A stretch of DNA of 64,000 bases from Desulfarculaceae bacterium (GTDB lineage Bacteria > Desulfobacterota > Desulfarculia > Desulfarculales > Desulfarculaceae), in the NCBI GenBank assembly GCA_021737645.1, contig JAIPDO010000010.1, forward strand, positions 19,551 through 83,550, given 5' to 3'. Shown piece by piece: positions 1 to 64,000 of this stretch. Below the pieces are notes generated by a model, which ran no database searches, had not been told where the DNA came from, and saw only the letters and a program-made list of their open reading frames with translations. Positions within the stretch are counted from its first letter, which is position 1. The number at the start of each line of letters is the position of its first letter. The translations under genes were made by a program, and so were the position numbers.

Positions 1-748
1 GGCACCCGCCACGGCCCATTAGGGTGGCGTCCAACCAATCCGCCCCGCCGCTCCAGGCGGCCTCCAGATTGGCGGCAAGCTGGTTTTGGCCGCCGTGCAG
101 GTGCAAACCCAGCTTCGCGCCGGGAAGTTCTTCATGTAAATAATCCAAGGCCTCGGCCAGCCGCTGGGGGGTGGCTCTCCCAGCGGTGTCGGCCAGGGCC
201 AGGCGGTGCACCCCCAGGCTGTGGAAGGGCATGAGCCATTGTAAAAGCCGCCCTGGTTCCGGCGGCCCCAGCATGGGACCCCCGAAGGCGCACTGCAAAC
301 CCATGCGCACCGTGAGGCCTTGGGCCAGGGCCTCGGCGGCCATGTCCCGGCAACGGGCCATGCCGTGCTCCACCGAGCAGCCCAGGTTGCGCCGGCTGTG
401 GATGTGCGACAGGGAGGCGGACAGGGCCACATGGGTGATGCCGCAATCCAAGGCGCGCTTCAGGCCCCGGAAGTTGAACACTAAGGACCAGATCTCAAGG
501 CCGGGCAACTGGTTGATACTGGCAAACAATTGCTCGATATGCGACATCTGGGGCATGCGGTCGGTGCGCACCAAGGAGCCTACCTGGAAGCGGCGCACTC
601 CGGCCTGGATCAGCGCCTCCAGCAGGCGTAGGCGCTCGGTGAGCGGTATCTCGTGGGGTTGGATCTGAAAGGCCTCCCGCAGGGTCTGGTCTTCCAGCCC
701 CATAACCCTGGGGCTGTCTATATTGGTAAGCACGGCGTTCGAAGACAT
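1..748 (-). CDS. HMG-CoA lyase-like / HMGL-family aldolase, 3' end truncated by window edge
   Basis: Reading the minus strand from ATG at 748 gives MSSNAVLTNIDSPRVMGLEDQTLREAFQIQPHEIPLTERLRLLEALIQAGVRRFQVGSLV..., an HMGL-like TIM barrel; open to the window edge. The ORF track lists only other frames here. Confidence 0.75.
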   Translation of the reverse strand, partial: MSSNAVLTNIDSPRVMGLEDQTLREAFQIQPHEIPLTERLRLLEALIQAGVRRFQVGSLVRTDRMPQMSHIEQLFASINQLPGLEIWSLVFNFRGLKRALDCGITHVALSASLSHIHSRRNLGCSVEHGMARCRDMAAEALAQGLTVRMGLQCAFGGPMLGPPEPGRLLQWLMPFHSLGVHRLALADTAGRATPQRLAEALDYLHEELPGAKLGLHLHGGQNQLAANLEAAWSGGADWLDATLMGRGGC

Positions 749-1055
749 ATGCCCAACTCCCGATTCGGTGGTGTCGCGGAGCCCGGATAGCGCTTGCCCG
801 CGCCGGGCCCATGCCCCTCAACATTGCAAACACCGCACCACACAGGAGCCGCACGCTAGCTAAAAGTAATTGTCGTTTTATTCCTAATGCTTGGGCTAAG
901 AAGCCTCCACGAGCCTGCCGACCGGATGGCTAGGGGATGCTTCCAAAGGGTAGGGCTGTTGACAAAATGGGGCTGTCTTGGCCCTAAAACGACGCTACCC
1001 CCAGGAGCGAGTCCAGGGGGTGGCGGGAGGTATCGGTTGAAGCGTTTGCTTTAGG

Positions 1056-1871
1056 TTAGGCCGGTATGTCCTCGCGGGCCGGGGCGCCGCCCACCAGGGC
1101 CAGCCGGGGCGCGGCCATGGTGATGCCCTCCTCGGCGAACTTGTTGTCGATCACCTCGTTGAGGGACCACTTGCCGGTGATGGCGTATTTGCGGGCCACC
1201 CAGAAGCGGGCCTGCATCTCCCGGTAGTTGGGCGAGAACCTGGCGATGACCACCTTGGGGGCGGGTTTGTCCAGCACCCGCTCGTCACCCTCCAAAATGT
1301 CCATCACCACCTTTTTCACCTTGGCCAGGTCCTGGTCGTAAGGGATGAAAAAGTCGATGTCAACCCGGCGTTTGGGCTTGGCGCTGAAGTTCACCACCTG
1401 GTCGTTCATCACCTTGTGGTTGGGTATGAAGATCACCTTGCCGTCAAAGGTCCTGAGTTGGGTGTACATGATGGAGACATTCTCCACGTTGCCCACCTTG
1501 CCGCCGATGCCCACGGTGTCGCCCTTTTTGAGCGGTAGCCTGGGGATGTAGGGCTTGGCGATGATGTAGGCGGCCACCAGGATCATGAGGATGACCACGA
1601 TGGTGCGGAACAGGAGCATGCCTGGGAAGCCCAGCACGTTGAGGACCACCAAGGTGGCCATGAACAGCACTATGATGTGCAGGCCGGTGACCGACATGGC
1701 CGCCCGGCGCTCGGGTACGCCGAATTTTACCAATAAGTTGGCCAGCACCCGCCCCAGGAAAACGGTCAGGAACAGCACGATCACCAACAGGATCACCGCT
1801 TTGACCACGATGGGGCCGAATTTGTCTCCAACCTCGCTGATTTGGCTCACGTATGTGTTCATAGAATCCAT
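1056..1871 (-). CDS. Small-conductance mechanosensitive channel (MscS family)
   Basis: MDSMNTYVSQISEVGDKFGP..., TM segments followed by MscS beta domain (KKGDTVGIGGKVGNVENVSIMYTQLRTFDGKVIFIPNHKVMNDQVVNFS). Start at 1871 preferred over 1979 because a Shine-Dalgarno precedes it. Confidence 0.9.
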   Translation of the reverse strand: MDSMNTYVSQISEVGDKFGPIVVKAVILLVIVLFLTVFLGRVLANLLVKFGVPERRAAMSVTGLHIIVLFMATLVVLNVLGFPGMLLFRTIVVILMILVAAYIIAKPYIPRLPLKKGDTVGIGGKVGNVENVSIMYTQLRTFDGKVIFIPNHKVMNDQVVNFSAKPKRRVDIDFFIPYDQDLAKVKKVVMDILEGDERVLDKPAPKVVIARFSPNYREMQARFWVARKYAITGKWSLNEVIDNKFAEEGITMAAPRLALVGGAPAREDIPA

Positions 1872-2286
1872 GACCACCTCCTGAGGTAGTGGAATGGCAG
1901 TGGCCGGCCCCCTGCTTGCTAAAAGCCCCGGTCCCGTTTCATACAGCGGCCAATGGTCACCGTTACGGCGGGCGTGCATGGCCTCCCGGCATTATTACCT
2001 ATTCAGGCTACACCTTCTACATTATCCCAGTCTATACTCAGCCCGAGAAATCAATTGCCTCGCCCTCACGCGGCGCGGCAAAGTCCTTACATCAACAATT
2101 GACTACTATAAATATATTAGCTAAATGTGCATTGGTTGGTGCCACAGCAGACCCGGCCCGTTGGCGACCGCCCTAGCCAGGGCAGTGAAAGTTGCGGAGC
2201 CGGGGTTGTTACAACTGTCTGATAAAAAATACTATATTCATAATTGTGCTTGGCTTGGGACAAACGCGAGGCTATTATCAGGCAAC

Positions 2287-3873
2287 ATGAAGTGTGCAAG
2301 ATGGAACAATCTTAAAACGGGGGCGGGTTGGGCCATTACAGTTGCTCTGGTGCTGTTGTTGAGTACCGGGACAGCCCTGGGGGAGGGTCAGGCGGAAAGC
2401 GAGTTGCCCCTGTTGCCGGGAGGAGGCATTGGTAAGGCCCAAAAAATGAGCCTTCCCGAAGCCGTTTTTCTGGTGGTGCGCGGCAACACCAGCATCGAAA
2501 ACGCCTACCTGGACCGGGTGGTGCAGAAGTTCGGCCTGGAGGTGGAGGAGCACAAGTTCAAGCCCGACATCTCTTTTGACTCCAGCTTGGTCCGCTCGGG
2601 CTCCGATGAGGAGTACGACTACTCCGACGGCGACAACACGACAGACACCAACGATACCCAGTTTCAGGCCACGGCCTCTATGACCGAACTGATACCCACC
2701 GGCGCCCAGTTCACCTTTAGCTGGGAGTTCAACAAGACAACCGGCGACACTTCCGGCAGCTACTCCAGCGATGATGACAGCACCGTCAACACCTGGAGCA
2801 TTCAAATGCAGCAGCCCCTGCTCAGGGGAGGCGGCATAGACGTGAACATGGCTTCGGTGCGCCAGGCCCGCATCAGCGAGCAGCAGAATATACTGGCCCT
2901 CAAGGGCACCCTCATCGACACCATCACCACCACTATTTTCGATTACCGCTCTTTTCTGGAGTCGGCCCGTCAGGTGGTCATCGTGCTGCGCTCTCTTAAG
3001 CGGGCCTACCAGCTGCTGGAGGAGAACAAGGCTCTCATCGCCGCCGGGCGCATGGCCAAAAGCGACCTGGTGCAGTCGGAGTCGAACCTGGCCAACCAGC
3101 GCATCGCCTACCAGCAGACCCTCAATGACGTGCAGCAAACCCGCCTTGAGTTGTTGCGTACCCTGAACCTGAACAAAAACACCAAAATAGATCCGACCGA
3201 GGTGTTCAATCTGCCCAAAACCCTTCCCACCATGAAGCAGTGCCTGGCTCTGGCCTATGCCAACCAGCCCGCTTATTTGCAGGCCAAGTTGGTGCTGGAA
3301 TACAGCAAACAGGATATGGTTTTGGCCAAAAACAACATGTTGTGGGACTTGAACCTTTTGGTCAACTACAACCGTACCGACACCCGCTCCGCCTCGGACG
3401 GCGACTCCAACGACTCCAACTGGGACGCCGGGTTGTACCTGAGCATTCCGGTATATGGGCAGACCCGCATGAACCGCCAGTCCCAATTGCTTTCGGCGCG
3501 CTCCAACCTGCTCAAGGCCAAAAACAGCCTTAGGCAGTCCAACGAAAACCTGCTGATCGACGTGGACAACGGGCTGAGGGATGTGAGTATAAAAAAAGAG
3601 CAGGTCAAGCTGTCGCGCGAAGCCCTGCGGCTTTCCCAGTTGCAGCTGCAAAACGAGCAGGAAAAGCTTAAATACGGACGTTCCTCCAACTTTCAGGTGG
3701 TTAGTTATCAGCTTGACTTGGCCAACGCGGAGAACACCTTGCTTACTGCGGAAGTAGACTACCTTAACAGCCTGGTCAGCCTGGACCAGACCCTGGGCAC
3801 CACCTTGAACACCTGGCGCATAGACTTCAAAACCCAGCGTAAATCGGCCGAAAGTAAGGTGTGGGGACGATGA
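2287..3873 (+). CDS. TolC-family outer membrane efflux protein
   Basis: Signal peptide MKCARWNNLKTGAGWAITVALVLLLSTGTALG; paired coiled-coil repeats; in an operon with adaptor and ABC genes. Confidence 0.85.
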   Translation: MKCARWNNLKTGAGWAITVALVLLLSTGTALGEGQAESELPLLPGGGIGKAQKMSLPEAVFLVVRGNTSIENAYLDRVVQKFGLEVEEHKFKPDISFDSSLVRSGSDEEYDYSDGDNTTDTNDTQFQATASMTELIPTGAQFTFSWEFNKTTGDTSGSYSSDDDSTVNTWSIQMQQPLLRGGGIDVNMASVRQARISEQQNILALKGTLIDTITTTIFDYRSFLESARQVVIVLRSLKRAYQLLEENKALIAAGRMAKSDLVQSESNLANQRIAYQQTLNDVQQTRLELLRTLNLNKNTKIDPTEVFNLPKTLPTMKQCLALAYANQPAYLQAKLVLEYSKQDMVLAKNNMLWDLNLLVNYNRTDTRSASDGDSNDSNWDAGLYLSIPVYGQTRMNRQSQLLSARSNLLKAKNSLRQSNENLLIDVDNGLRDVSIKKEQVKLSREALRLSQLQLQNEQEKLKYGRSSNFQVVSYQLDLANAENTLLTAEVDYLNSLVSLDQTLGTTLNTWRIDFKTQRKSAESKVWGR

Positions 3874-3902
3874 ACCGGCCGGAAACGAGGAGTTGCTGAG
3901 CC

Positions 3903-5654
3903 ATGGCTGAAGCCAAGCTCGATTACCAAAAGCTGGTGAGCGGTTTGCCCCAAGGAATCTTGGGCCTGGGGCCACAGGGTGAAGTGAGGCAGATGAATGC
4001 CGCGGCCGGCCGAATTCTGGGGATAGCCCCGGACCAGGCTTCCGGACGAATCTTCAGCGAGCTGTTCGCCGATCGCCTGGAGCAGGGCGAAGAGCTTTTC
4101 AAGACCATCGCCTCGGCCCAGTCCAAGGGCACCGCCATCAGCGGCCTGGTCATACCTCTGCCGGGCAGCGACGGCGAGCAGAACCATGTCGCTCTTACGG
4201 TAAGCCCTCTTGCCGGGGGTGAGTCGGCGGTAGTGCTGGCCGATGTCAGCCGACAGGAGCAGATGCGGCGGCACCACCAGAAAAAGCACGATCAGGCCAC
4301 CAGCTGGGCCCTGCGCCTGGAGCAGGAAAAAACCAGGCTGGAGCAGATGCTGAAAAAACATACGCGCCTGCGCCTGTTGGCGGCTCTGGTGATTATCCTT
4401 GTTTTCGCTGGGGCTGGTTTTTACGTGTGGACCCGCACCAACCTTGTCTCCTATGTGGAACACGAGGTCCATGGCACCACAAAAGCCGCCGCCGCCGGAG
4501 CCACCGTCACCGTGCAGCCCTGCCTCCTCAACTCTTCCATCACGCTCTCGGGCAGCATCCAACCCTACGAGACCATCAACCTGTTAAGTCCATTTGCCGG
4601 ACGCATTTTGGAGAGGCATTTCGACTATGGGCAAAAGGTGAACCAGGGCGACCTGCTGCTCAAACTGGACATCTCGGAGTTGGAACTGAAGTTGAGGGAT
4701 GCTGAAGTCGCGGCCATAAAGGCCCAGGATGACTACAACAAGCTCAAGGATTGGAAGCACAGCCCCACCGTTCTGCAGGCCCAGCGCGCGCTGAACAAGG
4801 CCGAAAATGATTTGGACGTCACCCAACAAAAACTGAAAGAGTCGGAGATGCTCTACAAGCGGGGCATTATCCCTCTGGACGAATTCCGTTCCTTGAAGGA
4901 GCAGGTGCTCAACCAAACCATCAGTCTCTCCACCCTCAAGGACCAACTGCGCACGGCCGTTGAAAAGGGCAGGCGAGATAATCTTAGGGTGGCCAGGCTG
5001 CAAAAAGAAAATGCCGATGCCAAGCTGGCCAAGATTCGGCGTCATATAAAAAAGGGCCGCATCGTGGCCCCTGTGGTGGGAGTGGCCATAAAGCCCACTG
5101 GAGACCATGCCAGCAAAAAAGAAAACGCAACCGAGGTGGGTTACGAGGTGCAAAAGGGGCAGGTCCTGTTGGCGCTGGGCAACCTGGAGCGGCTTTCGGT
5201 TTTAACCCACGTGGGCGAATTGAACGTGGCCAAATTGAATAAAGGGCAAAAGGTGGTGATCACCAGCTACGCCTTCCCTGATCTGGTGATCAATGGTCAC
5301 ATCGACACGGTCAGCTCACAGGCCATCCAGAGCGGTTCCGATTCGCCTCCATCGTTCCTGGTCAAAGTGACCACGGACGATCTCACTCCGGCCCAGCAGG
5401 CAAAGCTGCGCCTGGGCATGAGCGCCGACTTGGAAGTGCAGGTCTTCGTCAATCCCAAGGCCCTGGTGGTGCCCATTGCGGCGGTGCATCCCTGCGCCAA
5501 GGGCGGCCACGCCGTCACCGTGGTCGATGAGAGCGGGGCTTGCAAGGACGTGGGCGTAAAGACCGGCGTCACCACAATGGATAAGGTGGAGATAACCAAG
5601 GGCCTGAAGCCCGGCGACAAGGTGCTCGTGCCCGCGGCCCCGCAGGGGGGCTGA
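3903..5654 (+). CDS. PAS domain - TM - HlyD/MacA-type periplasmic adaptor fusion
   Basis: N-terminal PAS-like segment (LVSGLPQGILGLGPQGEVRQMNAAAGRILGIAPDQASGR), one TM (LLAALVIILVFAGAGFYVW), then biotinyl-lipoyl/coiled-coil adaptor (GRILERHFDYGQKVNQGDLLLKLD). Confidence 0.85.
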   Translation: MAEAKLDYQKLVSGLPQGILGLGPQGEVRQMNAAAGRILGIAPDQASGRIFSELFADRLEQGEELFKTIASAQSKGTAISGLVIPLPGSDGEQNHVALTVSPLAGGESAVVLADVSRQEQMRRHHQKKHDQATSWALRLEQEKTRLEQMLKKHTRLRLLAALVIILVFAGAGFYVWTRTNLVSYVEHEVHGTTKAAAAGATVTVQPCLLNSSITLSGSIQPYETINLLSPFAGRILERHFDYGQKVNQGDLLLKLDISELELKLRDAEVAAIKAQDDYNKLKDWKHSPTVLQAQRALNKAENDLDVTQQKLKESEMLYKRGIIPLDEFRSLKEQVLNQTISLSTLKDQLRTAVEKGRRDNLRVARLQKENADAKLAKIRRHIKKGRIVAPVVGVAIKPTGDHASKKENATEVGYEVQKGQVLLALGNLERLSVLTHVGELNVAKLNKGQKVVITSYAFPDLVINGHIDTVSSQAIQSGSDSPPSFLVKVTTDDLTPAQQAKLRLGMSADLEVQVFVNPKALVVPIAAVHPCAKGGHAVTVVDESGACKDVGVKTGVTTMDKVEITKGLKPGDKVLVPAAPQGG

Positions 5655-5662
5655 AACACGCC

Positions 5663-6337
5663 ATGGCCCTGATCGAACTCAGCAGCATAACCAAGACCTA
5701 TCACATCGGCGAGATGGACGTGGATGTGCTCAAGGGGGTGGACTTGTCCGTGGAGGCGGGGGAACTGCTGGCTATCATGGGCGAGAGCGGCGGCGGCAAA
5801 TCCACCCTGATGAATATAATCGGTTTTTTAGATAGTCCCAGCGGAGGCGCCTATAAGTTCGATGGTGAGGATGTCGATCATCTCGATGACAATGATTTGG
5901 CCCGCATCCGCAACCAGAAGATCGGGTTTATCTTTCAGCAGTTCAACCTGCTGCCTCGGCTCACCGCCCTGGAAAACGTGAGTTTGCCCCTGGTTTACCG
6001 GGGAGTCCCAAGCCATCAGCGCGAAAAGTTGGCCGAACAGATGCTCAAGCGGGTGGGCATGGGCGACCGCATGACCCACCACCCACCCGAGCTATCCGGC
6101 GGCCAGCAGCAAAGGGTGGCCATAGCCCGAGCCCTGTCCGGCAGCCCCTCGCTTATTCTGGCCGACGAGCCCACCGGGGCCCTGGACTCCCAGGTGAGCC
6201 AGGAGATAATGGACATCTTTTTGGACCTGAACCGGGAAAAGAAGATAACCACGGTGATGGTGACCCACGACCCCAAAGTGGGGAGGCAATGCCGCCGTAC
6301 GGTGCGTATGGCCGACGGCTGCCTGGTCGAGGTTTGA
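5663..6337 (+). CDS. ABC transporter ATP-binding protein (MacB/LolD type)
   Basis: Walker A GESGGGKST, signature LSGGQQQRVAIARAL, Walker B LILADEPTGALDS. Confidence 0.95.
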   Translation: MALIELSSITKTYHIGEMDVDVLKGVDLSVEAGELLAIMGESGGGKSTLMNIIGFLDSPSGGAYKFDGEDVDHLDDNDLARIRNQKIGFIFQQFNLLPRLTALENVSLPLVYRGVPSHQREKLAEQMLKRVGMGDRMTHHPPELSGGQQQRVAIARALSGSPSLILADEPTGALDSQVSQEIMDIFLDLNREKKITTVMVTHDPKVGRQCRRTVRMADGCLVEV

Positions 6338-6343
6338 TCACGT

Positions 6344-7552
6344 ATGATCGCTTTCAACGAAATAGTGCGTGAGGCGCTCAAAAGCCAGGCCGCGGCCAAG
6401 CAAAGGACCGTTCTGGCCCTGATCGGCATCGTTATCGGCATCGGTTCGGTCATCGCCCTGGTCACGGTAGGCCAGATGGTGCAGCTCACTTCCGAGCAGC
6501 AGTTTAGGCAGATGGGCACCAACATCATCACCATCCAGCGCGGGTGGGGTGACTCCAAGGCCGGGGCGGGCAAACAGGACCGTCAGGGTGAGATGATAAC
6601 TTGGAGCGAGGCCAAGGGCCTGGCCAAAAAATTTCCCAAGCTCGAAGCGGTGTCCCCCTACACCAGCAGCTGGGGTCAGCCGCTATACGCCGATAAATCC
6701 TTGGACATGCCGGTATTGGGGGTGACCAGCAGCTTTGGGAACATCAACAAGCTGACCATGGCCCAGGGCCGCTTTATCAGCGATTTGGACGGCTACTCCT
6801 TTTTTGGGGTGTTGGGCGCCGGGGCTGCGGCCAAACTGCGCCAGAGGGGAGCCAAAAAGCTCCTAGGCGAGACGGTGTTTTTCAAGGGCCGTGGTTTTAA
6901 GATAATCGGGGTGCTGAATAGAGCCGAAGAGGGCGGCATGCGCCCCTTTGAGATAAACCCAGGAATGATGATCCCCATACACACCTCTTTTCTTTTCAAG
7001 CAAAACCGCTCACTCACCGAGATCATGGCCCGCCTCGCGCCAGGGATGGACCGCCGGAAACTGGCTTATTCACTTGAGCAATATTTCAAAATGTATCATC
7101 CCAAATTGAGCATCCAGGTGCGTAGCGCCGAGCAGCTAATTGCGGAGATGGCCAAACAGAGTCGGTTGTTCACGCTTTTATTGGCTGCCATTGGCAGCAT
7201 TTCGCTGTTGGTGGGAGGCATCGGGGTGATGAATGTGATGCTGGTCGCGGTATCCGAGCGGCGCAAGGAAATCGGCATCCGACGGGCTCTGGGGGCAATG
7301 CAGATCGACATCAGGGCTCAGTTCCTGGTGGAATCGGTGATCCTGTGCCTGGCTGGTGGAGTGATCGGCATCGCTTTGGGGGTTGGTGCTGCCTATGTGC
7401 TGGCCAAAGTCAACGAGTGGATTTTTTTCGTGTCTGGCATGGGCCTGGTCTTGGGCGTGGGGGTCTCCAGCGCCATCGGAGTATTTTTCGGCTATTTTCC
7501 AGCTCGCCAGGCCAGCCGCCTCGACCCCATTCTGGCGCTCAGGGACGAATAA
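6344..7552 (+). CDS. ABC transporter permease (MacB/FtsX family)
   Basis: MacB_PCD periplasmic domain and C-terminal FtsX motif GGIGVMNVMLVAVSERRKEIGIRRALGA. Confidence 0.93.
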   Translation: MIAFNEIVREALKSQAAAKQRTVLALIGIVIGIGSVIALVTVGQMVQLTSEQQFRQMGTNIITIQRGWGDSKAGAGKQDRQGEMITWSEAKGLAKKFPKLEAVSPYTSSWGQPLYADKSLDMPVLGVTSSFGNINKLTMAQGRFISDLDGYSFFGVLGAGAAAKLRQRGAKKLLGETVFFKGRGFKIIGVLNRAEEGGMRPFEINPGMMIPIHTSFLFKQNRSLTEIMARLAPGMDRRKLAYSLEQYFKMYHPKLSIQVRSAEQLIAEMAKQSRLFTLLLAAIGSISLLVGGIGVMNVMLVAVSERRKEIGIRRALGAMQIDIRAQFLVESVILCLAGGVIGIALGVGAAYVLAKVNEWIFFVSGMGLVLGVGVSSAIGVFFGYFPARQASRLDPILALRDE

Positions 7553-7792
7553 CGCAGGTTGCACCGGGGATTTTTGTGCTTACCTTAGGGTGGAAGTCGA
7601 CGAGTATTGAAAAGTAAGGATTATGACCATCCAATGACGATTTAGGCGCTGGTAGACATCGGGGGTGATTGAGGTAGCGCAACCGCTTTGGACGCATTAA
7701 GGTTGCATAGTTAATAAAGCCCGCAAGGGTTCAAGTTCGACGCGTATGTTTTAGCCTGCTCGTAGTTTTGACACCATTTGAGCTGAAAGGAA

Positions 7793-8182
7793 ATGAGAAT
7801 GAAGAAATCGCTGAGGATCATGCTTGTTTTGGCGCTTGGGGCTTTTCTTCTGACAGGCGCTTCAATAGCTATCGCAGGTGGCGGCCTCACCGGCAACTGG
7901 TCCGGTAACTGGAACTGCCCAGGCGGAGAGATCAAAAACGGTAAGCTTCACGGCAACCTCACCCAAAACGGCGACAAGGTGGAAGGCACCTGGACCTTGG
8001 TCAATACCGTTGAAGGCACCATCACCGGTCATCTTTCCGGAACCGCCAAGGGCGGAATGTTTATCGGCAACCTGCCGACCGGTAAGGCCACCATCCACTT
8101 TGACGGCACCTACACCGACAACAAGATTTCCGGCAAATACTCATCGCCCATCGGCAACGGTGGCTTCACTGTAACCAAATAG
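7793..8182 (+). CDS. Small secreted beta-rich protein of unknown function
   Basis: Signal peptide MRMKKSLRIMLVLALGAFLLTGASIAIAG, then short G-x-W/T beta-strand repeats. Confidence 0.7.
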   Translation: MRMKKSLRIMLVLALGAFLLTGASIAIAGGGLTGNWSGNWNCPGGEIKNGKLHGNLTQNGDKVEGTWTLVNTVEGTITGHLSGTAKGGMFIGNLPTGKATIHFDGTYTDNKISGKYSSPIGNGGFTVTK

Positions 8183-8194
8183 CTGTTAATCTCC

Positions 8195-8224
8195 GGGGCC
8201 CATGGGTTCAGGCCCGTGGGCCCC
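8195..8224 (+). terminator. Intergenic hairpin downstream of small secreted protein gene
   Basis: GGGGCCCATGGG ttcagg CCCGTGGGCCCC, 12-bp stem with one G-T wobble; no clear T-tract. Confidence 0.45.
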
Positions 8225-8477
8225 GTCACCATTACTTACCGGCATTTTAGCCTTAGATTGCCTCGCCTAACCTAGAGCCCAGGGCTGAATCAACGCCTCG
8301 GCTGCACCACCCTTTTCCATACCCGCCACAAATTGAAAGCCTGCCCTCCAAGTATCAACCCAAGAAGTGGTACATTGTTGGGGATCGGTCCAAGGGCCCA
8401 CCCGCCCGCCGGGCGCATTTGGTCGCCCGGGGCCAGGGCTTGCGTTTTAAATTGATGTGCGCACGGCGGAGATTTTT

Positions 8478-9860
8478 ATGACCACAAGCGAATCCATCAG
8501 TGGCACCGCCGCCAAAGGCCGCATCCTGGTGGTGGATGACGAACTGACCACCCTCAAGAATCTGCGCCGTATTTTGGAAAAGGAAGGCTATCAGGTCTCC
8601 ACCTACAGCAACCCGGTGAGGGCCCTGGAACTGCTCAAGCGCGAGACCTTCGACGTGTTGCTAAGCGACCTGCGCATGCCTCACCTGGATGGCCTGGAAT
8701 TGTTGGACCAGGCCAAGCTGATCGCGCCCGGCCTGGAGGTGATCATCATCACCGGCTACGCCAGCCTGGACGGCGCGGTGGAGGCCACCAAAAAAGGGGC
8801 CTATCATTTCCTGGCCAAGCCCTTCACTCCCGAGCAGGTGCGCCAGGTGGTGGCCGAGGCCCTGAGCCTTAAGCACAACAGGGACGCCTCCCAGAGCCTG
8901 GAGATACCGGACGACCAAGCCCAAGAGGGCTCCCTGGTCATTGGGCGGAGCCCCCAGATGCGCCGGGTGGCCGAGGTGATCGCCCAGATCGCCCCCACCG
9001 ACTGCAACGTTTTGATCATGGGCGAGTCCGGCACCGGCAAGGAATTGGCCGCCCGGGCCATCCACACCCATAGCCAGTGCGCCCAGGGGCCTTTCGTGGC
9101 CTTCAACTGCGCGGCGCTCAACGCCGAGCTCATGGAAAACGAGCTGTTCGGCCATGAAAAAGGTGCCTTCACCGGAGCCGGCGATACCAAGGCCGGCCTG
9201 CTGGAGGCGGCCCAGGGCGGCACCATCTTCCTGGACGAAATAGGCGAGATGCCACTGGCCATGCAGGTAAAGCTGCTGCGCGCCCTGCAAGAGCGGGAAG
9301 TGCTCAGGGTGGGGGGCACCCAGGCCGTGAGCCTTCAGGTGCGGGTGGTGGCGGCCACCGCCAGGGACCTAAAGGCCGAGGTGGGCCAGGGAGCCTTTCG
9401 CCAGGATCTGTATTACCGCCTCAACGTGGTGAGCCTTCTGTTACCGCGCCTGGCCGATCGCGGCGACGACATCCAACTTCTGGCCTATTACTTCCTGGGG
9501 ATTTTCAACCGCCGCATGAACAAGGAAGTCCGAGGCATCGACCCCCGCGCCATGGAGCTACTCACCAGCTACGCCTATCCGGGCAACGTTCGCGAGCTGG
9601 CCAACATCGTGGAGCGGGCGGTGGCCCTGTGCGGGCAGGAGATGATCACCGAGCGCGATCTGCCCCCCGACCTGGCCGCGGTTGAACTGGCCAGCTTTGC
9701 CCGTCCCGACAGCGAGTCGCCCACTCTGGAAGAGTTGGAGCGCCGCTACATTGAGCACATCCTGGAGATAACCGGCGGGGTGCGCACCAGGGCGGCGGAC
9801 ATCCTGGGCATCGACCGGGTCAGCCTGTGGCGCAAGATTAAGAAGTACGGTCTGGAATAG
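8478..9860 (+). CDS. Sigma54-dependent response regulator (NtrC family)
   Basis: REC domain (ILVVDDELTTLKNLRRIL), AAA+ GESGTGKE / GAFTGA, Fis HTH. ATG at 8478 preferred. Confidence 0.95.
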   Translation: MTTSESISGTAAKGRILVVDDELTTLKNLRRILEKEGYQVSTYSNPVRALELLKRETFDVLLSDLRMPHLDGLELLDQAKLIAPGLEVIIITGYASLDGAVEATKKGAYHFLAKPFTPEQVRQVVAEALSLKHNRDASQSLEIPDDQAQEGSLVIGRSPQMRRVAEVIAQIAPTDCNVLIMGESGTGKELAARAIHTHSQCAQGPFVAFNCAALNAELMENELFGHEKGAFTGAGDTKAGLLEAAQGGTIFLDEIGEMPLAMQVKLLRALQEREVLRVGGTQAVSLQVRVVAATARDLKAEVGQGAFRQDLYYRLNVVSLLLPRLADRGDDIQLLAYYFLGIFNRRMNKEVRGIDPRAMELLTSYAYPGNVRELANIVERAVALCGQEMITERDLPPDLAAVELASFARPDSESPTLEELERRYIEHILEITGGVRTRAADILGIDRVSLWRKIKKYGLE

Positions 9861-9884
9861 GGCGTTGCATTAGCGATACGGCGC

Positions 9885-9969
9885 GTTGCGTTTGCGCAAC
9901 AAACCATTCCCATCCTTTGAAATGGCGCTCTGCATGAGCCTTTTGGCATCACCCTATTGCATATAGCAA
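9885..9969. promoter_or_regulatory. Candidate enhancer sites for the adjacent sigma54 regulator
   Basis: Palindromes GTTGCGTTTGCGCAAC (9885-9900) and TTGCATATAGCAA (9957-9969), about 80-165 bp upstream of a -24/-12 promoter. Confidence 0.5.
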
Positions 9970-10047
9970 CAAATCGTTCCCGGTCACCCCCCTGCGCTTA
10001 AACCACAATTAAACCTTAAAATCAGCTAGTTGACCAAAATACCTTGC

Positions 10048-10064
10048 TTGGTACGTCCTTTGCT
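10048..10064 (+). promoter_or_regulatory. Sigma54 (-24/-12) promoter upstream of uspA-like gene
   Basis: TTGGTACGTCCTTTGCT against consensus TTGGCACGNNNNTTGCW; GG at 10050-10051, GC at 10062-10063, exact 10-bp spacing. Confidence 0.7.
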
Positions 10065-10094
10065 TTTGCCTTGGGGGAGGAAAGGCGAAGGCCC

Positions 10095-10535
10095 ATGTTT
10101 AAACGCATCTTGGTCGTAATGGAAAATGAGCAGGTCAGTTCCCAGGCGGTCTACTACGCCCGCGAGCTGGCCCAGCGAATGGATGCCGAGGTCTCTTTCC
10201 TGATGCTGGTGGAGATGTCCGCCCTGGATCGCACCTGGCTGGGCAGCAGCCGTAGCGCCATCTCCGAGTTGGACGACCGGGTGGGGCGGCAGATAGGCGA
10301 GCAGAGCGAGCAGTTTCTGCGCGCGGGGATCGCCACCAGCGCGGCGCTCAGGGTGGGCGACCCCAAGCAGGAGTTGTTCAAGTTCCTGGCCGAGCGGCCC
10401 CCCTTTCAGGTCTTGATCTGGGGAAGCCACGAAGAACTGCCCGGCGGCGCATCGCGGGGCCATTGGATGAACACGGCGGCGGCCTCGCTGGAATGCCCCC
10501 TTTGGACCGTCAGCAGCCGGCGGTCCACCGCTTGA
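10095..10535 (+). CDS. Universal stress protein (UspA) family
   Basis: MFKRILVVMENEQVSSQAVYYARELAQRMDAEVSFLMLVE; preceded by SD ggggaggaaag. Confidence 0.85.
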   Translation: MFKRILVVMENEQVSSQAVYYARELAQRMDAEVSFLMLVEMSALDRTWLGSSRSAISELDDRVGRQIGEQSEQFLRAGIATSAALRVGDPKQELFKFLAERPPFQVLIWGSHEELPGGASRGHWMNTAAASLECPLWTVSSRRSTA

Positions 10536-10594
10536 GGGCCGCCTGGCCTCATGGATTGGTAACCACTTTTTCTAACGGCGCAAGGTGACTTTTA

Positions 10595-12403
10595 ATGCCT
10601 ACACTTACTGCTGAAATGATTCTGGTCATGATGATGATCGGGGTCGCGGTGTTTCTATTCATCGTAGAATGGGTGCGGGTGGATGTGGTGGCCATCTTGA
10701 TGATGGTGACCCTGCCCCTGTTGCATCTGGTAACCCCGTCCGAGGCCTTCTCCGGCCTTTCCAGCAACGCGGTGGTGTCGATCATCGCGGTTATCATCAT
10801 AGGGGCGGGCCTGGACAAGACCGGCGTGGTCAACCGGCTGGTGGGCCCCATCCTGAAGGTGGCGGGCAACAGCCAGTCACGCATCGTAATCTTTATCTCA
10901 CTTACCGTGGCCTTCATCTCCAGCTTCATGCAAAACATCGGGGCGGCCGCCCTGTTTTTGCCCGCGGTGCAGCGCATCAGCAAAAACCTCAAGATACCCA
11001 TCGGCAAGCTCTTGATGCCCATCGGCTTCTCGGCCATTTTGGGTGGCACGGTAACTCTGGTGGGCTCCAGCCCCCTGATCTTGCTCAACGACCTGATGAT
11101 ACCCTTCAAGCTCGAACCCTTTGGCCTGTTCGACGTCACCCCGGTGGGTCTGGCCCTGGTGGCCGCGGGCATCGCCTGCTTCGTTTTCTTCGGCCGCTTC
11201 ATCCTGCCCGGCGGCAAGGCCGAAGAAAGCAGCCCCGCCGCGGAGGATCGCCAGGAGGAAAACCAGATCATAGACGAGTTGGGGCGCCCTTGGGAGCTAA
11301 CCACCCCCGAGGACTTCACCCATTACCGCGAACCGGTCACCGTGGACGCCCTGCGTAAGCGCTACCTGGTCAACGTGGTGGGCCTGGTGGAGCCGCCGGA
11401 CTTCAAGGTGCTGGGCCCGGCCCCGGACCAGGAGATCCGCTCCGGGGTGGATATGGTGGTCTACGGCCAGGAAAAGGACGTGCGCCGCATGGCCCAGGAA
11501 GAGGGCATGGAACTCAAGGAGGACTTGGCGCTGTTCAAGGGCGAGTTGGCCGACCACGCCAGCGGCACGGTGGAGGCGGTGGTGGCGCCGCGTTCCAGCC
11601 TGGCGGGCAAGACCCTGAACCAAGTGGACCTGACCGAGCGCTTCCAGGTGACGCCTTTGGCGGTGTACCGTCAGGGAGTGGTCTACCGGGCCGAGTTGGG
11701 CGATCTTCCCCTCAGGGTGGGCGACGCCGTCCTGCTGCACGGCACCTGGAAGCGCCTGGAGTTGTTGCACGCCGAGGGCAGCCTGCTGTTCACCACACCC
11801 CTGGACTCTGATCAGCTTCGGCCCGAAAAGGCCATGTTCGCCGGCATCTGGCTGGCCGTGGCCCTTATCATGGTCATCGTGTTCAAGATACAGCTTTCGG
11901 TGTGCCTGATGACCGGCGCCCTGGGCATGATAATCACCCGGGTGCTGTCCATCGACGAGGCCTACCAGGCGGTGGACTGGCGCACCGTGTTTTTACTGGG
12001 CGGGCTGATTCCCCTGGGCATCGCCACCGAGAAAACCGGCACCGCCGCCTGGATCGCCCACACGGTGCTGAACGCCATCGGCACCGTGGAACCCATCGTG
12101 CTGCTGGCGGTCATCGGCGTGCTGGCCACGGTGTTTACCCTGGTTATCTCCAACGTGGGGGCTACGGTTCTGTTGGTGCCCCTGGTGGTGAACATGGCCC
12201 TGGCCGCCCACACCGACCCGCGCATGGCCGCCCTGGTGGTGGGCCTGGCCACCAGTAACTCCTTCATCCTGCCCACCCATCAGGTGAACGCGCTTTACAT
12301 GGGGCCGGGCCGCTACCGAAGCGTGGATTTCATGAAAGCAGGCACCGTAGTGAGCATCGTCTTCCTGGTGGTAATGATAGCGATGCTCTACCTGTTCTAC
12401 TAA
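10595..12403 (+). CDS. SLC13/DASS-type anion symporter with central TrkA-C domains
   Basis: About 12 TM segments; motifs SSFMQNIGAAALFLPAV and SNVGATVLLVPLVVNMA; soluble TrkA_C-like region between the halves. Confidence 0.88.
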   Translation: MPTLTAEMILVMMMIGVAVFLFIVEWVRVDVVAILMMVTLPLLHLVTPSEAFSGLSSNAVVSIIAVIIIGAGLDKTGVVNRLVGPILKVAGNSQSRIVIFISLTVAFISSFMQNIGAAALFLPAVQRISKNLKIPIGKLLMPIGFSAILGGTVTLVGSSPLILLNDLMIPFKLEPFGLFDVTPVGLALVAAGIACFVFFGRFILPGGKAEESSPAAEDRQEENQIIDELGRPWELTTPEDFTHYREPVTVDALRKRYLVNVVGLVEPPDFKVLGPAPDQEIRSGVDMVVYGQEKDVRRMAQEEGMELKEDLALFKGELADHASGTVEAVVAPRSSLAGKTLNQVDLTERFQVTPLAVYRQGVVYRAELGDLPLRVGDAVLLHGTWKRLELLHAEGSLLFTTPLDSDQLRPEKAMFAGIWLAVALIMVIVFKIQLSVCLMTGALGMIITRVLSIDEAYQAVDWRTVFLLGGLIPLGIATEKTGTAAWIAHTVLNAIGTVEPIVLLAVIGVLATVFTLVISNVGATVLLVPLVVNMALAAHTDPRMAALVVGLATSNSFILPTHQVNALYMGPGRYRSVDFMKAGTVVSIVFLVVMIAMLYLFY

Positions 12404-12412
12404 AAGGAGGTC

Positions 12413-13234
12413 TTGACCTTGGCCATCATAACTATATCCCGCGGCTCCTACAGCAAGGGGCGTGAAGTGGCCGAAAAGGTGGCCCAGCGCATGGGCTATC
12501 AGGTCTTAAGCCGTGACGTGCTTCTGGAGGCCTCGGAGCAATTTCATATCCCGGAGGTCAAGCTGGTGCGCGCCATCCACGACGCGCCTTCGGTGTTGGA
12601 GCGCTTCACCCACGGCAAGTATTGCTACCTCACCTTTATCCGCGCCGCCCTTGCCGAGCGGGCGGTCCAGGACAACCTGGTCTACCACGGCCTGGCCGGG
12701 CACCTGTTGCTCAAGGGAGTGCCCCACGTGCTCAAGGTGCGCATCATCGCGGACCTGGAGGCCCGGGTGGCGGCGGAGATGAAACGCGAAAACCTCAGCC
12801 AGGGGCAGGCCCGCGCTCTGCTGCTGAAAGACGACGCCGAACGCCGCAAGTGGACCCAGAGCCTCTACGGTGTGGACCCCTGGGACGCCTCGCTCTATGA
12901 CCTGGTGATTCACGTCGACCAGCTCACCGTGGACGATGCGGTGGATTTCATCGTGCAGGCCGCCGGGAAGGAGTGCTTCAAAAGCACCCCCGAGGCCCAG
13001 CAAAAGATTCAGGACATGGCCCTGGCCTGCCGGGTGAAGGCGGCCTTGGCCGAAGACGACTGCGTGGACTTGGCGGTGACCAGCGAGTTCGGCAACGTGC
13101 TGGTCTACACCAAGCAGGACGACCGCCGGGCCCACCGCTTGGAAGAAAAGCTCAAGCCGCTGGCCAAGCGGCTGCCGGAGATCAATCACCTGGAGGTGCA
13201 CACCGGCCAGCCCTTCCCGCCGGAGGCTTGCTGA
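12413..13234 (+). CDS. Cytidylate-kinase-like protein with C-terminal BON-like domain (paralog 1)
   Basis: TTG start with SD aaaggagg; ITISRGSYSKGREVAEKVAQRMGY; C-terminal DLAVTSEFGNVLVY...INHLEVH. Confidence 0.8.
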   Translation: MTLAIITISRGSYSKGREVAEKVAQRMGYQVLSRDVLLEASEQFHIPEVKLVRAIHDAPSVLERFTHGKYCYLTFIRAALAERAVQDNLVYHGLAGHLLLKGVPHVLKVRIIADLEARVAAEMKRENLSQGQARALLLKDDAERRKWTQSLYGVDPWDASLYDLVIHVDQLTVDDAVDFIVQAAGKECFKSTPEAQQKIQDMALACRVKAALAEDDCVDLAVTSEFGNVLVYTKQDDRRAHRLEEKLKPLAKRLPEINHLEVHTGQPFPPEAC

Positions 13235-13271
13235 ATAGCGGCCCCCCGCGGCCGCCAGAGAGGTATATGCT

Positions 13272-14093
13272 ATGCCGTTGATAATCGTTTCAAGCGACAA
13301 CTTTAAGCAGGGAGACGAGATCGGCCAAAAGGTGGCCGGTGTGCTGGGCTACCGCTATGTGGGCCGCGAACTGCTCACCTGGGTGGCCTCGGAGAATCAG
13401 GTGAGCGAGGAGGACTTGGCCCGGGCCCTGGATGACCCGCCCGGCCTTCTGGCCCGTCGCGCCCGCCGCCAGCGGATGCTCGGCTACATCGAAGCGGCCT
13501 GCCTGAACGTGCTGCTGGATGACAACGTGGTGTGCCATGGCCTGGCGGCTCATCTGTACGTTCGCGCGGTGTCCCACGCCCTGAAGGTGCGCATCATCAA
13601 CGAGCCCGAGCAGCGGGCCGAGGAATTGTCCCAAGCCGAGGGCATATCCCTGGACAAGGCCCGCAAGCAGGTCCTGCGCCAAACCAAGGACGAGCGCCGT
13701 TGGTCCGAGGAGGCCTACAGCTTGGACCAGACCGACGCTTCGCTCTATGACCTGGTAATTAGCCTGGGCACCCTGGAGTTGGACAAGGCGGTGGAGATCA
13801 TCAGCGATACGGTGAGCTACCGCAAGTTCCAGCCCATGACCTATTCCCGCAAGCTGATGCAGGACAAGGCCCTGGCCGCGGGCGTGCGCCTAAAGCTCAT
13901 GGAGCAATTCCCGGACATCCGGGTGGAGGCCAACGACGGCACGGTGGTGGCCTATATCCAAAGCTTGAAAAAGGACCAGCGCAAGAAGCAGGAGATGGTG
14001 AGGCAGATCGCCGGCGAGCTGCCGGGAGTGCGCCATGTGGAGGTGCACATAATCCGGGACCTCGTCGGCCAGGCAGCCCAGAGCTCGCGCTGA
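13272..14093 (+). CDS. Cytidylate-kinase-like protein with C-terminal BON-like domain (paralog 2)
   Basis: Collinear with the preceding protein (IIVSSDNFKQGDEIGQKVAGVLGYRYVGRELL...DASLYDLVI...GVRHVEVHI). Confidence 0.78.
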   Translation: MPLIIVSSDNFKQGDEIGQKVAGVLGYRYVGRELLTWVASENQVSEEDLARALDDPPGLLARRARRQRMLGYIEAACLNVLLDDNVVCHGLAAHLYVRAVSHALKVRIINEPEQRAEELSQAEGISLDKARKQVLRQTKDERRWSEEAYSLDQTDASLYDLVISLGTLELDKAVEIISDTVSYRKFQPMTYSRKLMQDKALAAGVRLKLMEQFPDIRVEANDGTVVAYIQSLKKDQRKKQEMVRQIAGELPGVRHVEVHIIRDLVGQAAQSSR

Positions 14094-14153
14094 ACGCGGG
14101 CAGGTCCTTGACCGGCGAGCCCCTTGTGGGGCAACGTCATAGGAGGTGGATTG

Positions 14154-14573
14154 ATGTCAGATAATTTGCAGGTGCTACTGCTGGACGACGAGCCCATTGT
14201 GGGGCGGCGTCTCAAGCCCGCCCTGGCCAAGATAGGCTGCGATGTAGACGTTTTCGAGGATCCAGAGCAGGCCTTGGCCAAGATGGCTCAAAAAGAGTAC
14301 GACGTGGTGGTCACCGATATACGTATGGATCAGATAGACGGCATGCAGGTGTTGGAGTTCGTGCGCGATCGCTGGCCCCGCAGCAAGGTGATCATGATAA
14401 CCGGCTACGCCATGATGTCCCTGGCCCGCGAGGCCATGGAAAAGGGCGCTTTCGACTTCATAGCCAAACCTTTCAAGCCTGACGACCTGCGCCGGGTGAT
14501 AGCCAAGGCGGCCCACGCCCTGGGCTCGGACATTGATTTCGAAGCGGTGGAGATGGAAAAGGTCAATGGTTGA
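14154..14573 (+). CDS. Single-domain response regulator (CheY-like)
   Basis: MSDNLQVLLLDDEPIVGRRLKPAL...VVTDIRMDQIDGMQVLE...KPFKPDDL; SD aggaggtggattg. Confidence 0.9.
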   Translation: MSDNLQVLLLDDEPIVGRRLKPALAKIGCDVDVFEDPEQALAKMAQKEYDVVVTDIRMDQIDGMQVLEFVRDRWPRSKVIMITGYAMMSLAREAMEKGAFDFIAKPFKPDDLRRVIAKAAHALGSDIDFEAVEMEKVNG

Positions 14574-16152
14574 AGGATCGATCCAGGGCAATGGCCAGCC
14601 CCCGCCGGAGGCCGGCCCCCAGGCGGAGGAAGAGATCGAGGTGCAGGGGCGCCTGGGGCTGGCCCGTGGCGCTGAACAGGCGCGCCGGGCCTTGCTCAAC
14701 CGTCCCCGCTTCAGCCTGCGCTTGCAGATATTTCTGGGCAACGCCCTGGCTTTTTTGATCGCCATCGCCATTGCCATTGCCTTGGTGGCCAGCTTCCACC
14801 GCATGGAAAGCAAGATCCGCTTCCTGGAGATCGTCAACGACTACGTGATGGAGGTGGAGCAGGCGCGCCGTTTTGAGAAGAACTTCTTCCTCTACGGCAC
14901 CAACCTGAGCGATGCCCAGGACAACGTTTTCAAGGCCGAAAACATCCTCAGCCGCAATGCCGAGGAACTGGCAGCCATCATGGGGGCCGGCTGGCGCGAG
15001 GAGATGCTGCCCAACCTGCACCGCTATGAGCAGTTGCTGGAAAAGCTGGGCCAGCAGCCGCAGTCCGACCAGGCTTTGAGTAAACAGGAGCGCCGCCGGG
15101 TGCAGAGTCAGGTGCGCGGCCAGGGCCAGCAGATGGTTTCCGCGGCCTTGGGCCTGCTTAGCAAGGAGAAGACGGCCCTGGCCGAGGTGCTGACCCGTTC
15201 ACGCCTGCTGCTTTTCTATTCGGTGGGCTTGCTGCTGTTGTGCATGGCCTTGAACGCCTACCTGCTGGGCAGCCGCATGCTCAGCTCCATCAACCGCTTC
15301 GGCCAGTACGCCCACCGCATCGCCTCGGGCGACTTCACCCCGCTCACCCCCAGCAAACGCTACCGCGACGAGTTCACCGAACTGGCCCTGGCCATCAACA
15401 GCATGATCGAGGAACTGGAAGACCGCGAGGCGGTGCTGGTTCAGTCGCATAAAATGCGGGCGGTTGGCACCCTGACCGCCGGGGTGGCCCATGAGCTGAA
15501 CAACCCCATGAACAACATCACCCTCACCGCCCACATGCTCCAGGAAGACTACGCGGACCTGGACGACCAGGAGCGGCTGGAGATGATCGGCGACGTGGTG
15601 GGCGAGGCCTCGCGAGCCAAGAAGATCATCAGCAACCTGCTGGACTTCGCCCGGGAGAGCGGCAGCCAGCTGGAGCCCCTGGATCTGCCGGAGTTGCTCC
15701 GCGAAACCATCGCCCTGGCCAGCAACCAGATCAAGCTCTCGGGCATCAAGATAGACTTTCAGGCCTCGGGCAACCTTCCCCGGGTGCATGGCGACAGCCA
15801 GCAATTGCGCCAGGTGTTTTTGAACCTGATCCTCAACGCCATCGACGCCTCCTCCAAGGGAGGCCAAATCCAGGTCCTGGTGCTTCCCGCCGACGAGCCC
15901 AACTACCTGGCTGTGAAGGTCATAGACTCGGGCAGCGGAATCCCGGCCCACATCCTGCCCTCCATCTTCGATCCCTTCTTCACCACCAAGGGCAAGGGCA
16001 AGGGCACCGGCTTGGGGCTAAGCGTGTCTCAGGGCATCGTGGCCAAGCACGGCGGTCGCATCAGGGTAAGCAGCCAGGAAAAACAGGGCGCCACCTTCAC
16101 CGTGGTGCTTCCCGTGACCACCATCCCCGCCGAATTGGGCGCCAAGAAATAG
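14566..16152 (+). CDS. Membrane sensor histidine kinase (HAMP, HisKA, HATPase)
   Basis: H-box GTLTAGVAHELNNPMNNI, N/G boxes NLILNAIDASSKGG / DSGSGIP / GKGTGLGLSVSQGIV. Confidence 0.93.
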   Translation: MVEGSIQGNGQPPPEAGPQAEEEIEVQGRLGLARGAEQARRALLNRPRFSLRLQIFLGNALAFLIAIAIAIALVASFHRMESKIRFLEIVNDYVMEVEQARRFEKNFFLYGTNLSDAQDNVFKAENILSRNAEELAAIMGAGWREEMLPNLHRYEQLLEKLGQQPQSDQALSKQERRRVQSQVRGQGQQMVSAALGLLSKEKTALAEVLTRSRLLLFYSVGLLLLCMALNAYLLGSRMLSSINRFGQYAHRIASGDFTPLTPSKRYRDEFTELALAINSMIEELEDREAVLVQSHKMRAVGTLTAGVAHELNNPMNNITLTAHMLQEDYADLDDQERLEMIGDVVGEASRAKKIISNLLDFARESGSQLEPLDLPELLRETIALASNQIKLSGIKIDFQASGNLPRVHGDSQQLRQVFLNLILNAIDASSKGGQIQVLVLPADEPNYLAVKVIDSGSGIPAHILPSIFDPFFTTKGKGKGTGLGLSVSQGIVAKHGGRIRVSSQEKQGATFTVVLPVTTIPAELGAKK

Positions 16153-16420
16153 GCTGGACCGCCCTCATTGAATCCCGTCAACCATCGGCAACGGGGGGCA
16201 CATCAAGCGCTGGTAAACAAAAGGGCCCTGGGGGATTGCCCCACGGAGCCTTCGTAAAACAGCCTGGCGCAAGCCGCCAAGGCAGGTGAAGTTACAGCCG
16301 TGGGACCTCTAGCCAATATTAACCTCTATATCCCCAGCACCTGATTTGGTACATATTATAGGTAGTGCGGATGCGCCAAGCATCCACAGCGCCTAACCCT
16401 GAAGCAGGATGACATCAGCG

Positions 16421-16594
16421 ATGACCGATTATAATGACGCCAAATACGAGTGCCCCTGCGGCTACGTCTACGACCCGGCAGAGGGAGATTATGAGCATGG
16501 GGTGATGCCCGGCACAGCCTTCGGCGATCTGCCGGCGGACTGGCTCTGTCCCCTGTGCGGCTCGGAGAAGCAATACTTCGAGCTCGTGGACTAG
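16421..16594 (+). CDS. Rubredoxin with shortened first Cys motif (CxC)
   Basis: [57 protein letters not shown]. Confidence 0.9.
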
Positions 16595-16768
16595 CCGGCC
16601 CCCCCGGCCGTGGCCTTGACCGCCACCGTAATAAAAAGCCAATTTTTGTTGGGCGGTGCCCCGCATTAAAAGTAATATTGCCTCTCATTCCTGTGGGGGT
16701 GGCGGTGTGCTCCGTGCAACCATGCGCGGACCAAGCCGATATGCAACAACTCAGGCGGGGGAAAGCCG

Positions 16769-17932
16769 ATGTACGACGCGTTGGTAGTCGGGGCGGGCCT
16801 CTCCGGGCTGGTGATGGTTGAAAGGCTATGCACCCAGCTCGGCTGGCGATGCTTGCTCGTAGACCGCAGGGAGCACCTGGGGGGGAACTGTTATGACGCG
16901 CCTGATCAAAACGGTGTCTTGACCCACATCTACGGCCCCCACTATTTCCGCACCGACTCCCCTGAATTGGTTCACTATCTAAGCAGGTTCACCGCTTGGC
17001 ACAAGACCCGATACACCGTGAGGTCCTTCACTGAAGGCAAGTATTGGAGCTTTCCCGTAAACCTGCGAACCTTTGAGCAACTGTTGGGCAGGGAGTCCTG
17101 CCAGGATGAGTTTCGCCGCTGGCTCGATGAGCACAGGGTGCCCATTGCCGACCCGAAAAACTCCGAGGAAATGATGCTGGCCTCTGTAGGGGAGGAACTC
17201 TACGAGAAGTTTTTCAAGGGCTACACCAAAAAACAGTGGTGCAAGGAACCGCGGGACCTGCATCCGTCAGTATGCGGCCGCATACCTATTCGCACCACGC
17301 GGGATGACAGCTATGTTGACGAAAGCTTTCAGGCCTTGCCCGCGGACGGCTATACGGCCATGTTCCAGCGCATGGTTGATACTTGCGGAGACAATCTGGA
17401 AATAAGGCTCGGGGTGGACTTTAGGGAGGTCAAGGACACCACCGCCTTTGGCCACCTGATCTACACCGGTCCCATAGATGAATACTTCCATGCCTGTCAC
17501 GGGCGGTTGGAGTATCGCTCCTTGCGTTTCGAGGTGGAGTCTTTCAGCTCCCGCAGCCTTGCGCAACAGGGAAAGAGTGGCGTTTGGCAGCCGTACCTAC
17601 AAGTCAACTACCCAAACTCGGGGCAATACACCCGTGCGGTGGAGATAAAGCACGCCACCAATCAAGAAACGCCGCACACCAACGTGGTTCGGGAGTACCC
17701 ACAGGAGTACACCCAGGACAACGATCCCTACTATCCCGTTCCCACGGATCGCAACCTGATGCTCTATAAAAAGTATGCCGCGATGGCGGAAATACAAAAG
17801 GGCGTCACTTTTCTGGGGCGCTTGGCAACTTATGCCTACCTCAACATGGACCAGGCCGTGGCCCAAGCGCTGCGAACCTTTGATGCCAAATTCGCCTCGT
17901 GCACGAAGAGGCGCCATCCAGGCCTTGCTTAA
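16769..17932 (+). CDS. glf: UDP-galactopyranose mutase
   Basis: MYDALVVGAGLSGLVMVERL FAD-binding motif; HIYGPHYFRTDSPELVHYLSRF; YTKKQW; VNYPN. Confidence 0.92.
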   Translation: MYDALVVGAGLSGLVMVERLCTQLGWRCLLVDRREHLGGNCYDAPDQNGVLTHIYGPHYFRTDSPELVHYLSRFTAWHKTRYTVRSFTEGKYWSFPVNLRTFEQLLGRESCQDEFRRWLDEHRVPIADPKNSEEMMLASVGEELYEKFFKGYTKKQWCKEPRDLHPSVCGRIPIRTTRDDSYVDESFQALPADGYTAMFQRMVDTCGDNLEIRLGVDFREVKDTTAFGHLIYTGPIDEYFHACHGRLEYRSLRFEVESFSSRSLAQQGKSGVWQPYLQVNYPNSGQYTRAVEIKHATNQETPHTNVVREYPQEYTQDNDPYYPVPTDRNLMLYKKYAAMAEIQKGVTFLGRLATYAYLNMDQAVAQALRTFDAKFASCTKRRHPGLA

Positions 17933-17962
17933 CCTTTTGGCGCGTACTTGCGATATTGAAAA

Positions 17963-19147
17963 ATGCCTGCCATGGACAAACAGAAAAAGCCGCTGATTAT
18001 ATACTTCGCCCCGTGGACCTACTGGGAGAGGGAAAATCGTAGCCAGCCCCTGGCCCGAGCTCTTGCCGACCTAGGGCACCACGTGCTCTACGTGAATTAT
18101 CCCCTGGGGCCGCGATATCTCAGCCGGGTCAAGGGCCTGTTTGTCAGGCATCCCTTTCGCCGCGTTCAACCGCGTCTGCACATGACCTTCGGCGGCCCGG
18201 TCCTGCCCACCTACTCCTGGCGGGACATGATCTACATTCCACCGGAGGGGCCTTCAGGGAGGCAGCAGGCCTTTGTTGAATATCTGGTCAGAATCGTGGG
18301 CCAAGAGCCCTTCCGGGGGCGAGAATTAATCGTCCTGTCCAGCCGCATGATATCCCAGTTATTTGCGCGCCGGGTGCGGCCCTCCCTGTGCGCCATAGAC
18401 ATTGAAGACCCATGGTCCCACTTCGGGGAGGTCTGGAAAATGCCCCGGCGGGAACTGGTGCCGGCGCTCAGAAGTTTCTGCGGCGATGCTGACGTGGTTT
18501 TTGCCAATGGCCACAATATTGCCAAGGACGCGTGTGAGTCGTTTTTGGACACAGAGCCTCAAATTCTGCTCAATGGGGTGGACCCCGGCAAGTTCGCCCC
18601 CGACCCTTTGGTCCCTCGCCCCCCGGATTATCCCCCAGGGCCCAGCATTATGTACTCCGGCACGGTGCACGAGCGAATCGATTTCGACTTGCTGGAACCT
18701 GCTTTCAAGGCTTTTCCCAAAATCAATTTCATTTTCTTGGGGGGGGTGTTCTCCCATTTTGAGGCCCAAACCAAAAAGTTGGCGTCGCGCCATCCCAATG
18801 TTGTTTTTTTGGGCCATCGCGAGGTGGGGGAGCTTCCCGCCTATTTGCAGCAGGCGGATATGTTCATGATGCCCTCTTGCCTCGATGAGGCCTGGACCCG
18901 GGCCTTTCCCGCCAAACTCTTCGAGTATTTCATCTTCGGCAAGGAAACGATCTCCACTTTTGCCATTAAAGACATACCCGAGGAGTACCAGTTCGCGATA
19001 AGGGTGGCCCCGGACGCCGACAGCTTCATTAGCCATCTAAAAGAGGGCCTTGAAGGCTGCCCGCGCGGCGCGCAAATCGCGGCTTATGGCCGGCAACAGG
19101 ATTGGCGATTGCGGGCGGCTCAAGTGGCCCGGAGCCTGGGCCTTTAG
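17963..19147 (+). CDS. Family-1-like glycosyltransferase
   Basis: GT-B layout: ILLNGVDPGKFAPDP, ...IMYSGTVHERIDFDLL, FLGHREVGELPAYLQQADMFMMPSCLDE. Confidence 0.8.
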   Translation: MPAMDKQKKPLIIYFAPWTYWERENRSQPLARALADLGHHVLYVNYPLGPRYLSRVKGLFVRHPFRRVQPRLHMTFGGPVLPTYSWRDMIYIPPEGPSGRQQAFVEYLVRIVGQEPFRGRELIVLSSRMISQLFARRVRPSLCAIDIEDPWSHFGEVWKMPRRELVPALRSFCGDADVVFANGHNIAKDACESFLDTEPQILLNGVDPGKFAPDPLVPRPPDYPPGPSIMYSGTVHERIDFDLLEPAFKAFPKINFIFLGGVFSHFEAQTKKLASRHPNVVFLGHREVGELPAYLQQADMFMMPSCLDEAWTRAFPAKLFEYFIFGKETISTFAIKDIPEEYQFAIRVAPDADSFISHLKEGLEGCPRGAQIAAYGRQQDWRLRAAQVARSLGL

Positions 19148-19510
19148 GTTGAAGCCGACAAGGACGCGTACGACGCCGTCTTATTGAATCGATCAAAACA
19201 TTTCAGAGGCTGCTTCTAAACTCCCTCCCAGCTTTCACATAGCTGCCTTTTGCCCGTGCCTTGCGCTGCAAAATGCTATGATTTTAGTAGGAGCTCCAAC
19301 TTCAGAACAATTTTTGAATAGACGGTTGGGGCGTTGCGGAGCAACGGAACGCCTAACGCGTTTAAAAGGCCGCCGTTGCGGTCGAAGCCAAGCTAAATAT
19401 TTAGACTCGCCATCCTGAACTTTACTTCTTGAAATCCGAGTCTGCCCCTGCGTTGGCCATGATTGGCCCGCGGTAACCTGTCTGCGCACCAGCTATTAAA
19501 GGAGTCATCC

Positions 19511-22498
19511 ATGCAGCCTGCCCTGAGCCCCAAGCCGGCTGAGCAGTTGTACGCCCTGCTCAGTTCCACCGCCGAGATGTTCAACGAGCGCCCCGACCTT
19601 CAGGACGAAATGAAGGGCACCCAGGGCTGGATCAACGCCACGGTGGGCTTCCGCGCAGCAGACGGCAGCATGGGTGCGGCGGTGGCTATAAAACAAGGCT
19701 CCGTCACCGCCCTGGACCACCTCCCCGAGGACAGGGACGCCTGCCTGGTGTTCCGCACCGCCGCGGACTTCAACGCCTTCCAGAGCGCCAGCAAGGACGA
19801 GGCCTCCAAGATGATCCTTAAGGGCCGCATCTGGATCGAGGGGACCATAGCCTATTACAACTATGCCGAGTATTTGGTGAACCTTTTGTTTCTGGATCAG
19901 GCCAAGTCGGTGGCCGAGCAGACGATGCACGAGCACAAGCTGGAGAATTTGCGCATCGCCGACGGCGCCGACACCAGCGGCCGCGATGAAAAGGCGCGGC
20001 GCAAGACAGAGCGCCTGCGGGGAGAGAGGGTGGACCCCGGCGTGAAATGGCTGGAAGACCCTTATCTCTCCGAGATGGGCATGGAGGACTTCCCCCGCTT
20101 GGAGCGCTTCCGCAGGGAGTTGTTCAAGACCAAGGCCCAGGTGAGCAGCGAGCACGGCAAGCTGCTCACCGACTTTTTCGTGGCCAACGGCTACGAAACC
20201 ATGCCCGACGGCACCCCCTGGGAGCCCAACCTGCGCAAGGCCAAAAGCTTCTATCACCTGATGGCCAATCGTCAAGCCCTGATCCGCCAGGGCGATCTGC
20301 TGGCCGGCACCTACACCCCTTACCCCGTCTTCGGCCTGGTCAACCAGCCTTACACTTTTGGCTGGCAGGTGTGGGGTGAGCTCAGGACCCTGGGCTTCCG
20401 CGAGCTGGATTCCTACCGCATTGACGAGGAGACCATCGAGACCCTTCACAAGCACGTGATGCCATTTTTCGCCACTCGCAACATCCAGGACCTGTGGAAA
20501 AAGCAATTCGACACCCCCCTGGCGTCCCAAATCCACGAGCGCTATTTCGCGGTCTTTTACTACAAGACCGTGTCCCACAGCCAGACCACGCCGGGCCATG
20601 TGAAGGTCATGAAGCTTGGCTTGGACGGCATCCGCGGGCTGATAGCCGACGAGCTGGCCAACGACCCGGCCGCCGACCAGGAGAAGAAGGACACCCTGGA
20701 AGCCATGAAGATAAGCATGGACGCGGTGTCCTCCTACACCAAAAACCTGGCCGCCCAGGTGAGCAAGGAGGCCGAGGCCGAGAGCGACCCAGCCCGCCGA
20801 GGCGAGCTGGCCGAAATTCACCGCATTTTATGCAAGGTGCCGGACCAACCGGCCGAGACGCTATACGAGGCGGTGCAGGCCATGTGGATCGTGCATGTGG
20901 CCCTGGGCCTGGAGAGCAGCGACGACGGGCCCCACTTGGGCCGCCTGGACCAACTGTTGCAGCCCTATTTCGACAGCGACCTTGCAAAGCTCGAGACCGA
21001 CCAGGAGCGCCAGGCCTATATCAAAAGGGCGGTGGAACTGATCGGCTGCCTGTACCTGCGCCTGTCCAGTCACTACAACATAACCATGGAGATCACCTCC
21101 TGGATGAACTCCGGCGGGCCGCCTTCGACCACCATCAACCTGGGCGGGGTTGCCCCGGACGGCGGCGACGCGGTCAACGACATGACCTACGTGATCCTCA
21201 AGGTCACCGAACTGCTGAACCTCAACGACCCCAACATGCACGCCCGCTTCATGCCCGGGGTCAACAGCGAAACCTATCTCAAGCGGGTGTGCGAGGTGAA
21301 CTACATTACCGGGGCCACCCCCTGCATCCACAACGACGCGGCGGTGATCGATGCGCTCACCGGGGTCAATAACGACTGGCCCCTTGAGGACATCCGGGAG
21401 TGGACCGCGGTGGGCTGCGTAGAGCCCTGCCTGTCGGGGATGCACTTCCCGGCCACCGGCAGCATAGAGCTCAACCTCATGGCCCCCTTGGAAATGGCGC
21501 TTAACAATGGGGTGCATCCCCTGCTGGAGTGGGCTTTGGGGCCCCAGACCGGCAAGGTGGAGGAGGGCGACTTCGAGACCTTCGATGATTTTATGGAGGC
21601 CTTCACTCGCCAATACCACTTCCTGTGTGGGGTGAGCGTGGAGGGCAACAACCAGCTGGGCCAAATCCACCAGCAGCACATGCCCTCGCCCCTTATCTCG
21701 GCCCTGGTGGATGACTGCATCTCCAAGGGCCGGGGCATTACCCGGGGCGGCGCCCGCTACAACACCAGCGGGGTCACCTCCATCGGCATGGCCGATGTGG
21801 CCGACTCGCTCAGCGCCATCAAAAAGGCGGTTTACGATGACAAGAAGGTGAGCTTCAAGGAACTCAAGGAGGCGCTCACCTACAACTTCGAGGGTTACAA
21901 GAATCTCAGGGCCTGGATACAGAACCATGTGCCCAAGTTTGGCTCCGGCGACCCAGGAGCCGTGGATATGGCCCAGCGGGTCACCGGCATGGTGGCCGAC
22001 TACGTGCACGGCCAACAAAACTACCGGGGCGGGCACTACACCTCGGGCTGGTGGTCCATGAACTACCACGCCATCTATGGCCGGGTCTCGGGCGCCTCGC
22101 CCTCGGGCCGCCTGGCCGGAGAGGCCTTCACCCCCGGCCTGACCCCCCAGGCCTCGGCCTCCAAGAACCTGCTGGACAACCTGCTGGACGTGGCCAAGCT
22201 GGACCCCACCACAATGGACAACAACATCGCCTTCAACGTGCGGGTGGTGCCTTCGGCCAAGGACAGCCACGAGCAGACCATCACCCGCATGAGCGATACC
22301 ATCAGGGCCTACTTCGAGCAGGGCGGCATGCAGGTGCAGTTCATCATGATCAACACCGACACCCTGCGCGACGCCATGGCCCACCCGGAGTACTACCCCG
22401 ACCTGCTGGTGCGCATCTCAGGCTATTGCGGCTACTTCACCAAGCTGCACCGCGACCTTCAACTGGAGATCATCCGGAGGAATGAATATGGCCTCTGA
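19511..22498 (+). CDS. Glycyl radical enzyme (PFL-like) with N-terminal SCP2-like domain
   Basis: C-terminal glycyl-radical motif LLVRISGYCGYF (Gly codon 22421-22423), active-site VGCVEP (Cys codon 21416-21418); first ~125 aa read as SCP2 fold. SD aaaggagtcatccATG. Confidence 0.92.
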   Translation: MQPALSPKPAEQLYALLSSTAEMFNERPDLQDEMKGTQGWINATVGFRAADGSMGAAVAIKQGSVTALDHLPEDRDACLVFRTAADFNAFQSASKDEASKMILKGRIWIEGTIAYYNYAEYLVNLLFLDQAKSVAEQTMHEHKLENLRIADGADTSGRDEKARRKTERLRGERVDPGVKWLEDPYLSEMGMEDFPRLERFRRELFKTKAQVSSEHGKLLTDFFVANGYETMPDGTPWEPNLRKAKSFYHLMANRQALIRQGDLLAGTYTPYPVFGLVNQPYTFGWQVWGELRTLGFRELDSYRIDEETIETLHKHVMPFFATRNIQDLWKKQFDTPLASQIHERYFAVFYYKTVSHSQTTPGHVKVMKLGLDGIRGLIADELANDPAADQEKKDTLEAMKISMDAVSSYTKNLAAQVSKEAEAESDPARRGELAEIHRILCKVPDQPAETLYEAVQAMWIVHVALGLESSDDGPHLGRLDQLLQPYFDSDLAKLETDQERQAYIKRAVELIGCLYLRLSSHYNITMEITSWMNSGGPPSTTINLGGVAPDGGDAVNDMTYVILKVTELLNLNDPNMHARFMPGVNSETYLKRVCEVNYITGATPCIHNDAAVIDALTGVNNDWPLEDIREWTAVGCVEPCLSGMHFPATGSIELNLMAPLEMALNNGVHPLLEWALGPQTGKVEEGDFETFDDFMEAFTRQYHFLCGVSVEGNNQLGQIHQQHMPSPLISALVDDCISKGRGITRGGARYNTSGVTSIGMADVADSLSAIKKAVYDDKKVSFKELKEALTYNFEGYKNLRAWIQNHVPKFGSGDPGAVDMAQRVTGMVADYVHGQQNYRGGHYTSGWWSMNYHAIYGRVSGASPSGRLAGEAFTPGLTPQASASKNLLDNLLDVAKLDPTTMDNNIAFNVRVVPSAKDSHEQTITRMSDTIRAYFEQGGMQVQFIMINTDTLRDAMAHPEYYPDLLVRISGYCGYFTKLHRDLQLEIIRRNEYGL

Positions 22499-23432
22499 GA
22501 TGCGTTCCGGCCGCCCCTTGATCATCGACATCAAGGGCAACTCCCTGGACGACGGGCCGGGCACCCGCTCGGTGGTGTTCATGAAGGGTTGCCCCCTCAA
22601 CTGCGTATGGTGCCAGAACCCGGAGAGCAAAAAGATCGGCCCGGAGCTGTGGTTCGAAGCGGACAAGTGCGTGGTCAGCGGGGGGTGCATCCCCGCCTGC
22701 CCCGAAGGAGCCCTGGCCGCGGATGAGCCACTGGCCATTGACCGGAACAAGTGCTCCCTTTGCTTCGACTGTGTGGACGCCTGCCCTTCCACCGCCCTCA
22801 AGCGGGTGGGCCAGGATATGCCCGTGGAGCAGGTGGTGGCCAAGATCGTGCCCTACAAGCCCTTCTTCGACACCACCGGCGGCGGGGCCACCCTGTCCGG
22901 CGGCGAGCCCACCCTGTTCATGGAGTTCACTTCCCAGTTGCTCCAAGCGCTCAAGGCCGAGGGCATCCACACCCTGGTGGAAACCGCCGGCCTGTTCAAC
23001 TTCGACGCCTTTGCCGAGATGATCCTGCCGCACACCGACATGATCTACATGGACATGAAGATCATCGACCCCGAGTTGCACAAGCGTTGGTGCGGAGTGG
23101 ACAACCGGCGCATCAAGGAGAACTTCGCCCGGCTGCACAAAATGGCCGGCGGCGTCGGCGGCTTTTCCATCAAGCCCCGCACCCCCCTGATTCCCGGCAT
23201 AACCGACACCGACGAGATGATGGCCTCTTTGGCCGAGTTCTATCTGGCCCACGGGGTAAAGCTGGCCGCCCTGGAGAAGAACAACCCCATCTGGTTCGAC
23301 AAGAGCGAAAAGGTGGGGGTGGAGCCGGATTTCGCGGCCGACGACCCGGCGCGCAGCTTTTACGACAACCAGCGTTACGGCGGCATAAAGCAGTTTTTTG
23401 AAGACCAGGGCATCACCATTCTGGAGTCGTGA
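22488..23432 (+). CDS. Glycyl-radical-enzyme activating enzyme (radical SAM plus 4Fe-4S insert)
   Basis: FMKGCPLNCVWCQNPES radical-SAM CxxxCxxC; ferredoxin-like CSLCFDCVDACP; overlaps the 3' end of the glycyl radical enzyme gene. Confidence 0.95.
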   Translation: MASEMRSGRPLIIDIKGNSLDDGPGTRSVVFMKGCPLNCVWCQNPESKKIGPELWFEADKCVVSGGCIPACPEGALAADEPLAIDRNKCSLCFDCVDACPSTALKRVGQDMPVEQVVAKIVPYKPFFDTTGGGATLSGGEPTLFMEFTSQLLQALKAEGIHTLVETAGLFNFDAFAEMILPHTDMIYMDMKIIDPELHKRWCGVDNRRIKENFARLHKMAGGVGGFSIKPRTPLIPGITDTDEMMASLAEFYLAHGVKLAALEKNNPIWFDKSEKVGVEPDFAADDPARSFYDNQRYGGIKQFFEDQGITILES

Positions 23433-23456
23433 GCCGCCCGGAGCGAGGTGCAAGCC

Positions 23457-23969
23457 ATGACCAAAGACTGGAAATACTATCTGGGCATTTCCCTGTTCGC
23501 CTACAGCTTCATCCCCATCTGCGTGGTGGCGGCGCTGCCCTTTTTGGGTATGAGCCTGGCCGAGTCCGGCACCCTGGCCGTGGTGTTTTTGGCCACCGGC
23601 GAGGTGGCCTTCTACACGGCGGCTGCCCTGCTGGGCAAGGAATTCCTGGCCGCGCTCAAGAAACGTTTCATGGGCTGGTTCCGGGCCAAGGACCGCCCGC
23701 CCCAGCCGGTGAGCCGGACCCGTCACCGCGCCGGAGTGATTTTGCTGGCCCTTAGCTTCCTACCCTACTATGCCGTGCTGGCGGACCTGCTTTTCTTCGC
23801 GCCGTTGGGGGCGGAGATCACCTTTTTGGCTTGGACCCTGGTGGGGGGAGAGGTGCTTGGCATAGTGGCCCTGTTCATGTTGGGGGCTCCTTTCTGGGAC
23901 CGTCTAAAACAACTTTTCTGCTGGAACGGTGGCCAGGCACAGGGCCCGGTCCCGTCTGCCGCCCCCTAG
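23457..23969 (+). CDS. Small integral membrane protein ('transporter suffix'-like)
   Basis: Four hydrophobic segments in two similar halves (YYLGISLFAYSFIPICVVAALPFLGM / HRAGVILLALSFLPYYAVLADLLFFAPLG). Confidence 0.7.
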   Translation: MTKDWKYYLGISLFAYSFIPICVVAALPFLGMSLAESGTLAVVFLATGEVAFYTAAALLGKEFLAALKKRFMGWFRAKDRPPQPVSRTRHRAGVILLALSFLPYYAVLADLLFFAPLGAEITFLAWTLVGGEVLGIVALFMLGAPFWDRLKQLFCWNGGQAQGPVPSAAP

Positions 23970-23987
23970 CCGTCAAAGGAGACCGAG

Positions 23988-24431
23988 ATGAAACGAGTTA
24001 TGCAATGCCTGCTGCTGCTGGCCCTGTTGTCTCTGATTGCCGCCTCCGGCGCCGTGGCCGGAGGCCTGGCCGGGGTGTGGAGCCTGGATATCAGCGATTA
24101 TAAAAACACCTGCGGCGGCAAACCTACCGCGGCCAAGGAGCTGAGCCTAACCCAGGATGGCCGCAAGCTCGCCGCGGCCATCGGGGTCAAGGGCGATGAC
24201 GGCAAGACCTACACCGGCACCTTCCATGGTTCCATGGACCAGGAGCAGCCACCGGCCAAGGCCTCGCTCTACGGCAAGTTCGAGGTGGCCGGCTTCAACA
24301 CCGAGGAGACGATCCAGATCAAGTTCTTGGATCAGAGCCGCTTTGCCGGAGCCTCCCAGTGGAAGACCCAGTCCGCTGACAAGAAGATCACTTGCGAGGG
24401 CAGCCAGAAGATAGCGGGCCGCAAAAAATAA
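23988..24431 (+). CDS. Small secreted beta-rich protein, last gene of the glycyl radical enzyme operon
   Basis: Signal peptide MKRVMQCLLLLALLSLIAASGAVAG; SD aaaggagaccgag; followed by a strong terminator. Confidence 0.7.
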   Translation: MKRVMQCLLLLALLSLIAASGAVAGGLAGVWSLDISDYKNTCGGKPTAAKELSLTQDGRKLAAAIGVKGDDGKTYTGTFHGSMDQEQPPAKASLYGKFEVAGFNTEETIQIKFLDQSRFAGASQWKTQSADKKITCEGSQKIAGRKK

Positions 24432-24466
24432 CCGGATTCCAATAGGCGAGAAGCCGCTCCTTTTAA

Positions 24467-24511
24467 GCTTCATCCCGGCCCCCAGCTCAGGGGGCGGGAT
24501 GAAGCGTTTTT
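24467..24511 (+). terminator. Rho-independent terminator
   Basis: GCTTCATCCCGGCCCCC agctca GGGGGCGGGATGAAGC followed by GTTTTT. Confidence 0.88.
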
Positions 24512-24584
24512 GAACACCCGAAAGAGCAAAAAAAGCGACAAGCCTCTAGAGGGGCTGCGGCAGCGTCAGCAGGCAGATGGCTGG

Positions 24585-25007
24585 TTATTCAGCCGCCGGC
24601 TGGAAGCCCAGCACCGTGTCGCCGGAGCCGTCCGGCCCCCCCTTGATGAACACCACCTCCATGGGCTGGCCCAAGGCCACGGAATCCGGATCGCTCAACT
24701 CCAGGCCCAGCAAGCGCGCCACCACCCGGGTGCCTTCGGCCAACTCCACCACCCCCACGGCGTATGGGTTGTCACGGCTAAAGCCTTCCTGCTTGAGGGC
24801 GGGCGGAGGCACGGTGATGGCGGTAAAGGCGCATAGCCGTCCCTTGCCGGACATGGCCACCCACTCCATCCGAGACAGGCGGCAGGTGGGGCACAGGGGT
24901 CGGGGCGGAGTGTAAAGCTCTTGACAGCTATTGCAGCGGCACCCCATCAGGCGTCCCTGGTCCAGGTGTTTTTGAAAGGATGAGTCGCTGAAAGGCATGT
25001 CTTGCAT
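24585..25007 (-). CDS. Zn-ribbon OB-fold protein (DUF35 type)
   Basis: MGCRCNSCQELYTPPRPLCPTC rubredoxin-like Zn ribbon followed by OB-fold; adjacent thiolase. Confidence 0.88.
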   Translation of the reverse strand: MQDMPFSDSSFQKHLDQGRLMGCRCNSCQELYTPPRPLCPTCRLSRMEWVAMSGKGRLCAFTAITVPPPALKQEGFSRDNPYAVGVVELAEGTRVVARLLGLELSDPDSVALGQPMEVVFIKGGPDGSGDTVLGFQPAAE

Positions 25008-25010
25008 GAT

Positions 25011-26276
25011 CTATCTCCTTTCAAAGATGGTGAAGGTGCAGGTGCCGCCGGTGCCGCCCAGGTTGTGGGTGGCCCCCACCCGCAGGCCTTGCATGGGCAC
25101 TTGGCGCTCTCCCGCCTCGCCGCGCAACTGATGCCAAATCTCCACCACCTGGGATACCCCGGTGGCCCCCACCGGATGCCCCTTGCACTTGAGGCCGCCG
25201 GAGGTGTTTATGGGCTTTATTCCATCGCGCCGGGTCTTTCCCTCGGCCACCGCCCGGTAGCCGTGCCCCGGCGGGAAGAAGCCCAGGTCCTCCAGGTGGA
25301 TGATTTCGGCTATGGAAAAGCAGTCGTGGACCTCACAGACCTGAACGTCTCCAGGCTCCAAGCCGGACATGGCATACGCCTCGGCCGCCGCAGCCTGGGT
25401 GGCCTCGAACGAGGTCAGGTCCTTCTTGGCGTGCAGGCCCCTGCCGCTGCCCTGTCCCATGCCCGCCACATAAAGCGGGTGATCGGTGAAGTTGCGGGCT
25501 ATCCCGGCGGGTGCCAGAAGCACGCAGGCGGCCCCGTCGCTGATGGGGCAACAGTCGAACAGGTGCAGGGGCCAGGCCACCATGGGGTTGGCCTGGGGGT
25601 CGCCGAGAAAGGCCTTCTCATCGGCCCACTGGGGCGCCGGAGCTCCCTTGGCCAGGGCCTTTTGACGCTTGGCCTCCATCATCTCCGCCAGCGTGGCCTG
25701 GTACTGGGCCTTGGGGTTGAGCTTGCCGTTGAGGTGGCTCTTGATGGTCACGTCCATCAGGTGCTGACGCCCGGCCCCGTATTTGTGAAAATAGGCCGAG
25801 GCGGTGACCCCGAAAACGCCGGGGAAGGTAAAGCCCACCTGACCCTCGTAGGGCACCGTGGCCAAGGCCAGTCCTTCGGCCACTTCCTCGGTGCTCCGCT
25901 GGGACATCACCTCCACCCCGCCCACCAGCACCAGATCGTAGAGGCCCGAGGCGATGGCCAGCACTCCCTCGCGGAAGGCCAGGGCGCTGCTGGCGCAGGC
26001 TCCCTCGGTGCGGGTGGCCGGTTTGGGGATCAAACCCACCGCATCGGAGATGATGGGGCCCCAGTGGGCCTGGTGCACGAAAAAGTCGTTGCTGAAATTG
26101 CCCAGATACAAGGCTTGGATGTCGTCGGGGTCAAAGCCCTTGTCCACGGAGGCCAGCATGTCCTGGAAAGCCTCCACGAACAGGTCCTTGCTGTCCTTTT
26201 CCGGGAACACCCCAAAGGGGGACATGCCCGCCCCTACCACCACGACTTCCCGCGCCAATCTTAGGTGCTTGTTCAT
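25011..26276 (-). CDS. Thiolase (SCPx-like / DUF35-partner type)
   Basis: GACASSALAFREG, CEVHDCFSIAEIIHLEDLGF, KCKGHPVGATGVSQ, HNLGGTGGTCTFTIF. Confidence 0.92.
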   Translation of the reverse strand: MNKHLRLAREVVVVGAGMSPFGVFPEKDSKDLFVEAFQDMLASVDKGFDPDDIQALYLGNFSNDFFVHQAHWGPIISDAVGLIPKPATRTEGACASSALAFREGVLAIASGLYDLVLVGGVEVMSQRSTEEVAEGLALATVPYEGQVGFTFPGVFGVTASAYFHKYGAGRQHLMDVTIKSHLNGKLNPKAQYQATLAEMMEAKRQKALAKGAPAPQWADEKAFLGDPQANPMVAWPLHLFDCCPISDGAACVLLAPAGIARNFTDHPLYVAGMGQGSGRGLHAKKDLTSFEATQAAAAEAYAMSGLEPGDVQVCEVHDCFSIAEIIHLEDLGFFPPGHGYRAVAEGKTRRDGIKPINTSGGLKCKGHPVGATGVSQVVEIWHQLRGEAGERQVPMQGLRVGATHNLGGTGGTCTFTIFERR

Positions 26277-26344
26277 CTGTCCTATATCCTCCTGGTTGTC
26301 CAGGCGTAGGAGTTAGGCTCCGCCGCGCTACAGCACGGCTTCCC

Positions 26345-27910
26345 CTATCCCTTGCGGTCCTGGTTGCCCCAATACTTTGCGCGCAGATCCTTTTTGAGAA
26401 TCTTGCCGTAGTTGTTTTTGGGCAGTTCGTCCACGAAGTCGACGGACTTGGGTTTTTTGTACGAGGCGATGTGGTCCTTGCAAAAAGCAACCAACTCCTC
26501 GCCACTTATGGCTTGGCCGTGGACCAGGGTCACGATGGCTTTCATGGCCTCGCCCCACTGAGAGTCGGGCACCCCGATCACCGCCACTTCGCGCACCGCC
26601 GGATGGCGCAGCAAGACTTCTTCCACCTCGCGGGGGTAGATATTCTCCCCTCCGCTGATGATCATGTCCTTGGAGCGGTCCATGATGAACAGGTAGCCGT
26701 TTTCATCCAGGAGGCCCACGTCTCCGGTGTGAAGCCAGCCGTTGCGAAGGGCCGCGGCGGTGGCTCGGGGGTTGCGCCAGTAGCCCTTCATCACCTGCTC
26801 CGAACGGGTGACGATTTCACCGGTTCGGCCGGGAGGCAGGGGCCGGTCTTCATGGTCCAGTACGGCCACCTCCACGTCGGTGCGGGTAATCCCCGCCGAG
26901 GCCAAGCGGCGCATCTGTTCCGGAGTCCCCTCCAGCTTATGGTCGCGCTTGGGTAAATAGGTGATGGTCATGGGGGCTTCGCCCTGGCCGTAGAGCTGCA
27001 CCAGGCAGGGGCCCAGGGTGCGCATGGCCTGCTTGAGGTCCTCAACGTACATGGGCGCTCCCCCGTAGTTGAGGCATCTCAGCGAACTGTGGTCGTATTT
27101 GTCCGCGGCCGGGCTTTCCGCCAAGCGCTTGACCATGGTGGGCGCGGCGAACATGTTGGTGATGCGGTGACGCTCTATGGTCTTAAACACCATCTCCGGA
27201 TCAAAGGTCTTGCCTTCCAGGATTACGTTCAGGGCTCCCTTGGCGATGTTGGGCAGGGCATACAGGCCGCTGCCGTGGGACAGGGGCGCGCCGTGCAAGA
27301 TGGCGTCCTCCGGGCCCAGGGGGGATATGTCGGCGTAAAAATTCATGGTCATGGCCAGCAGATTGCGGTGGGTGAGCATGGCTCCCTTGGGCTGGCCGGT
27401 GGTGCCCGAGGTGTAAAAGAGCCAAGCCAACTGATCCGGGTCCACCCTGGCGTCCTCCAGCTCAGGGGAAGCGGCGGCCAGTAGGCTCTCGTAGTCCAGC
27501 AGCTCCCCCTCGGCGCCTTCCAGGGTGATGAAATGCTCCGCGTCGGGCATTTCCCGGCGCACGTCCATGATGGGCCGGTTGAATTCCGGCGATAGCACCA
27601 CCGCCCTGGCCTGGGAGTGGTCGATGATGTAGGCGCATTCCTTGGGGTGTAGCCGGAAGTTGATGGGAACCGCCCCGCAGCCCGCCTTGAAACAGGCGAA
27701 GATGGTTTCCAGGGTTTCAGGGTAGTTGTATTGCAGCACCGCGACGTTGTCGCCGGGGCGTAACCCCAGCCCCAAAAGGGCGTTGGCCAACCGGTTGGCC
27801 CGCTCGTTGAACTGGGCGAAGGTCAGCATTTTTGAGCCGTGCACCAGGGCCGGTTTGTCGGGATAGGTACTTGCGGCCTTGGTCAGAAGTTTTGCAAGAT
27901 TCATTGTCAC
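26345..27910 (-). CDS. AMP-forming acyl-CoA synthetase
   Basis: LFYTSGTTGQPKGAMLTHRN, GWLHTGDVGLLDENGYLFIMDRSKDMIISGGENIYPREVE, KNNYGKILKKDLR. Confidence 0.95.
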   Translation of the reverse strand: MTMNLAKLLTKAASTYPDKPALVHGSKMLTFAQFNERANRLANALLGLGLRPGDNVAVLQYNYPETLETIFACFKAGCGAVPINFRLHPKECAYIIDHSQARAVVLSPEFNRPIMDVRREMPDAEHFITLEGAEGELLDYESLLAAASPELEDARVDPDQLAWLFYTSGTTGQPKGAMLTHRNLLAMTMNFYADISPLGPEDAILHGAPLSHGSGLYALPNIAKGALNVILEGKTFDPEMVFKTIERHRITNMFAAPTMVKRLAESPAADKYDHSSLRCLNYGGAPMYVEDLKQAMRTLGPCLVQLYGQGEAPMTITYLPKRDHKLEGTPEQMRRLASAGITRTDVEVAVLDHEDRPLPPGRTGEIVTRSEQVMKGYWRNPRATAAALRNGWLHTGDVGLLDENGYLFIMDRSKDMIISGGENIYPREVEEVLLRHPAVREVAVIGVPDSQWGEAMKAIVTLVHGQAISGEELVAFCKDHIASYKKPKSVDFVDELPKNNYGKILKKDLRAKYWGNQDRKG

Positions 27911-27945
27911 TTCCAGTTGTATCGCGGTTGACTTTGAGGCAGGGG

Positions 27946-28764
27946 TCAGGCCATGACCCAGCCGCCATCCACGTTAAGCACTTGTCCGGTAATGTAGTTG
28001 GAGGCGCAGGAGGCCAAAAACAAAACCGCTTCGGCCATGTCCTGGGGTTGGCCGTCCCTGGCGATGGGCAGGCTTTTCACCCCGTAGTCGTAGCCTCGGG
28101 TCATTTCGGTCTCGCAGGCTCCGGGGGCTATGGCGTTCACCCAGATGCCGTCTTTGGCAAAGTCCTTGGCCGCCCAGCGGGTGAGGGCCAGGACTCCGCC
28201 CTTGGCCGCCGCGTAGGCCGGGCCGGAGCGCCCCCGCCGTAGTTCCGGCGGGTCGTCGGGCTTGGAAACGGCTCCTCCGATGATTCCGGATATGGAGCTG
28301 ACGTTGACGATCTTGCCGTAGCCCTGTTCGCGCATGTGAGGATAGGCCGCCTGCATGCCCAGGAACACCCCGCGCAGCACCACGTCCACCACCTTGTCCC
28401 AAACCTCCACGGTGGTTTCCATGAAGGGGTGGCGGTGCACCACTCCGGCGTTGTTCACCAGGATGTCCAGGCGCCCCAGGGCGGCTATCGTCTCATCCAC
28501 GGCGCGCCGCACCTGGCCGATGTCGGTGACGTCCGCCTGCACACCCAAGGCTTGGTACCCCTGGGCTCGCAGCTCGGCCAGGACGTCGTCGCAGGGCAGC
28601 AGGTCGCACACCGCCACCGCGGCTCCTTCACGAGCCAGCACTCTGGCTATGCCCGCCCCGATGCCCCGTGCGCCGCCGGTTACCAGAGCGGTGCGTCCCT
28701 GGAGCCCACATGCCCGGCTGGGTGGAAACAACGCGTCTCGCTTCACGACTGCTCCCCCTGACAA
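27946..28764 (-). CDS. Short-chain dehydrogenase/reductase
   Basis: TGGARGIGAGIA, NNAGV, Y(A)AAKGG, C-terminal ASNYITGQVLNVDGGWVMA. Confidence 0.93.
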   Translation of the reverse strand: MSGGAVVKRDALFPPSRACGLQGRTALVTGGARGIGAGIARVLAREGAAVAVCDLLPCDDVLAELRAQGYQALGVQADVTDIGQVRRAVDETIAALGRLDILVNNAGVVHRHPFMETTVEVWDKVVDVVLRGVFLGMQAAYPHMREQGYGKIVNVSSISGIIGGAVSKPDDPPELRRGRSGPAYAAAKGGVLALTRWAAKDFAKDGIWVNAIAPGACETEMTRGYDYGVKSLPIARDGQPQDMAEAVLFLASCASNYITGQVLNVDGGWVMA

Positions 28765-28807
28765 AGGTTCATCTGCCTATCGCAACTAACCGAAAACCGG
28801 GCCACGC

Positions 28808-30124
28808 CTACCTGCCCATGCTGTGTGGCAGCCAAAAACTCAACTCCGGAATCATGAAGATGATGGCCGTGGAGACGACTTCGAAGATCACGAACCAGAA
28901 ACACCCCTTGAATATGTCGGTCAGGCTCACATCGGTGACCACTCCGGCCAGGACGTAGACGTTCAGGCCCACCGGTGGGGTGATCAGGCCGATCTCGCAG
29001 AGCTTGGTGGCCAGAATGCCGAACCACAGAGGGTCGTAGCCCAGTTGGGTGACCACCACCGGGAACATGATGGGCAGGGTGACCAGCAGCATTGAAAAGG
29101 AATCCAGCAACATGCCCAGAGGGATGTAAAGGAGCAGGAACAGTGAGACCACGGCCCAGGGCGGCACCGGAAGGGTGGCCACGTATTGCGAAACCATCTG
29201 GGGCACCTGGGCCAGGGTGAGGAAAAAGCTATAGAGGCCCGCTCCCAGGATGACGATGAACACCATGCAGGTGGTGCGCAGGGTGGAGGAGAAGCTGTCC
29301 AGCACTTCGCTGCGCATACTCCACACCGCCCGCCGGCGGATGAACATGGCCATCATGGCCACGAAGGAGCCCACCGCCGCGGCTTCGGTGGGAGTGAACC
29401 AGCCGATGTAGATGCCCCCGATGACCACCAGGAACAGCAGGGCGATGCCCCATAGCCCTTTTAGGGATGAAAAGCGCTCGCGCCAGGAAACAGACTCCGG
29501 GTCCGGGGCCAGGTCCGGGTATATGCGGCTGAGGAACAACAGGCCCAGAATGTAGATGATCACCGAGAGGATGCCGGGCAGGAAGCCGGCGAGGAGCATG
29601 GAGCCCACCGAGACGTCGGTGATGACCCCATAGAACACCAGGATGACGCTGGGCGGAATTAGGATGCCCAAGACGCCGCCCGCCGCCACCACTCCGCAGG
29701 CCAGCTTGGGGTCGTATCCGTATTTGCGCATCTCGGGCACGGCCACGTAGCCCATGGTGGCCGCCGTGGCCACGCTGGACCCGCAGCATGAGGCAAAACC
29801 GGCGCTGCCGATTATGGTGGCGATGGCCAGCCCGCCGGGGAAACGGGAAAACCACTTGCGCCCCACCCGGTACACGTCGTCGCCCAGGCCGCCGTGGTAG
29901 GCGAAGTTGCCCATGATAATGAACAGGGGCACCACCACCAGCAGATAGCTGGCCACCTGGGTATAGGGGAACACCCTCAGCTGGATCAAGGCGCTGGATA
30001 AATCTGATATGGCCGCGATGCCCAGGATTCCGGTGAGCCCCAGGGAGGCGTACACCGGCACTCCCAAGGCCAAAAAGAAAAGAACCACTGGAATGCTGGC
30101 GCAGACGGCGACTATTGGATCCAT
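28808..30124 (-). CDS. TRAP transporter large permease (DctM)
   Basis: CGSSVATAATMG, GILIPPSVILVFYGVITDVSVGSML, GLITPPVGLNVYVLAGV. Confidence 0.95.
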   Translation of the reverse strand: MDPIVAVCASIPVVLFFLALGVPVYASLGLTGILGIAAISDLSSALIQLRVFPYTQVASYLLVVVPLFIIMGNFAYHGGLGDDVYRVGRKWFSRFPGGLAIATIIGSAGFASCCGSSVATAATMGYVAVPEMRKYGYDPKLACGVVAAGGVLGILIPPSVILVFYGVITDVSVGSMLLAGFLPGILSVIIYILGLLFLSRIYPDLAPDPESVSWRERFSSLKGLWGIALLFLVVIGGIYIGWFTPTEAAAVGSFVAMMAMFIRRRAVWSMRSEVLDSFSSTLRTTCMVFIVILGAGLYSFFLTLAQVPQMVSQYVATLPVPPWAVVSLFLLLYIPLGMLLDSFSMLLVTLPIMFPVVVTQLGYDPLWFGILATKLCEIGLITPPVGLNVYVLAGVVTDVSLTDIFKGCFWFVIFEVVSTAIIFMIPELSFWLPHSMGR

Positions 30125-30201
30125 GTTAATTAATTCCTTGGCTGAGTTGACCGGCCGGACAAGGTGACGTCCGACTGCTGCCGTTTATTCATCGGCCCTG
30201 C

Positions 30202-30759
30202 TCATCCCTCGGCCCTGGCTATCGGCTCAAAGGGAAGGCGTCCGCGCAGGCGTTCTATCTCCGACCAGATGTCGATGATGAGCTGAAGACCGAGCATGTA
30301 ACAACCCAGGGGGATGAGCGATTTGATCCACCAGATAGGCATCTGCACTGATCCCCAACGGAACTCCCACATCATGATGGACTCCCAGGCTCCGATGGTG
30401 CTTTGCCAGGCCACCAGGAAGATAAAAACCAGGCAGACCGACCAGGCCAGCAGGTTCATGGCCACCAGGGATCGATTGGTCATGCGCTGCAAAAGAACGG
30501 TGACCCGAATGTGCCCCCGCTTGAACTGGGTCCAGGCCAGCCCCATGTATACGCAAATAACCAGCAGGGCCTCGTTTAGTTCGAACACGCCGGAGAGGGG
30601 GTAGTTGAACAGGTAGCGGGAAAGGGTGTCCGTGGTGGTGCTCAGGATCATCACCGCGATGGTCACCGCGGCCACAACCCCCATCACCGCGCAGAATATC
30701 CGGTAGCCCTTGGCCACTCTGGCGACGAGGGGCTCCTGTTTTTCGGGTGAATGCTGCAT
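30202..30759 (-). CDS. TRAP transporter small permease (DctQ)
   Basis: Four TM segments, RYLFNYPLSGVFELNEALLV...MGLAWTQFKRGHI; next to DctM. Confidence 0.9.
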   Translation of the reverse strand: MQHSPEKQEPLVARVAKGYRIFCAVMGVVAAVTIAVMILSTTTDTLSRYLFNYPLSGVFELNEALLVICVYMGLAWTQFKRGHIRVTVLLQRMTNRSLVAMNLLAWSVCLVFIFLVAWQSTIGAWESIMMWEFRWGSVQMPIWWIKSLIPLGCYMLGLQLIIDIWSEIERLRGRLPFEPIARAEG

Positions 30760-30878
30760 TAAAGGGTTTCCCTAACTGCAAAAGGGCAAAACGGCCTGAA
30801 CCGGTGGGCTGGAAAGCTTGGGCGGAGGCGGGAGCCATGCTCCCGCCCTCCACCGGGCGCCCGAGGGACGGCGCGAGA

Positions 30879-32003
30879 TCACTTGCCGTATTTCTCCTGA
30901 TAAAGCTCCCAGGCGTTTTTCAGCTTGCCCGGGTACTTCTTGATCAAGGCATCGACCTTGGCCTGGAAGGCCACGCCGTCAAACTTCATGGGCTTGGCGA
31001 TGGTGTTGATCCATACGTCGATCTGGGCCGGCTGCACCATGGCCTTGGCCTTGGCTATCTCCGCCGGGGACCAGGAGGAGAACTTGGCCCCCTTCTTGAC
31101 CATTACGTCCACGCTTTCGGCCATGAGCTTGGAGTAGAGCTCCAGGTACTTCCAGTTGTAGATGTCGGCCACCACGCCATTGATGATCTCTTTGAGGTCA
31201 TCGGGAAGCGACCGCCACAGCTTGCGGTTCATCACCACGGTAGAGGGAGCATGGGCTCCGGCCCCACCCTCGACGATGTAGGGGGCCTGCTCGTTGAGCT
31301 TCATTTTTTCCGCGGTGATGAAGGCGAAGGCAAAAGCGCCGTCGAGAATCCCGCGCTCCAGGGAGGTGTAGACCTCGCCTGCCACGATGGGCATGCCTCG
31401 GCCGCCCAGGCGGTTCACCGTGTCCGCCCCGATGCCGTAGCCGCGCACCTTGCGGCCCTTGAGGGAGGCCACGTCCGGCAAGGGTTTTTTCATGATAAAG
31501 GGGCAATAACCCCAGTTGGTGAAGTACAGGACGTGGGAGTTGTTGCGCTGCTCCCATTCCTTGCGCAACTCCGGAGTGCTTTCGTACATCTCGCGGCAGA
31601 CATGAAGCAGGGAGTCGGCCCGGTCGCAGCCCCGGTAGTACCATTCCAGGCCCCGGCTCAGGGGAACGTCGGAGGGGTAGTATCCATAGGCGATGAGGGA
31701 AAGTTCGGACAGGCCGTTGCGCACCGCCGGGAGGTGCTCGCCCACCTTGTGCAGGGAGCCGGACCAGAATTTCTTGATCTTGATGCGGCCGTTGCTGCGC
31801 TTGACCACCTCGTCCACGAACCAGTTGTCCAACTGAGCCGTCTCGGCGCTGGCGCCGATGTAGCAGTCGTACTTCATGGTGTAGACGCCCTTTTTGTCGG
31901 CCGCCAAGGCGCTCAACCCGGGCATAAAGGTAAGTCCGGCGCCGACCACCGCGCCGCCCAGCACGCTATGTTTCAAAAATTCACGTCTGGATACCCGCTT
32001 CAT
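30879..32003 (-). CDS. TRAP substrate-binding protein (DctP) with Tat-like signal
   Basis: MKRVSRREFLKHSVLGGAVVGAGLTFMPGLSALA; DctP core SEDGR-type region and RKVRGYGIGADTV. Confidence 0.9.
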   Translation of the reverse strand: MKRVSRREFLKHSVLGGAVVGAGLTFMPGLSALAADKKGVYTMKYDCYIGASAETAQLDNWFVDEVVKRSNGRIKIKKFWSGSLHKVGEHLPAVRNGLSELSLIAYGYYPSDVPLSRGLEWYYRGCDRADSLLHVCREMYESTPELRKEWEQRNNSHVLYFTNWGYCPFIMKKPLPDVASLKGRKVRGYGIGADTVNRLGGRGMPIVAGEVYTSLERGILDGAFAFAFITAEKMKLNEQAPYIVEGGAGAHAPSTVVMNRKLWRSLPDDLKEIINGVVADIYNWKYLELYSKLMAESVDVMVKKGAKFSSWSPAEIAKAKAMVQPAQIDVWINTIAKPMKFDGVAFQAKVDALIKKYPGKLKNAWELYQEKYGK

Positions 32004-32109
32004 AATTCCCTCCTTCAAAAAAAGATTGGTTGCTCCACTTTTGGCCTGCGATACCCCAGGGCAGGCCGGACAAAGCAACGGACAACCGCTCAACCTCCTG
32101 AAAATTTGT

Positions 32110-32196
32110 GTCGGTTACTTTCTATAAAACGGCGAACCCACAGGTAAATCCCCCTAAAGGGTGAAAAGGGCTTCACCTTAAAGGGTGATGTGTCTG
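32110..32196 (-). promoter_or_regulatory. Promoter plus tandem operator, copy 1 (upstream of TRAP/CoA-ligase operon)
   Basis: Minus strand: ATCACCCTTTAAGGTGAAGCCCTTTTCACCCTTTAGGGGGATTTACC-N16-TATAGA. Near-identical to copy 2. Confidence 0.75.
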
Positions 32197-32393
32197 TCGA
32201 AAAAACTCGGGAGAAATTTTTTGACCGAGATGGATCTCATGCTCGGCAAGGGGAAAGTCGTCCATCGTCCTGGAGGGGTTCAGGGATGAGTGGAGCACCA
32301 CTGCGCTACAGTGTTGTCAAAGACAAGCGCCGATCTCAACTAAAGCTTATAAAAAAGTTAGGGCATGGCCGACATGCGGCCATGCCCCTGTAA

Positions 32394-33347
32394 TTAAATA
32401 GAGGAAGCGAGAGAACGCAATTCGGCATTAAAGCGCGCGGGGCTCTCCCAAAATGGAGCGTGCCCTACCTCGGGATAACGGGAAATACGCGCATGGGGGA
32501 TTTTTGCCTTATGATGTTCAGCCATTTCCATCAAGACGAGTGAGTCGTTTTCACCTTGAGTAAGCAATACTGGTTTTTTGATTTTGGCGAGAATGTCGTC
32601 GTTTTCAATGCTACGGCTGAACAGCCCGACGCGCACATAAGGGGGAACAATGGTGTTGTAGCCCAGGAAGAAATAGAAGTCTTCCATGGTAGGCTCCTTG
32701 TGGAACCATAGGCGTATGAACTTCTGTAGGGTGGCGGCGCTTTCTTCAGCATTGTCAGAGAACAATCCTTCAGCCAAGGCAATAAAATCTTGACCCAGGA
32801 AAGGGAAAACCGGCTCGCCAAGCTTGGAGACGCCACCGACAAAGTTGAGCCCACCTATGTGCTCTTCCCCATAATGACGTAGGTAGTCACAAAGGATTTC
32901 ACCGCCATAGGACCAACCGATCAATATAGGTTGGTCCAATCCGAGTTCGCTTATGACGGCTTGAACATCATCTGCCCAAAGCTTTGTGTCGCCATATGCG
33001 TCTTTAGGCTTTTCGGAAAGGCCGTGCCCGCGGATATCCATGGCAACTAGTCGAAAATCATTCGCCAGGTCGGACTCCATTTGCTTTTTCCAGCAATGGG
33101 TGCATTGGGATAATCCGTGAAGAAAGAGTATAGGCTTGCCTTGTGGATTGCCTGTCTCTACAACGTGAAGTTTAATACCTCCACCGCCTGTAACGGTTTG
33201 CGATTTCAATTTGCATCCCTCCTGTGTGCAATAAGAACCCCAGCCTGGTAATCCGTAATTTATAGGCAAATCCCGCTGCATCGTTTGCCACGCCAGTCTT
33301 CGGAAACCAGCCTCTTGATATGCGCTTACCGGCGGCCTCGTTTTCAC
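32394..33347 (-). CDS. Alpha/beta hydrolase
   Basis: FLHGLSQCTHCWKKQ, nucleophile elbow IGWSYGGE, RYPEVGHAPFWESP; start codon uncertain. Confidence 0.88.
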   Translation of the reverse strand: MKTRPPVSAYQEAGFRRLAWQTMQRDLPINYGLPGWGSYCTQEGCKLKSQTVTGGGGIKLHVVETGNPQGKPILFLHGLSQCTHCWKKQMESDLANDFRLVAMDIRGHGLSEKPKDAYGDTKLWADDVQAVISELGLDQPILIGWSYGGEILCDYLRHYGEEHIGGLNFVGGVSKLGEPVFPFLGQDFIALAEGLFSDNAEESAATLQKFIRLWFHKEPTMEDFYFFLGYNTIVPPYVRVGLFSRSIENDDILAKIKKPVLLTQGENDSLVLMEMAEHHKAKIPHARISRYPEVGHAPFWESPARFNAELRSLASSI

Positions 33348-33435
33348 GATTCGGACAAGCCCCGTTTTGTCCTCGACGCTCCTTGAACTGACAGGCCAGG
33401 GTCAGGCAGGGCATTAGCCTATCGCAGTAAGCAGC

Positions 33436-33520
33436 ACTATTTTTGTATAAAATGGCGAGTAAAGAGGTAAATCCCCCTAAAGGGTGAAAAGAACTTCACC
33501 TTAAAGGGTGATGCGTCAGC
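33436..33520 (-). promoter_or_regulatory. Promoter plus tandem operator, copy 2 (upstream of alpha/beta hydrolase)
   Basis: Minus strand: ATCACCCTTTAAGGTGAAGTTCTTTTCACCCTTTAGGGGGATTTACC-N16-TATACA. Confidence 0.75.
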
Positions 33521-33685
33521 AGTTGGCTTTATGCTAGGTTGATTGTCCGTTGGGATGCTCTTGCGGATTAGGCTAAGCGACCGGCCAGAACCCGCGCAGT
33601 CTAAACCCCTGGCGGCTATTTATGGACGTCCCATGCATTATATCCAGGGAAAGACAACCAGTTAAGCTGCCCTCCATTGAATACC

Positions 33686-35338
33686 ATGCCTAAAAACCTT
33701 CCCCCAGGCCCTGTGGGCAATGGCTCTCCGGAGCGCGAGCATCCCATGCTTCTTGCGCTTTTGATCGCCAATAGAGAAAAGCTGCTGGAGGAGTTGCGTC
33801 GCCGGCTGGAGGGATGCCTGCCGTCTGAATACTATTTCATGATCCTATTCAACCCCAAGGGCCGCCAACGCACCCGAAAATACTTTGATGCGTTTTTCAG
33901 GGCCCTAGGCGGGGATCTGGCCTCGTTCATAAAAGACCAGGAGCTGATCGGTTATAAAAGAGCTGTCGAGGGGTACCCCTTGGAAGGCGTTTTGGGATTC
34001 ACCCTCAGCTTTAAAAGCGTACTTTGGGATTTCATCGGCAAGCACAACCGCGACGCTCTCAGCGAAGATCAGCGCATATCGGTTGACGAGGTTTTTTACC
34101 TGCACAGCATTCTGGACCAATCATATTATTCCCTGAGCCGCTCCTTCATAATCACCCGCGACGAAATCATCAACAAGCGGCGCAAGCAACTGCACGAACT
34201 GCACGTCTTCGCCGGCGAGGTCGTCTCCATCTTCGATGAACAATTGCTTTGGGAGCCGGTGATGCGGGGAGTGGAAAGCCTCTTCGGCCTGCGGGTGCAG
34301 GTGATACTGGAGCCACGCGACACCTATTCCCTGGCACCCCCGGAGACCCCCAGGACTCTGGGCTCGCCGCTTAAAAACCCCTTGGCCAAAGAGCTCGTCT
34401 GCTTGGCGCGGGACAAGAACCAGGCCTTGGCGGCCACCCCGTCAAAAAGCTTTGTCTCTTTTGAGGACCGGGCTAGCCAGGATGATTATTTGTGCGTATG
34501 CCTTCCGGTGCCCAGCCACTCTCGCCAGGGGAAGGTGCTTTTGCTGTTGCACGATCAAGGGGAGCCATTCACCTTTGAGCGCTTTGACAGAAACCTTTTG
34601 TCCCAGTTCGTCTATTTCACCGGCTCGGTCCTAGTCAACTGCAGCATGGTGTCGGAGTTGGCCGAAAAGCGTGAATACCTCTCCAGCCTGACCTCCACCC
34701 TGTTTACGATTCAAGAGAACGAGCGCAAGCGCATCGCAGCCGACATTCACGACGTTCTAACTCAGGCCCTCAGCGGCATCGGTTTTAAGCTGATCCTGTG
34801 CCAAGAACTCATGGACAAGCAGCCGCAGCGTCTGGGTGAGGAACTGACCCGCCTGGTGCACAACGTCAACGAGGCCCTGCGGCACTCGCGGCATCTTGTA
34901 AGCAATCTGCGGCCCACCATCCTGGACAACTTGGGCATAGTGGCTGCTCTGAACAAAACCGTAAACGATTTTGAAGAAAGCTCCGGGGTGGATATAGAGT
35001 TCAGCTCTCCACCTCACATAGACCTGCCTACCGGTGCGGACATATCCATTTTTCGTATTCTGCAAGAGTCGCTGCACAACATCATGAAGCACGCCAATGC
35101 CAACCAAGTCCGGGTGGACCTCACCGTGCGGCCGGATCGAAAATTGGAAATGCTCATCGATGATGACGGCGACGGCTTTGATCCCCGCCGGCGGGTCAGC
35201 GGCCTGGGGTTGATGTTGATGAGGGAACGTGCGGTCAACTTGGGTGGTGAAATGCACCTGAAGTCATCACCCGGCAACGGAACCATCATAAAAATTGTGC
35301 TTCCCGTGGGCGGAGACAGACGCAATGGTCCCGATTAG
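33686..35338 (+). CDS. Soluble NarX-like sensor histidine kinase (HisKA_3, GAF-like)
   Basis: ENERKRIAADIHDVLTQALSGIGFKL (HisKA_3 H-box), HATPase NIMKHANANQVRVDL...DDDGDGFDP; no clear TM segment. Confidence 0.88.
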   Translation: MPKNLPPGPVGNGSPEREHPMLLALLIANREKLLEELRRRLEGCLPSEYYFMILFNPKGRQRTRKYFDAFFRALGGDLASFIKDQELIGYKRAVEGYPLEGVLGFTLSFKSVLWDFIGKHNRDALSEDQRISVDEVFYLHSILDQSYYSLSRSFIITRDEIINKRRKQLHELHVFAGEVVSIFDEQLLWEPVMRGVESLFGLRVQVILEPRDTYSLAPPETPRTLGSPLKNPLAKELVCLARDKNQALAATPSKSFVSFEDRASQDDYLCVCLPVPSHSRQGKVLLLLHDQGEPFTFERFDRNLLSQFVYFTGSVLVNCSMVSELAEKREYLSSLTSTLFTIQENERKRIAADIHDVLTQALSGIGFKLILCQELMDKQPQRLGEELTRLVHNVNEALRHSRHLVSNLRPTILDNLGIVAALNKTVNDFEESSGVDIEFSSPPHIDLPTGADISIFRILQESLHNIMKHANANQVRVDLTVRPDRKLEMLIDDDGDGFDPRRRVSGLGLMLMRERAVNLGGEMHLKSSPGNGTIIKIVLPVGGDRRNGPD

Positions 35339-35984
35339 AGTATTGATAGTTGACGACCACAGCATCGTACGCGAAGGGCTCAAAGCTCTACTGGAATTGG
35401 AGCCTGACATATGCGTGGTGGATGAGTCCAACAACGCCATGGACGCCATGAGAAAGGCAGAGCAGTGTTCTCCGGACTTGGTGCTTATGGATCTCAAGAT
35501 GCCCGGCCTTTCGGGCATTGAGGCTTGCCGCCTTATCAAGAAAAACAGCCCTCACATAAAAGTGGTGTTGTTGACCAACTACGAGGACAAGGAGTTCGTG
35601 CACGAGGCGCTGAATGCCCAGGCCGACGGATATGTGCTCAAGAATGTTAAAAAGGGCGACCTGGCCATGATAATCAAGACCACCATGCAGGGCGGGGCTT
35701 ACCTGGACCCCATGGTGACCCGCAAGGCGTTGGACCGCCTTGCCGCCTGTAGTGATGATGACTCACCCCCAGCGGACCAGCCCAAGCTGACGCAAAGAGA
35801 GCTACAGATTCTCCTGGAGGTGGTAAGCGGAGCCAGCAACAAAGAGATCGCCCAGCACATCAACCTGTCCCTGGACACGGTCAAGAGCCATTTGAAAAAT
35901 ATCTATGGCAAGTTGGGAGTGCGCAGCCGATCACAAGCGATCAAAGTGGCCTTGGAGCTCAAGCTGATAAGCATGCCTATGTGA
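35325..35984 (+). CDS. NarL/LuxR-type response regulator
   Basis: IRVLIVDDHSIVREGLKALL, LTQRELQILLEVVSGASNKEIAQHINLSLDTVKSHLKNIYGKLGVRSRSQAI; overlaps kinase 3' end. Confidence 0.95.
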   Translation: MVPIRVLIVDDHSIVREGLKALLELEPDICVVDESNNAMDAMRKAEQCSPDLVLMDLKMPGLSGIEACRLIKKNSPHIKVVLLTNYEDKEFVHEALNAQADGYVLKNVKKGDLAMIIKTTMQGGAYLDPMVTRKALDRLAACSDDDSPPADQPKLTQRELQILLEVVSGASNKEIAQHINLSLDTVKSHLKNIYGKLGVRSRSQAIKVALELKLISMPM

Positions 35985-36649
35985 CCCAAAGGCCGGCGCT
36001 CACCCGTGTTTTCGTGACCAGGAAAATGCAACGTCACCTCCCGCCTCTCTCTTGAAACCTACCCGCCTAACAAAGTGTCCATTGAAGCTGGGCAGGGTCA
36101 CGCCCGAGTCGCCCGCTATCTAATTCAGCGTTCTAAGGAGCTGTCTAACAACGGTTCAAATCGGGACAGGAAGAATTTACATTCCGTGTTCGAGTGGGGT
36201 CATAAGTTCCTCCCCCCCTGCCCCAACCCTGTAGCTACTATTCCGGCCTTACCGCATAAGACAAGACAGCTATACACGCCCTGCAGGCAAGATGTATTGA
36301 GGGTCATGGAGTCCGTCCCTGCGGGTCACATACCAGCGATACAGCTTGACCCTGCAAAGTCCTAGTTAGATCATGTTTTCTGGAAAACTAATTAGGAGGT
36401 CGCTGCTGTCAGCGCGATTCAGGCAGTTTGCAACCAGCTCTCGGTTCGCCAATCCTGGTGGCGGCCCACTTGGGTCTTGTAGGCAAGCCTCCAGAATGCT
36501 GGTTACGCGGGAGAGTTCCGCTGCCCTTTGGTACATTGATCGGGGGCAGCTCAAGGGTAAGCATCTCAGTTGAGAGAAGGACTCTATTGGAAAAAGCCAA
36601 TCTCGCCCGAACGCTTTGACGACGTGCAACGATTAAGGCATAGCCATCT

Positions 36650-37420
36650 TCACAATACCCCGTATCCCATGCTTCGCGATACTTCCTTCGCCCCCTTTCG
36701 TATGATCACGGCCAACTCGTCCTGCTTAAGCGGGGTGATGCGCGAAATAGGCACCGAAATACTCATGGCCGCAATAACCTTGCCGGTCTGGTTGTATATG
36801 GGGGCCGAGACGCACCTGACGTCGGTGTTGGATTCACAATCGTCGTAGGACAGGCCCCGCTTGCGGATGACCGTCAGCTCGTGCTTGAGCTGGGCCAAGG
36901 AGACAATGCTGTTCTCGGTCATCCTTTCTAGCTGTACCCGGCCGTGGTAGAGTTCGTCGATCTCCTGGTCGGACAGGCCGGAAAGCATCATCTTGCCCAC
37001 GGCGGTGCAATGAGCCGGCAGCCGAGAGCCCACCCGCGAGATCAGGCGCACCATCTTGGAGCAGTCCACCTTGGCCACGAATACCGCCTCGGTTCCGTCC
37101 AGGATGGCCATCTGCACCGTCTCGTCGCAATTGGCCACGATCTCCTCGGCCACCTTGCGCCCCTCGCTAATCAAATCCATCTTGGCCGCGTAGACGTTGC
37201 CCAGCTCCAAGACCTTGGGGCCCAGAAACACCTTGTTGAAATGCTTCACATCCCGCCGCAGATAGCCGACGTGCAGCAAGGTGTTCACCAGCTCGTGAGC
37301 GGTGGTGCGCGGCAAGCCCAGGCGCTCGACAATCTCCGGGACCGACAGAGGGCACTGCTCAGCCAGAAAAAGCTCCAGAACGTTGAGGGCTCGGGCTACC
37401 GACGGAATTACGCGCGGCAA
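36650..37420 (-). CDS. IclR-family transcriptional regulator
   Basis: SVARALNVLELFLAEQCPLSVPEIVERLGLPRTTAHELVNTL; effector domain GSRLPAHCTAVGKMMLSGLSD; TTG start. Confidence 0.93.
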   Translation of the reverse strand: MPRVIPSVARALNVLELFLAEQCPLSVPEIVERLGLPRTTAHELVNTLLHVGYLRRDVKHFNKVFLGPKVLELGNVYAAKMDLISEGRKVAEEIVANCDETVQMAILDGTEAVFVAKVDCSKMVRLISRVGSRLPAHCTAVGKMMLSGLSDQEIDELYHGRVQLERMTENSIVSLAQLKHELTVIRKRGLSYDDCESNTDVRCVSAPIYNQTGKVIAAMSISVPISRITPLKQDELAVIIRKGAKEVSRSMGYGVL

Positions 37421-37689
37421 TTATCCATCCATTTCAAGTAGATGTTCCGGGCAAACGGTAAGGCAACCATAGCAGACCACCGTATCCCAGTAAAACACGG
37501 TCCAATCCGAAATGTCAAGCATTATGCGAAATACCGAACTGAATTTGTCATTCGGATCTATAGCAATAAATGCGGTAAATCAAGCAGATTGTTGTTTACA
37601 CTCGATTGCTGGATTTGCTATTTTGTCTGAAATGCGGGGCAACGTTCATAATCCCGAACAATAGCCAGCCAGTGGTGGCACGGGCCGGC

Positions 37690-37896
37690 CAACTCTGCCG
37701 CGTGTTTGCGCTTTGCGAGGTCTTTGACGGTAGAACTTGGAGACTCAGCCCCATGCCGGAAAAGGGGCCCGTAAAGCCTTACCTGGAGGTGCAAGGCAGG
37801 TTCAAGGCCTTGGGGCCCGAGACCAAGGCGGAGTTTCAGCGAAACGTGGACAGGAGTTGGCAGAGCCTGACCCGAAAATGCGACATTGCCGTGTGA
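37690..37896 (+). pseudogene. 3' remnant of a 2-oxoacid:ferredoxin oxidoreductase beta-subunit gene
   Basis: FALCEVFDGRTWRLSPMPEKGPVKPYLEVQGRFKALGPETKAEFQRNVDRSWQSL resembles the PorB/VorB/IorB C-terminus; no thiamine-binding part upstream. Confidence 0.6.
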
Positions 37897-38012
37897 TCCG
37901 GAAAAGTTATCTTCTTTGCTCGCCCATCTTGGTTAAAAGCTTCCCGGTCAAAGGTTAACGGAAAACGGACAACCGCAACAAAAGGAACGAAAACCAAAAA
38001 GGGGAGGAGCAA

Positions 38013-39083
38013 ATGGCAACCAAAAAGACAATCAGGGGCTTTGGGGTGTTGGCCATGGCGGTGGCCGCCTTGTTATTGACGGGCTCACCGAGGGCGATCG
38101 CGGCCGACGAGGTCATCAAGATGACCATGGCTCACGCCGACGTGGCCGACCCCACCCAGTACGTGCACGCGGGCGCGGTGGCTTTCAAGGAGTACGTGGA
38201 GAAGGCCTCCAACGGCAATATCCAGGTGACCATCAGCGCGGGCGGCGCCCTGGGCAACACTGCCTCGCTGCAAGAGATGACCATGACCGGTGAGGTGCAG
38301 GCTTCCACCTCCCACACCGAAGGCACTATCGCCATCATCTATCCTAACATCCAGTGCCTTTCCATCCCGTATCTGTTCCAGAACGTGGACCAGGCCCTGG
38401 AGGTCTTCCGGGGTAAATTCGGTCAGGCGCTGTTCGAGGACATGCGCAAGCAGACCGGCATCCGGGTGATCGGCATCTGGGACAACGGCGGCTTCCGCAA
38501 CTTCACCAACAACAAGCGCGAGGTTCGCACTCCCAAGGACATGAAAGGCCTGACTATCCGCACCATGGACAACCCTGCCCACATGGAGATCGTGCGCTCC
38601 CTGGGGGCCAAGCCCATTCCAATCTCTTGGGCCGAGCTATACACCGCCCTGCAGACCGGCGTGGTGGATGGTGAGGAAAACTCGATCCCCACCTTCCTTT
38701 TGGGTTCCCTGCAAGAGGTGCAGAAGTATATGGTTATGGACGGCCACGTCTATAGCCAGCTGCACATGTTCGTCAACGACAAGTGGTTCAACGGCCTGCC
38801 CAAGAAGTATCAGGAGATCATCCTGCAGGGCGGCCAGGCGGCGGGTTACGCCGGCCAGCGGGCCAACCGGGTCTACCGCGACATCGGCCGGGGGATCTGC
38901 ATCAAAGCGGGAGTGCAGTTCTATGACCCAACTCCGGCTGAGATCGCTCAATTCAAGGCTCTGGCACAACCGCCGGTAACCAAGTTCATCCGCGAGAAGG
39001 GTGTCAAGGACCCCAAGTGGGTGGACGATATCCTGGTGGCCTCAGACCAGGCCCTGATCAAGCTGGGTTACAAGAAGAAGTAA
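38013..39083 (+). CDS. TRAP substrate-binding protein (DctP)
   Basis: Signal peptide; KMTMAHADVADPTQYVHAGAVAFKEYVEKASNGNIQVTI...RVIGIWDNGGFRNFTNNKREVRTPKDMKGLTIRTMDNP. Confidence 0.95.
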   Translation: MATKKTIRGFGVLAMAVAALLLTGSPRAIAADEVIKMTMAHADVADPTQYVHAGAVAFKEYVEKASNGNIQVTISAGGALGNTASLQEMTMTGEVQASTSHTEGTIAIIYPNIQCLSIPYLFQNVDQALEVFRGKFGQALFEDMRKQTGIRVIGIWDNGGFRNFTNNKREVRTPKDMKGLTIRTMDNPAHMEIVRSLGAKPIPISWAELYTALQTGVVDGEENSIPTFLLGSLQEVQKYMVMDGHVYSQLHMFVNDKWFNGLPKKYQEIILQGGQAAGYAGQRANRVYRDIGRGICIKAGVQFYDPTPAEIAQFKALAQPPVTKFIREKGVKDPKWVDDILVASDQALIKLGYKKK

Positions 39084-39092
39084 TCGGTATCC

Positions 39093-39131
39093 GGTTTGCC
39101 CGGCCCTGCCGAACGCTCGGCCGGGCAAACC
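39093..39131 (+). terminator. Intra-operon hairpin between dctP-like and dctQ-like genes
   Basis: GGTTTGCCCGGCC - 13 nt loop - GGCCGGGCAAACC, 13-bp perfect stem, no T-tract. Confidence 0.7.
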
Positions 39132-39232
39132 TGATCGACTAACGACGACCGGGCCTGGATTTGAGCACAGCCCTCAAATTGTCTTCTTAGCATTAGCTGG
39201 TTAACATGCTTCTGGTATAGCCGGAGGGTGCA

Positions 39233-39775
39233 GTGAACCTTCACCGTATTCTGGAACGTATGAGTTCGGTGGCGAATAACGCCGCGGCTCGTACGGCCAT
39301 CTTCCTATTTATGGTCATGACGCTGATTGTCTGGGCCCAGATATTCTACCGCTTCATTTTGGGCGGCGGCATAGTCTGGGCGGAAGAAGTCGCCAAATTC
39401 CTGATGGTCTGGATGGCTTTGTTGGGGGCGGCGGTCCTCTATTATGAAGGGGGCCATATAGCGATCAACTTTTTAATTGCCCGCCGTCCCGGCCTCCGAT
39501 ACATCCATATGTTCCATGCACTCCTGGCCACCGCTCTTTTCGCCTTGTTGATTTATTATGGCATCAACTATGCCACCTTCGGCTTGAGATTGATATCGCC
39601 CGCCAGCGGAATACAAAAGTTCTGGCCTTACCTGGCCATTCCGGTCGGCGGCGGTTTTCTGTTATTTCAAAGTATGATCCGTTTTATTCAACTTGCGCTT
39701 GGTTATGACCAGGGCCACCCGCCCCAGGAGCACGCCTGCGATGAAGAGACAGCGGGAAAGGAGTCGGTCAGATGA
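39233..39775 (+). CDS. TRAP transporter small permease (DctQ)
   Basis: WAQIFYRFILGGGIVWAEEVAKFLMVWMALLGAA; four TM segments. Confidence 0.93.
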   Translation: MNLHRILERMSSVANNAAARTAIFLFMVMTLIVWAQIFYRFILGGGIVWAEEVAKFLMVWMALLGAAVLYYEGGHIAINFLIARRPGLRYIHMFHALLATALFALLIYYGINYATFGLRLISPASGIQKFWPYLAIPVGGGFLLFQSMIRFIQLALGYDQGHPPQEHACDEETAGKESVR

Positions 39776-41058
39776 CGGCCATAATCATGTTCAGCTTAAT
39801 GATTTTTCTGCTCTTGGCCGGATTGCCGGTGGCCATAATGCTGGGTGTTGTGTCCACCGCTTGGGTGATGGCGGCCGGCAGTTCCATAGAGATGATCGCC
39901 TCTCGCATGTATGCCGGCATAAACCTGTTCGTGCTCATGGCGATCCCCTTCTTCTGCCTGGCCGGCGAGATCATGAACCGCTGCGGCATAACCGACCGCT
40001 TGATCAAGTTCGTTGACTTCCTTATCGGCCGGGTGCGGGGAGGCTTGGCGCAAGCAAACATCTTCAGCAGCCTTTTGTTCGCAGGCATCACCGGCGCGGC
40101 CGTTGCCGATGTGTCTGCCCTGGGTTCGGTGTTTATCCCTGCCATGGAAAAACAGGGCTACACCCGCAGGTTTTCGGCCATGATCACCGCCGCCAGCTCT
40201 ATCATTGGGCCGATCATACCGCCCAGCATCATCGTGGTGGTCTACGGTGCGGTCACCGGGGTTTCGGTGGGAACGCTCTTTGCGGCCTGCATGATCCCGG
40301 GTGTGATTGTGGGACTTAGCATGAGCGCCTTTGTGGCGTTGATGGCACGCAAGCGGGGGTTCCCCAAGATCGAGGAGCCATTTGAACTGAAGGGCTTTGT
40401 CCTGTGCCTGAAAGATTCCATTTTGGCCCTGATCATGCCTTTGATAATCATCGGAGGAATCTTCTCCGGGGTGTTCACTCCCACGGAGGCGGCGGCGGTA
40501 TCGGTTTTTTACGCCTTGCTGATCGGGGCCGTGGTCTACCGCACCGTAACGGTCAACAGCGTAATAAAATCTACTTACAACGCCATGCGCACCTCGGCCA
40601 TGCTCTTTTTCATCATCGGCTTCGCCAACATCCTGGGTTGGGTCATCGCGCGGGTGCAGCTGCCCGAGGCGATCGCTAGCTTCATGCTTTCTTTGAGCAG
40701 CAATCCCACGATTCTGCTGCTGCTGGTCCTGGGGCTGTTGCTCTTCGTGGGCACCTGGCTGGAGATCACCGCCAGCTGCATCATCCTGGCTCCAATTCTT
40801 TCGCCGGTCATGGTGCAGGTCGGCATCCACCCGGTTCACTTCGCGGTGGTCATGATCGTTGCGCTAAACGTTGGGCTTATTACGCCGCCGCTGGGCGTGG
40901 CCCTCTTTGCTGCGGTGGGCGTGGGCCGAGTGCCCTTTGAAGAGTTGGTCAGAGAGCTGTGGCCATTTTTTATCCTCGACGTCTTAACGCTGCTGCTTTT
41001 GGTTTTCATCCCGGAGCTATCGTTGATGGTTCCGCGGGCGCTAGGGTTCATACAGTAG
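39772..41058 (+). CDS. TRAP transporter large permease (DctM)
   Basis: SSLLFAGITGAAVADVSALGSVFIPAMEKQGYTRRFSAMITAASSIIGPIIPPS; ATGA overlap with previous gene. Confidence 0.95.
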   Translation: MTAIIMFSLMIFLLLAGLPVAIMLGVVSTAWVMAAGSSIEMIASRMYAGINLFVLMAIPFFCLAGEIMNRCGITDRLIKFVDFLIGRVRGGLAQANIFSSLLFAGITGAAVADVSALGSVFIPAMEKQGYTRRFSAMITAASSIIGPIIPPSIIVVVYGAVTGVSVGTLFAACMIPGVIVGLSMSAFVALMARKRGFPKIEEPFELKGFVLCLKDSILALIMPLIIIGGIFSGVFTPTEAAAVSVFYALLIGAVVYRTVTVNSVIKSTYNAMRTSAMLFFIIGFANILGWVIARVQLPEAIASFMLSLSSNPTILLLLVLGLLLFVGTWLEITASCIILAPILSPVMVQVGIHPVHFAVVMIVALNVGLITPPLGVALFAAVGVGRVPFEELVRELWPFFILDVLTLLLLVFIPELSLMVPRALGFIQ

Positions 41059-41201
41059 ATGCTACCTTGCTGGCCTGGAGCGCCGGCCGCACAACTTCTG
41101 GCCATGGCCTGGGCGGACGGCGCGGGCAGGCGAGTACTTTAAAAATGGCGCAAGAGATTGACCGAACGTTTACATGGTCAAGCTGAAGGGAGATTTTATT
41201 C

Positions 41202-42080
41202 ATGTTCTACCCAGTAGAATTGCCCCAACCCAGCCCGGACAAGAAGCAAGCCGCCGCCCTGGTGGTGTTGAGTCCCGCCCAGTCCCGCCGTCTGGTCGCC
41301 AAAGGCGCCATTGCCAGCCCCATCTTCCAAAAGGCTTACAGGGATGGGATGGTCATCATCGGACGCGGGATCACCAACGCCTACGTGTGTGAGGAACTGT
41401 TCGGCATAACCATCGCCAACAAGGCCAACCAGACCGTGGGCCTTGTGGCCGGGGGGGCTACCAACAACGCCCTCACCCCTCCTCCCTGCACCTGGCATGT
41501 CGTCGACAAGGGCAAGGTGCTGGAGAACGCAGACTCCAACGTGGAGGTCGGCAAGTTCACCGAGGGCGATGTGGTGCTCAAGGGAGCCAACGCCATCGAC
41601 CATACCGGCCTGACCGGCACCTATGCCTCATCCCTGAAGTGCGGCACCATGGGGGCGATGTGGCCTTATCTCACGCCGAGGGGCGGCCAGTTCATCGTCC
41701 CAGTCAGCCTGGAGAAGATGGTGCCCTGCGTGATGACCGCCGCGCAACACAGCGGCGTTTATCATTTTGACAAGTCAACCGGATTACCCGCCAAGATCGT
41801 GCTTCTGCCGGAAGCCAAGGCCGTAACCGAGATCGAGGCCCTGGCGATATTATGCGGGGTGAAGGCTTATCAGATAGGTGCCGGCGGGGTCGCGGGCTCG
41901 GAGGGCTCAGTGCACCTGGCCATTGAAGGCGATGAGGACAAGGTGAACCTTGCGTTTGACTTGTGCGTCTCGCTGAAGAACGAGCCGCCGGTGGGCATGC
42001 CCGAGGTATCCCTGATTGGCGATCCGGCTGATTATCAGTTTGACTCGCAAACTCAATTGGGGTTGGGCAAAGGGGTGTAG
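41202..42080 (+). CDS. Protein of unknown function linked to TRAP cluster
   Basis: 292-aa ORF with SD-like aaggga upstream, same strand as the TRAP genes; no family recognised. Confidence 0.75.
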   Translation: MFYPVELPQPSPDKKQAAALVVLSPAQSRRLVAKGAIASPIFQKAYRDGMVIIGRGITNAYVCEELFGITIANKANQTVGLVAGGATNNALTPPPCTWHVVDKGKVLENADSNVEVGKFTEGDVVLKGANAIDHTGLTGTYASSLKCGTMGAMWPYLTPRGGQFIVPVSLEKMVPCVMTAAQHSGVYHFDKSTGLPAKIVLLPEAKAVTEIEALAILCGVKAYQIGAGGVAGSEGSVHLAIEGDEDKVNLAFDLCVSLKNEPPVGMPEVSLIGDPADYQFDSQTQLGLGKGV

Positions 42081-42129
42081 CAGGTTGGGCCGGGCCTCGG
42101 CCATGCTCTCCCAGACCGCGGAGTAGGAC

Positions 42130-42264
42130 TTGCCCCGATCCGGCAACGACCGTGTAAAGAGTCTGGAAAAGGGCCTCAGGCTGTTGCTTCTCCTTAGTGA
42201 GCAAGGCGAGGCGGTGAACCTCGACCAGATCACCCTGGCTTCGGGTCTCAAAAAAACCGCATCA
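42130..42264 (+). pseudogene. 5' remnant of an IclR-family regulator gene
   Basis: LPRSGNDRVKSLEKGLRLLLLLSEQGEAVNLDQITLASGLKKTAS matches an IclR N-terminal wHTH, then similarity stops abruptly. Confidence 0.65.
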
Positions 42265-42404
42265 GTTTTGACACCGGCTTTTTGGGGGTGTCGGAGATCT
42301 TCTTCGGCGGGGTGCTGTTGGTGAGGATCATCTTCCTGCCCAAGGGGATCGTGGGAAACTTCTCCGAATGGCTAAATAAGAAATTTGGCGTAGCAAGGAG
42401 TTGA
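42261..42404 (+). pseudogene. 3' remnant of a membrane permease gene, LivM-like
   Basis: Different frame: ISFDTGFLGVSEIFFGGVLLVRIIFLPKGIVGNFSEWLNKKFGVARS*, like a LivM C-terminus (..LLLVxIIFLPKGIVG..). Confidence 0.5.
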
Positions 42405-42406
42405 GC

Positions 42407-43585
42407 GTGAAAACCACTTTTTATGAAACGGATAAGTTGAGCACGTTTTTGGCGAGCAAAAAGACTCTGCTGGCCAAGGGGGTAATTTCCCAGGCGGGGG
42501 TGGAGGCCAAAAAGCTGGGGGCCAAGAAGGTCCTGGTGGTCACCGACGCCGGGGTGGTCAAGGCGGGCCTGACCGACAAGGTGCGCGACGCTCTGAGCGC
42601 CGAGGGCCTGGAGGTGGGGGTGTTCGACGGCATCCTGCCCGAGCCCCCGGCCAGGGTCATCGACCAGTGCGCCGGCGAGTTCCGGGCGGGCGGCTACGAC
42701 CTGTGCCTGGGCCTGGGGGGCGGCAGCTCCCTGGACTCGGCCAAGATCGTGTCCAACCTGGCGGTGAACCCCGGTTCGGTGCTGGACTACGTGGGAATCG
42801 ACATGGTGCCCAAAAAGGGCACGCCGCTGATCTTGGTGCCCACCACGGCGGGAACCGGCAGCGAGGCCACCCGGGTCATGGTGCTCACCGACGAGGCGGT
42901 GAACACCAAGAAGGTGGTGTTCAGCGACTACCTGCTGCCCGACGTTTCCATCCTGGACCCCGAGCTGACCTTGTCCGTGCCGCCCACGGTTACCGCCGAC
43001 ACCGGCATGGACGCCCTGGTGCACGCCATAGAAACCTACGTCGCGGTGAGCAGCACCCCCTACGCGGAGATCCTGGCCCTGCAGGCCATCGCCATGATCG
43101 CCAAGCATTTGCCCCAGGCCTATGCCAAGGGCAGCAACTTGTTGCCCCGCTACAACATGCTCTTGGCCGCCAACCTCTCCGGCTCGGCCTTTGCCAGCGG
43201 CGGTTTGGGCGCGGTGCACGGTTTGGCCTACGTCTTGGGCACCGAGTACCACATGGCCCACGGCCGCTCCAACGCCATCCTGCTGCCGCATGTGATGAAT
43301 TACAACCTGAGCGGCAACCTGGAGAAGTTCGCCAACATCGCCGAGGCCATGGGCGAAGACGTCACCGGCCTGTCGCCCTATGAGGCCGCCGCCCTTTCGG
43401 TGGAGGCGGTTTACTCGCTCATGGAGGCGGTGAACCTGTCGCCGCAGCTCACTGATTATGGGGTCAGCCGCGACGACCTGCCCAAGCTGGTGCAGGGCGG
43501 CATGGCCCAGGCCCGCCTGTTCGTACCCAATCCCCGGGACCTCACCGAGGCCGACGTGGAGCAGATATACGCCGCGGCCTTCTAG
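42407..43585 (+). CDS. Iron-containing alcohol dehydrogenase
   Basis: GTG start; GLGGGSSLDSAK, PTTAGTGSEATR, ALVHAIETYVA, GLGAVHGLAYVLGTEYHMAHGRSNAILLPHVMNYN. Confidence 0.95.
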   Translation: MKTTFYETDKLSTFLASKKTLLAKGVISQAGVEAKKLGAKKVLVVTDAGVVKAGLTDKVRDALSAEGLEVGVFDGILPEPPARVIDQCAGEFRAGGYDLCLGLGGGSSLDSAKIVSNLAVNPGSVLDYVGIDMVPKKGTPLILVPTTAGTGSEATRVMVLTDEAVNTKKVVFSDYLLPDVSILDPELTLSVPPTVTADTGMDALVHAIETYVAVSSTPYAEILALQAIAMIAKHLPQAYAKGSNLLPRYNMLLAANLSGSAFASGGLGAVHGLAYVLGTEYHMAHGRSNAILLPHVMNYNLSGNLEKFANIAEAMGEDVTGLSPYEAAALSVEAVYSLMEAVNLSPQLTDYGVSRDDLPKLVQGGMAQARLFVPNPRDLTEADVEQIYAAAF

Positions 43586-43605
43586 GGCCGATGTAAAAAC
43601 CAAAA

Positions 43606-43640
43606 GCGCGCCGTCCGGCTCGGGCGGCGCGCCTGTTTTT
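43606..43640 (+). terminator. Rho-independent terminator after Fe-ADH gene
   Basis: GCGCGCCG tccggctcggg CGGCGCGC followed by cTGTTTTT. Confidence 0.8.
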
Positions 43641-44115
43641 GGGGGGAGGGCGCTTAAATGGGGCTCATCAGCAGGCCTTGGTCAAACTCCAGGGACCAGC
43701 GTTGTTCCACGATCTGAACCTGGGGATTGCGCGACAGGGACTCCCGGTAGGCCTCTGAGGCGTAGAGCGTTTTCAACTCATTATGCTTTTTCCTGGCTAC
43801 CCCGGCCTTGGCCATAAGCCAAATGGCCAGATGGCTGGACCCTACTTTAGGTGACATGAAAACCACCTTACGCTATGAGGGCAAATAATCTCCAGGCCAA
43901 AAAGTTGAAGAACAGCCAACGGATTTGGGCTACTCCAGCCATGGCGTCATTTGGTCCAAGCCGGTCTGGCAGAACCAGAAAAATGAAGTGAGCTTCCACG
44001 GTCGCCTTTACGCCATGGATGTGCGTACTGAGGCCATTCTGCCTGATCGGCGAATTTACCGGCCCCTCACGGCTTTCAGGTCAAAATTTTAATCCTTTAC
44101 GGGTCCATCCTTACC

Positions 44116-44283
44116 GAGCGCCTTCTCTGCCAGCAAAGACTGCATCAGAGCCCCACCACTACAACGGAGTACTTGAGGACGCTCGGGTTAGAAGAGGTAA
44201 GGGGTGCCGTGGATAGCCTGGGACGCGGGCGAGCCAAGGTCATTGACTTCAAGGCCAGGTCCAAATCAATAAATCGGGCATGA
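44116..44283 (+). pseudogene. C-terminal remnant of a tyrosine recombinase/integrase
   Basis: ERLLCQQRLHQSPTTTTEYLRTLGLEEVRGAVDSLGRGRAKVIDFKARSKSINRA*, resembling the LGHxSPTTTxxYLxxL end of phage-type integrases; no start codon or N-terminal part. Confidence 0.6.
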
Positions 44284-44355
44284 TAGACCGATGATAACTG
44301 TAGCCAAACAAAAAAAGAGGGCACAGCCATGTGGCTGCACCCTCTTGATTTTATT

Positions 44356-44431
44356 TGGCAGTCCCAACGGGACTCGAACCCGTGTCTTCGGCGTGAGAGG
44401 CCGATATCCTAGACCACTAGACGATGGGACC
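44356..44431 (-). tRNA. tRNA-Glu (anticodon CTC), CCA encoded
   Basis: GGTCCCATCGTCTAGTGGTCTAGGATATCGGCCTCTCACGCCGAAGACACGGGTTCGAGTCCCGTTGGGACTGCCA folds as a cloverleaf. Confidence 0.95.
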
Positions 44432-44448
44432 TTGCACAAACATATTTA

Positions 44449-44522
44449 TGGCTGGCGGACCAGGATTCGAACCTGGATAGGCAGATCCAGAGTCTGCAGT
44501 CCTGCCGTTAGACGATCCGCCA
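44449..44522 (-). tRNA. tRNA-Gln (anticodon CTG), CCA encoded
   Basis: TGGCGGATCGTCTAACGGCAGGACTGCAGACTCTGGATCTGCCTATCCAGGTTCGAATCCTGGTCCGCCAGCCA; acceptor TGGCGGA/TCCGCCA, loop CTCTGGA. Confidence 0.95.
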
Positions 44523-44584
44523 GCAGGTACGCACTGATTTATAGCCTCAGGCTGGCGGCGTCAAGGTCTTTTTTACCAGAGTTC

Positions 44585-46003
44585 CTATTTTGCGGCTATA
44601 GCCAAGGCCCTATTTAATCTGGCCTTAACCAACTCGGCCCCCAGAATGCCCATGACCTCGAAAATACCGGGGCTGAAGGTGCGCCCGGTAAGGGCCACCC
44701 GTACCGGCTGGGCCACGCCGCCCAGTTTCAGGCCCAGTTCCTCGGCCAAGTCTCGGATGCCCAACTCCAATTCTTCGGGCCGGTCCACGCCCTTGGCCTC
44801 CACCATGGCCAGAACTCGCTCCAGCACCGGGACCTGATTCTGCCCCAGGAACTTTTTCACCGCTTTGGGGTCCATGACCGGTTCGTCCACCAGGTAGGGC
44901 TCGGCCCAGTCGGCCAACTCCACCAGGGTCTTGGCCCGGGGAGTCAACTCGGGCAGACAGCTAAGCAGCACTGCCTGGTCATATTCGGTGATGCCCCGCT
45001 GGGCCAGGAAAGGCGGCAAAAGCTCGGCCAGGCGGGCGGGGTCGCTTTCTTGAATATAGCGCTGGTTCAGGTGCAGCAGGCGGTCGGTGTCGAAAACCGC
45101 CGCGCTGCGGCCCACCGAGTTGAGCCCGAAGAACTCGATCAACTCCTGGCGGGAGAACATTTCCTGGTCGCCGTGGGACCAGCCCAGGCGGGCCAGGGCG
45201 TTGAGCATGGCCTCGGGCAGATAGCCCATCTCGCGGTAGTCCATCACCGCGGTGGCTCCGTGGCGCTTGGAGAGCTTGGTTTTGTCCTTGCCCAGGATCA
45301 TGGGCACATGGGCGAACTGGGGCAGTTCGGCGTCCAGGGCCTGGTAGAGCAAAATCTGACGCGTGGTGTTGTTCACATGGTCGTCGCCGCGAATCACATG
45401 GGTGATGTCCATGTCGATGTCGTCCACCACCACGGCTAGGTGATAGGTGGGCCAGCCATCGGACCGCAGGATGATCAGGTCGTCCAACTCCTTGTGATCA
45501 AAGGTGATAGGCCCCTTGACCAGGTCGTTAAAGGTGGTGCTGCCGGTTCGGGGGCCCTTGTAGCGCACCACCGCCCCCGGTGCGGGGCCCAGGTTCTTGT
45601 CCCGGCAGGCGCCGTCGTACATGGGTTTGCCGCCCACGGCCATGGCCGCCTCGCGCTTTTTGGTCAGCTCCTCGGGCGAACAGTGGCACCAATAAGCCCG
45701 GCCTTGCTCCAGCAACTGGTCGATGGCCTCGCGGTAACGCTCCAGTCGCTTGGTCTGGTAAAAGGGGCCTTCGTCATAGTCCAGGCCCAGCCAGTCCATG
45801 GCCGCCAAGATGCCCTCGACGTGCTCGTCCTTGGAGCGCTTGCGGTCGGTGTCTTCCAGGCGCAGGACGAATTCCCCGCCGTGGTGGCGGGCGAAAAGCC
45901 AGTTGAAAAGCGCGGTTCTGGCCCCTCCCAAGTGCAGGGCCCCGGTGGGCGATGGGGGGAAGCGGGTGCGCACCCGGGGGGTGTTGTCAATAACCTTGTC
46001 CAT
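44585..46003 (-). CDS. gltX: Glutamyl-tRNA synthetase
   Basis: VRTRFPPSPTGALHLGGARTALFNWLFAR, KLSKRHGATAVMDYREMGYLPEAMLN. Start at 46003 (MDKVIDNTP). Confidence 0.97.
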   Translation of the reverse strand: MDKVIDNTPRVRTRFPPSPTGALHLGGARTALFNWLFARHHGGEFVLRLEDTDRKRSKDEHVEGILAAMDWLGLDYDEGPFYQTKRLERYREAIDQLLEQGRAYWCHCSPEELTKKREAAMAVGGKPMYDGACRDKNLGPAPGAVVRYKGPRTGSTTFNDLVKGPITFDHKELDDLIILRSDGWPTYHLAVVVDDIDMDITHVIRGDDHVNNTTRQILLYQALDAELPQFAHVPMILGKDKTKLSKRHGATAVMDYREMGYLPEAMLNALARLGWSHGDQEMFSRQELIEFFGLNSVGRSAAVFDTDRLLHLNQRYIQESDPARLAELLPPFLAQRGITEYDQAVLLSCLPELTPRAKTLVELADWAEPYLVDEPVMDPKAVKKFLGQNQVPVLERVLAMVEAKGVDRPEELELGIRDLAEELGLKLGGVAQPVRVALTGRTFSPGIFEVMGILGAELVKARLNRALAIAAK

Positions 46004-46056
46004 GATTTCTTTCCCAGGGATACGCCCCGGCCAGGGGGCGCACGTGGTTAATGTAA

Positions 46057-46860
46057 TTACTTTATTATTAGCCCGGCGTAGGCGACCACTTGGTCGTTGT
46101 CGCCGGTTACCTGACCGCTGTGGGTGTAGGCCACCAACTCGGCGTCTTTGGCCCCTAGCTGCCGGGCCGCGGCCAGGGCCACGGTGGTGGGCAAAAAGCC
46201 GCACATGCTTATGCGCCGGGTGGCTACGGTGTTATACAGGCCCTGGGGATTAAGGGCCAGCACTTGCTCCAGGGCCAGATTGTCCTTGCCCTTGGCGCTT
46301 TGGGCGGATTCATAGTGGGTCATGTCCGTGCTGGCCATGATGAGCACCGGAGAGTCCATGGCCTTGATGGCCCCGGCCAGGTCGTGGCCCATTTGCTCGC
46401 ACTGCTCGTAGGTGAGCATGGACAGGCACAGGGGGGTGAGCAAGAGATCGGGCCGCAGCACCTGGAGAAAAGGCACCTGCACCTCCAGGGAGTGCTCGTA
46501 CTGATGGGCCAGGTCGTCCTCGCGCACCATGGCGTTGCGTGCAAGCAGTTCGCCGCCCAGCTCGGCGTCCAGCGGCACCTCGCCCAAGGGGGTGCGCCAG
46601 GAGCCACGGGTCATCACCGCGGCCTTCTCGCCCAGGCCCTGATGGTTGGGCCCCATGACCACCACCCGCCGGGGCACCTCCACCCGGCTGAGCACCTTGC
46701 CCACCACCGAGGCGGAGAACACATAGCCCGCATGGGGGCAGACCACGGCCAGGGCCGGTTGGGGCCGGGCCTTGGGGTCCAGGTATTGCCGGACGGTGGA
46801 TTCAAGTTCGTCGGGCTGGCCGGGATAGAAACGGCCGGCCACGGCGGGTGCGCGGGACAT
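46057..46860 (-). CDS. amrB: MEMO1-family protein (AmmeMemoRadiSam system protein B)
   Basis: AVAGRFYPGQPDELESTV, CPHAGYVFSASVVGKV, GPNHQGLG, STDMTHY. Confidence 0.92.
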   Translation of the reverse strand: MSRAPAVAGRFYPGQPDELESTVRQYLDPKARPQPALAVVCPHAGYVFSASVVGKVLSRVEVPRRVVVMGPNHQGLGEKAAVMTRGSWRTPLGEVPLDAELGGELLARNAMVREDDLAHQYEHSLEVQVPFLQVLRPDLLLTPLCLSMLTYEQCEQMGHDLAGAIKAMDSPVLIMASTDMTHYESAQSAKGKDNLALEQVLALNPQGLYNTVATRRISMCGFLPTTVALAAARQLGAKDAELVAYTHSGQVTGDNDQVVAYAGLIIK

Positions 46861-47312
46861 AGCAGGCCTCCTTGCGGCGGGGGCCGCCCCGGCTGGGGCG
46901 GTGGTTTATGCCTAATGGATAGCACACCCACGGCGCCTCCGCAACTGTTCGGTGGGCTAACTAGTCAAATTAACAAGCATCCTTCCTCGGCGTCTTCCTG
47001 CGGGAAAGGGCTTTGATTCCGGGCGCGCCTTGTGGCAAAATAATTTCTGTTCAAGCGGACACCCCCTTTTGCAGGGATAATCGGGGTATACTCGCCAGGT
47101 TAAGCGTTAAACTTAATCCTGTGGCTGATTGTGAGCCGAGGCATCCCTCATATATGTTAAAAATAACAAACGTATAGGGTGGCGGCAAAACTAGCGTTAT
47201 ACTCTTTGATGTGTCATATTTAGCACGCCCATAAAAGCGTGTTGTACGGTTTGACCACCAAGTCCTGTCAACTGTTTATAGGAGTTCTACGCCGAGGAAG
47301 TAGGAGTTTATT

Positions 47313-49976
47313 ATGAAGAAAATTAGTTTGACGGTTAACGGGTGCAAGCATGAGTTTGTGGCCGATGACAAGACAGTTTTATTGGATATTTTGCGGGAAG
47401 ATATGGACCTCATCGGGACCAAGCAGTCTTGCGACCGCAAAGGCCAATGCGGCGCTTGCATGGTCTTGGTGGACGGCAAGTCGGTTCGTTCCTGCCTGGC
47501 CAAGGTCGTAAAATTGGACGGTGCCGAAGTCATCACCGTTGAAGGCCTAGGCACCCCGGAAAACCCGCATCTGATCCAGGAGGCCTTCGTCTTGTCCGGC
47601 GCGGTGCAGTGTGGTTTCTGCACCCCGGGCATGATCATGGCCACCAAGGGGCTTTTGGACCAGAATCTCAACCCCACAGTGGAAGAGATCAAAAAGGCCC
47701 TGAGCCACAACCTGTGCCGCTGCACCGGTTACAAAAAGATCGTGGAAGCGGTGCAACTGGCCGCCAGCTTCCTGCGCGGCGAGCAAAAGCCCGAGGACCT
47801 TTACCCCGAGGCCGGCGCCCCCATGCTGGGCACTTCCCATCCCCGGCCCACGGCCATGATCAAGGCTTGCGGCCTGGCCCGCTTCGGCGCGGACTATAAG
47901 ATTTCCGACGCCCTGGAACTGGCCGTGGTGCGCAGCGAATTGCCTCACGCCAAGATCAAATCCATCGACACCTCCGAGGCCGAAAAGATGCCCGGCGTGG
48001 CCGGCGTGTTGACCGCAGGGGATATCAAGGGCACCAACATCCTCAAGTACATCATGGCCGACCGCCCGGTGCTGTGCACCGACAAGGTGCGCTACATCGG
48101 CGATCCCATCGTGGCGGTGGCCGCCGAGACCCATGCCCAGGCTGTTGCCGCGGCCGAGGCCATCAAGGTGGAGTTGGAGCCCTTGCCGGTGCTGGAAAAC
48201 ACCGACCAGGCCATGGCCGAAGGCGCCATCCAGCTGCACGACGACATCCCCAACATGTGCTTTGAGCAGCCCATTAAAAAGGGCGATGCCGAGGCGGCCT
48301 TCGCCAATGCCGCCGCGGTGGTGGAAGGTGAGTTCGTTACTCAGTTCGTGCACCAGGCCCCTCTGGAGCCCGAAATTTCCCTGGCCTATTGGGAAAAGGA
48401 CGAAGACGGCGAGGACAAGCTGGTCATCGTGGGCCGCAGCATCAACATCCACATGCACTTGAGTATGCTGCAAGAAGCTTTGGGCCAGGAGAACATGCGC
48501 TATGAAGAGGCCTTCGCGGGCGGTCAGTTCGGTATCAAGATCGACGTGATCACCGAGGGCATCGCCGGCGCGGCGGCCATGCACTTCAATCGGCCTATCC
48601 GCTACATTCCCTCCCTGGCCGAGTCCATGCTGGCATCCTCCAAGCGCCACTCCTTTAAAATGCGCACCAGGATGGGCGCGGACGCCGATGGCAAGATAAC
48701 CGCCTACGCCAACGACTTTGTGGTGGACAACGGCGCCTACTACTCCATCGGCCACGTGGTGGCCTTGCGCGCTCTGTGGATGCTCACCGGCGCTTATCAC
48801 ATGCCCGCCTTGGACATCAAGGCGCGCCTGGCCTACACCAACAATCCCTGGGGTAGCGCGGCCCGGGGCGCGGGACCGCCGCAGCAGAACTTCGCCATGG
48901 AGTCCACCTTGGACATGCTGGCGCGTAAAATGGGCGTGGATCCCCTGGAATTCCGTTACAACAACTTCCTGGAAGTTGGCCAGGGCGTCTCCACCGGTCA
49001 AAAGGTGGAGCAGTGGCCCATTCCCGCCCTGATGGACGCCATGCGTCCCCACTATGAGCGGGCCATGAAAGAGGCCGAGGCCAAATCCACCGACACCCTC
49101 AAGTACGGCGTGGGCCTGGGCTGCGGCTCCTTCGGCATCGGCGGCCCCGGCGACGCCTCCATCGTGGCGGTCGAGCTGGACGATGACGGCGGCGTGAGCG
49201 TATTCGGCGCCGTGGCCGACCCCGGCGAGGGCAACGACTCCATGCTCACCCAGATTGTTTGCGAGGTGATGGGCCTGACCATGGACAAGGTGCGCCTGAA
49301 CACCCGCAACACCGACGTGACCGCCGCCTCGGGCCCGGCCGCGGGCAGCCGCATCACCTACATGATGGGCAACGCCTTGGTCAACGGCCTGGAGCAGCTC
49401 AAGGAGGCCATGGCCGCCACCGGCGCCAAGACCGGCAAGGAACTGGAAGACGCCGGCAAGTCCCGACGCTTCATCGGCCGCAAGAAGAACATCGAGGCCA
49501 CCCCCATGGACCCGGAGACCGGCCAAGGCCCCAACTTCGAGACCCAGGTGCACGCGGTGCAGCTGGCCGAGGTGGAGGTGAACACCGAAACCGGCGAGGT
49601 CAAGGTGCTCAAGATGACCACCGCGGTGGACGCCGGCAAGGTGATCCATCCCCAGAACCTCGAAGGCCAGTTGGAAGGTGGCATGGACATGGGCGTGGGC
49701 TATGCCCTGCGTGAAGAGTACATCGCCGGCAAGACCCACGACTGGCGTTCCTTCAAGTTCCCCACCATGGCCACCTCCTTTGACATGGAAGTGATCGTGC
49801 TGGAGACCCCGCGCAACACCGGTCCCCTAGGGGCCACCGGCGTGGGCGAGATGTGCATGGTGCCCACCGCCCCGGCGGTGCTCAACGCCATCGACGACGC
49901 CACCGGCGTGCGCATCACCACCCTTCCGGCCACCCCGGAGCGGGTGAAGGCAGCCCTGGCGGCCGCCGGCGCCTAG
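47313..49976 (+). CDS. Mop-like molybdenum hydroxylase / aldehyde oxidoreductase, fused 2Fe-2S and Moco domains
   Basis: CDRKGQCGACMVLVDGKSVRSC, QCGFCTPGMIM, HNLCRCTGYKKIVEAV; xanthine-dehydrogenase-like large domain, C-terminal ATGVGEMCMVPTAPAVLNAI. Confidence 0.95.
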   Translation: MKKISLTVNGCKHEFVADDKTVLLDILREDMDLIGTKQSCDRKGQCGACMVLVDGKSVRSCLAKVVKLDGAEVITVEGLGTPENPHLIQEAFVLSGAVQCGFCTPGMIMATKGLLDQNLNPTVEEIKKALSHNLCRCTGYKKIVEAVQLAASFLRGEQKPEDLYPEAGAPMLGTSHPRPTAMIKACGLARFGADYKISDALELAVVRSELPHAKIKSIDTSEAEKMPGVAGVLTAGDIKGTNILKYIMADRPVLCTDKVRYIGDPIVAVAAETHAQAVAAAEAIKVELEPLPVLENTDQAMAEGAIQLHDDIPNMCFEQPIKKGDAEAAFANAAAVVEGEFVTQFVHQAPLEPEISLAYWEKDEDGEDKLVIVGRSINIHMHLSMLQEALGQENMRYEEAFAGGQFGIKIDVITEGIAGAAAMHFNRPIRYIPSLAESMLASSKRHSFKMRTRMGADADGKITAYANDFVVDNGAYYSIGHVVALRALWMLTGAYHMPALDIKARLAYTNNPWGSAARGAGPPQQNFAMESTLDMLARKMGVDPLEFRYNNFLEVGQGVSTGQKVEQWPIPALMDAMRPHYERAMKEAEAKSTDTLKYGVGLGCGSFGIGGPGDASIVAVELDDDGGVSVFGAVADPGEGNDSMLTQIVCEVMGLTMDKVRLNTRNTDVTAASGPAAGSRITYMMGNALVNGLEQLKEAMAATGAKTGKELEDAGKSRRFIGRKKNIEATPMDPETGQGPNFETQVHAVQLAEVEVNTETGEVKVLKMTTAVDAGKVIHPQNLEGQLEGGMDMGVGYALREEYIAGKTHDWRSFKFPTMATSFDMEVIVLETPRNTGPLGATGVGEMCMVPTAPAVLNAIDDATGVRITTLPATPERVKAALAAAGA

Positions 49977-49996
49977 AAGCGATACGGACCTAAGCA

Positions 49997-50359
49997 ATGA
50001 ACACGCGTGCCGGCCAAGATGGAGCCAATGCTCAACTTGGCCGGCACGCTCGTGTCGTGGCCGGTAAAGAGATTATTTTTGACTCGGAAAATTTTTTCTG
50101 GGACTTTGAAGACTGGAGCGAAGAGGCGGTCCGGGAGCTGGCCAAGGAGGCTGGTCTGGAAAACCTCAGCGAGGACCACTGGAAGGTGATCCGGTTTTTT
50201 CGCGATTTTTACGCGTACAATGGACGGGCTCCCCTCAACAGTAAGCTTAAAAAGGGGACCGGGCTGAGCCTGTTGGAGCTGGAGGGCCTGTTTCCCGGTG
50301 GCTTGAAATATGGAGCCCGCCGGTTGGCCGGGCTGCCCAACCCCAAGACCTGCAACTAA
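49997..50359 (+). CDS. DsrC/TusE-like sulfur carrier with single C-terminal Cys
   Basis: WSEEAVRELAKEAGLENLSEDHWKVIRFFRDFYAYNGRAPLNSKLKK...FPGGLKYGARRLAGLPNPKTCN. Confidence 0.88.
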   Translation: MNTRAGQDGANAQLGRHARVVAGKEIIFDSENFFWDFEDWSEEAVRELAKEAGLENLSEDHWKVIRFFRDFYAYNGRAPLNSKLKKGTGLSLLELEGLFPGGLKYGARRLAGLPNPKTCN

Positions 50360-50386
50360 CCTCCAGCCCACCATTCGGGTTTAGCA

Positions 50387-51547
50387 ATGATCTACCTGGA
50401 CAACGCGGCGACCGCTTTTCCCAAACCGGCCGAGCCCCTGCGCCGGGCCCTGGAGCAATATCTTGAGGCCGGGGCCTCGCCAGGGCGGGGCGGCTACGAC
50501 CTGGCCGTGGAGGCCGAGTACGAGGTGGATGCGGTGCGGCGCAAGGTGCGCCGCTTTTTCGGCGGCGGAGAGGGATGGCGGGTCTGCTTTGCCTACAACG
50601 CCACCGACGCCCTCAACACCCTGATCATGGGCCTGACCCAAGAGCCTTGCCACGTGGTGAGCACCCGCTTGGAGCACAACTCGGTGCTTCGGCCCCTGCA
50701 CCATTTGGCCGAGCAGGGCTGTATCTCCCTGGATCTGGTGCCCTTCAACTCCCAGGGCTACGTGGAGCCTCAGGCGGTGGCCGCCGCCCTCAGGCCGGAC
50801 ACCGGCCTGGTAATGGTCAACCACGCCTCCAACGTGTTTGGCACGGTGCAGCCGGTGGCCGAGATCGCCGCCCTGTGCCGGGAGCACGGGGTGGAGCTGC
50901 TGCTGGACGCCTCCCAAAGCGCCGGGCTTTATCCCATCGAGTTGGAGAAGTGGGGCGTGGGGGGGCTGGCCTTCACCGGTCACAAATCCCTGTTGGGCCC
51001 CACCGGCATCGGCGGCCTGGTACTCAGCCCCAGGGTGAATCCGCTTCCCACCCGCTACGGCGGCACGGGGGTGGATTCCATCAACCTGGTGCACACCATG
51101 GATTACCCCCATCGCCTGGAGGCGGGCACCATCAACTTGCTGGGGGTGCTGAGTCTGGGCCAGAGCCTGGACTATCTGGCCACCCCGGAGCACGGGCAGG
51201 CCCTGAGCCGGGAGCGTGAGCTTTGCGCCCGCCTGGCCCAAGGATTGGCCGCCACCCAGGGCATCGAGCTTTACTGCGCCCAAGGGCCGGGCGAACGCCT
51301 GCCTCTTTTAAGCTGCAATGTAAAGGGAATGCGGGCCGGCGACGTGGCCGACATCCTGGACGGTGACTTTGATATCGCGGTGCGCTCGGGCCTGCACTGC
51401 GCCCCGCTGCTGCACCAGGACCTGGGCACCTCGCCCCACGGGGCCATCCGTTTCAGCCTGGGGGCCTTCAACACCGCCGAAGACATTGAGGCGGCTCTGG
51501 AAGCCATGGAGCGCATAGGCTCCACCGCCGCCGCCAAGGGCCGTTAG
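50387..51547 (+). CDS. Cysteine-desulfurase-type class V aminotransferase
   Basis: IYLDNAATAFPKP, LLDASQSAGLYPIEL, FTGHKSLLGPTGIGGL (PLP Lys), catalytic-Cys motif VRSGLHCAPLLHQ. Confidence 0.9.
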   Translation: MIYLDNAATAFPKPAEPLRRALEQYLEAGASPGRGGYDLAVEAEYEVDAVRRKVRRFFGGGEGWRVCFAYNATDALNTLIMGLTQEPCHVVSTRLEHNSVLRPLHHLAEQGCISLDLVPFNSQGYVEPQAVAAALRPDTGLVMVNHASNVFGTVQPVAEIAALCREHGVELLLDASQSAGLYPIELEKWGVGGLAFTGHKSLLGPTGIGGLVLSPRVNPLPTRYGGTGVDSINLVHTMDYPHRLEAGTINLLGVLSLGQSLDYLATPEHGQALSRERELCARLAQGLAATQGIELYCAQGPGERLPLLSCNVKGMRAGDVADILDGDFDIAVRSGLHCAPLLHQDLGTSPHGAIRFSLGAFNTAEDIEAALEAMERIGSTAAAKGR

Positions 51548-51569
51548 GCCCCTTCCCGGCGGGCGAGGG

Positions 51570-51600
51570 CCAGCCGCGTCCCCGTGCGAGGCGCGGCTGG
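51570..51600 (+). terminator. Hairpin downstream of cysteine desulfurase gene
   Basis: CCAGCCGCG - tccccgtgcgagg - CGCGGCTGG; no T-tract. Confidence 0.5.
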
Positions 51601-51641
51601 ACCCACCCGGTCATTTTGAGATAACTAACGGGGTCGGCGGC

Positions 51642-52022
51642 CTACGAGCGGACGAACTCCCAGGCCTGGTCCATGTCGGCCACATCGAAATATTTCTCGA
51701 TCAGTTCTTTCTTTTCGCGGCCGAAAATCATGTTGTCCAACTTGACCATGACCTCTTCCAACTTGCTGTCGCCCACGATGGCCAGGTGACGCATCTGCTT
51801 GATGTGACCCAGGGCGTATTTGGAGTCCTTGAAAAAGGCCTTGGGCTCCACCTTGCTCCACTGCATTTGGTCTAGCTTCACCAGGATATTGACCTTGTCG
51901 TGGCCCTGGGCAATCACGGCTTCACATGCCTTTTCGAACTGCTCCACATCTTGCACGGTGTAGGCCCCGCTGATTTCCGCGCCCAGCACGTTCCCGCCGC
52001 TTCCCTCTAGGACCTTGAACAT
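51642..52022 (-). CDS. SpoIIAA-like / STAS-fold protein
   Basis: MFKVLEGSGGNVLGAEISGAYTVQDVEQFEKACEAVIAQGHDKVNILVKLDQMQW... Confidence 0.78.
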   Translation of the reverse strand: MFKVLEGSGGNVLGAEISGAYTVQDVEQFEKACEAVIAQGHDKVNILVKLDQMQWSKVEPKAFFKDSKYALGHIKQMRHLAIVGDSKLEEVMVKLDNMIFGREKKELIEKYFDVADMDQAWEFVRS

Positions 52023-52140
52023 ATTTCCCTCCTTTGGTTGATTAGAACCTAATCGTTCAACTAGGATTTCATTTTGGGGGTCAGCGGGTCAACTATCTTT
52101 CTCTTATTTCGACTGAACTCGGCTCAAAAGGCCGCGGGGC

Positions 52141-52377
52141 TTATGCGGGCTTGAGGATGGCGAAGGTTTCCGCTTCCGGGCGGTAGTCGCCTTCCGGAGC
52201 CTCGCCCCGGTTCACCGCGTCGTAAAGGGCGCACTGCTCGGCAATGGAGAGGCCGTCAAAACGGCGCTGCGCGCTTTCAGCCCCCTCACCCCGGCACAGG
52301 CTGCAACGGGTGGGTGAGCATCCCTGGCAGGCGCGGCAATCGGGGCAAGGATGTTTTTTACTTTCGGTGGTGGTCAT
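52141..52377 (-). CDS. Small Cys-rich protein
   Basis: MTTTESKKHPCPDCRACQGCSPTRCSLCRGEG..., six Cys within 20 residues. Confidence 0.65.
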   Translation of the reverse strand: MTTTESKKHPCPDCRACQGCSPTRCSLCRGEGAESAQRRFDGLSIAEQCALYDAVNRGEAPEGDYRPEAETFAILKPA

Positions 52378-52458
52378 GTTATTACCTCTCACTTATATTT
52401 AAGGCTCGTTGGCCCCCTTGGCACGAATTTTTTTACTCAACCAGCACGGCACGAACCC

Positions 52459-53034
52459 ATGGACCTGTCGGTAATACAACAAGCCATAACCGAACACGGA
52501 TACTGGGCCCTGTTCGTGGGGACTTTTTTCGAGGGGGAAACCTTTTTCATGTTGGCGGGCATCGCCGCCCGCAAGGGGTTGCTCAATCCCTACTATGTAG
52601 CCCTAACCGCCATGTTGGGCGGTTTCATCGGGGACCAATTTTTTTTCGCCCTGGGCCGCTGGCGGGGAGCAGAGGTGTTCACCTGGTCCAGTTCCATCGC
52701 CCGCAAGGCGGTGGAGGCTCGTCGGCTGATCCGGCGGCACGCGGTGCTGTTGATCCTGCTGTCGCGTTTTTTGATCGGCTTTCGCATGATCATACCCCTG
52801 GCCTGCGGCATGGCCGGCATACCGGTGTGGCGCTTCGTGCTGCTCAACTTCGTTTCGTCTTTGGCCTGGTGCCTTGTTTTCGGCGGGCTGGGCTATCTTT
52901 TCGGGGGGATCATCTTTGACCGGCTGGACCTGTTCAAGGGCCTGCAGATGGTGGTGGTGCTGGTGCTGGCGGTGCTGGCGGTCAGCTATGTGCTCATGAA
53001 GCTCATCAAGCGGCGCCTGATGAAAGACGACTAG
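52459..53034 (+). CDS. DedA/SNARE-associated family membrane protein
   Basis: GYWALFVGTFFEGETFFMLAGIAA, GGFIGDQFFFALGRWRG, SRFLIGFRMIIPLACGMAGIP. Confidence 0.9.
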   Translation: MDLSVIQQAITEHGYWALFVGTFFEGETFFMLAGIAARKGLLNPYYVALTAMLGGFIGDQFFFALGRWRGAEVFTWSSSIARKAVEARRLIRRHAVLLILLSRFLIGFRMIIPLACGMAGIPVWRFVLLNFVSSLAWCLVFGGLGYLFGGIIFDRLDLFKGLQMVVVLVLAVLAVSYVLMKLIKRRLMKDD

Positions 53035-53045
53035 CCTGGGCTAAC

Positions 53046-53534
53046 TCACGGCCTTGGGGCCACCTCTATCTTAAATGACAATTCCTGCCCGGCGGGCATG
53101 TGGCAGACCATGTCGTCGCAGGCCTGGTAGGAGACCATCGCCTTGACCACATAGACGCCGGGTTTCATACCTGTGGCGGCCTTGCCCGTAAGGCCGATGA
53201 CCACCTCGTCGCTGTACATGTCCACCGGCTGATCGGTGAACTGCACCCGCACCTGTTGGGCCTTGGGGTAGGCGGGCGGGACGAAGCTGAGCCCCGCCGG
53301 GGCGGTGAGCTTGACCTTGGTGGGAATCAGTCCCGCGTCTCCGGCCGAGGGGCCGTTGATGTGGAACTTGGGCGCGATGGTAAGCACCAAATCCAGCTTA
53401 AACGCTTCGCCGGGGGCGGCCGTCACCTGCTCGGGCTTGGCCAGGAGCGAAACAATGGGGCCGTCACCGGCTTGGGCATCGGCGGCCCCGGCCATCAGGG
53501 CCAGGCAAAGCAGCAGGGCGCATAACCAGCGCAT
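53046..53534 (-). CDS. Stand-alone DsbD N-terminal-like periplasmic domain
   Basis: Signal peptide, Ig-like strands, VSYQACDDMVCHMP reminiscent of DsbD-alpha YQxC....C. Confidence 0.75.
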   Translation of the reverse strand: MRWLCALLLCLALMAGAADAQAGDGPIVSLLAKPEQVTAAPGEAFKLDLVLTIAPKFHINGPSAGDAGLIPTKVKLTAPAGLSFVPPAYPKAQQVRVQFTDQPVDMYSDEVVIGLTGKAATGMKPGVYVVKAMVSYQACDDMVCHMPAGQELSFKIEVAPRP

Positions 53535-53549
53535 GGGGCATTCTCCGGG

Positions 53550-54644
53550 TTAACCTTCGATATTTTTAAGGATGTCACTCACCGCGTGGCAGCTGCTGGG
53601 ACCGGCGTCCCGCCAGCCCAAGGGGGCCATCTCGCCCTCGGGCAAGACTTTAAGCCGGGCGCAGGCCCTGGCCAGGCGGGGCCATACCAGTTCTTGGGCG
53701 TCTTCTTGGTCCAACACGGAGTCGAACAGCACCAGGGGGGACAGGCGCAGCCTCTCCTCGGCGGCCAGGGCCATGAAAGCCCAAACCCGGCGGCCGGTTA
53801 GCCGTGGCAGGGACAAGGGCCCTTCCAGGTCGATTTCGTCGCTTAGGCCCGCTTGGCGGCTGAAATAGTTCATGCCCATGGTCAGGTTGCGCCCCAGGGC
53901 CTCCATGGCCGCGGGAATGTCGTGGCGGTGGGAAAGGTCCAAAAGCACCGCGGCCGCCTCCCTGGCCTCTAGGCTGGGCAGAGCCTTTTCCGCGGGCTCC
54001 GGCGGCGCCTCGCCCTTGCCGGCCAAAAGGCCCAGGGTGCGCCCGCCGGGCAGGGTGGGAGCCCACAGCACCGCGTCCGGTTCCAGGCCATAGGCCGCGC
54101 AAGCGCCCCCCTGGGCCAGGCGGATGCCGGTGGTGGATTCGTCCACCACCAAGAGCAGGTCTTGGCGTTTGGCCTCGGAGGCGTTGAAGCCGGCCTCCTC
54201 GGCGTCGGGGGTCCAGTCGCAACGCAGCACCGCCACTCCCGGCTGTTCGCCGGGAGAGGACAAGGGCCGGCCGGTGCCCGGAGCCATCCAGGAAACCGTC
54301 TTGGGTTTGCCCTGGGCCATGGCCAGGCGGCTGGCCGCCAGGATCGCCTGGGGAGGCTTGGCGTATATGCGCACCCATTGGGCCCAGCCCCACCGGGCCA
54401 GGAATAGTTCGGCCAAGGTGTCGGGGTCCACGGGATGGACCGCTACTCCCAAGGGAACGCTGAAGCTGGGGTCGCTGTAGTCGACCACCGGTCCGTCGTC
54501 TTGGGCTTGGCTCGCCCAGATTTCGGCCATCTGCTCTAATTGCTGCGGTGAAGGTTCCACGGCATGCCGTCCCTTGCTTTTGGAAAAAAGCGAAATTAAC
54601 GATGTTGCATTATAGCCTTCGATCGGCGGCATGCCAAGAAACAA
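53550..54644 (-). CDS. HemL/class III aminotransferase-like protein lacking the catalytic lysine
   Basis: LLLVVDESTTGIRLAQGGACAAYGLEPDAVLWAPTLPGGRTLGLLAG aligns by eye with HemL [46 protein letters not shown]. Confidence 0.65.
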   Translation of the reverse strand: MFLGMPPIEGYNATSLISLFSKSKGRHAVEPSPQQLEQMAEIWASQAQDDGPVVDYSDPSFSVPLGVAVHPVDPDTLAELFLARWGWAQWVRIYAKPPQAILAASRLAMAQGKPKTVSWMAPGTGRPLSSPGEQPGVAVLRCDWTPDAEEAGFNASEAKRQDLLLVVDESTTGIRLAQGGACAAYGLEPDAVLWAPTLPGGRTLGLLAGKGEAPPEPAEKALPSLEAREAAAVLLDLSHRHDIPAAMEALGRNLTMGMNYFSRQAGLSDEIDLEGPLSLPRLTGRRVWAFMALAAEERLRLSPLVLFDSVLDQEDAQELVWPRLARACARLKVLPEGEMAPLGWRDAGPSSCHAVSDILKNIEG

Positions 54645-54794
54645 GGGACCTTAGACGAATTGACCACGCTAGTTTAACCCATCGGCATGTGTTAATATTT
54701 TGGGATAAGCTTGCCGCCGTGCCAGGGGGGTGGAATAAAAGCTTCACGAATTGGGTTTCACTAGGCAGTCTGAGTGGACGTAGGAGTCTATGCC

Positions 54795-56384
54795 GTGAAT
54801 AACGCCACACCGGCTTCATCCGGAAATAGCCCGGGACGGCTTTCCATTTTGCTGGTGGATGACGAGCCAAATATTCGCGAGGCCCTGGCTGAATACCTCA
54901 CCAGCCTGAACAACCATTCCCTGACCACCGCCGCCAGCGGCCCCGAGGCCCTGGAAAAGTTCCAGCCGGGCAAGTTCGACTGCGCCTTTTTGGACCTGAA
55001 GATGCCGGGCATGAACGGGGTGGAGCTTCTGGCCCAGCTCAAGGAATTGGACAAGACCCTGCCGGTGGTGATCATGACCGGCTTCCCCTCCCTGGACGCG
55101 GCCATCGACACCATGCGCCAGGGGGCCAGCGACTTTTTGGTGAAGCCCTTCAACCTGGACCAGGTGAAGGCCACCCTGGAGCGGGTGGTGCGCGAGCACC
55201 GCTTGTTGCAGGAAAACCTGCGCCTGTCCGAGCGCCTGAAGCACCAGGAGCGCATCGAGCGCCTGAACCAGGAGCTGAGCCGTCGGGTGCGCGAACAGCA
55301 GGTGCTGCACCAGATCTCCGAAGCCATCGACCACATGCACACCTCCGAGGCCATCTACCAAGGCATCGCCGACCTGTCGGCCACCAACCTGGAGGCGGGC
55401 AAGACCGCGGTGCTGTTGTTGGAACCGGCCGGCGGCCAGTTGGTGGTCATCGCCGTTTCCGGTTTTGATGGCGAGGTGGTGGGCCAGGTGGCCGGGCAGT
55501 TGGGCCAGGGCCTTTTCGGCAAGGCGGCCGCCGGGGGCAAGCCGGTGATGGGCCACCTTGAGTCTCCGGAAAAAGCCGACCAACTGCTTTCGGTGAGCGG
55601 CAGTATGCTCTGCCTGCCCATCATGATCCACGAACAAAACCTGGGCCTGCTGGTGATGGGCGAAAAGCGCGGCGGCCTGCCCTTTAGGGGCGAGGACGTT
55701 TTTTTGAGCCGCTTCCTTTTGCAAAAGGCGGCGCTGAGCGTGGAGAACATTGCCCTGTACGAGTCCATGGCCTCCAACCTGCACTCCACCCTGGGGGCCT
55801 TGGTGCGGGCCATGGAAGCCAAGGATCCCTACACCCGCCAGCACAGCCGCCGGGTTACCAGCCTGGCGGTATTGACCGCCGAGGTGATGGGCCTGGAACT
55901 GCACCAGATAGAGTCGCTCAAGTTCGCGGGCTATCTGCACGACATCGGCAAGATCGGCATCAAGGATCACATCCTGCTCAAGGAAACCAAGCTGACCGCT
56001 ACGGAATACCAAGAGATCAAGCGCCATCCGGCCATCGGCGAGTCCATAGTGCGGGCCATGGACCTGAGCCAGGACGAACGCCATATCGTGCGCCACCACC
56101 ATGAGCGCTGGGACGGCAATGGCTATCCCGACCGCCTGGGAGGCAAGGACATCCCCCTGCTGGCCCGGGTGGTGGCCGTGGCCGATGCCTACGACGCCAT
56201 GACCAGCGACCGCTCCTACCGGACTCTTCGCTCCATGCCCCAGGCGATCCACGAACTCAAGGATTGCGCGGGCTCACAATTTGATCCCATGGTGGTGGAG
56301 GGGTTTTTGCAGATGCTGGAGAAGAACCACAGGGAGGTCCATCAAGATATTTACTCCGGGCCCCCCCAAGAAATAACAAACTAA
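54795..56384 (+). CDS. Response regulator with GAF and HD-GYP domains
   Basis: SILLVDDEPNIREALAEYL; HSRRVTSLAVLTAEVMGL, GYLHDIGKIGIKDHIL, HHERWDGNGYPDRLGG. Confidence 0.93.
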   Translation: MNNATPASSGNSPGRLSILLVDDEPNIREALAEYLTSLNNHSLTTAASGPEALEKFQPGKFDCAFLDLKMPGMNGVELLAQLKELDKTLPVVIMTGFPSLDAAIDTMRQGASDFLVKPFNLDQVKATLERVVREHRLLQENLRLSERLKHQERIERLNQELSRRVREQQVLHQISEAIDHMHTSEAIYQGIADLSATNLEAGKTAVLLLEPAGGQLVVIAVSGFDGEVVGQVAGQLGQGLFGKAAAGGKPVMGHLESPEKADQLLSVSGSMLCLPIMIHEQNLGLLVMGEKRGGLPFRGEDVFLSRFLLQKAALSVENIALYESMASNLHSTLGALVRAMEAKDPYTRQHSRRVTSLAVLTAEVMGLELHQIESLKFAGYLHDIGKIGIKDHILLKETKLTATEYQEIKRHPAIGESIVRAMDLSQDERHIVRHHHERWDGNGYPDRLGGKDIPLLARVVAVADAYDAMTSDRSYRTLRSMPQAIHELKDCAGSQFDPMVVEGFLQMLEKNHREVHQDIYSGPPQEITN

Positions 56385-56405
56385 GCTTCATGGTTAGGAG
56401 CCACT

Positions 56406-57134
56406 TTGACCTCCCGGACTGATATGAGCCGGCCCGTGGTCGACGCGCTTTTGCAACGGGAGCGGATTATCATCACCGCTCGCCTGCTGCCCGGCGTGGT
56501 GCACAATCTTTCCGGTGCGGTGCAGATGATATCCCTGCCTCTGGACCTGGCCCAGTTGGCCCTGAATCGTGGCGAGTCGGATAAGCTGGAGGCGCGCCTT
56601 AGCTCGGTCCGCCAGGGCCTGGATCGACTTATGGGGGAGGTGGACCTCTTGGCCGCGCGCAGCCTGGTGAACCAACGCCGAGACGCCGAGCCCCTGGACC
56701 TGGCCAAACTGGCCGGTGAGCAACTGGATTTCTGGAAAGGCGAACTTTTTTTCAAGCATGAGCTCACCCTGAACCGGGAGCTTAGCCCGGACCTAGGATG
56801 GCCCAAGGCTTCCTACGCCGATGCGGCCCTGGCCCTGAACAGCATCCTGGCCAACGCGGTGGATGCGGTGCGGGGCACCGAGCAACCCTGGGTTGCGGTG
56901 CGCAACTTCAAACAAGACGGTTGGTTCGGCCTGGAGATCAGCGACAGCGGCCCCGGCCCTTCGGCACAGATGGCCGCCGATTTGTTCAAGCCCTTTGCGG
57001 GTGACAAGGGCGGTGACCATGCCGGCTTGGGCCTGTTCCTGGCGGCCGAGGCCCTGGAGCCTTGGGGGGGCAGGGTGGCCCACAAACAGGATGCCCCTCA
57101 CACCACCTTCGTCATTGAGCTGCCGGCCGGTTAG
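56406..57134 (+). CDS. Histidine-kinase-like protein (soluble, HATPase)
   Basis: LLPGVVHNLSGAVQMI, ALNSILANAVDAVRG, ISDSGPGP, HAGLGLFLAAEALEPWGG. Confidence 0.82.
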   Translation: MTSRTDMSRPVVDALLQRERIIITARLLPGVVHNLSGAVQMISLPLDLAQLALNRGESDKLEARLSSVRQGLDRLMGEVDLLAARSLVNQRRDAEPLDLAKLAGEQLDFWKGELFFKHELTLNRELSPDLGWPKASYADAALALNSILANAVDAVRGTEQPWVAVRNFKQDGWFGLEISDSGPGPSAQMAADLFKPFAGDKGGDHAGLGLFLAAEALEPWGGRVAHKQDAPHTTFVIELPAG

Positions 57135-57352
57135 CTTTTAGGCTTATCGATATCCTCGGGGCGTTGCAGGCAACTGTGGCAGGCGGGCGGCTCGGGCCCA
57201 CTCAGGGGCTGGGGCTGATGGCAGGTGCCTTCGCAGCCGCAGCCGCACCCGGCGCTTTGGTTCTTGGCGCTACGCATAGTCCGGTAAAGCCTGCGGCCCA
57301 CCCACAGGGCGGCCAAGCCTACCACCACGGCCACTATTATCCCTTGCCACAT
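57131..57352 (-). CDS. FeoB-associated Cys-rich membrane protein
   Basis: One TM then AGCGCGCEGTC...CHSC; directly downstream of feoB. Confidence 0.8.
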   Translation of the reverse strand: MWQGIIVAVVVGLAALWVGRRLYRTMRSAKNQSAGCGCGCEGTCHQPQPLSGPEPPACHSCLQRPEDIDKPKS

Positions 57353-57356
57353 GAGG

Positions 57357-59492
57357 CTATCCCAGGCCCAAGGCCCGCCCGCCCTGGAAAACGGCCAGGG
57401 CCAACAGGTAGGCGATGAGGGTGTTGTAGCCCACCGAGAACAAGGCCCAGCGCCAGGTGCCGGTCTCTTTGCGTATCATGACCACGGTGGCCAGGCAGGG
57501 GGCGTAGACCATCACGAATATGATCAGTGAGAAGGCCTTCAGGGGGTTCCAGCCTTTTTCCGCGGCCAGGCGCTTGCTCAGGCTCTGGGAGTGCTCCGGG
57601 TCAACCTCGCCCAGGCTGTAGGCCACCCCCAGGGTGCTGACAATGACCTCCTTGGCCGCGAAGCCCCCCACCAGGGCCACGTTGGCCCGCCAGTCGAAGC
57701 CCAGGGGGTTGGTGAGCACGGTCAGGGCGCGCCCCGCTCGTCCGGCGATGGTGCCCGCCAGCTCGTCCTGGGCCCGGTTGGACTTCAACTCCAGGCGCGC
57801 CTCGGCGCTGGGGGCGGCGCTGATGCGCTGCTGCCAGGCGGCGTCTTGTTCCTGGGGCAGCCCTGGGAAGCTCATGGCCGCCCACATCAACACGCTCACC
57901 CCCAGGATCATGGTGCCCGCTTTTTTGGCGTACTGCCAGGTGCGCTCCCAGGTGTGGATAACCAGGCCCTTGATGGTGGGGGCCCGGTAGGGAGGCAGCT
58001 CCATGACAAAGGGGGCTTGCTCGCCCCTCAGCAGGGTGACGCGCAGCAGTTTGGCCGCGCCCAGGCCCAGGCCCCAGGAGATCAGGGTGAGCAGAAAGAG
58101 CATCTCCGCCTGGCGGTGGGCGAAAAAGGCGGCAATAAGAAGGCTGTACACCGGCAGTTTGGCCCCGCAGTTCATGAAGGGCACGGTGAGGATTGTGGCC
58201 AGGCGGGCCTTGGGGTCCTTCAGGGTGCGGGTGGCCATGACGCCGGGCACCGCGCAGCCGCCGCTGAGGCCTCCGCCCACCATCAGGGCCATGACGCTGT
58301 TGCCGTGCAGGCCGAAGATCCTGAGCACCCGGTCCATGATGTAGGCCACCCGGGCCATGTAGCCCGAGTCTTCCATGATGGCGATGGCGAAGAACATGAA
58401 GGCGATCAGCGGCGCGAAGCCCAAGACTCCGCCCACCCCGCCGATGATTCCGCTGACGATGAGCGAGCGCAGCAAGCCGGGGGGCAGGGCGCCTTCCACC
58501 GCGCCGCCCAGCCACCCGAAGAAATTCTCCAGCAACACCACCGGGACTTCGCTGGCCCAGAACACGAAATTGTAGATGCCGTAGAGCACCGCGAAAAGCA
58601 GCAGAGGGCCCAGCAGGCGGTGGGTCAGCACCTGGTCCAGCTTGTCGCTGAGGTCCATGCGCACCTCGCGTTCGCTGGAGACCACCTGGCGGGTGATGCC
58701 GGTGATGTAGCCGTAGCGGTAGTCGGCGATGATGCTGTCTGGGTTGTCGTCCATGGTGTTTTTGATGTGCCCGGCCACCCGGTCGCATACCGGCAGGAGT
58801 TTTTCGGCCAACTCCGGTGTCTCCCGGACCCGCTCGATGACCTCCTGGTCTCCCTCCAGGCATTTGACCGCCAGCCAGCGGGCGCTCAAGAGGCCCCGGC
58901 GCTCCTGGGCCCCTTGCAGGATGGTGGCCACCTCGTCCACCCCCTGATCCACATCGCTGCCGTAGGAGATGTTCAGCGGCCGCCACTCCGGCTCGCTCTC
59001 GGCCAACTCCACCGCGGCGGCCAATAGCTCCTTCATGCCTTGGTTCTGGCGGGCCACGGTGGTCACCACCGGCACCCCCAGCAGGCGGCTCAGCTTGTCA
59101 GCGTCGATCTTCAGGCCCCTGGTCTTGGCCACGTCCACCATGTTCAGGCAGATGACCAGGGGCACTCCCAGCTCCATGAGCTGCACCGCCAAATAGAGGT
59201 TGCGCTCCAGGTTGGAGGCGTCCACCACGTCCACCACCACGTCGGGCCGTTGGCCGATGAGGTAGTTGCGGGCCACCAATTCTTCGGGTGAGTAGGCGGT
59301 GAGGCTGTAGGTGCCGGGCAGGTCCACCACCTCAACCGCTTGTCCCTGGTGATGGGCGATGCCCTCTTTGTATTCCACGGTGACGCCGGGATAGTTGCCC
59401 ACATGCTGGCGTGCCCCGGTTAGGGCGTTGAACACGCTGGTCTTGCCGGCGTTGGGGTTGCCGGCCAGGGCTATGGTGTATTGGCGGCTCAC
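57357..59492 (-). CDS. feoB: Ferrous iron transporter FeoB
   Basis: G1 GNPNAGKTSVFNALTG, DLPGTYSLTAYSPEE, NMVD; Gate domains. Confidence 0.97.
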   Translation of the reverse strand: MSRQYTIALAGNPNAGKTSVFNALTGARQHVGNYPGVTVEYKEGIAHHQGQAVEVVDLPGTYSLTAYSPEELVARNYLIGQRPDVVVDVVDASNLERNLYLAVQLMELGVPLVICLNMVDVAKTRGLKIDADKLSRLLGVPVVTTVARQNQGMKELLAAAVELAESEPEWRPLNISYGSDVDQGVDEVATILQGAQERRGLLSARWLAVKCLEGDQEVIERVRETPELAEKLLPVCDRVAGHIKNTMDDNPDSIIADYRYGYITGITRQVVSSEREVRMDLSDKLDQVLTHRLLGPLLLFAVLYGIYNFVFWASEVPVVLLENFFGWLGGAVEGALPPGLLRSLIVSGIIGGVGGVLGFAPLIAFMFFAIAIMEDSGYMARVAYIMDRVLRIFGLHGNSVMALMVGGGLSGGCAVPGVMATRTLKDPKARLATILTVPFMNCGAKLPVYSLLIAAFFAHRQAEMLFLLTLISWGLGLGAAKLLRVTLLRGEQAPFVMELPPYRAPTIKGLVIHTWERTWQYAKKAGTMILGVSVLMWAAMSFPGLPQEQDAAWQQRISAAPSAEARLELKSNRAQDELAGTIAGRAGRALTVLTNPLGFDWRANVALVGGFAAKEVIVSTLGVAYSLGEVDPEHSQSLSKRLAAEKGWNPLKAFSLIIFVMVYAPCLATVVMIRKETGTWRWALFSVGYNTLIAYLLALAVFQGGRALGLG

Positions 59493-59734
59493 GATGCCTC
59501 GCCGATCTCCACGGTGATGAAGTCGGCCTCGTTGTTGCGCAGGGTGAGGTTGTAGCCCCTAAGTTTGATTTCAACCGGGTCTTTGAGGGGCGCTCGGCCG
59601 ATGACCTGTATTTCGGTGCCGGGCAACAGGCCCATCTCGCGCATGCGCCTACCCAGCTCGCCGCCGGTGCCCACCTTCTTGACCACGGCCCGTTGGCCGG
59701 GCCTCAGTTGACGCAGGGTGACTTCAGGGGTCAT
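59489..59734 (-). CDS. feoA: Ferrous iron transport protein FeoA
   Basis: LRQLRPGQRAVVKKVGTGGELGRRMREMGLLPGTEIQVIGRAPLKDPVEIKLRGYNLTLRNNEA. Confidence 0.95.
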   Translation of the reverse strand: MTPEVTLRQLRPGQRAVVKKVGTGGELGRRMREMGLLPGTEIQVIGRAPLKDPVEIKLRGYNLTLRNNEADFITVEIGEAS

Positions 59735-59779
59735 GGGCGGGCTCCTGTTTCATGAAGATGGCGTTGGTTTCGCAAGGTA

Positions 59780-60592
59780 TCAGCGGCGCCTGGGTTTGCG
59801 CAAGCGAGACCAGGGGCCGTGGGCGTGCCCCTTGGGGTGTCGGCCGCGGCGGTGGTGCTGTTCCTCATCGGCCGACGGATCGTGGTCCTGGCCGTTTTCG
59901 TCCAGGAGGCTTACCTGCACCTTGCCCGCCACGCCCTGGCCCAGGGCCAGACGGGTGCCGCCGGCGACTACCACCATGGGCCCGGCGCCGCTGGTGATCA
60001 CTTCCAGCTCGCAGCCCAGGGTGATGCCCAGGTCTTCCAGATGCCGCTGGGCCTGCTCGCCGCCCGTGAAACGCTCCACCCTCACCCGTTCGCCGGGCGA
60101 GGCCAGGTTAAGCGGCAGGGTGGGGGTGCGCCGCTGGCGGCACTTTTCGCACAGGCCGTAGATTTGCAGGCGGTGGCTCAGGTGATGGAAGCCGTGCTCC
60201 TTGGCCACGCCATGCTTGAGTTCTTCCAACTCGGGATGATGAAACTCGGTGATGGAGCCGCAACGGGTGCAGATGAGGTGGTCGTGGTGCTCGCCCAGGT
60301 GGCGGTGCTCGAACAGGTCCGGCTGGTTGTCGAAGCGGCGGCAGGAGGCCAGGCCGAAGCGGGTGAGCATCTCCAGGGTGGCGGCCACGAACTCCGGCTC
60401 CAGATGATGGCCCTGGGCGGCCAGGTCCTTTTGCAAGCCTTCGGCGCTCAGGTGGTCTTCGCAGTCCAGAAAGGCTTCCAGCACCGCCAGCCGGTCGCCC
60501 AGGCGGTTCATCCCCTGTTGGCGCAGAAGGCGCTCGAACTGGCGACGTTCCTCATTGTGTAGGTTGGTGCTCAATATATTCTCCGTGTGCAA
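59780..60592 (-). CDS. Fur-family regulator fused to a FeoA domain
   Basis: Fur: EHHDHLICTRCGSITEFHHPELEEL...LQIYGLCEKC; FeoA: ERVRVERFTGGEQAQRHLEDLGITLGCELEVITSGAGPMVVVAGGTRLALGQGVAGKVQV. Confidence 0.88.
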   Translation of the reverse strand: MHTENILSTNLHNEERRQFERLLRQQGMNRLGDRLAVLEAFLDCEDHLSAEGLQKDLAAQGHHLEPEFVAATLEMLTRFGLASCRRFDNQPDLFEHRHLGEHHDHLICTRCGSITEFHHPELEELKHGVAKEHGFHHLSHRLQIYGLCEKCRQRRTPTLPLNLASPGERVRVERFTGGEQAQRHLEDLGITLGCELEVITSGAGPMVVVAGGTRLALGQGVAGKVQVSLLDENGQDHDPSADEEQHHRRGRHPKGHAHGPWSRLRKPRRR

Positions 60593-60763
60593 CTAATTTA
60601 ACAACGCCTAACAGCATGCGCAAGCCCACTATCCCAATTTGGCGGCCATTTTGCCCCAAAATAATCTTTTGAGGGGGCGGGCGCAAGCTCACCGGCGCGG
60701 CCCAGGCAGTCTTAACCGTAACTTCACGCAAGGGCTTAAGCTTGCATTAGGCGATGGCGTGTA

Positions 60764-60780
60764 TTAACGTTAACGTTAAC
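60764..60780. promoter_or_regulatory. TTAACG tandem repeat operator
   Basis: TTAACGTTAACGTTAAC just upstream of the likely TTG start (60805) of the sigma54 regulator. Confidence 0.6.
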
Positions 60781-60804
60781 ACCCTGCAAACGTGGGAGAT
60801 TGAT

Positions 60805-62190
60805 TTGGCAGACATAACCCCCCAAGACGTCGCCCGCTACTGGCACTCGGTGGTGGACACCATGGCCGAGGGCCTTTTCATCGTGGACACCAAGGGCAAG
60901 GTGGTGTTCGTGAACCCGGCCGCCGAGCGCCTCACCGGCTACCGCCAGGAAGAGGTGCTGGGGCGTTCCTGCACCGTGTTCGAGTCCGAGACCTGCCTGG
61001 CCTGCCAGGACCAGGAGGGCCAGATGGCCTGCGGCCTGTTTGACAAGGGCAGGGTGGTGGACCGCCGCTGCACCATCACCACCAAGGACGGCTCCCAGGT
61101 GCACATGCTTAAAAACGCACGGGTTTTGCATGATGAGCTGGGCCAGGTCATCGGCGGAGTGGAAACCTTGAGCGACATCACCCCCCTGGTGGAGCGCGAC
61201 CGCAAGATCAGCGGGCTCAAACGCCATCTGACCCGCTCCTACGGATACGAGGGCCTCATCGGCCAATCCCCGGCGATGATGCAAGTCTATCAGCTTCTGG
61301 AGGCTGCTGCCGCTTCCACCGCACCGGTGGTGATCCTGGGGGCCAGCGGTACGGGCAAGGAACTGGCCGCCGCAGCCATCCATCGCCGCTCGCCCAGGGC
61401 CGAGGGACCATTCATCAAGGTAAACTGCGCGGCGCTGAACCCATCCCTGCTGGAAAGCGAGCTTTTCGGCCACGAGAAGGGGGCCTTCACCGGGGCGGAA
61501 AAGAGCCGCACCGGACGCTTCGAGGCCGCCGACGGGGGCAGCCTGTTCCTGGACGAGATAGGAGATCTGCCCGCCGAGGTGCAGGTAAAGCTGCTTCGGG
61601 TCCTGCAGGAGGGCGAGGTGGAGCGGGTGGGCTCCAACCGTTCCATAAAGGTGGATGTGCGCATCATAACCGCCACCAACCGCGACCTAGCCCAGCTCAT
61701 GGAAAGGGGACAGTTCCGCGAGGACCTGTTTTACCGAATCAACGTGATACCCATCTACCTGCCCCCCTTGGCCAAGCGCAAGGAGGATATCCCCCTGCTC
61801 ACCCGCACCTTTGTGGAGCGCACAGCCCTGGGCAGCGACAGGGGGGTCACCGGCATCAGCCCCGCTGCCCTGGATCGCTTGCTGGAGCATCCCTGGCCGG
61901 GCAACGTGCGCGAGCTGATCAACGCCATCGAGTACGCCTTTGTCACCTGCCCCGGCGGGGAGATATTGCCTCAGCACCTGCCCCCCAGCATTGTGGGGGA
62001 GCACTACGCCTGCCTGCCCCTGTCCGACGCGCCCGGCGGCGAGGCCGGGGGCGAGGCCGTGCGCCGGGAGATCGCCGAGGCCCTGGAGGCCACCGGCGGC
62101 CACAAGGCCCAGGCCGCGGCTCGTTTGGGGATCAGCCGGGTAACCCTTTGGAAACGCATGAAGAAGTTGGGTATGGCCCTGGAAGGTTAA
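60805..62190 (+). CDS. Sigma54-dependent regulator with Cys-rich PAS domain
   Basis: PAS ([28 protein letters not shown]), AAA+ GASGTGKE / GAFTGA, Fis HTH. ATG at 60754 is an alternative start; TTG at 60805 has SD gggag. Confidence 0.93.
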
Positions 62191-62221
62191 CGTATTGTTA
62201 ATTTTGGTTAACGTTAATTAA
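62185..62221. promoter_or_regulatory. TTAACGTTAA-type enhancer sites
   Basis: GGTTAACGTATTGTTAAT and GGTTAACGTTAATTAA, about 80-115 bp upstream of a -24/-12 promoter. Confidence 0.6.
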
Positions 62222-62299
62222 TGGAAGCCTCTTTGGGGCGCCTGGCATAACAGGTGGGATTTAAAGGATAAATCACTTTTAATGTTGCGAAGCTGCTTT

Positions 62300-62315
62300 C
62301 GGCACGGCCCTTGCT
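62300..62315 (+). promoter_or_regulatory. Sigma54 (-24/-12) promoter
   Basis: CGGCACGGCCCTTGCT; GG 62301-62302, GC 62313-62314, correct spacing. Confidence 0.72.
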
Positions 62316-62377
62316 CTATCTCAGGGCAAGCTTTGAGCGGGCCCCAGGCCCTGGACCGAAAGCAAAAAGGATTAATC

Positions 62378-63481
62378 ATGGCCAATGCCATTAGTCGAAG
62401 AAATTTCCTAAGAGGAGGCCTGGCCGCAGCCGCCACAGTGGCGGCCAGCGGGGTGGCGCTTCCCCAGGCGGTGCAGGCCGCCCAAGGCGACGAACTGTGC
62501 ACCGTGCTGGATCTGTCCAAGTGCATCGGCTGCGAGGAATGCGTGGATGCCTGCCGCGAAACCTGGCAGGACACGGTGCCCGACCCGGTGAGCCCCATGC
62601 CCAAGCCCTTTCCCGCCCGGGTGCCCACCCAGGACTGGAGCAAGCGCAAGGACGTCTCCGATCGCCTGACCCCCTACAATTTTCTGTATGTGGAGCACCT
62701 GGACTTTGAGCACAAGGGCCAGGCCGTGGAGCTGCACGTGCCCCGGCGCTGCATGCACTGCGTCAATCCGCCCTGCGCCAACCTGTGCCCCTTCGGAGCC
62801 GGGCGGGTGGAGAAAAACGGCGTGGTGAACATCGACCCGGAGGTCTGTCTGGGCGGGGCCAAGTGCAAGCAGGTCTGCCCCTGGCACATTCCCCAGCGCC
62901 AGAGCGGAGTGGGCGTCTACCTGGACATCATGCCCAGCTACGCGGGCAACGGGGTCATGTTCAAGTGCCACCGCTGCCTGCCTCTGGTCAAGCAAGGCAA
63001 GCAGCCCCAGTGCGTGCAGGTGTGCCCCGAGCAGGTGCAGAGCATCGGCCTCAGGCCCCAGATGCTGGCCCAGGCCGAGGCCCTGGCCCGCGAGAAGGCA
63101 ACGGCCGACGGAGCCAGCCCTGAAAGCTGGCGGGACTATGTTTACGGGCTGGATGAAAACGGCGGCACCAACACGGTGTACGTCTCGCCGGTTCCTTTTG
63201 CCGTGGTGAGCGCGGCCATCGACCAGGCCCACGCCGAGTTGGCCCCAGGCCAGGGCAAGGGCCGTAACGCGGCGGGCAAGCAGGGCGGCAAGCGCCGCAA
63301 GAAGGGCTATGCCGGACGCCCGCCCATGCATCCGGTGGCCAACAGCATGGAAAGCGCTGAAAACCTCACCACCGCCCTGGTGCTGGCCCCCTTGGCAGGA
63401 CTGGCCGCGGGTTTCACCAAGCTTTTCGGTAAGAAGCCGCCCCAAGACCAGCCACCCAGCGAGCAGGGAGGCCAGTCATGA
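62378..63481 (+). CDS. Tat-exported multi-[4Fe-4S] ferredoxin subunit (HybA/FdnH-like)
   Basis: MANAISRRNFLRGGLAAAATVAASGVALPQAVQA Tat signal; CIGCEECVDAC, CMHCVNPPCANLCP, CLGGAKCKQVCPW, CHRCL...CVQVCP. Confidence 0.92.
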   Translation: MANAISRRNFLRGGLAAAATVAASGVALPQAVQAAQGDELCTVLDLSKCIGCEECVDACRETWQDTVPDPVSPMPKPFPARVPTQDWSKRKDVSDRLTPYNFLYVEHLDFEHKGQAVELHVPRRCMHCVNPPCANLCPFGAGRVEKNGVVNIDPEVCLGGAKCKQVCPWHIPQRQSGVGVYLDIMPSYAGNGVMFKCHRCLPLVKQGKQPQCVQVCPEQVQSIGLRPQMLAQAEALAREKATADGASPESWRDYVYGLDENGGTNTVYVSPVPFAVVSAAIDQAHAELAPGQGKGRNAAGKQGGKRRKKGYAGRPPMHPVANSMESAENLTTALVLAPLAGLAAGFTKLFGKKPPQDQPPSEQGGQS

Positions 63482-63954
63482 GCGCGCTGAGCTATTCCCC
63501 CGGCGGGCGCGTGGCCCGCTGGTTCTACGGCATCGCCACCGGCTTCGCCCTGTTCAGTGGCTTTGGCCAGATGCCCATATTCAAGCGCTACTATTTGGCC
63601 GACATACCGGGCCTGGCCTGGACGGCCAACTTTTTTATCACCAGTGACATTCACTACCTGGCCGCGGCCCTGCTTCTGGGCATGCTGGCCTGGCGCCTGG
63701 CCCTGGACACCCGCACCACTGGTTCGGCCTGGTCCTGGGGCCCGCACACCTGGTGGGGCTGGACCCTGCTGGGGCTCTTGGTTGTCTCCGGCGCGGCCAA
63801 GGTGCTGCGCAACATGGGCATCTTTCTGCCGCCGCCGTTGATCATGGTGCTGGACTTCACCCATTTGGGCAGCGCCATGGCCTTCATGTTCACCGGCTTG
63901 GTGGTGTTGGTGAAGCCCAAACCCAAATCGAACCTCCGTGGGCTTGTTGGCTGA
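63478..63954 (+). CDS. Membrane cytochrome b subunit (FdnI/b561-like)
   Basis: ATGA overlap with previous gene; four TM segments with conserved His (SDIHYLAAALLLGMLAWRLAL; DFTHLGSAMAFMFTGLVVL). Confidence 0.75.
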   Translation: MSALSYSPGGRVARWFYGIATGFALFSGFGQMPIFKRYYLADIPGLAWTANFFITSDIHYLAAALLLGMLAWRLALDTRTTGSAWSWGPHTWWGWTLLGLLVVSGAAKVLRNMGIFLPPPLIMVLDFTHLGSAMAFMFTGLVVLVKPKPKSNLRGLVG

Positions 63955-64000
63955 GACACAAGCCCTACCTCCCAGCAGCCGCCCCGCTCATTCTGCCAGA

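Follow-up and report, generated by a model that had tools for sequence, protein, structure and literature searches.

An SCP2-like lipid-binding domain fused to a glycyl radical enzyme in a Desulfarculaceae bacterium and in a widespread family of relatives

Main finding

The window, i.e. the whole 64,000-nucleotide stretch of Desulfarculaceae DNA that was analyzed, encodes an oxygen-sensitive glycyl radical enzyme (GRE) with an SCP2 lipid-carrier domain at its front. The same fusion occurs in hundreds of other anaerobic bacteria, in a widespread, apparently undescribed family whose probable role is the radical conversion of fatty or lipid-like molecules. With a probability of about 0.55, these proteins are eliminase-type GREs acting on a hydrophobic substrate that is presented by the fused SCP2 domain. 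The domain make-up, the catalytic residues, the activase and the unity of the family were established by comparison and modelling. To our knowledge, the substrates of characterized GREs are small molecules, or hydrocarbons in the case of BSS/MASS. Among the open-access papers searched (subscription papers were outside the search), none described a GRE with a lipid-carrier domain, and no report of a GRE with SCP2 or of a GRE in connection with ether lipids was found.

The gene and its catalytic core

The gene of the SCP2-fused GRE (19511..22498, + strand) is an intact in-frame ORF of 995 aa that starts with the ATG at 19511. It is preceded by the ribosome-binding site AAAGGAGT (about 19498..19505, +), which was read directly from the sequence and graded as a good Shine-Dalgarno motif. 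Behind the SCP2-like domain described below, the protein contains a helical linker with a conserved D-P-Y-L motif (residues ~126-195; 19886..20095, +), visible in the family alignment and the full-length model, a PFL-like barrel domain (residues 196-857; 20096..22081, +; PF02901, E 1.6e-152), which was also matched to eliminase-type GREs by Foldseek, and a glycyl radical domain (residues 873-977; 22127..22441, +; PF01228, E 2.8e-23). Both Pfam scores are far above the cut-offs, and the full-length model has a pLDDT of 89.0 and a pTM of 0.91. Barrel, central cysteine, glycyl loop, activase partner and fold are all those of the GRE superfamily, for which more than 25,000 members are predicted (2024 aminoacyl-radical paper, PMC11528403). 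In its own genome (assembly 4.05 Mb, 94.4% complete) the protein is the sole PF02901 match.

The motifs GCVEP and RISGYCGYF reported in the first-pass annotation are present and contain the catalytic Cys636-Val-Glu638 (21416..21424, +), located by alignment of family members and references, and the glycyl radical site Gly971 (22421..22423, +). No variation was seen at C636, E638, H645, T649 and G971 among the 89 full-length family members, and Cys636 and Glu638 are also shared with the CutC, HypD and PflD references.

The extra N-terminus claimed for the 995-aa ORF is conserved in relatives. It is retained in two genomes of the same genus (the first 250 residues are 86-87% identical), and ORFs of about 970-1080 aa are kept at 89 loci, which shows that the ~190 additional residues are real and not a frame artefact. 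The nearest named relative (L069), likewise from a Desulfarculaceae bacterium, is 88% identical.

The N-terminal SCP2 domain

Residues ~8-125 (19532..19885, +) are firmly assigned to an SCP2-like lipid-binding domain by family profiles and the structure model, the window sequence alone being insufficient for this purpose: its first 190 residues gave no match in Pfam, NCBIfam or the PDB. The Pfam SCP2 profile (PF02036) matches the N-termini of 14 out of 32 relatives at E<=1 (best 1.5e-5), and one member of the window's subgroup (L072) passes the curated cut-off (23.4 vs. 21.3 bits). Searched against the PDB, a profile of the family N-terminus matched SCP2 chains only, weakly (E 0.06-0.07). Aligned by hhalign to a reference of 25 SCP2 domains that Pfam detects in the same phylum, it reached a probability of 92.7 (P 4.4e-7), compared to a best probability of 3.2 and a best P of 0.014 for 60 shuffled-column controls. 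The AlphaFold model of residues 1-190 has a pLDDT of about 90 over residues 11-120, and its 46 best Foldseek matches in the PDB are SCP2 proteins, alkylsulfatases or homologues of these (E from 4.6e-6). A weak match was obtained to cyclopropane fatty acid synthase, and the Alkyl_sulf_C profile weakly matches the N-terminus of the GRE from Fangia hongkongensis. Alkylsulfatases and cyclopropane fatty acid synthase are enzymes that act on alkyl or acyl chains. The SCP2 fold suggested at first was thus borne out by Pfam on relatives, by hhalign and by structure prediction, the latter being a check that could have spoken against it.

The same fold is found in AF1534 (3BN8), UbiJ (6H6P) and rabbit and human SCP2 (Foldseek E 5e-6 to 3e-4), which are free-standing carriers with 12-19% identity, whereas the domain in the window is fused to a radical enzyme. 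The closest design precedent are the alkylsulfatases SdsA1 and Pisa1: beside the catalytic domain, they have an SCP2-type domain that serves alkyl substrates, and their SCP2-type regions match the N-terminal model. These are hydrolases with a C-terminal SCP2 domain, in contrast to the N-terminal position in the GRE.

Distribution and phylogeny of the family

A query with the first 250 residues matched 26 of the 396 genomes of the phylum, and 311 relatives were found in a scan of 85,462 species (one genome per species). The best 80 of these 311 represent at least 8 phyla, drawn from Thermodesulfobacteriota, Myxococcota (many titled 'Deltaproteobacteria'), Actinomycetota, Spirochaetota, Pseudomonadota, Chloroflexota, Vulcanimicrobiota, Bacillota and Planctomycetota, a count that may be inflated by contamination as nearly all hosts are MAGs. 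Fangia hongkongensis DSM 21703 is a host with a strain title.

Whether SCP2-fused members form a cluster of their own, a check named at first, was answered in the affirmative by phylogenetic trees, all support values of which are SH-type and not bootstraps. In a FastTree calculation with the cores of 146 GREs, 89 of 89 full-length SCP2-GREs fall into one group (support 0.948), and an IQ-TREE calculation with 57 sequences gave SH-aLRT values of 99 for the SCP2-GREs and 100 for these together with three sister GREs. The clade sits on a long stem of its own; it contains no characterized GRE, and the CutC, HypD, YbiW-like and PflD-like references lie outside. The three sister GREs (about 830 aa) lack SCP2 and start directly at the GRE core, and the fusion is retained in every full-length member of the clade. 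The simplest history is that SCP2 was gained once, on the stem of the clade. The window GRE belongs to group B (10 rows, SH-aLRT 100), which is nested within group A.

No other GREs with SCP2 were found: in the PF02901 survey, ORFs of at least 980 aa were family loci except for one (G077), which was rejected as a further long GRE since its ORF is a stop-to-stop artefact. Likewise, no free-standing SCP2 gene was detected beside the SCP2-less sister GREs among the neighbours scanned (L192, on a short contig, was left out).

The best solved sequence relative of the sister clade is Archaeoglobus fulgidus PflD (2F3O; 426.5 bits), which is also among the closest to the SCP2-GRE family (525.6 bits). 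Its 776-residue chain matches the GRE core only, with about 28% identity, and we know of no demonstrated function for it. Near two of the three sister GREs, a DUF6765 protein is encoded (L207:7616-8737 and L208:12893-13957), which is a possible functional partner of the sister clade. A relative of these GREs at L209:3953-7038 (minus strand), adjoining a GMC oxidoreductase gene, is split over three ORFs, owing either to a sequencing error or to a pseudogene. On a plasmid of Moraxella osloensis (L204:1021-3426; NZ_CP024189.1), an activase and an HTH regulator are encoded together with a PFL-like GRE (about 800 aa) whose clade lies close to the SCP2-GREs. Moraxella osloensis is a skin bacterium that is usually regarded as aerobic.

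Genomic neighbourhood

The GRE stop codon is overlapped by 17 nt by the ORF of a radical-SAM GRE activase containing two additional 4Fe-4S motifs (22482..23432, +), identified by Pfam and by TIGR02494 (244.9 bits vs. a cut-off of 174.35). Two genes for small proteins follow: a hydrophobic, membrane-like protein of 173 aa (23448..23969, +) and a protein of 147 aa with a signal-peptide-like N-terminus (23988..24431, +). Homologues of the former are located beside the GRE at L070 (39% identity) and in Fangia (L071, 25%) and none was found in the two same-genus genomes; it is a possible third member of the GRE unit. The latter is conserved downstream of the GRE unit in a genus-specific manner (74-76% identity in L032/L033). 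The window unit thus consists of GRE, activase and two small proteins, without TetR or SDR.

Across the 89 loci, the activase was found within 3 kb on the same strand at 54, which is an undercount because the picking of long ORFs hid some activases, including that of the window. Within the same limits lie 37 of 38 TetR-cluster genes, 14 of 18 classical SDR, 10 of 11 extended SDR (3beta-HSD/OleD/HpnA-like) and 6 of 16 acyl-CoA ligase genes; these are raw counts without a formal null that include related genomes and are therefore not independent. A frequent unit, of varying order, is TetR - GRE - activase - extended SDR - SDR. The TetR regulators are weakly FasR-like, the ligase is of the fatty-acid type, and a gene for a FadL-type outer-membrane protein is located upstream of one family GRE. 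TetR, SDRs and acyl-CoA ligases would fit a role in the conversion of lipids or alcohols. Of the lipid-like or CoA-linked substrate proposed in the first-pass annotation, a lipid-like one would agree with these family neighbours, and nothing points to CoA specifically.

The lipid-type neighbours occur mostly in group A, and most of them are absent from the window's subgroup, group B, where the neighbours are mixed. The argument for a lipid from SCP2 fold and group A neighbours is weaker for group B, to which the window belongs. At one group B locus (L077:14171-17581), a ribonucleotide reductase large chain with a LAGLIDADG intein is encoded two genes after the SCP2-GRE.

Proposed reaction and role of the SCP2 domain

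In a Foldseek search with the full-length model, propanediol, glycerol and hydroxyproline dehydratases and CutC are closest (E about 1e-51 to 1e-47), followed at a distance by BSS/MASS (about 1e-39) and HPAD (about 1e-38). This ranking makes an elimination more likely than an addition to fumarate or a decarboxylation. The radical eliminase proposed earlier is supported by the invariant Cys-x-Glu and by the dehydratase and choline lyase folds, short of proof; the CVE motif also occurs in decarboxylases.

We infer an elimination, a hydrophobic substrate and its delivery by SCP2 as follows. The adjoining activase would use SAM to create a radical on Gly971, which would pass on to Cys636 as a thiyl radical. 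A lipid-like substrate would be held at its hydrophobic part by the SCP2 domain, which would offer the functional end to the barrel. There, Cys636 would take a hydrogen and Glu638 would help the neighbouring group to leave, in the manner of the 1,2-elimination by diol dehydratases and choline lyase. The resulting carbonyl or fatty compound would, in the main branch of the family, be converted further by the dehydrogenases and acyl-CoA ligases encoded with the GRE. Possible targets are glyceryl ethers, long-chain diols or the head groups of lipids; by a radical 1,2-elimination on these, anaerobes would be able to break such molecules without oxygen. That the family represents a new functional GRE class, acting directly on lipids or long-chain substrates presented by a built-in carrier domain, is put forward tentatively, with the odds somewhat against it. 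With 311 relatives, common in sulfate-reducing and syntrophic lineages, the family would point to unrecognized anaerobic lipid chemistry in sediments. It is open to experiment since it forms a single clade with family-specific invariant residues and has a titled host in Fangia hongkongensis DSM 21703.

In some proteins, SCP2-like domains serve structure or membrane contact and not substrate delivery. An unlikely, though serious, alternative is that the domain anchors the enzyme to the membrane, helps in its assembly or senses lipid, while the barrel takes a smaller, more polar substrate. This would agree with the lower conservation of the N-terminal domain (mean column identity in the family alignment 37%, vs. 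59% for the whole protein), and membrane contact would be in line with the hydrophobic 173-aa protein encoded next to the GRE in three group B members. Small molecules would also suit the group B neighbours amidohydrolase and AFOR (L072) and aldehyde dehydrogenase (L078). Delivery is favoured by the 33 of 118 SCP2 positions that stay hydrophobic in at least 90% of the members, consistent, as far as sequence can tell, with a kept core or cavity, and by the fatty-acyl-type ligases and FasR-like TetR found family-wide.

Comparison with known glycyl radical enzymes

The reading as an eliminase on a hydrophobic substrate was further compared with the known classes. With the propanediol and glycerol dehydratases (5I2G, 1R8W) and HypD (6VXC), the window GRE shares barrel, Cys-x-Glu, glycyl loop and a SAM-dependent activase, at Foldseek TM (target) values of 0.90-0.93. 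These enzymes lack SCP2, are about 30% identical and fall outside the clade of the window GRE.

That the protein is a divergent member of such a class, with glycerol, propanediol, choline, hydroxyproline or sulfonates as substrate, is improbable in spite of a core 26-30% identical to these small-molecule GREs. The scores stay far below the NCBIfam equivalog cut-offs (HypD NF043068, 428 vs. 1100; CutC TIGR04394, 361 vs. 1050; sulfopropanediol dehydratase, 344 and 331 vs. 1000; PRK09983, 339 vs. 1109), and the family has its own long branch. For the active site, the residue roles in glycerol dehydratase, CutC and HypD are taken as general background, with positions checked against alignments. 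Compared to the B12-independent glycerol/diol dehydratases, Cys-x-Glu is present and the diol-binding residues are missing: H281, S282 and D447 are replaced by A/D, G and N/G/S, and near-invariants specific to the family, among them K352, S357, H645 and N713, stand in place of other residues. At the position of CutC D216 (position 358), the window GRE has Q instead of D, and from HypD it is separated by clade as well as by score.

The position of H164 in the C. butyricum glycerol dehydratase is His in 79 of 79 group A members and E, Q, A or P in group B, with Q in the window. Further pocket changes accompany H358 to Q/E in group B (F533N, G534S, D520S). In total, 13 strongly conserved core positions differ between the groups (e.g., D520S, F533N, G534S, N471D), so that, judged from these residues, group A and group B may act on different substrates.

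More improbable still is a C-C bond-forming enzyme that activates hydrocarbons by addition to fumarate and uses SCP2 to recruit alkanes. A hydrophobic substrate would suit the domain, and many hosts belong to hydrocarbon-degrading groups, namely sulfate reducers and Smithella-type syntrophs. Yet BssA/MasD form, with HPAD, the weakest group in sequence and fold comparison: MasD/TutD score 302 and 267 bits, vs. 480-563 for most eliminase-type GREs, and match the window protein over the C-terminal ~600 residues only. BSS/MASS act on hydrocarbons with small Fe-S accessory subunits, Fe-S/rubredoxin-like small subunits being named as the known GRE accessory proteins (2025 MASS paper, PMC12358834). 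In the window, where ORFs of at least 70 aa were covered, the two ORFs directly 3' of the activase match no Pfam family.

An assembly or gene-calling artefact, which only the missing single-sequence Pfam match to SCP2 would favour, is refuted by the conservation of the architecture at 89 loci in many assemblies, including Fangia hongkongensis DSM 21703.

Other features of the window

A convergent cluster on the minus strand (24585-32093) encodes a ChsH2-type OB/zinc-ribbon protein, a thiolase, an acyl-CoA ligase, an SDR and a TRAP transporter, for which DctP was confirmed. It was rejected as a pathway of the GRE, being on the opposite strand and without a link to it, and looks like a separate catabolic operon. 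Furthermore, a tandem of tRNA-Glu(CTC) and tRNA-Gln(CTG) is located at 44356-44522 (minus strand).
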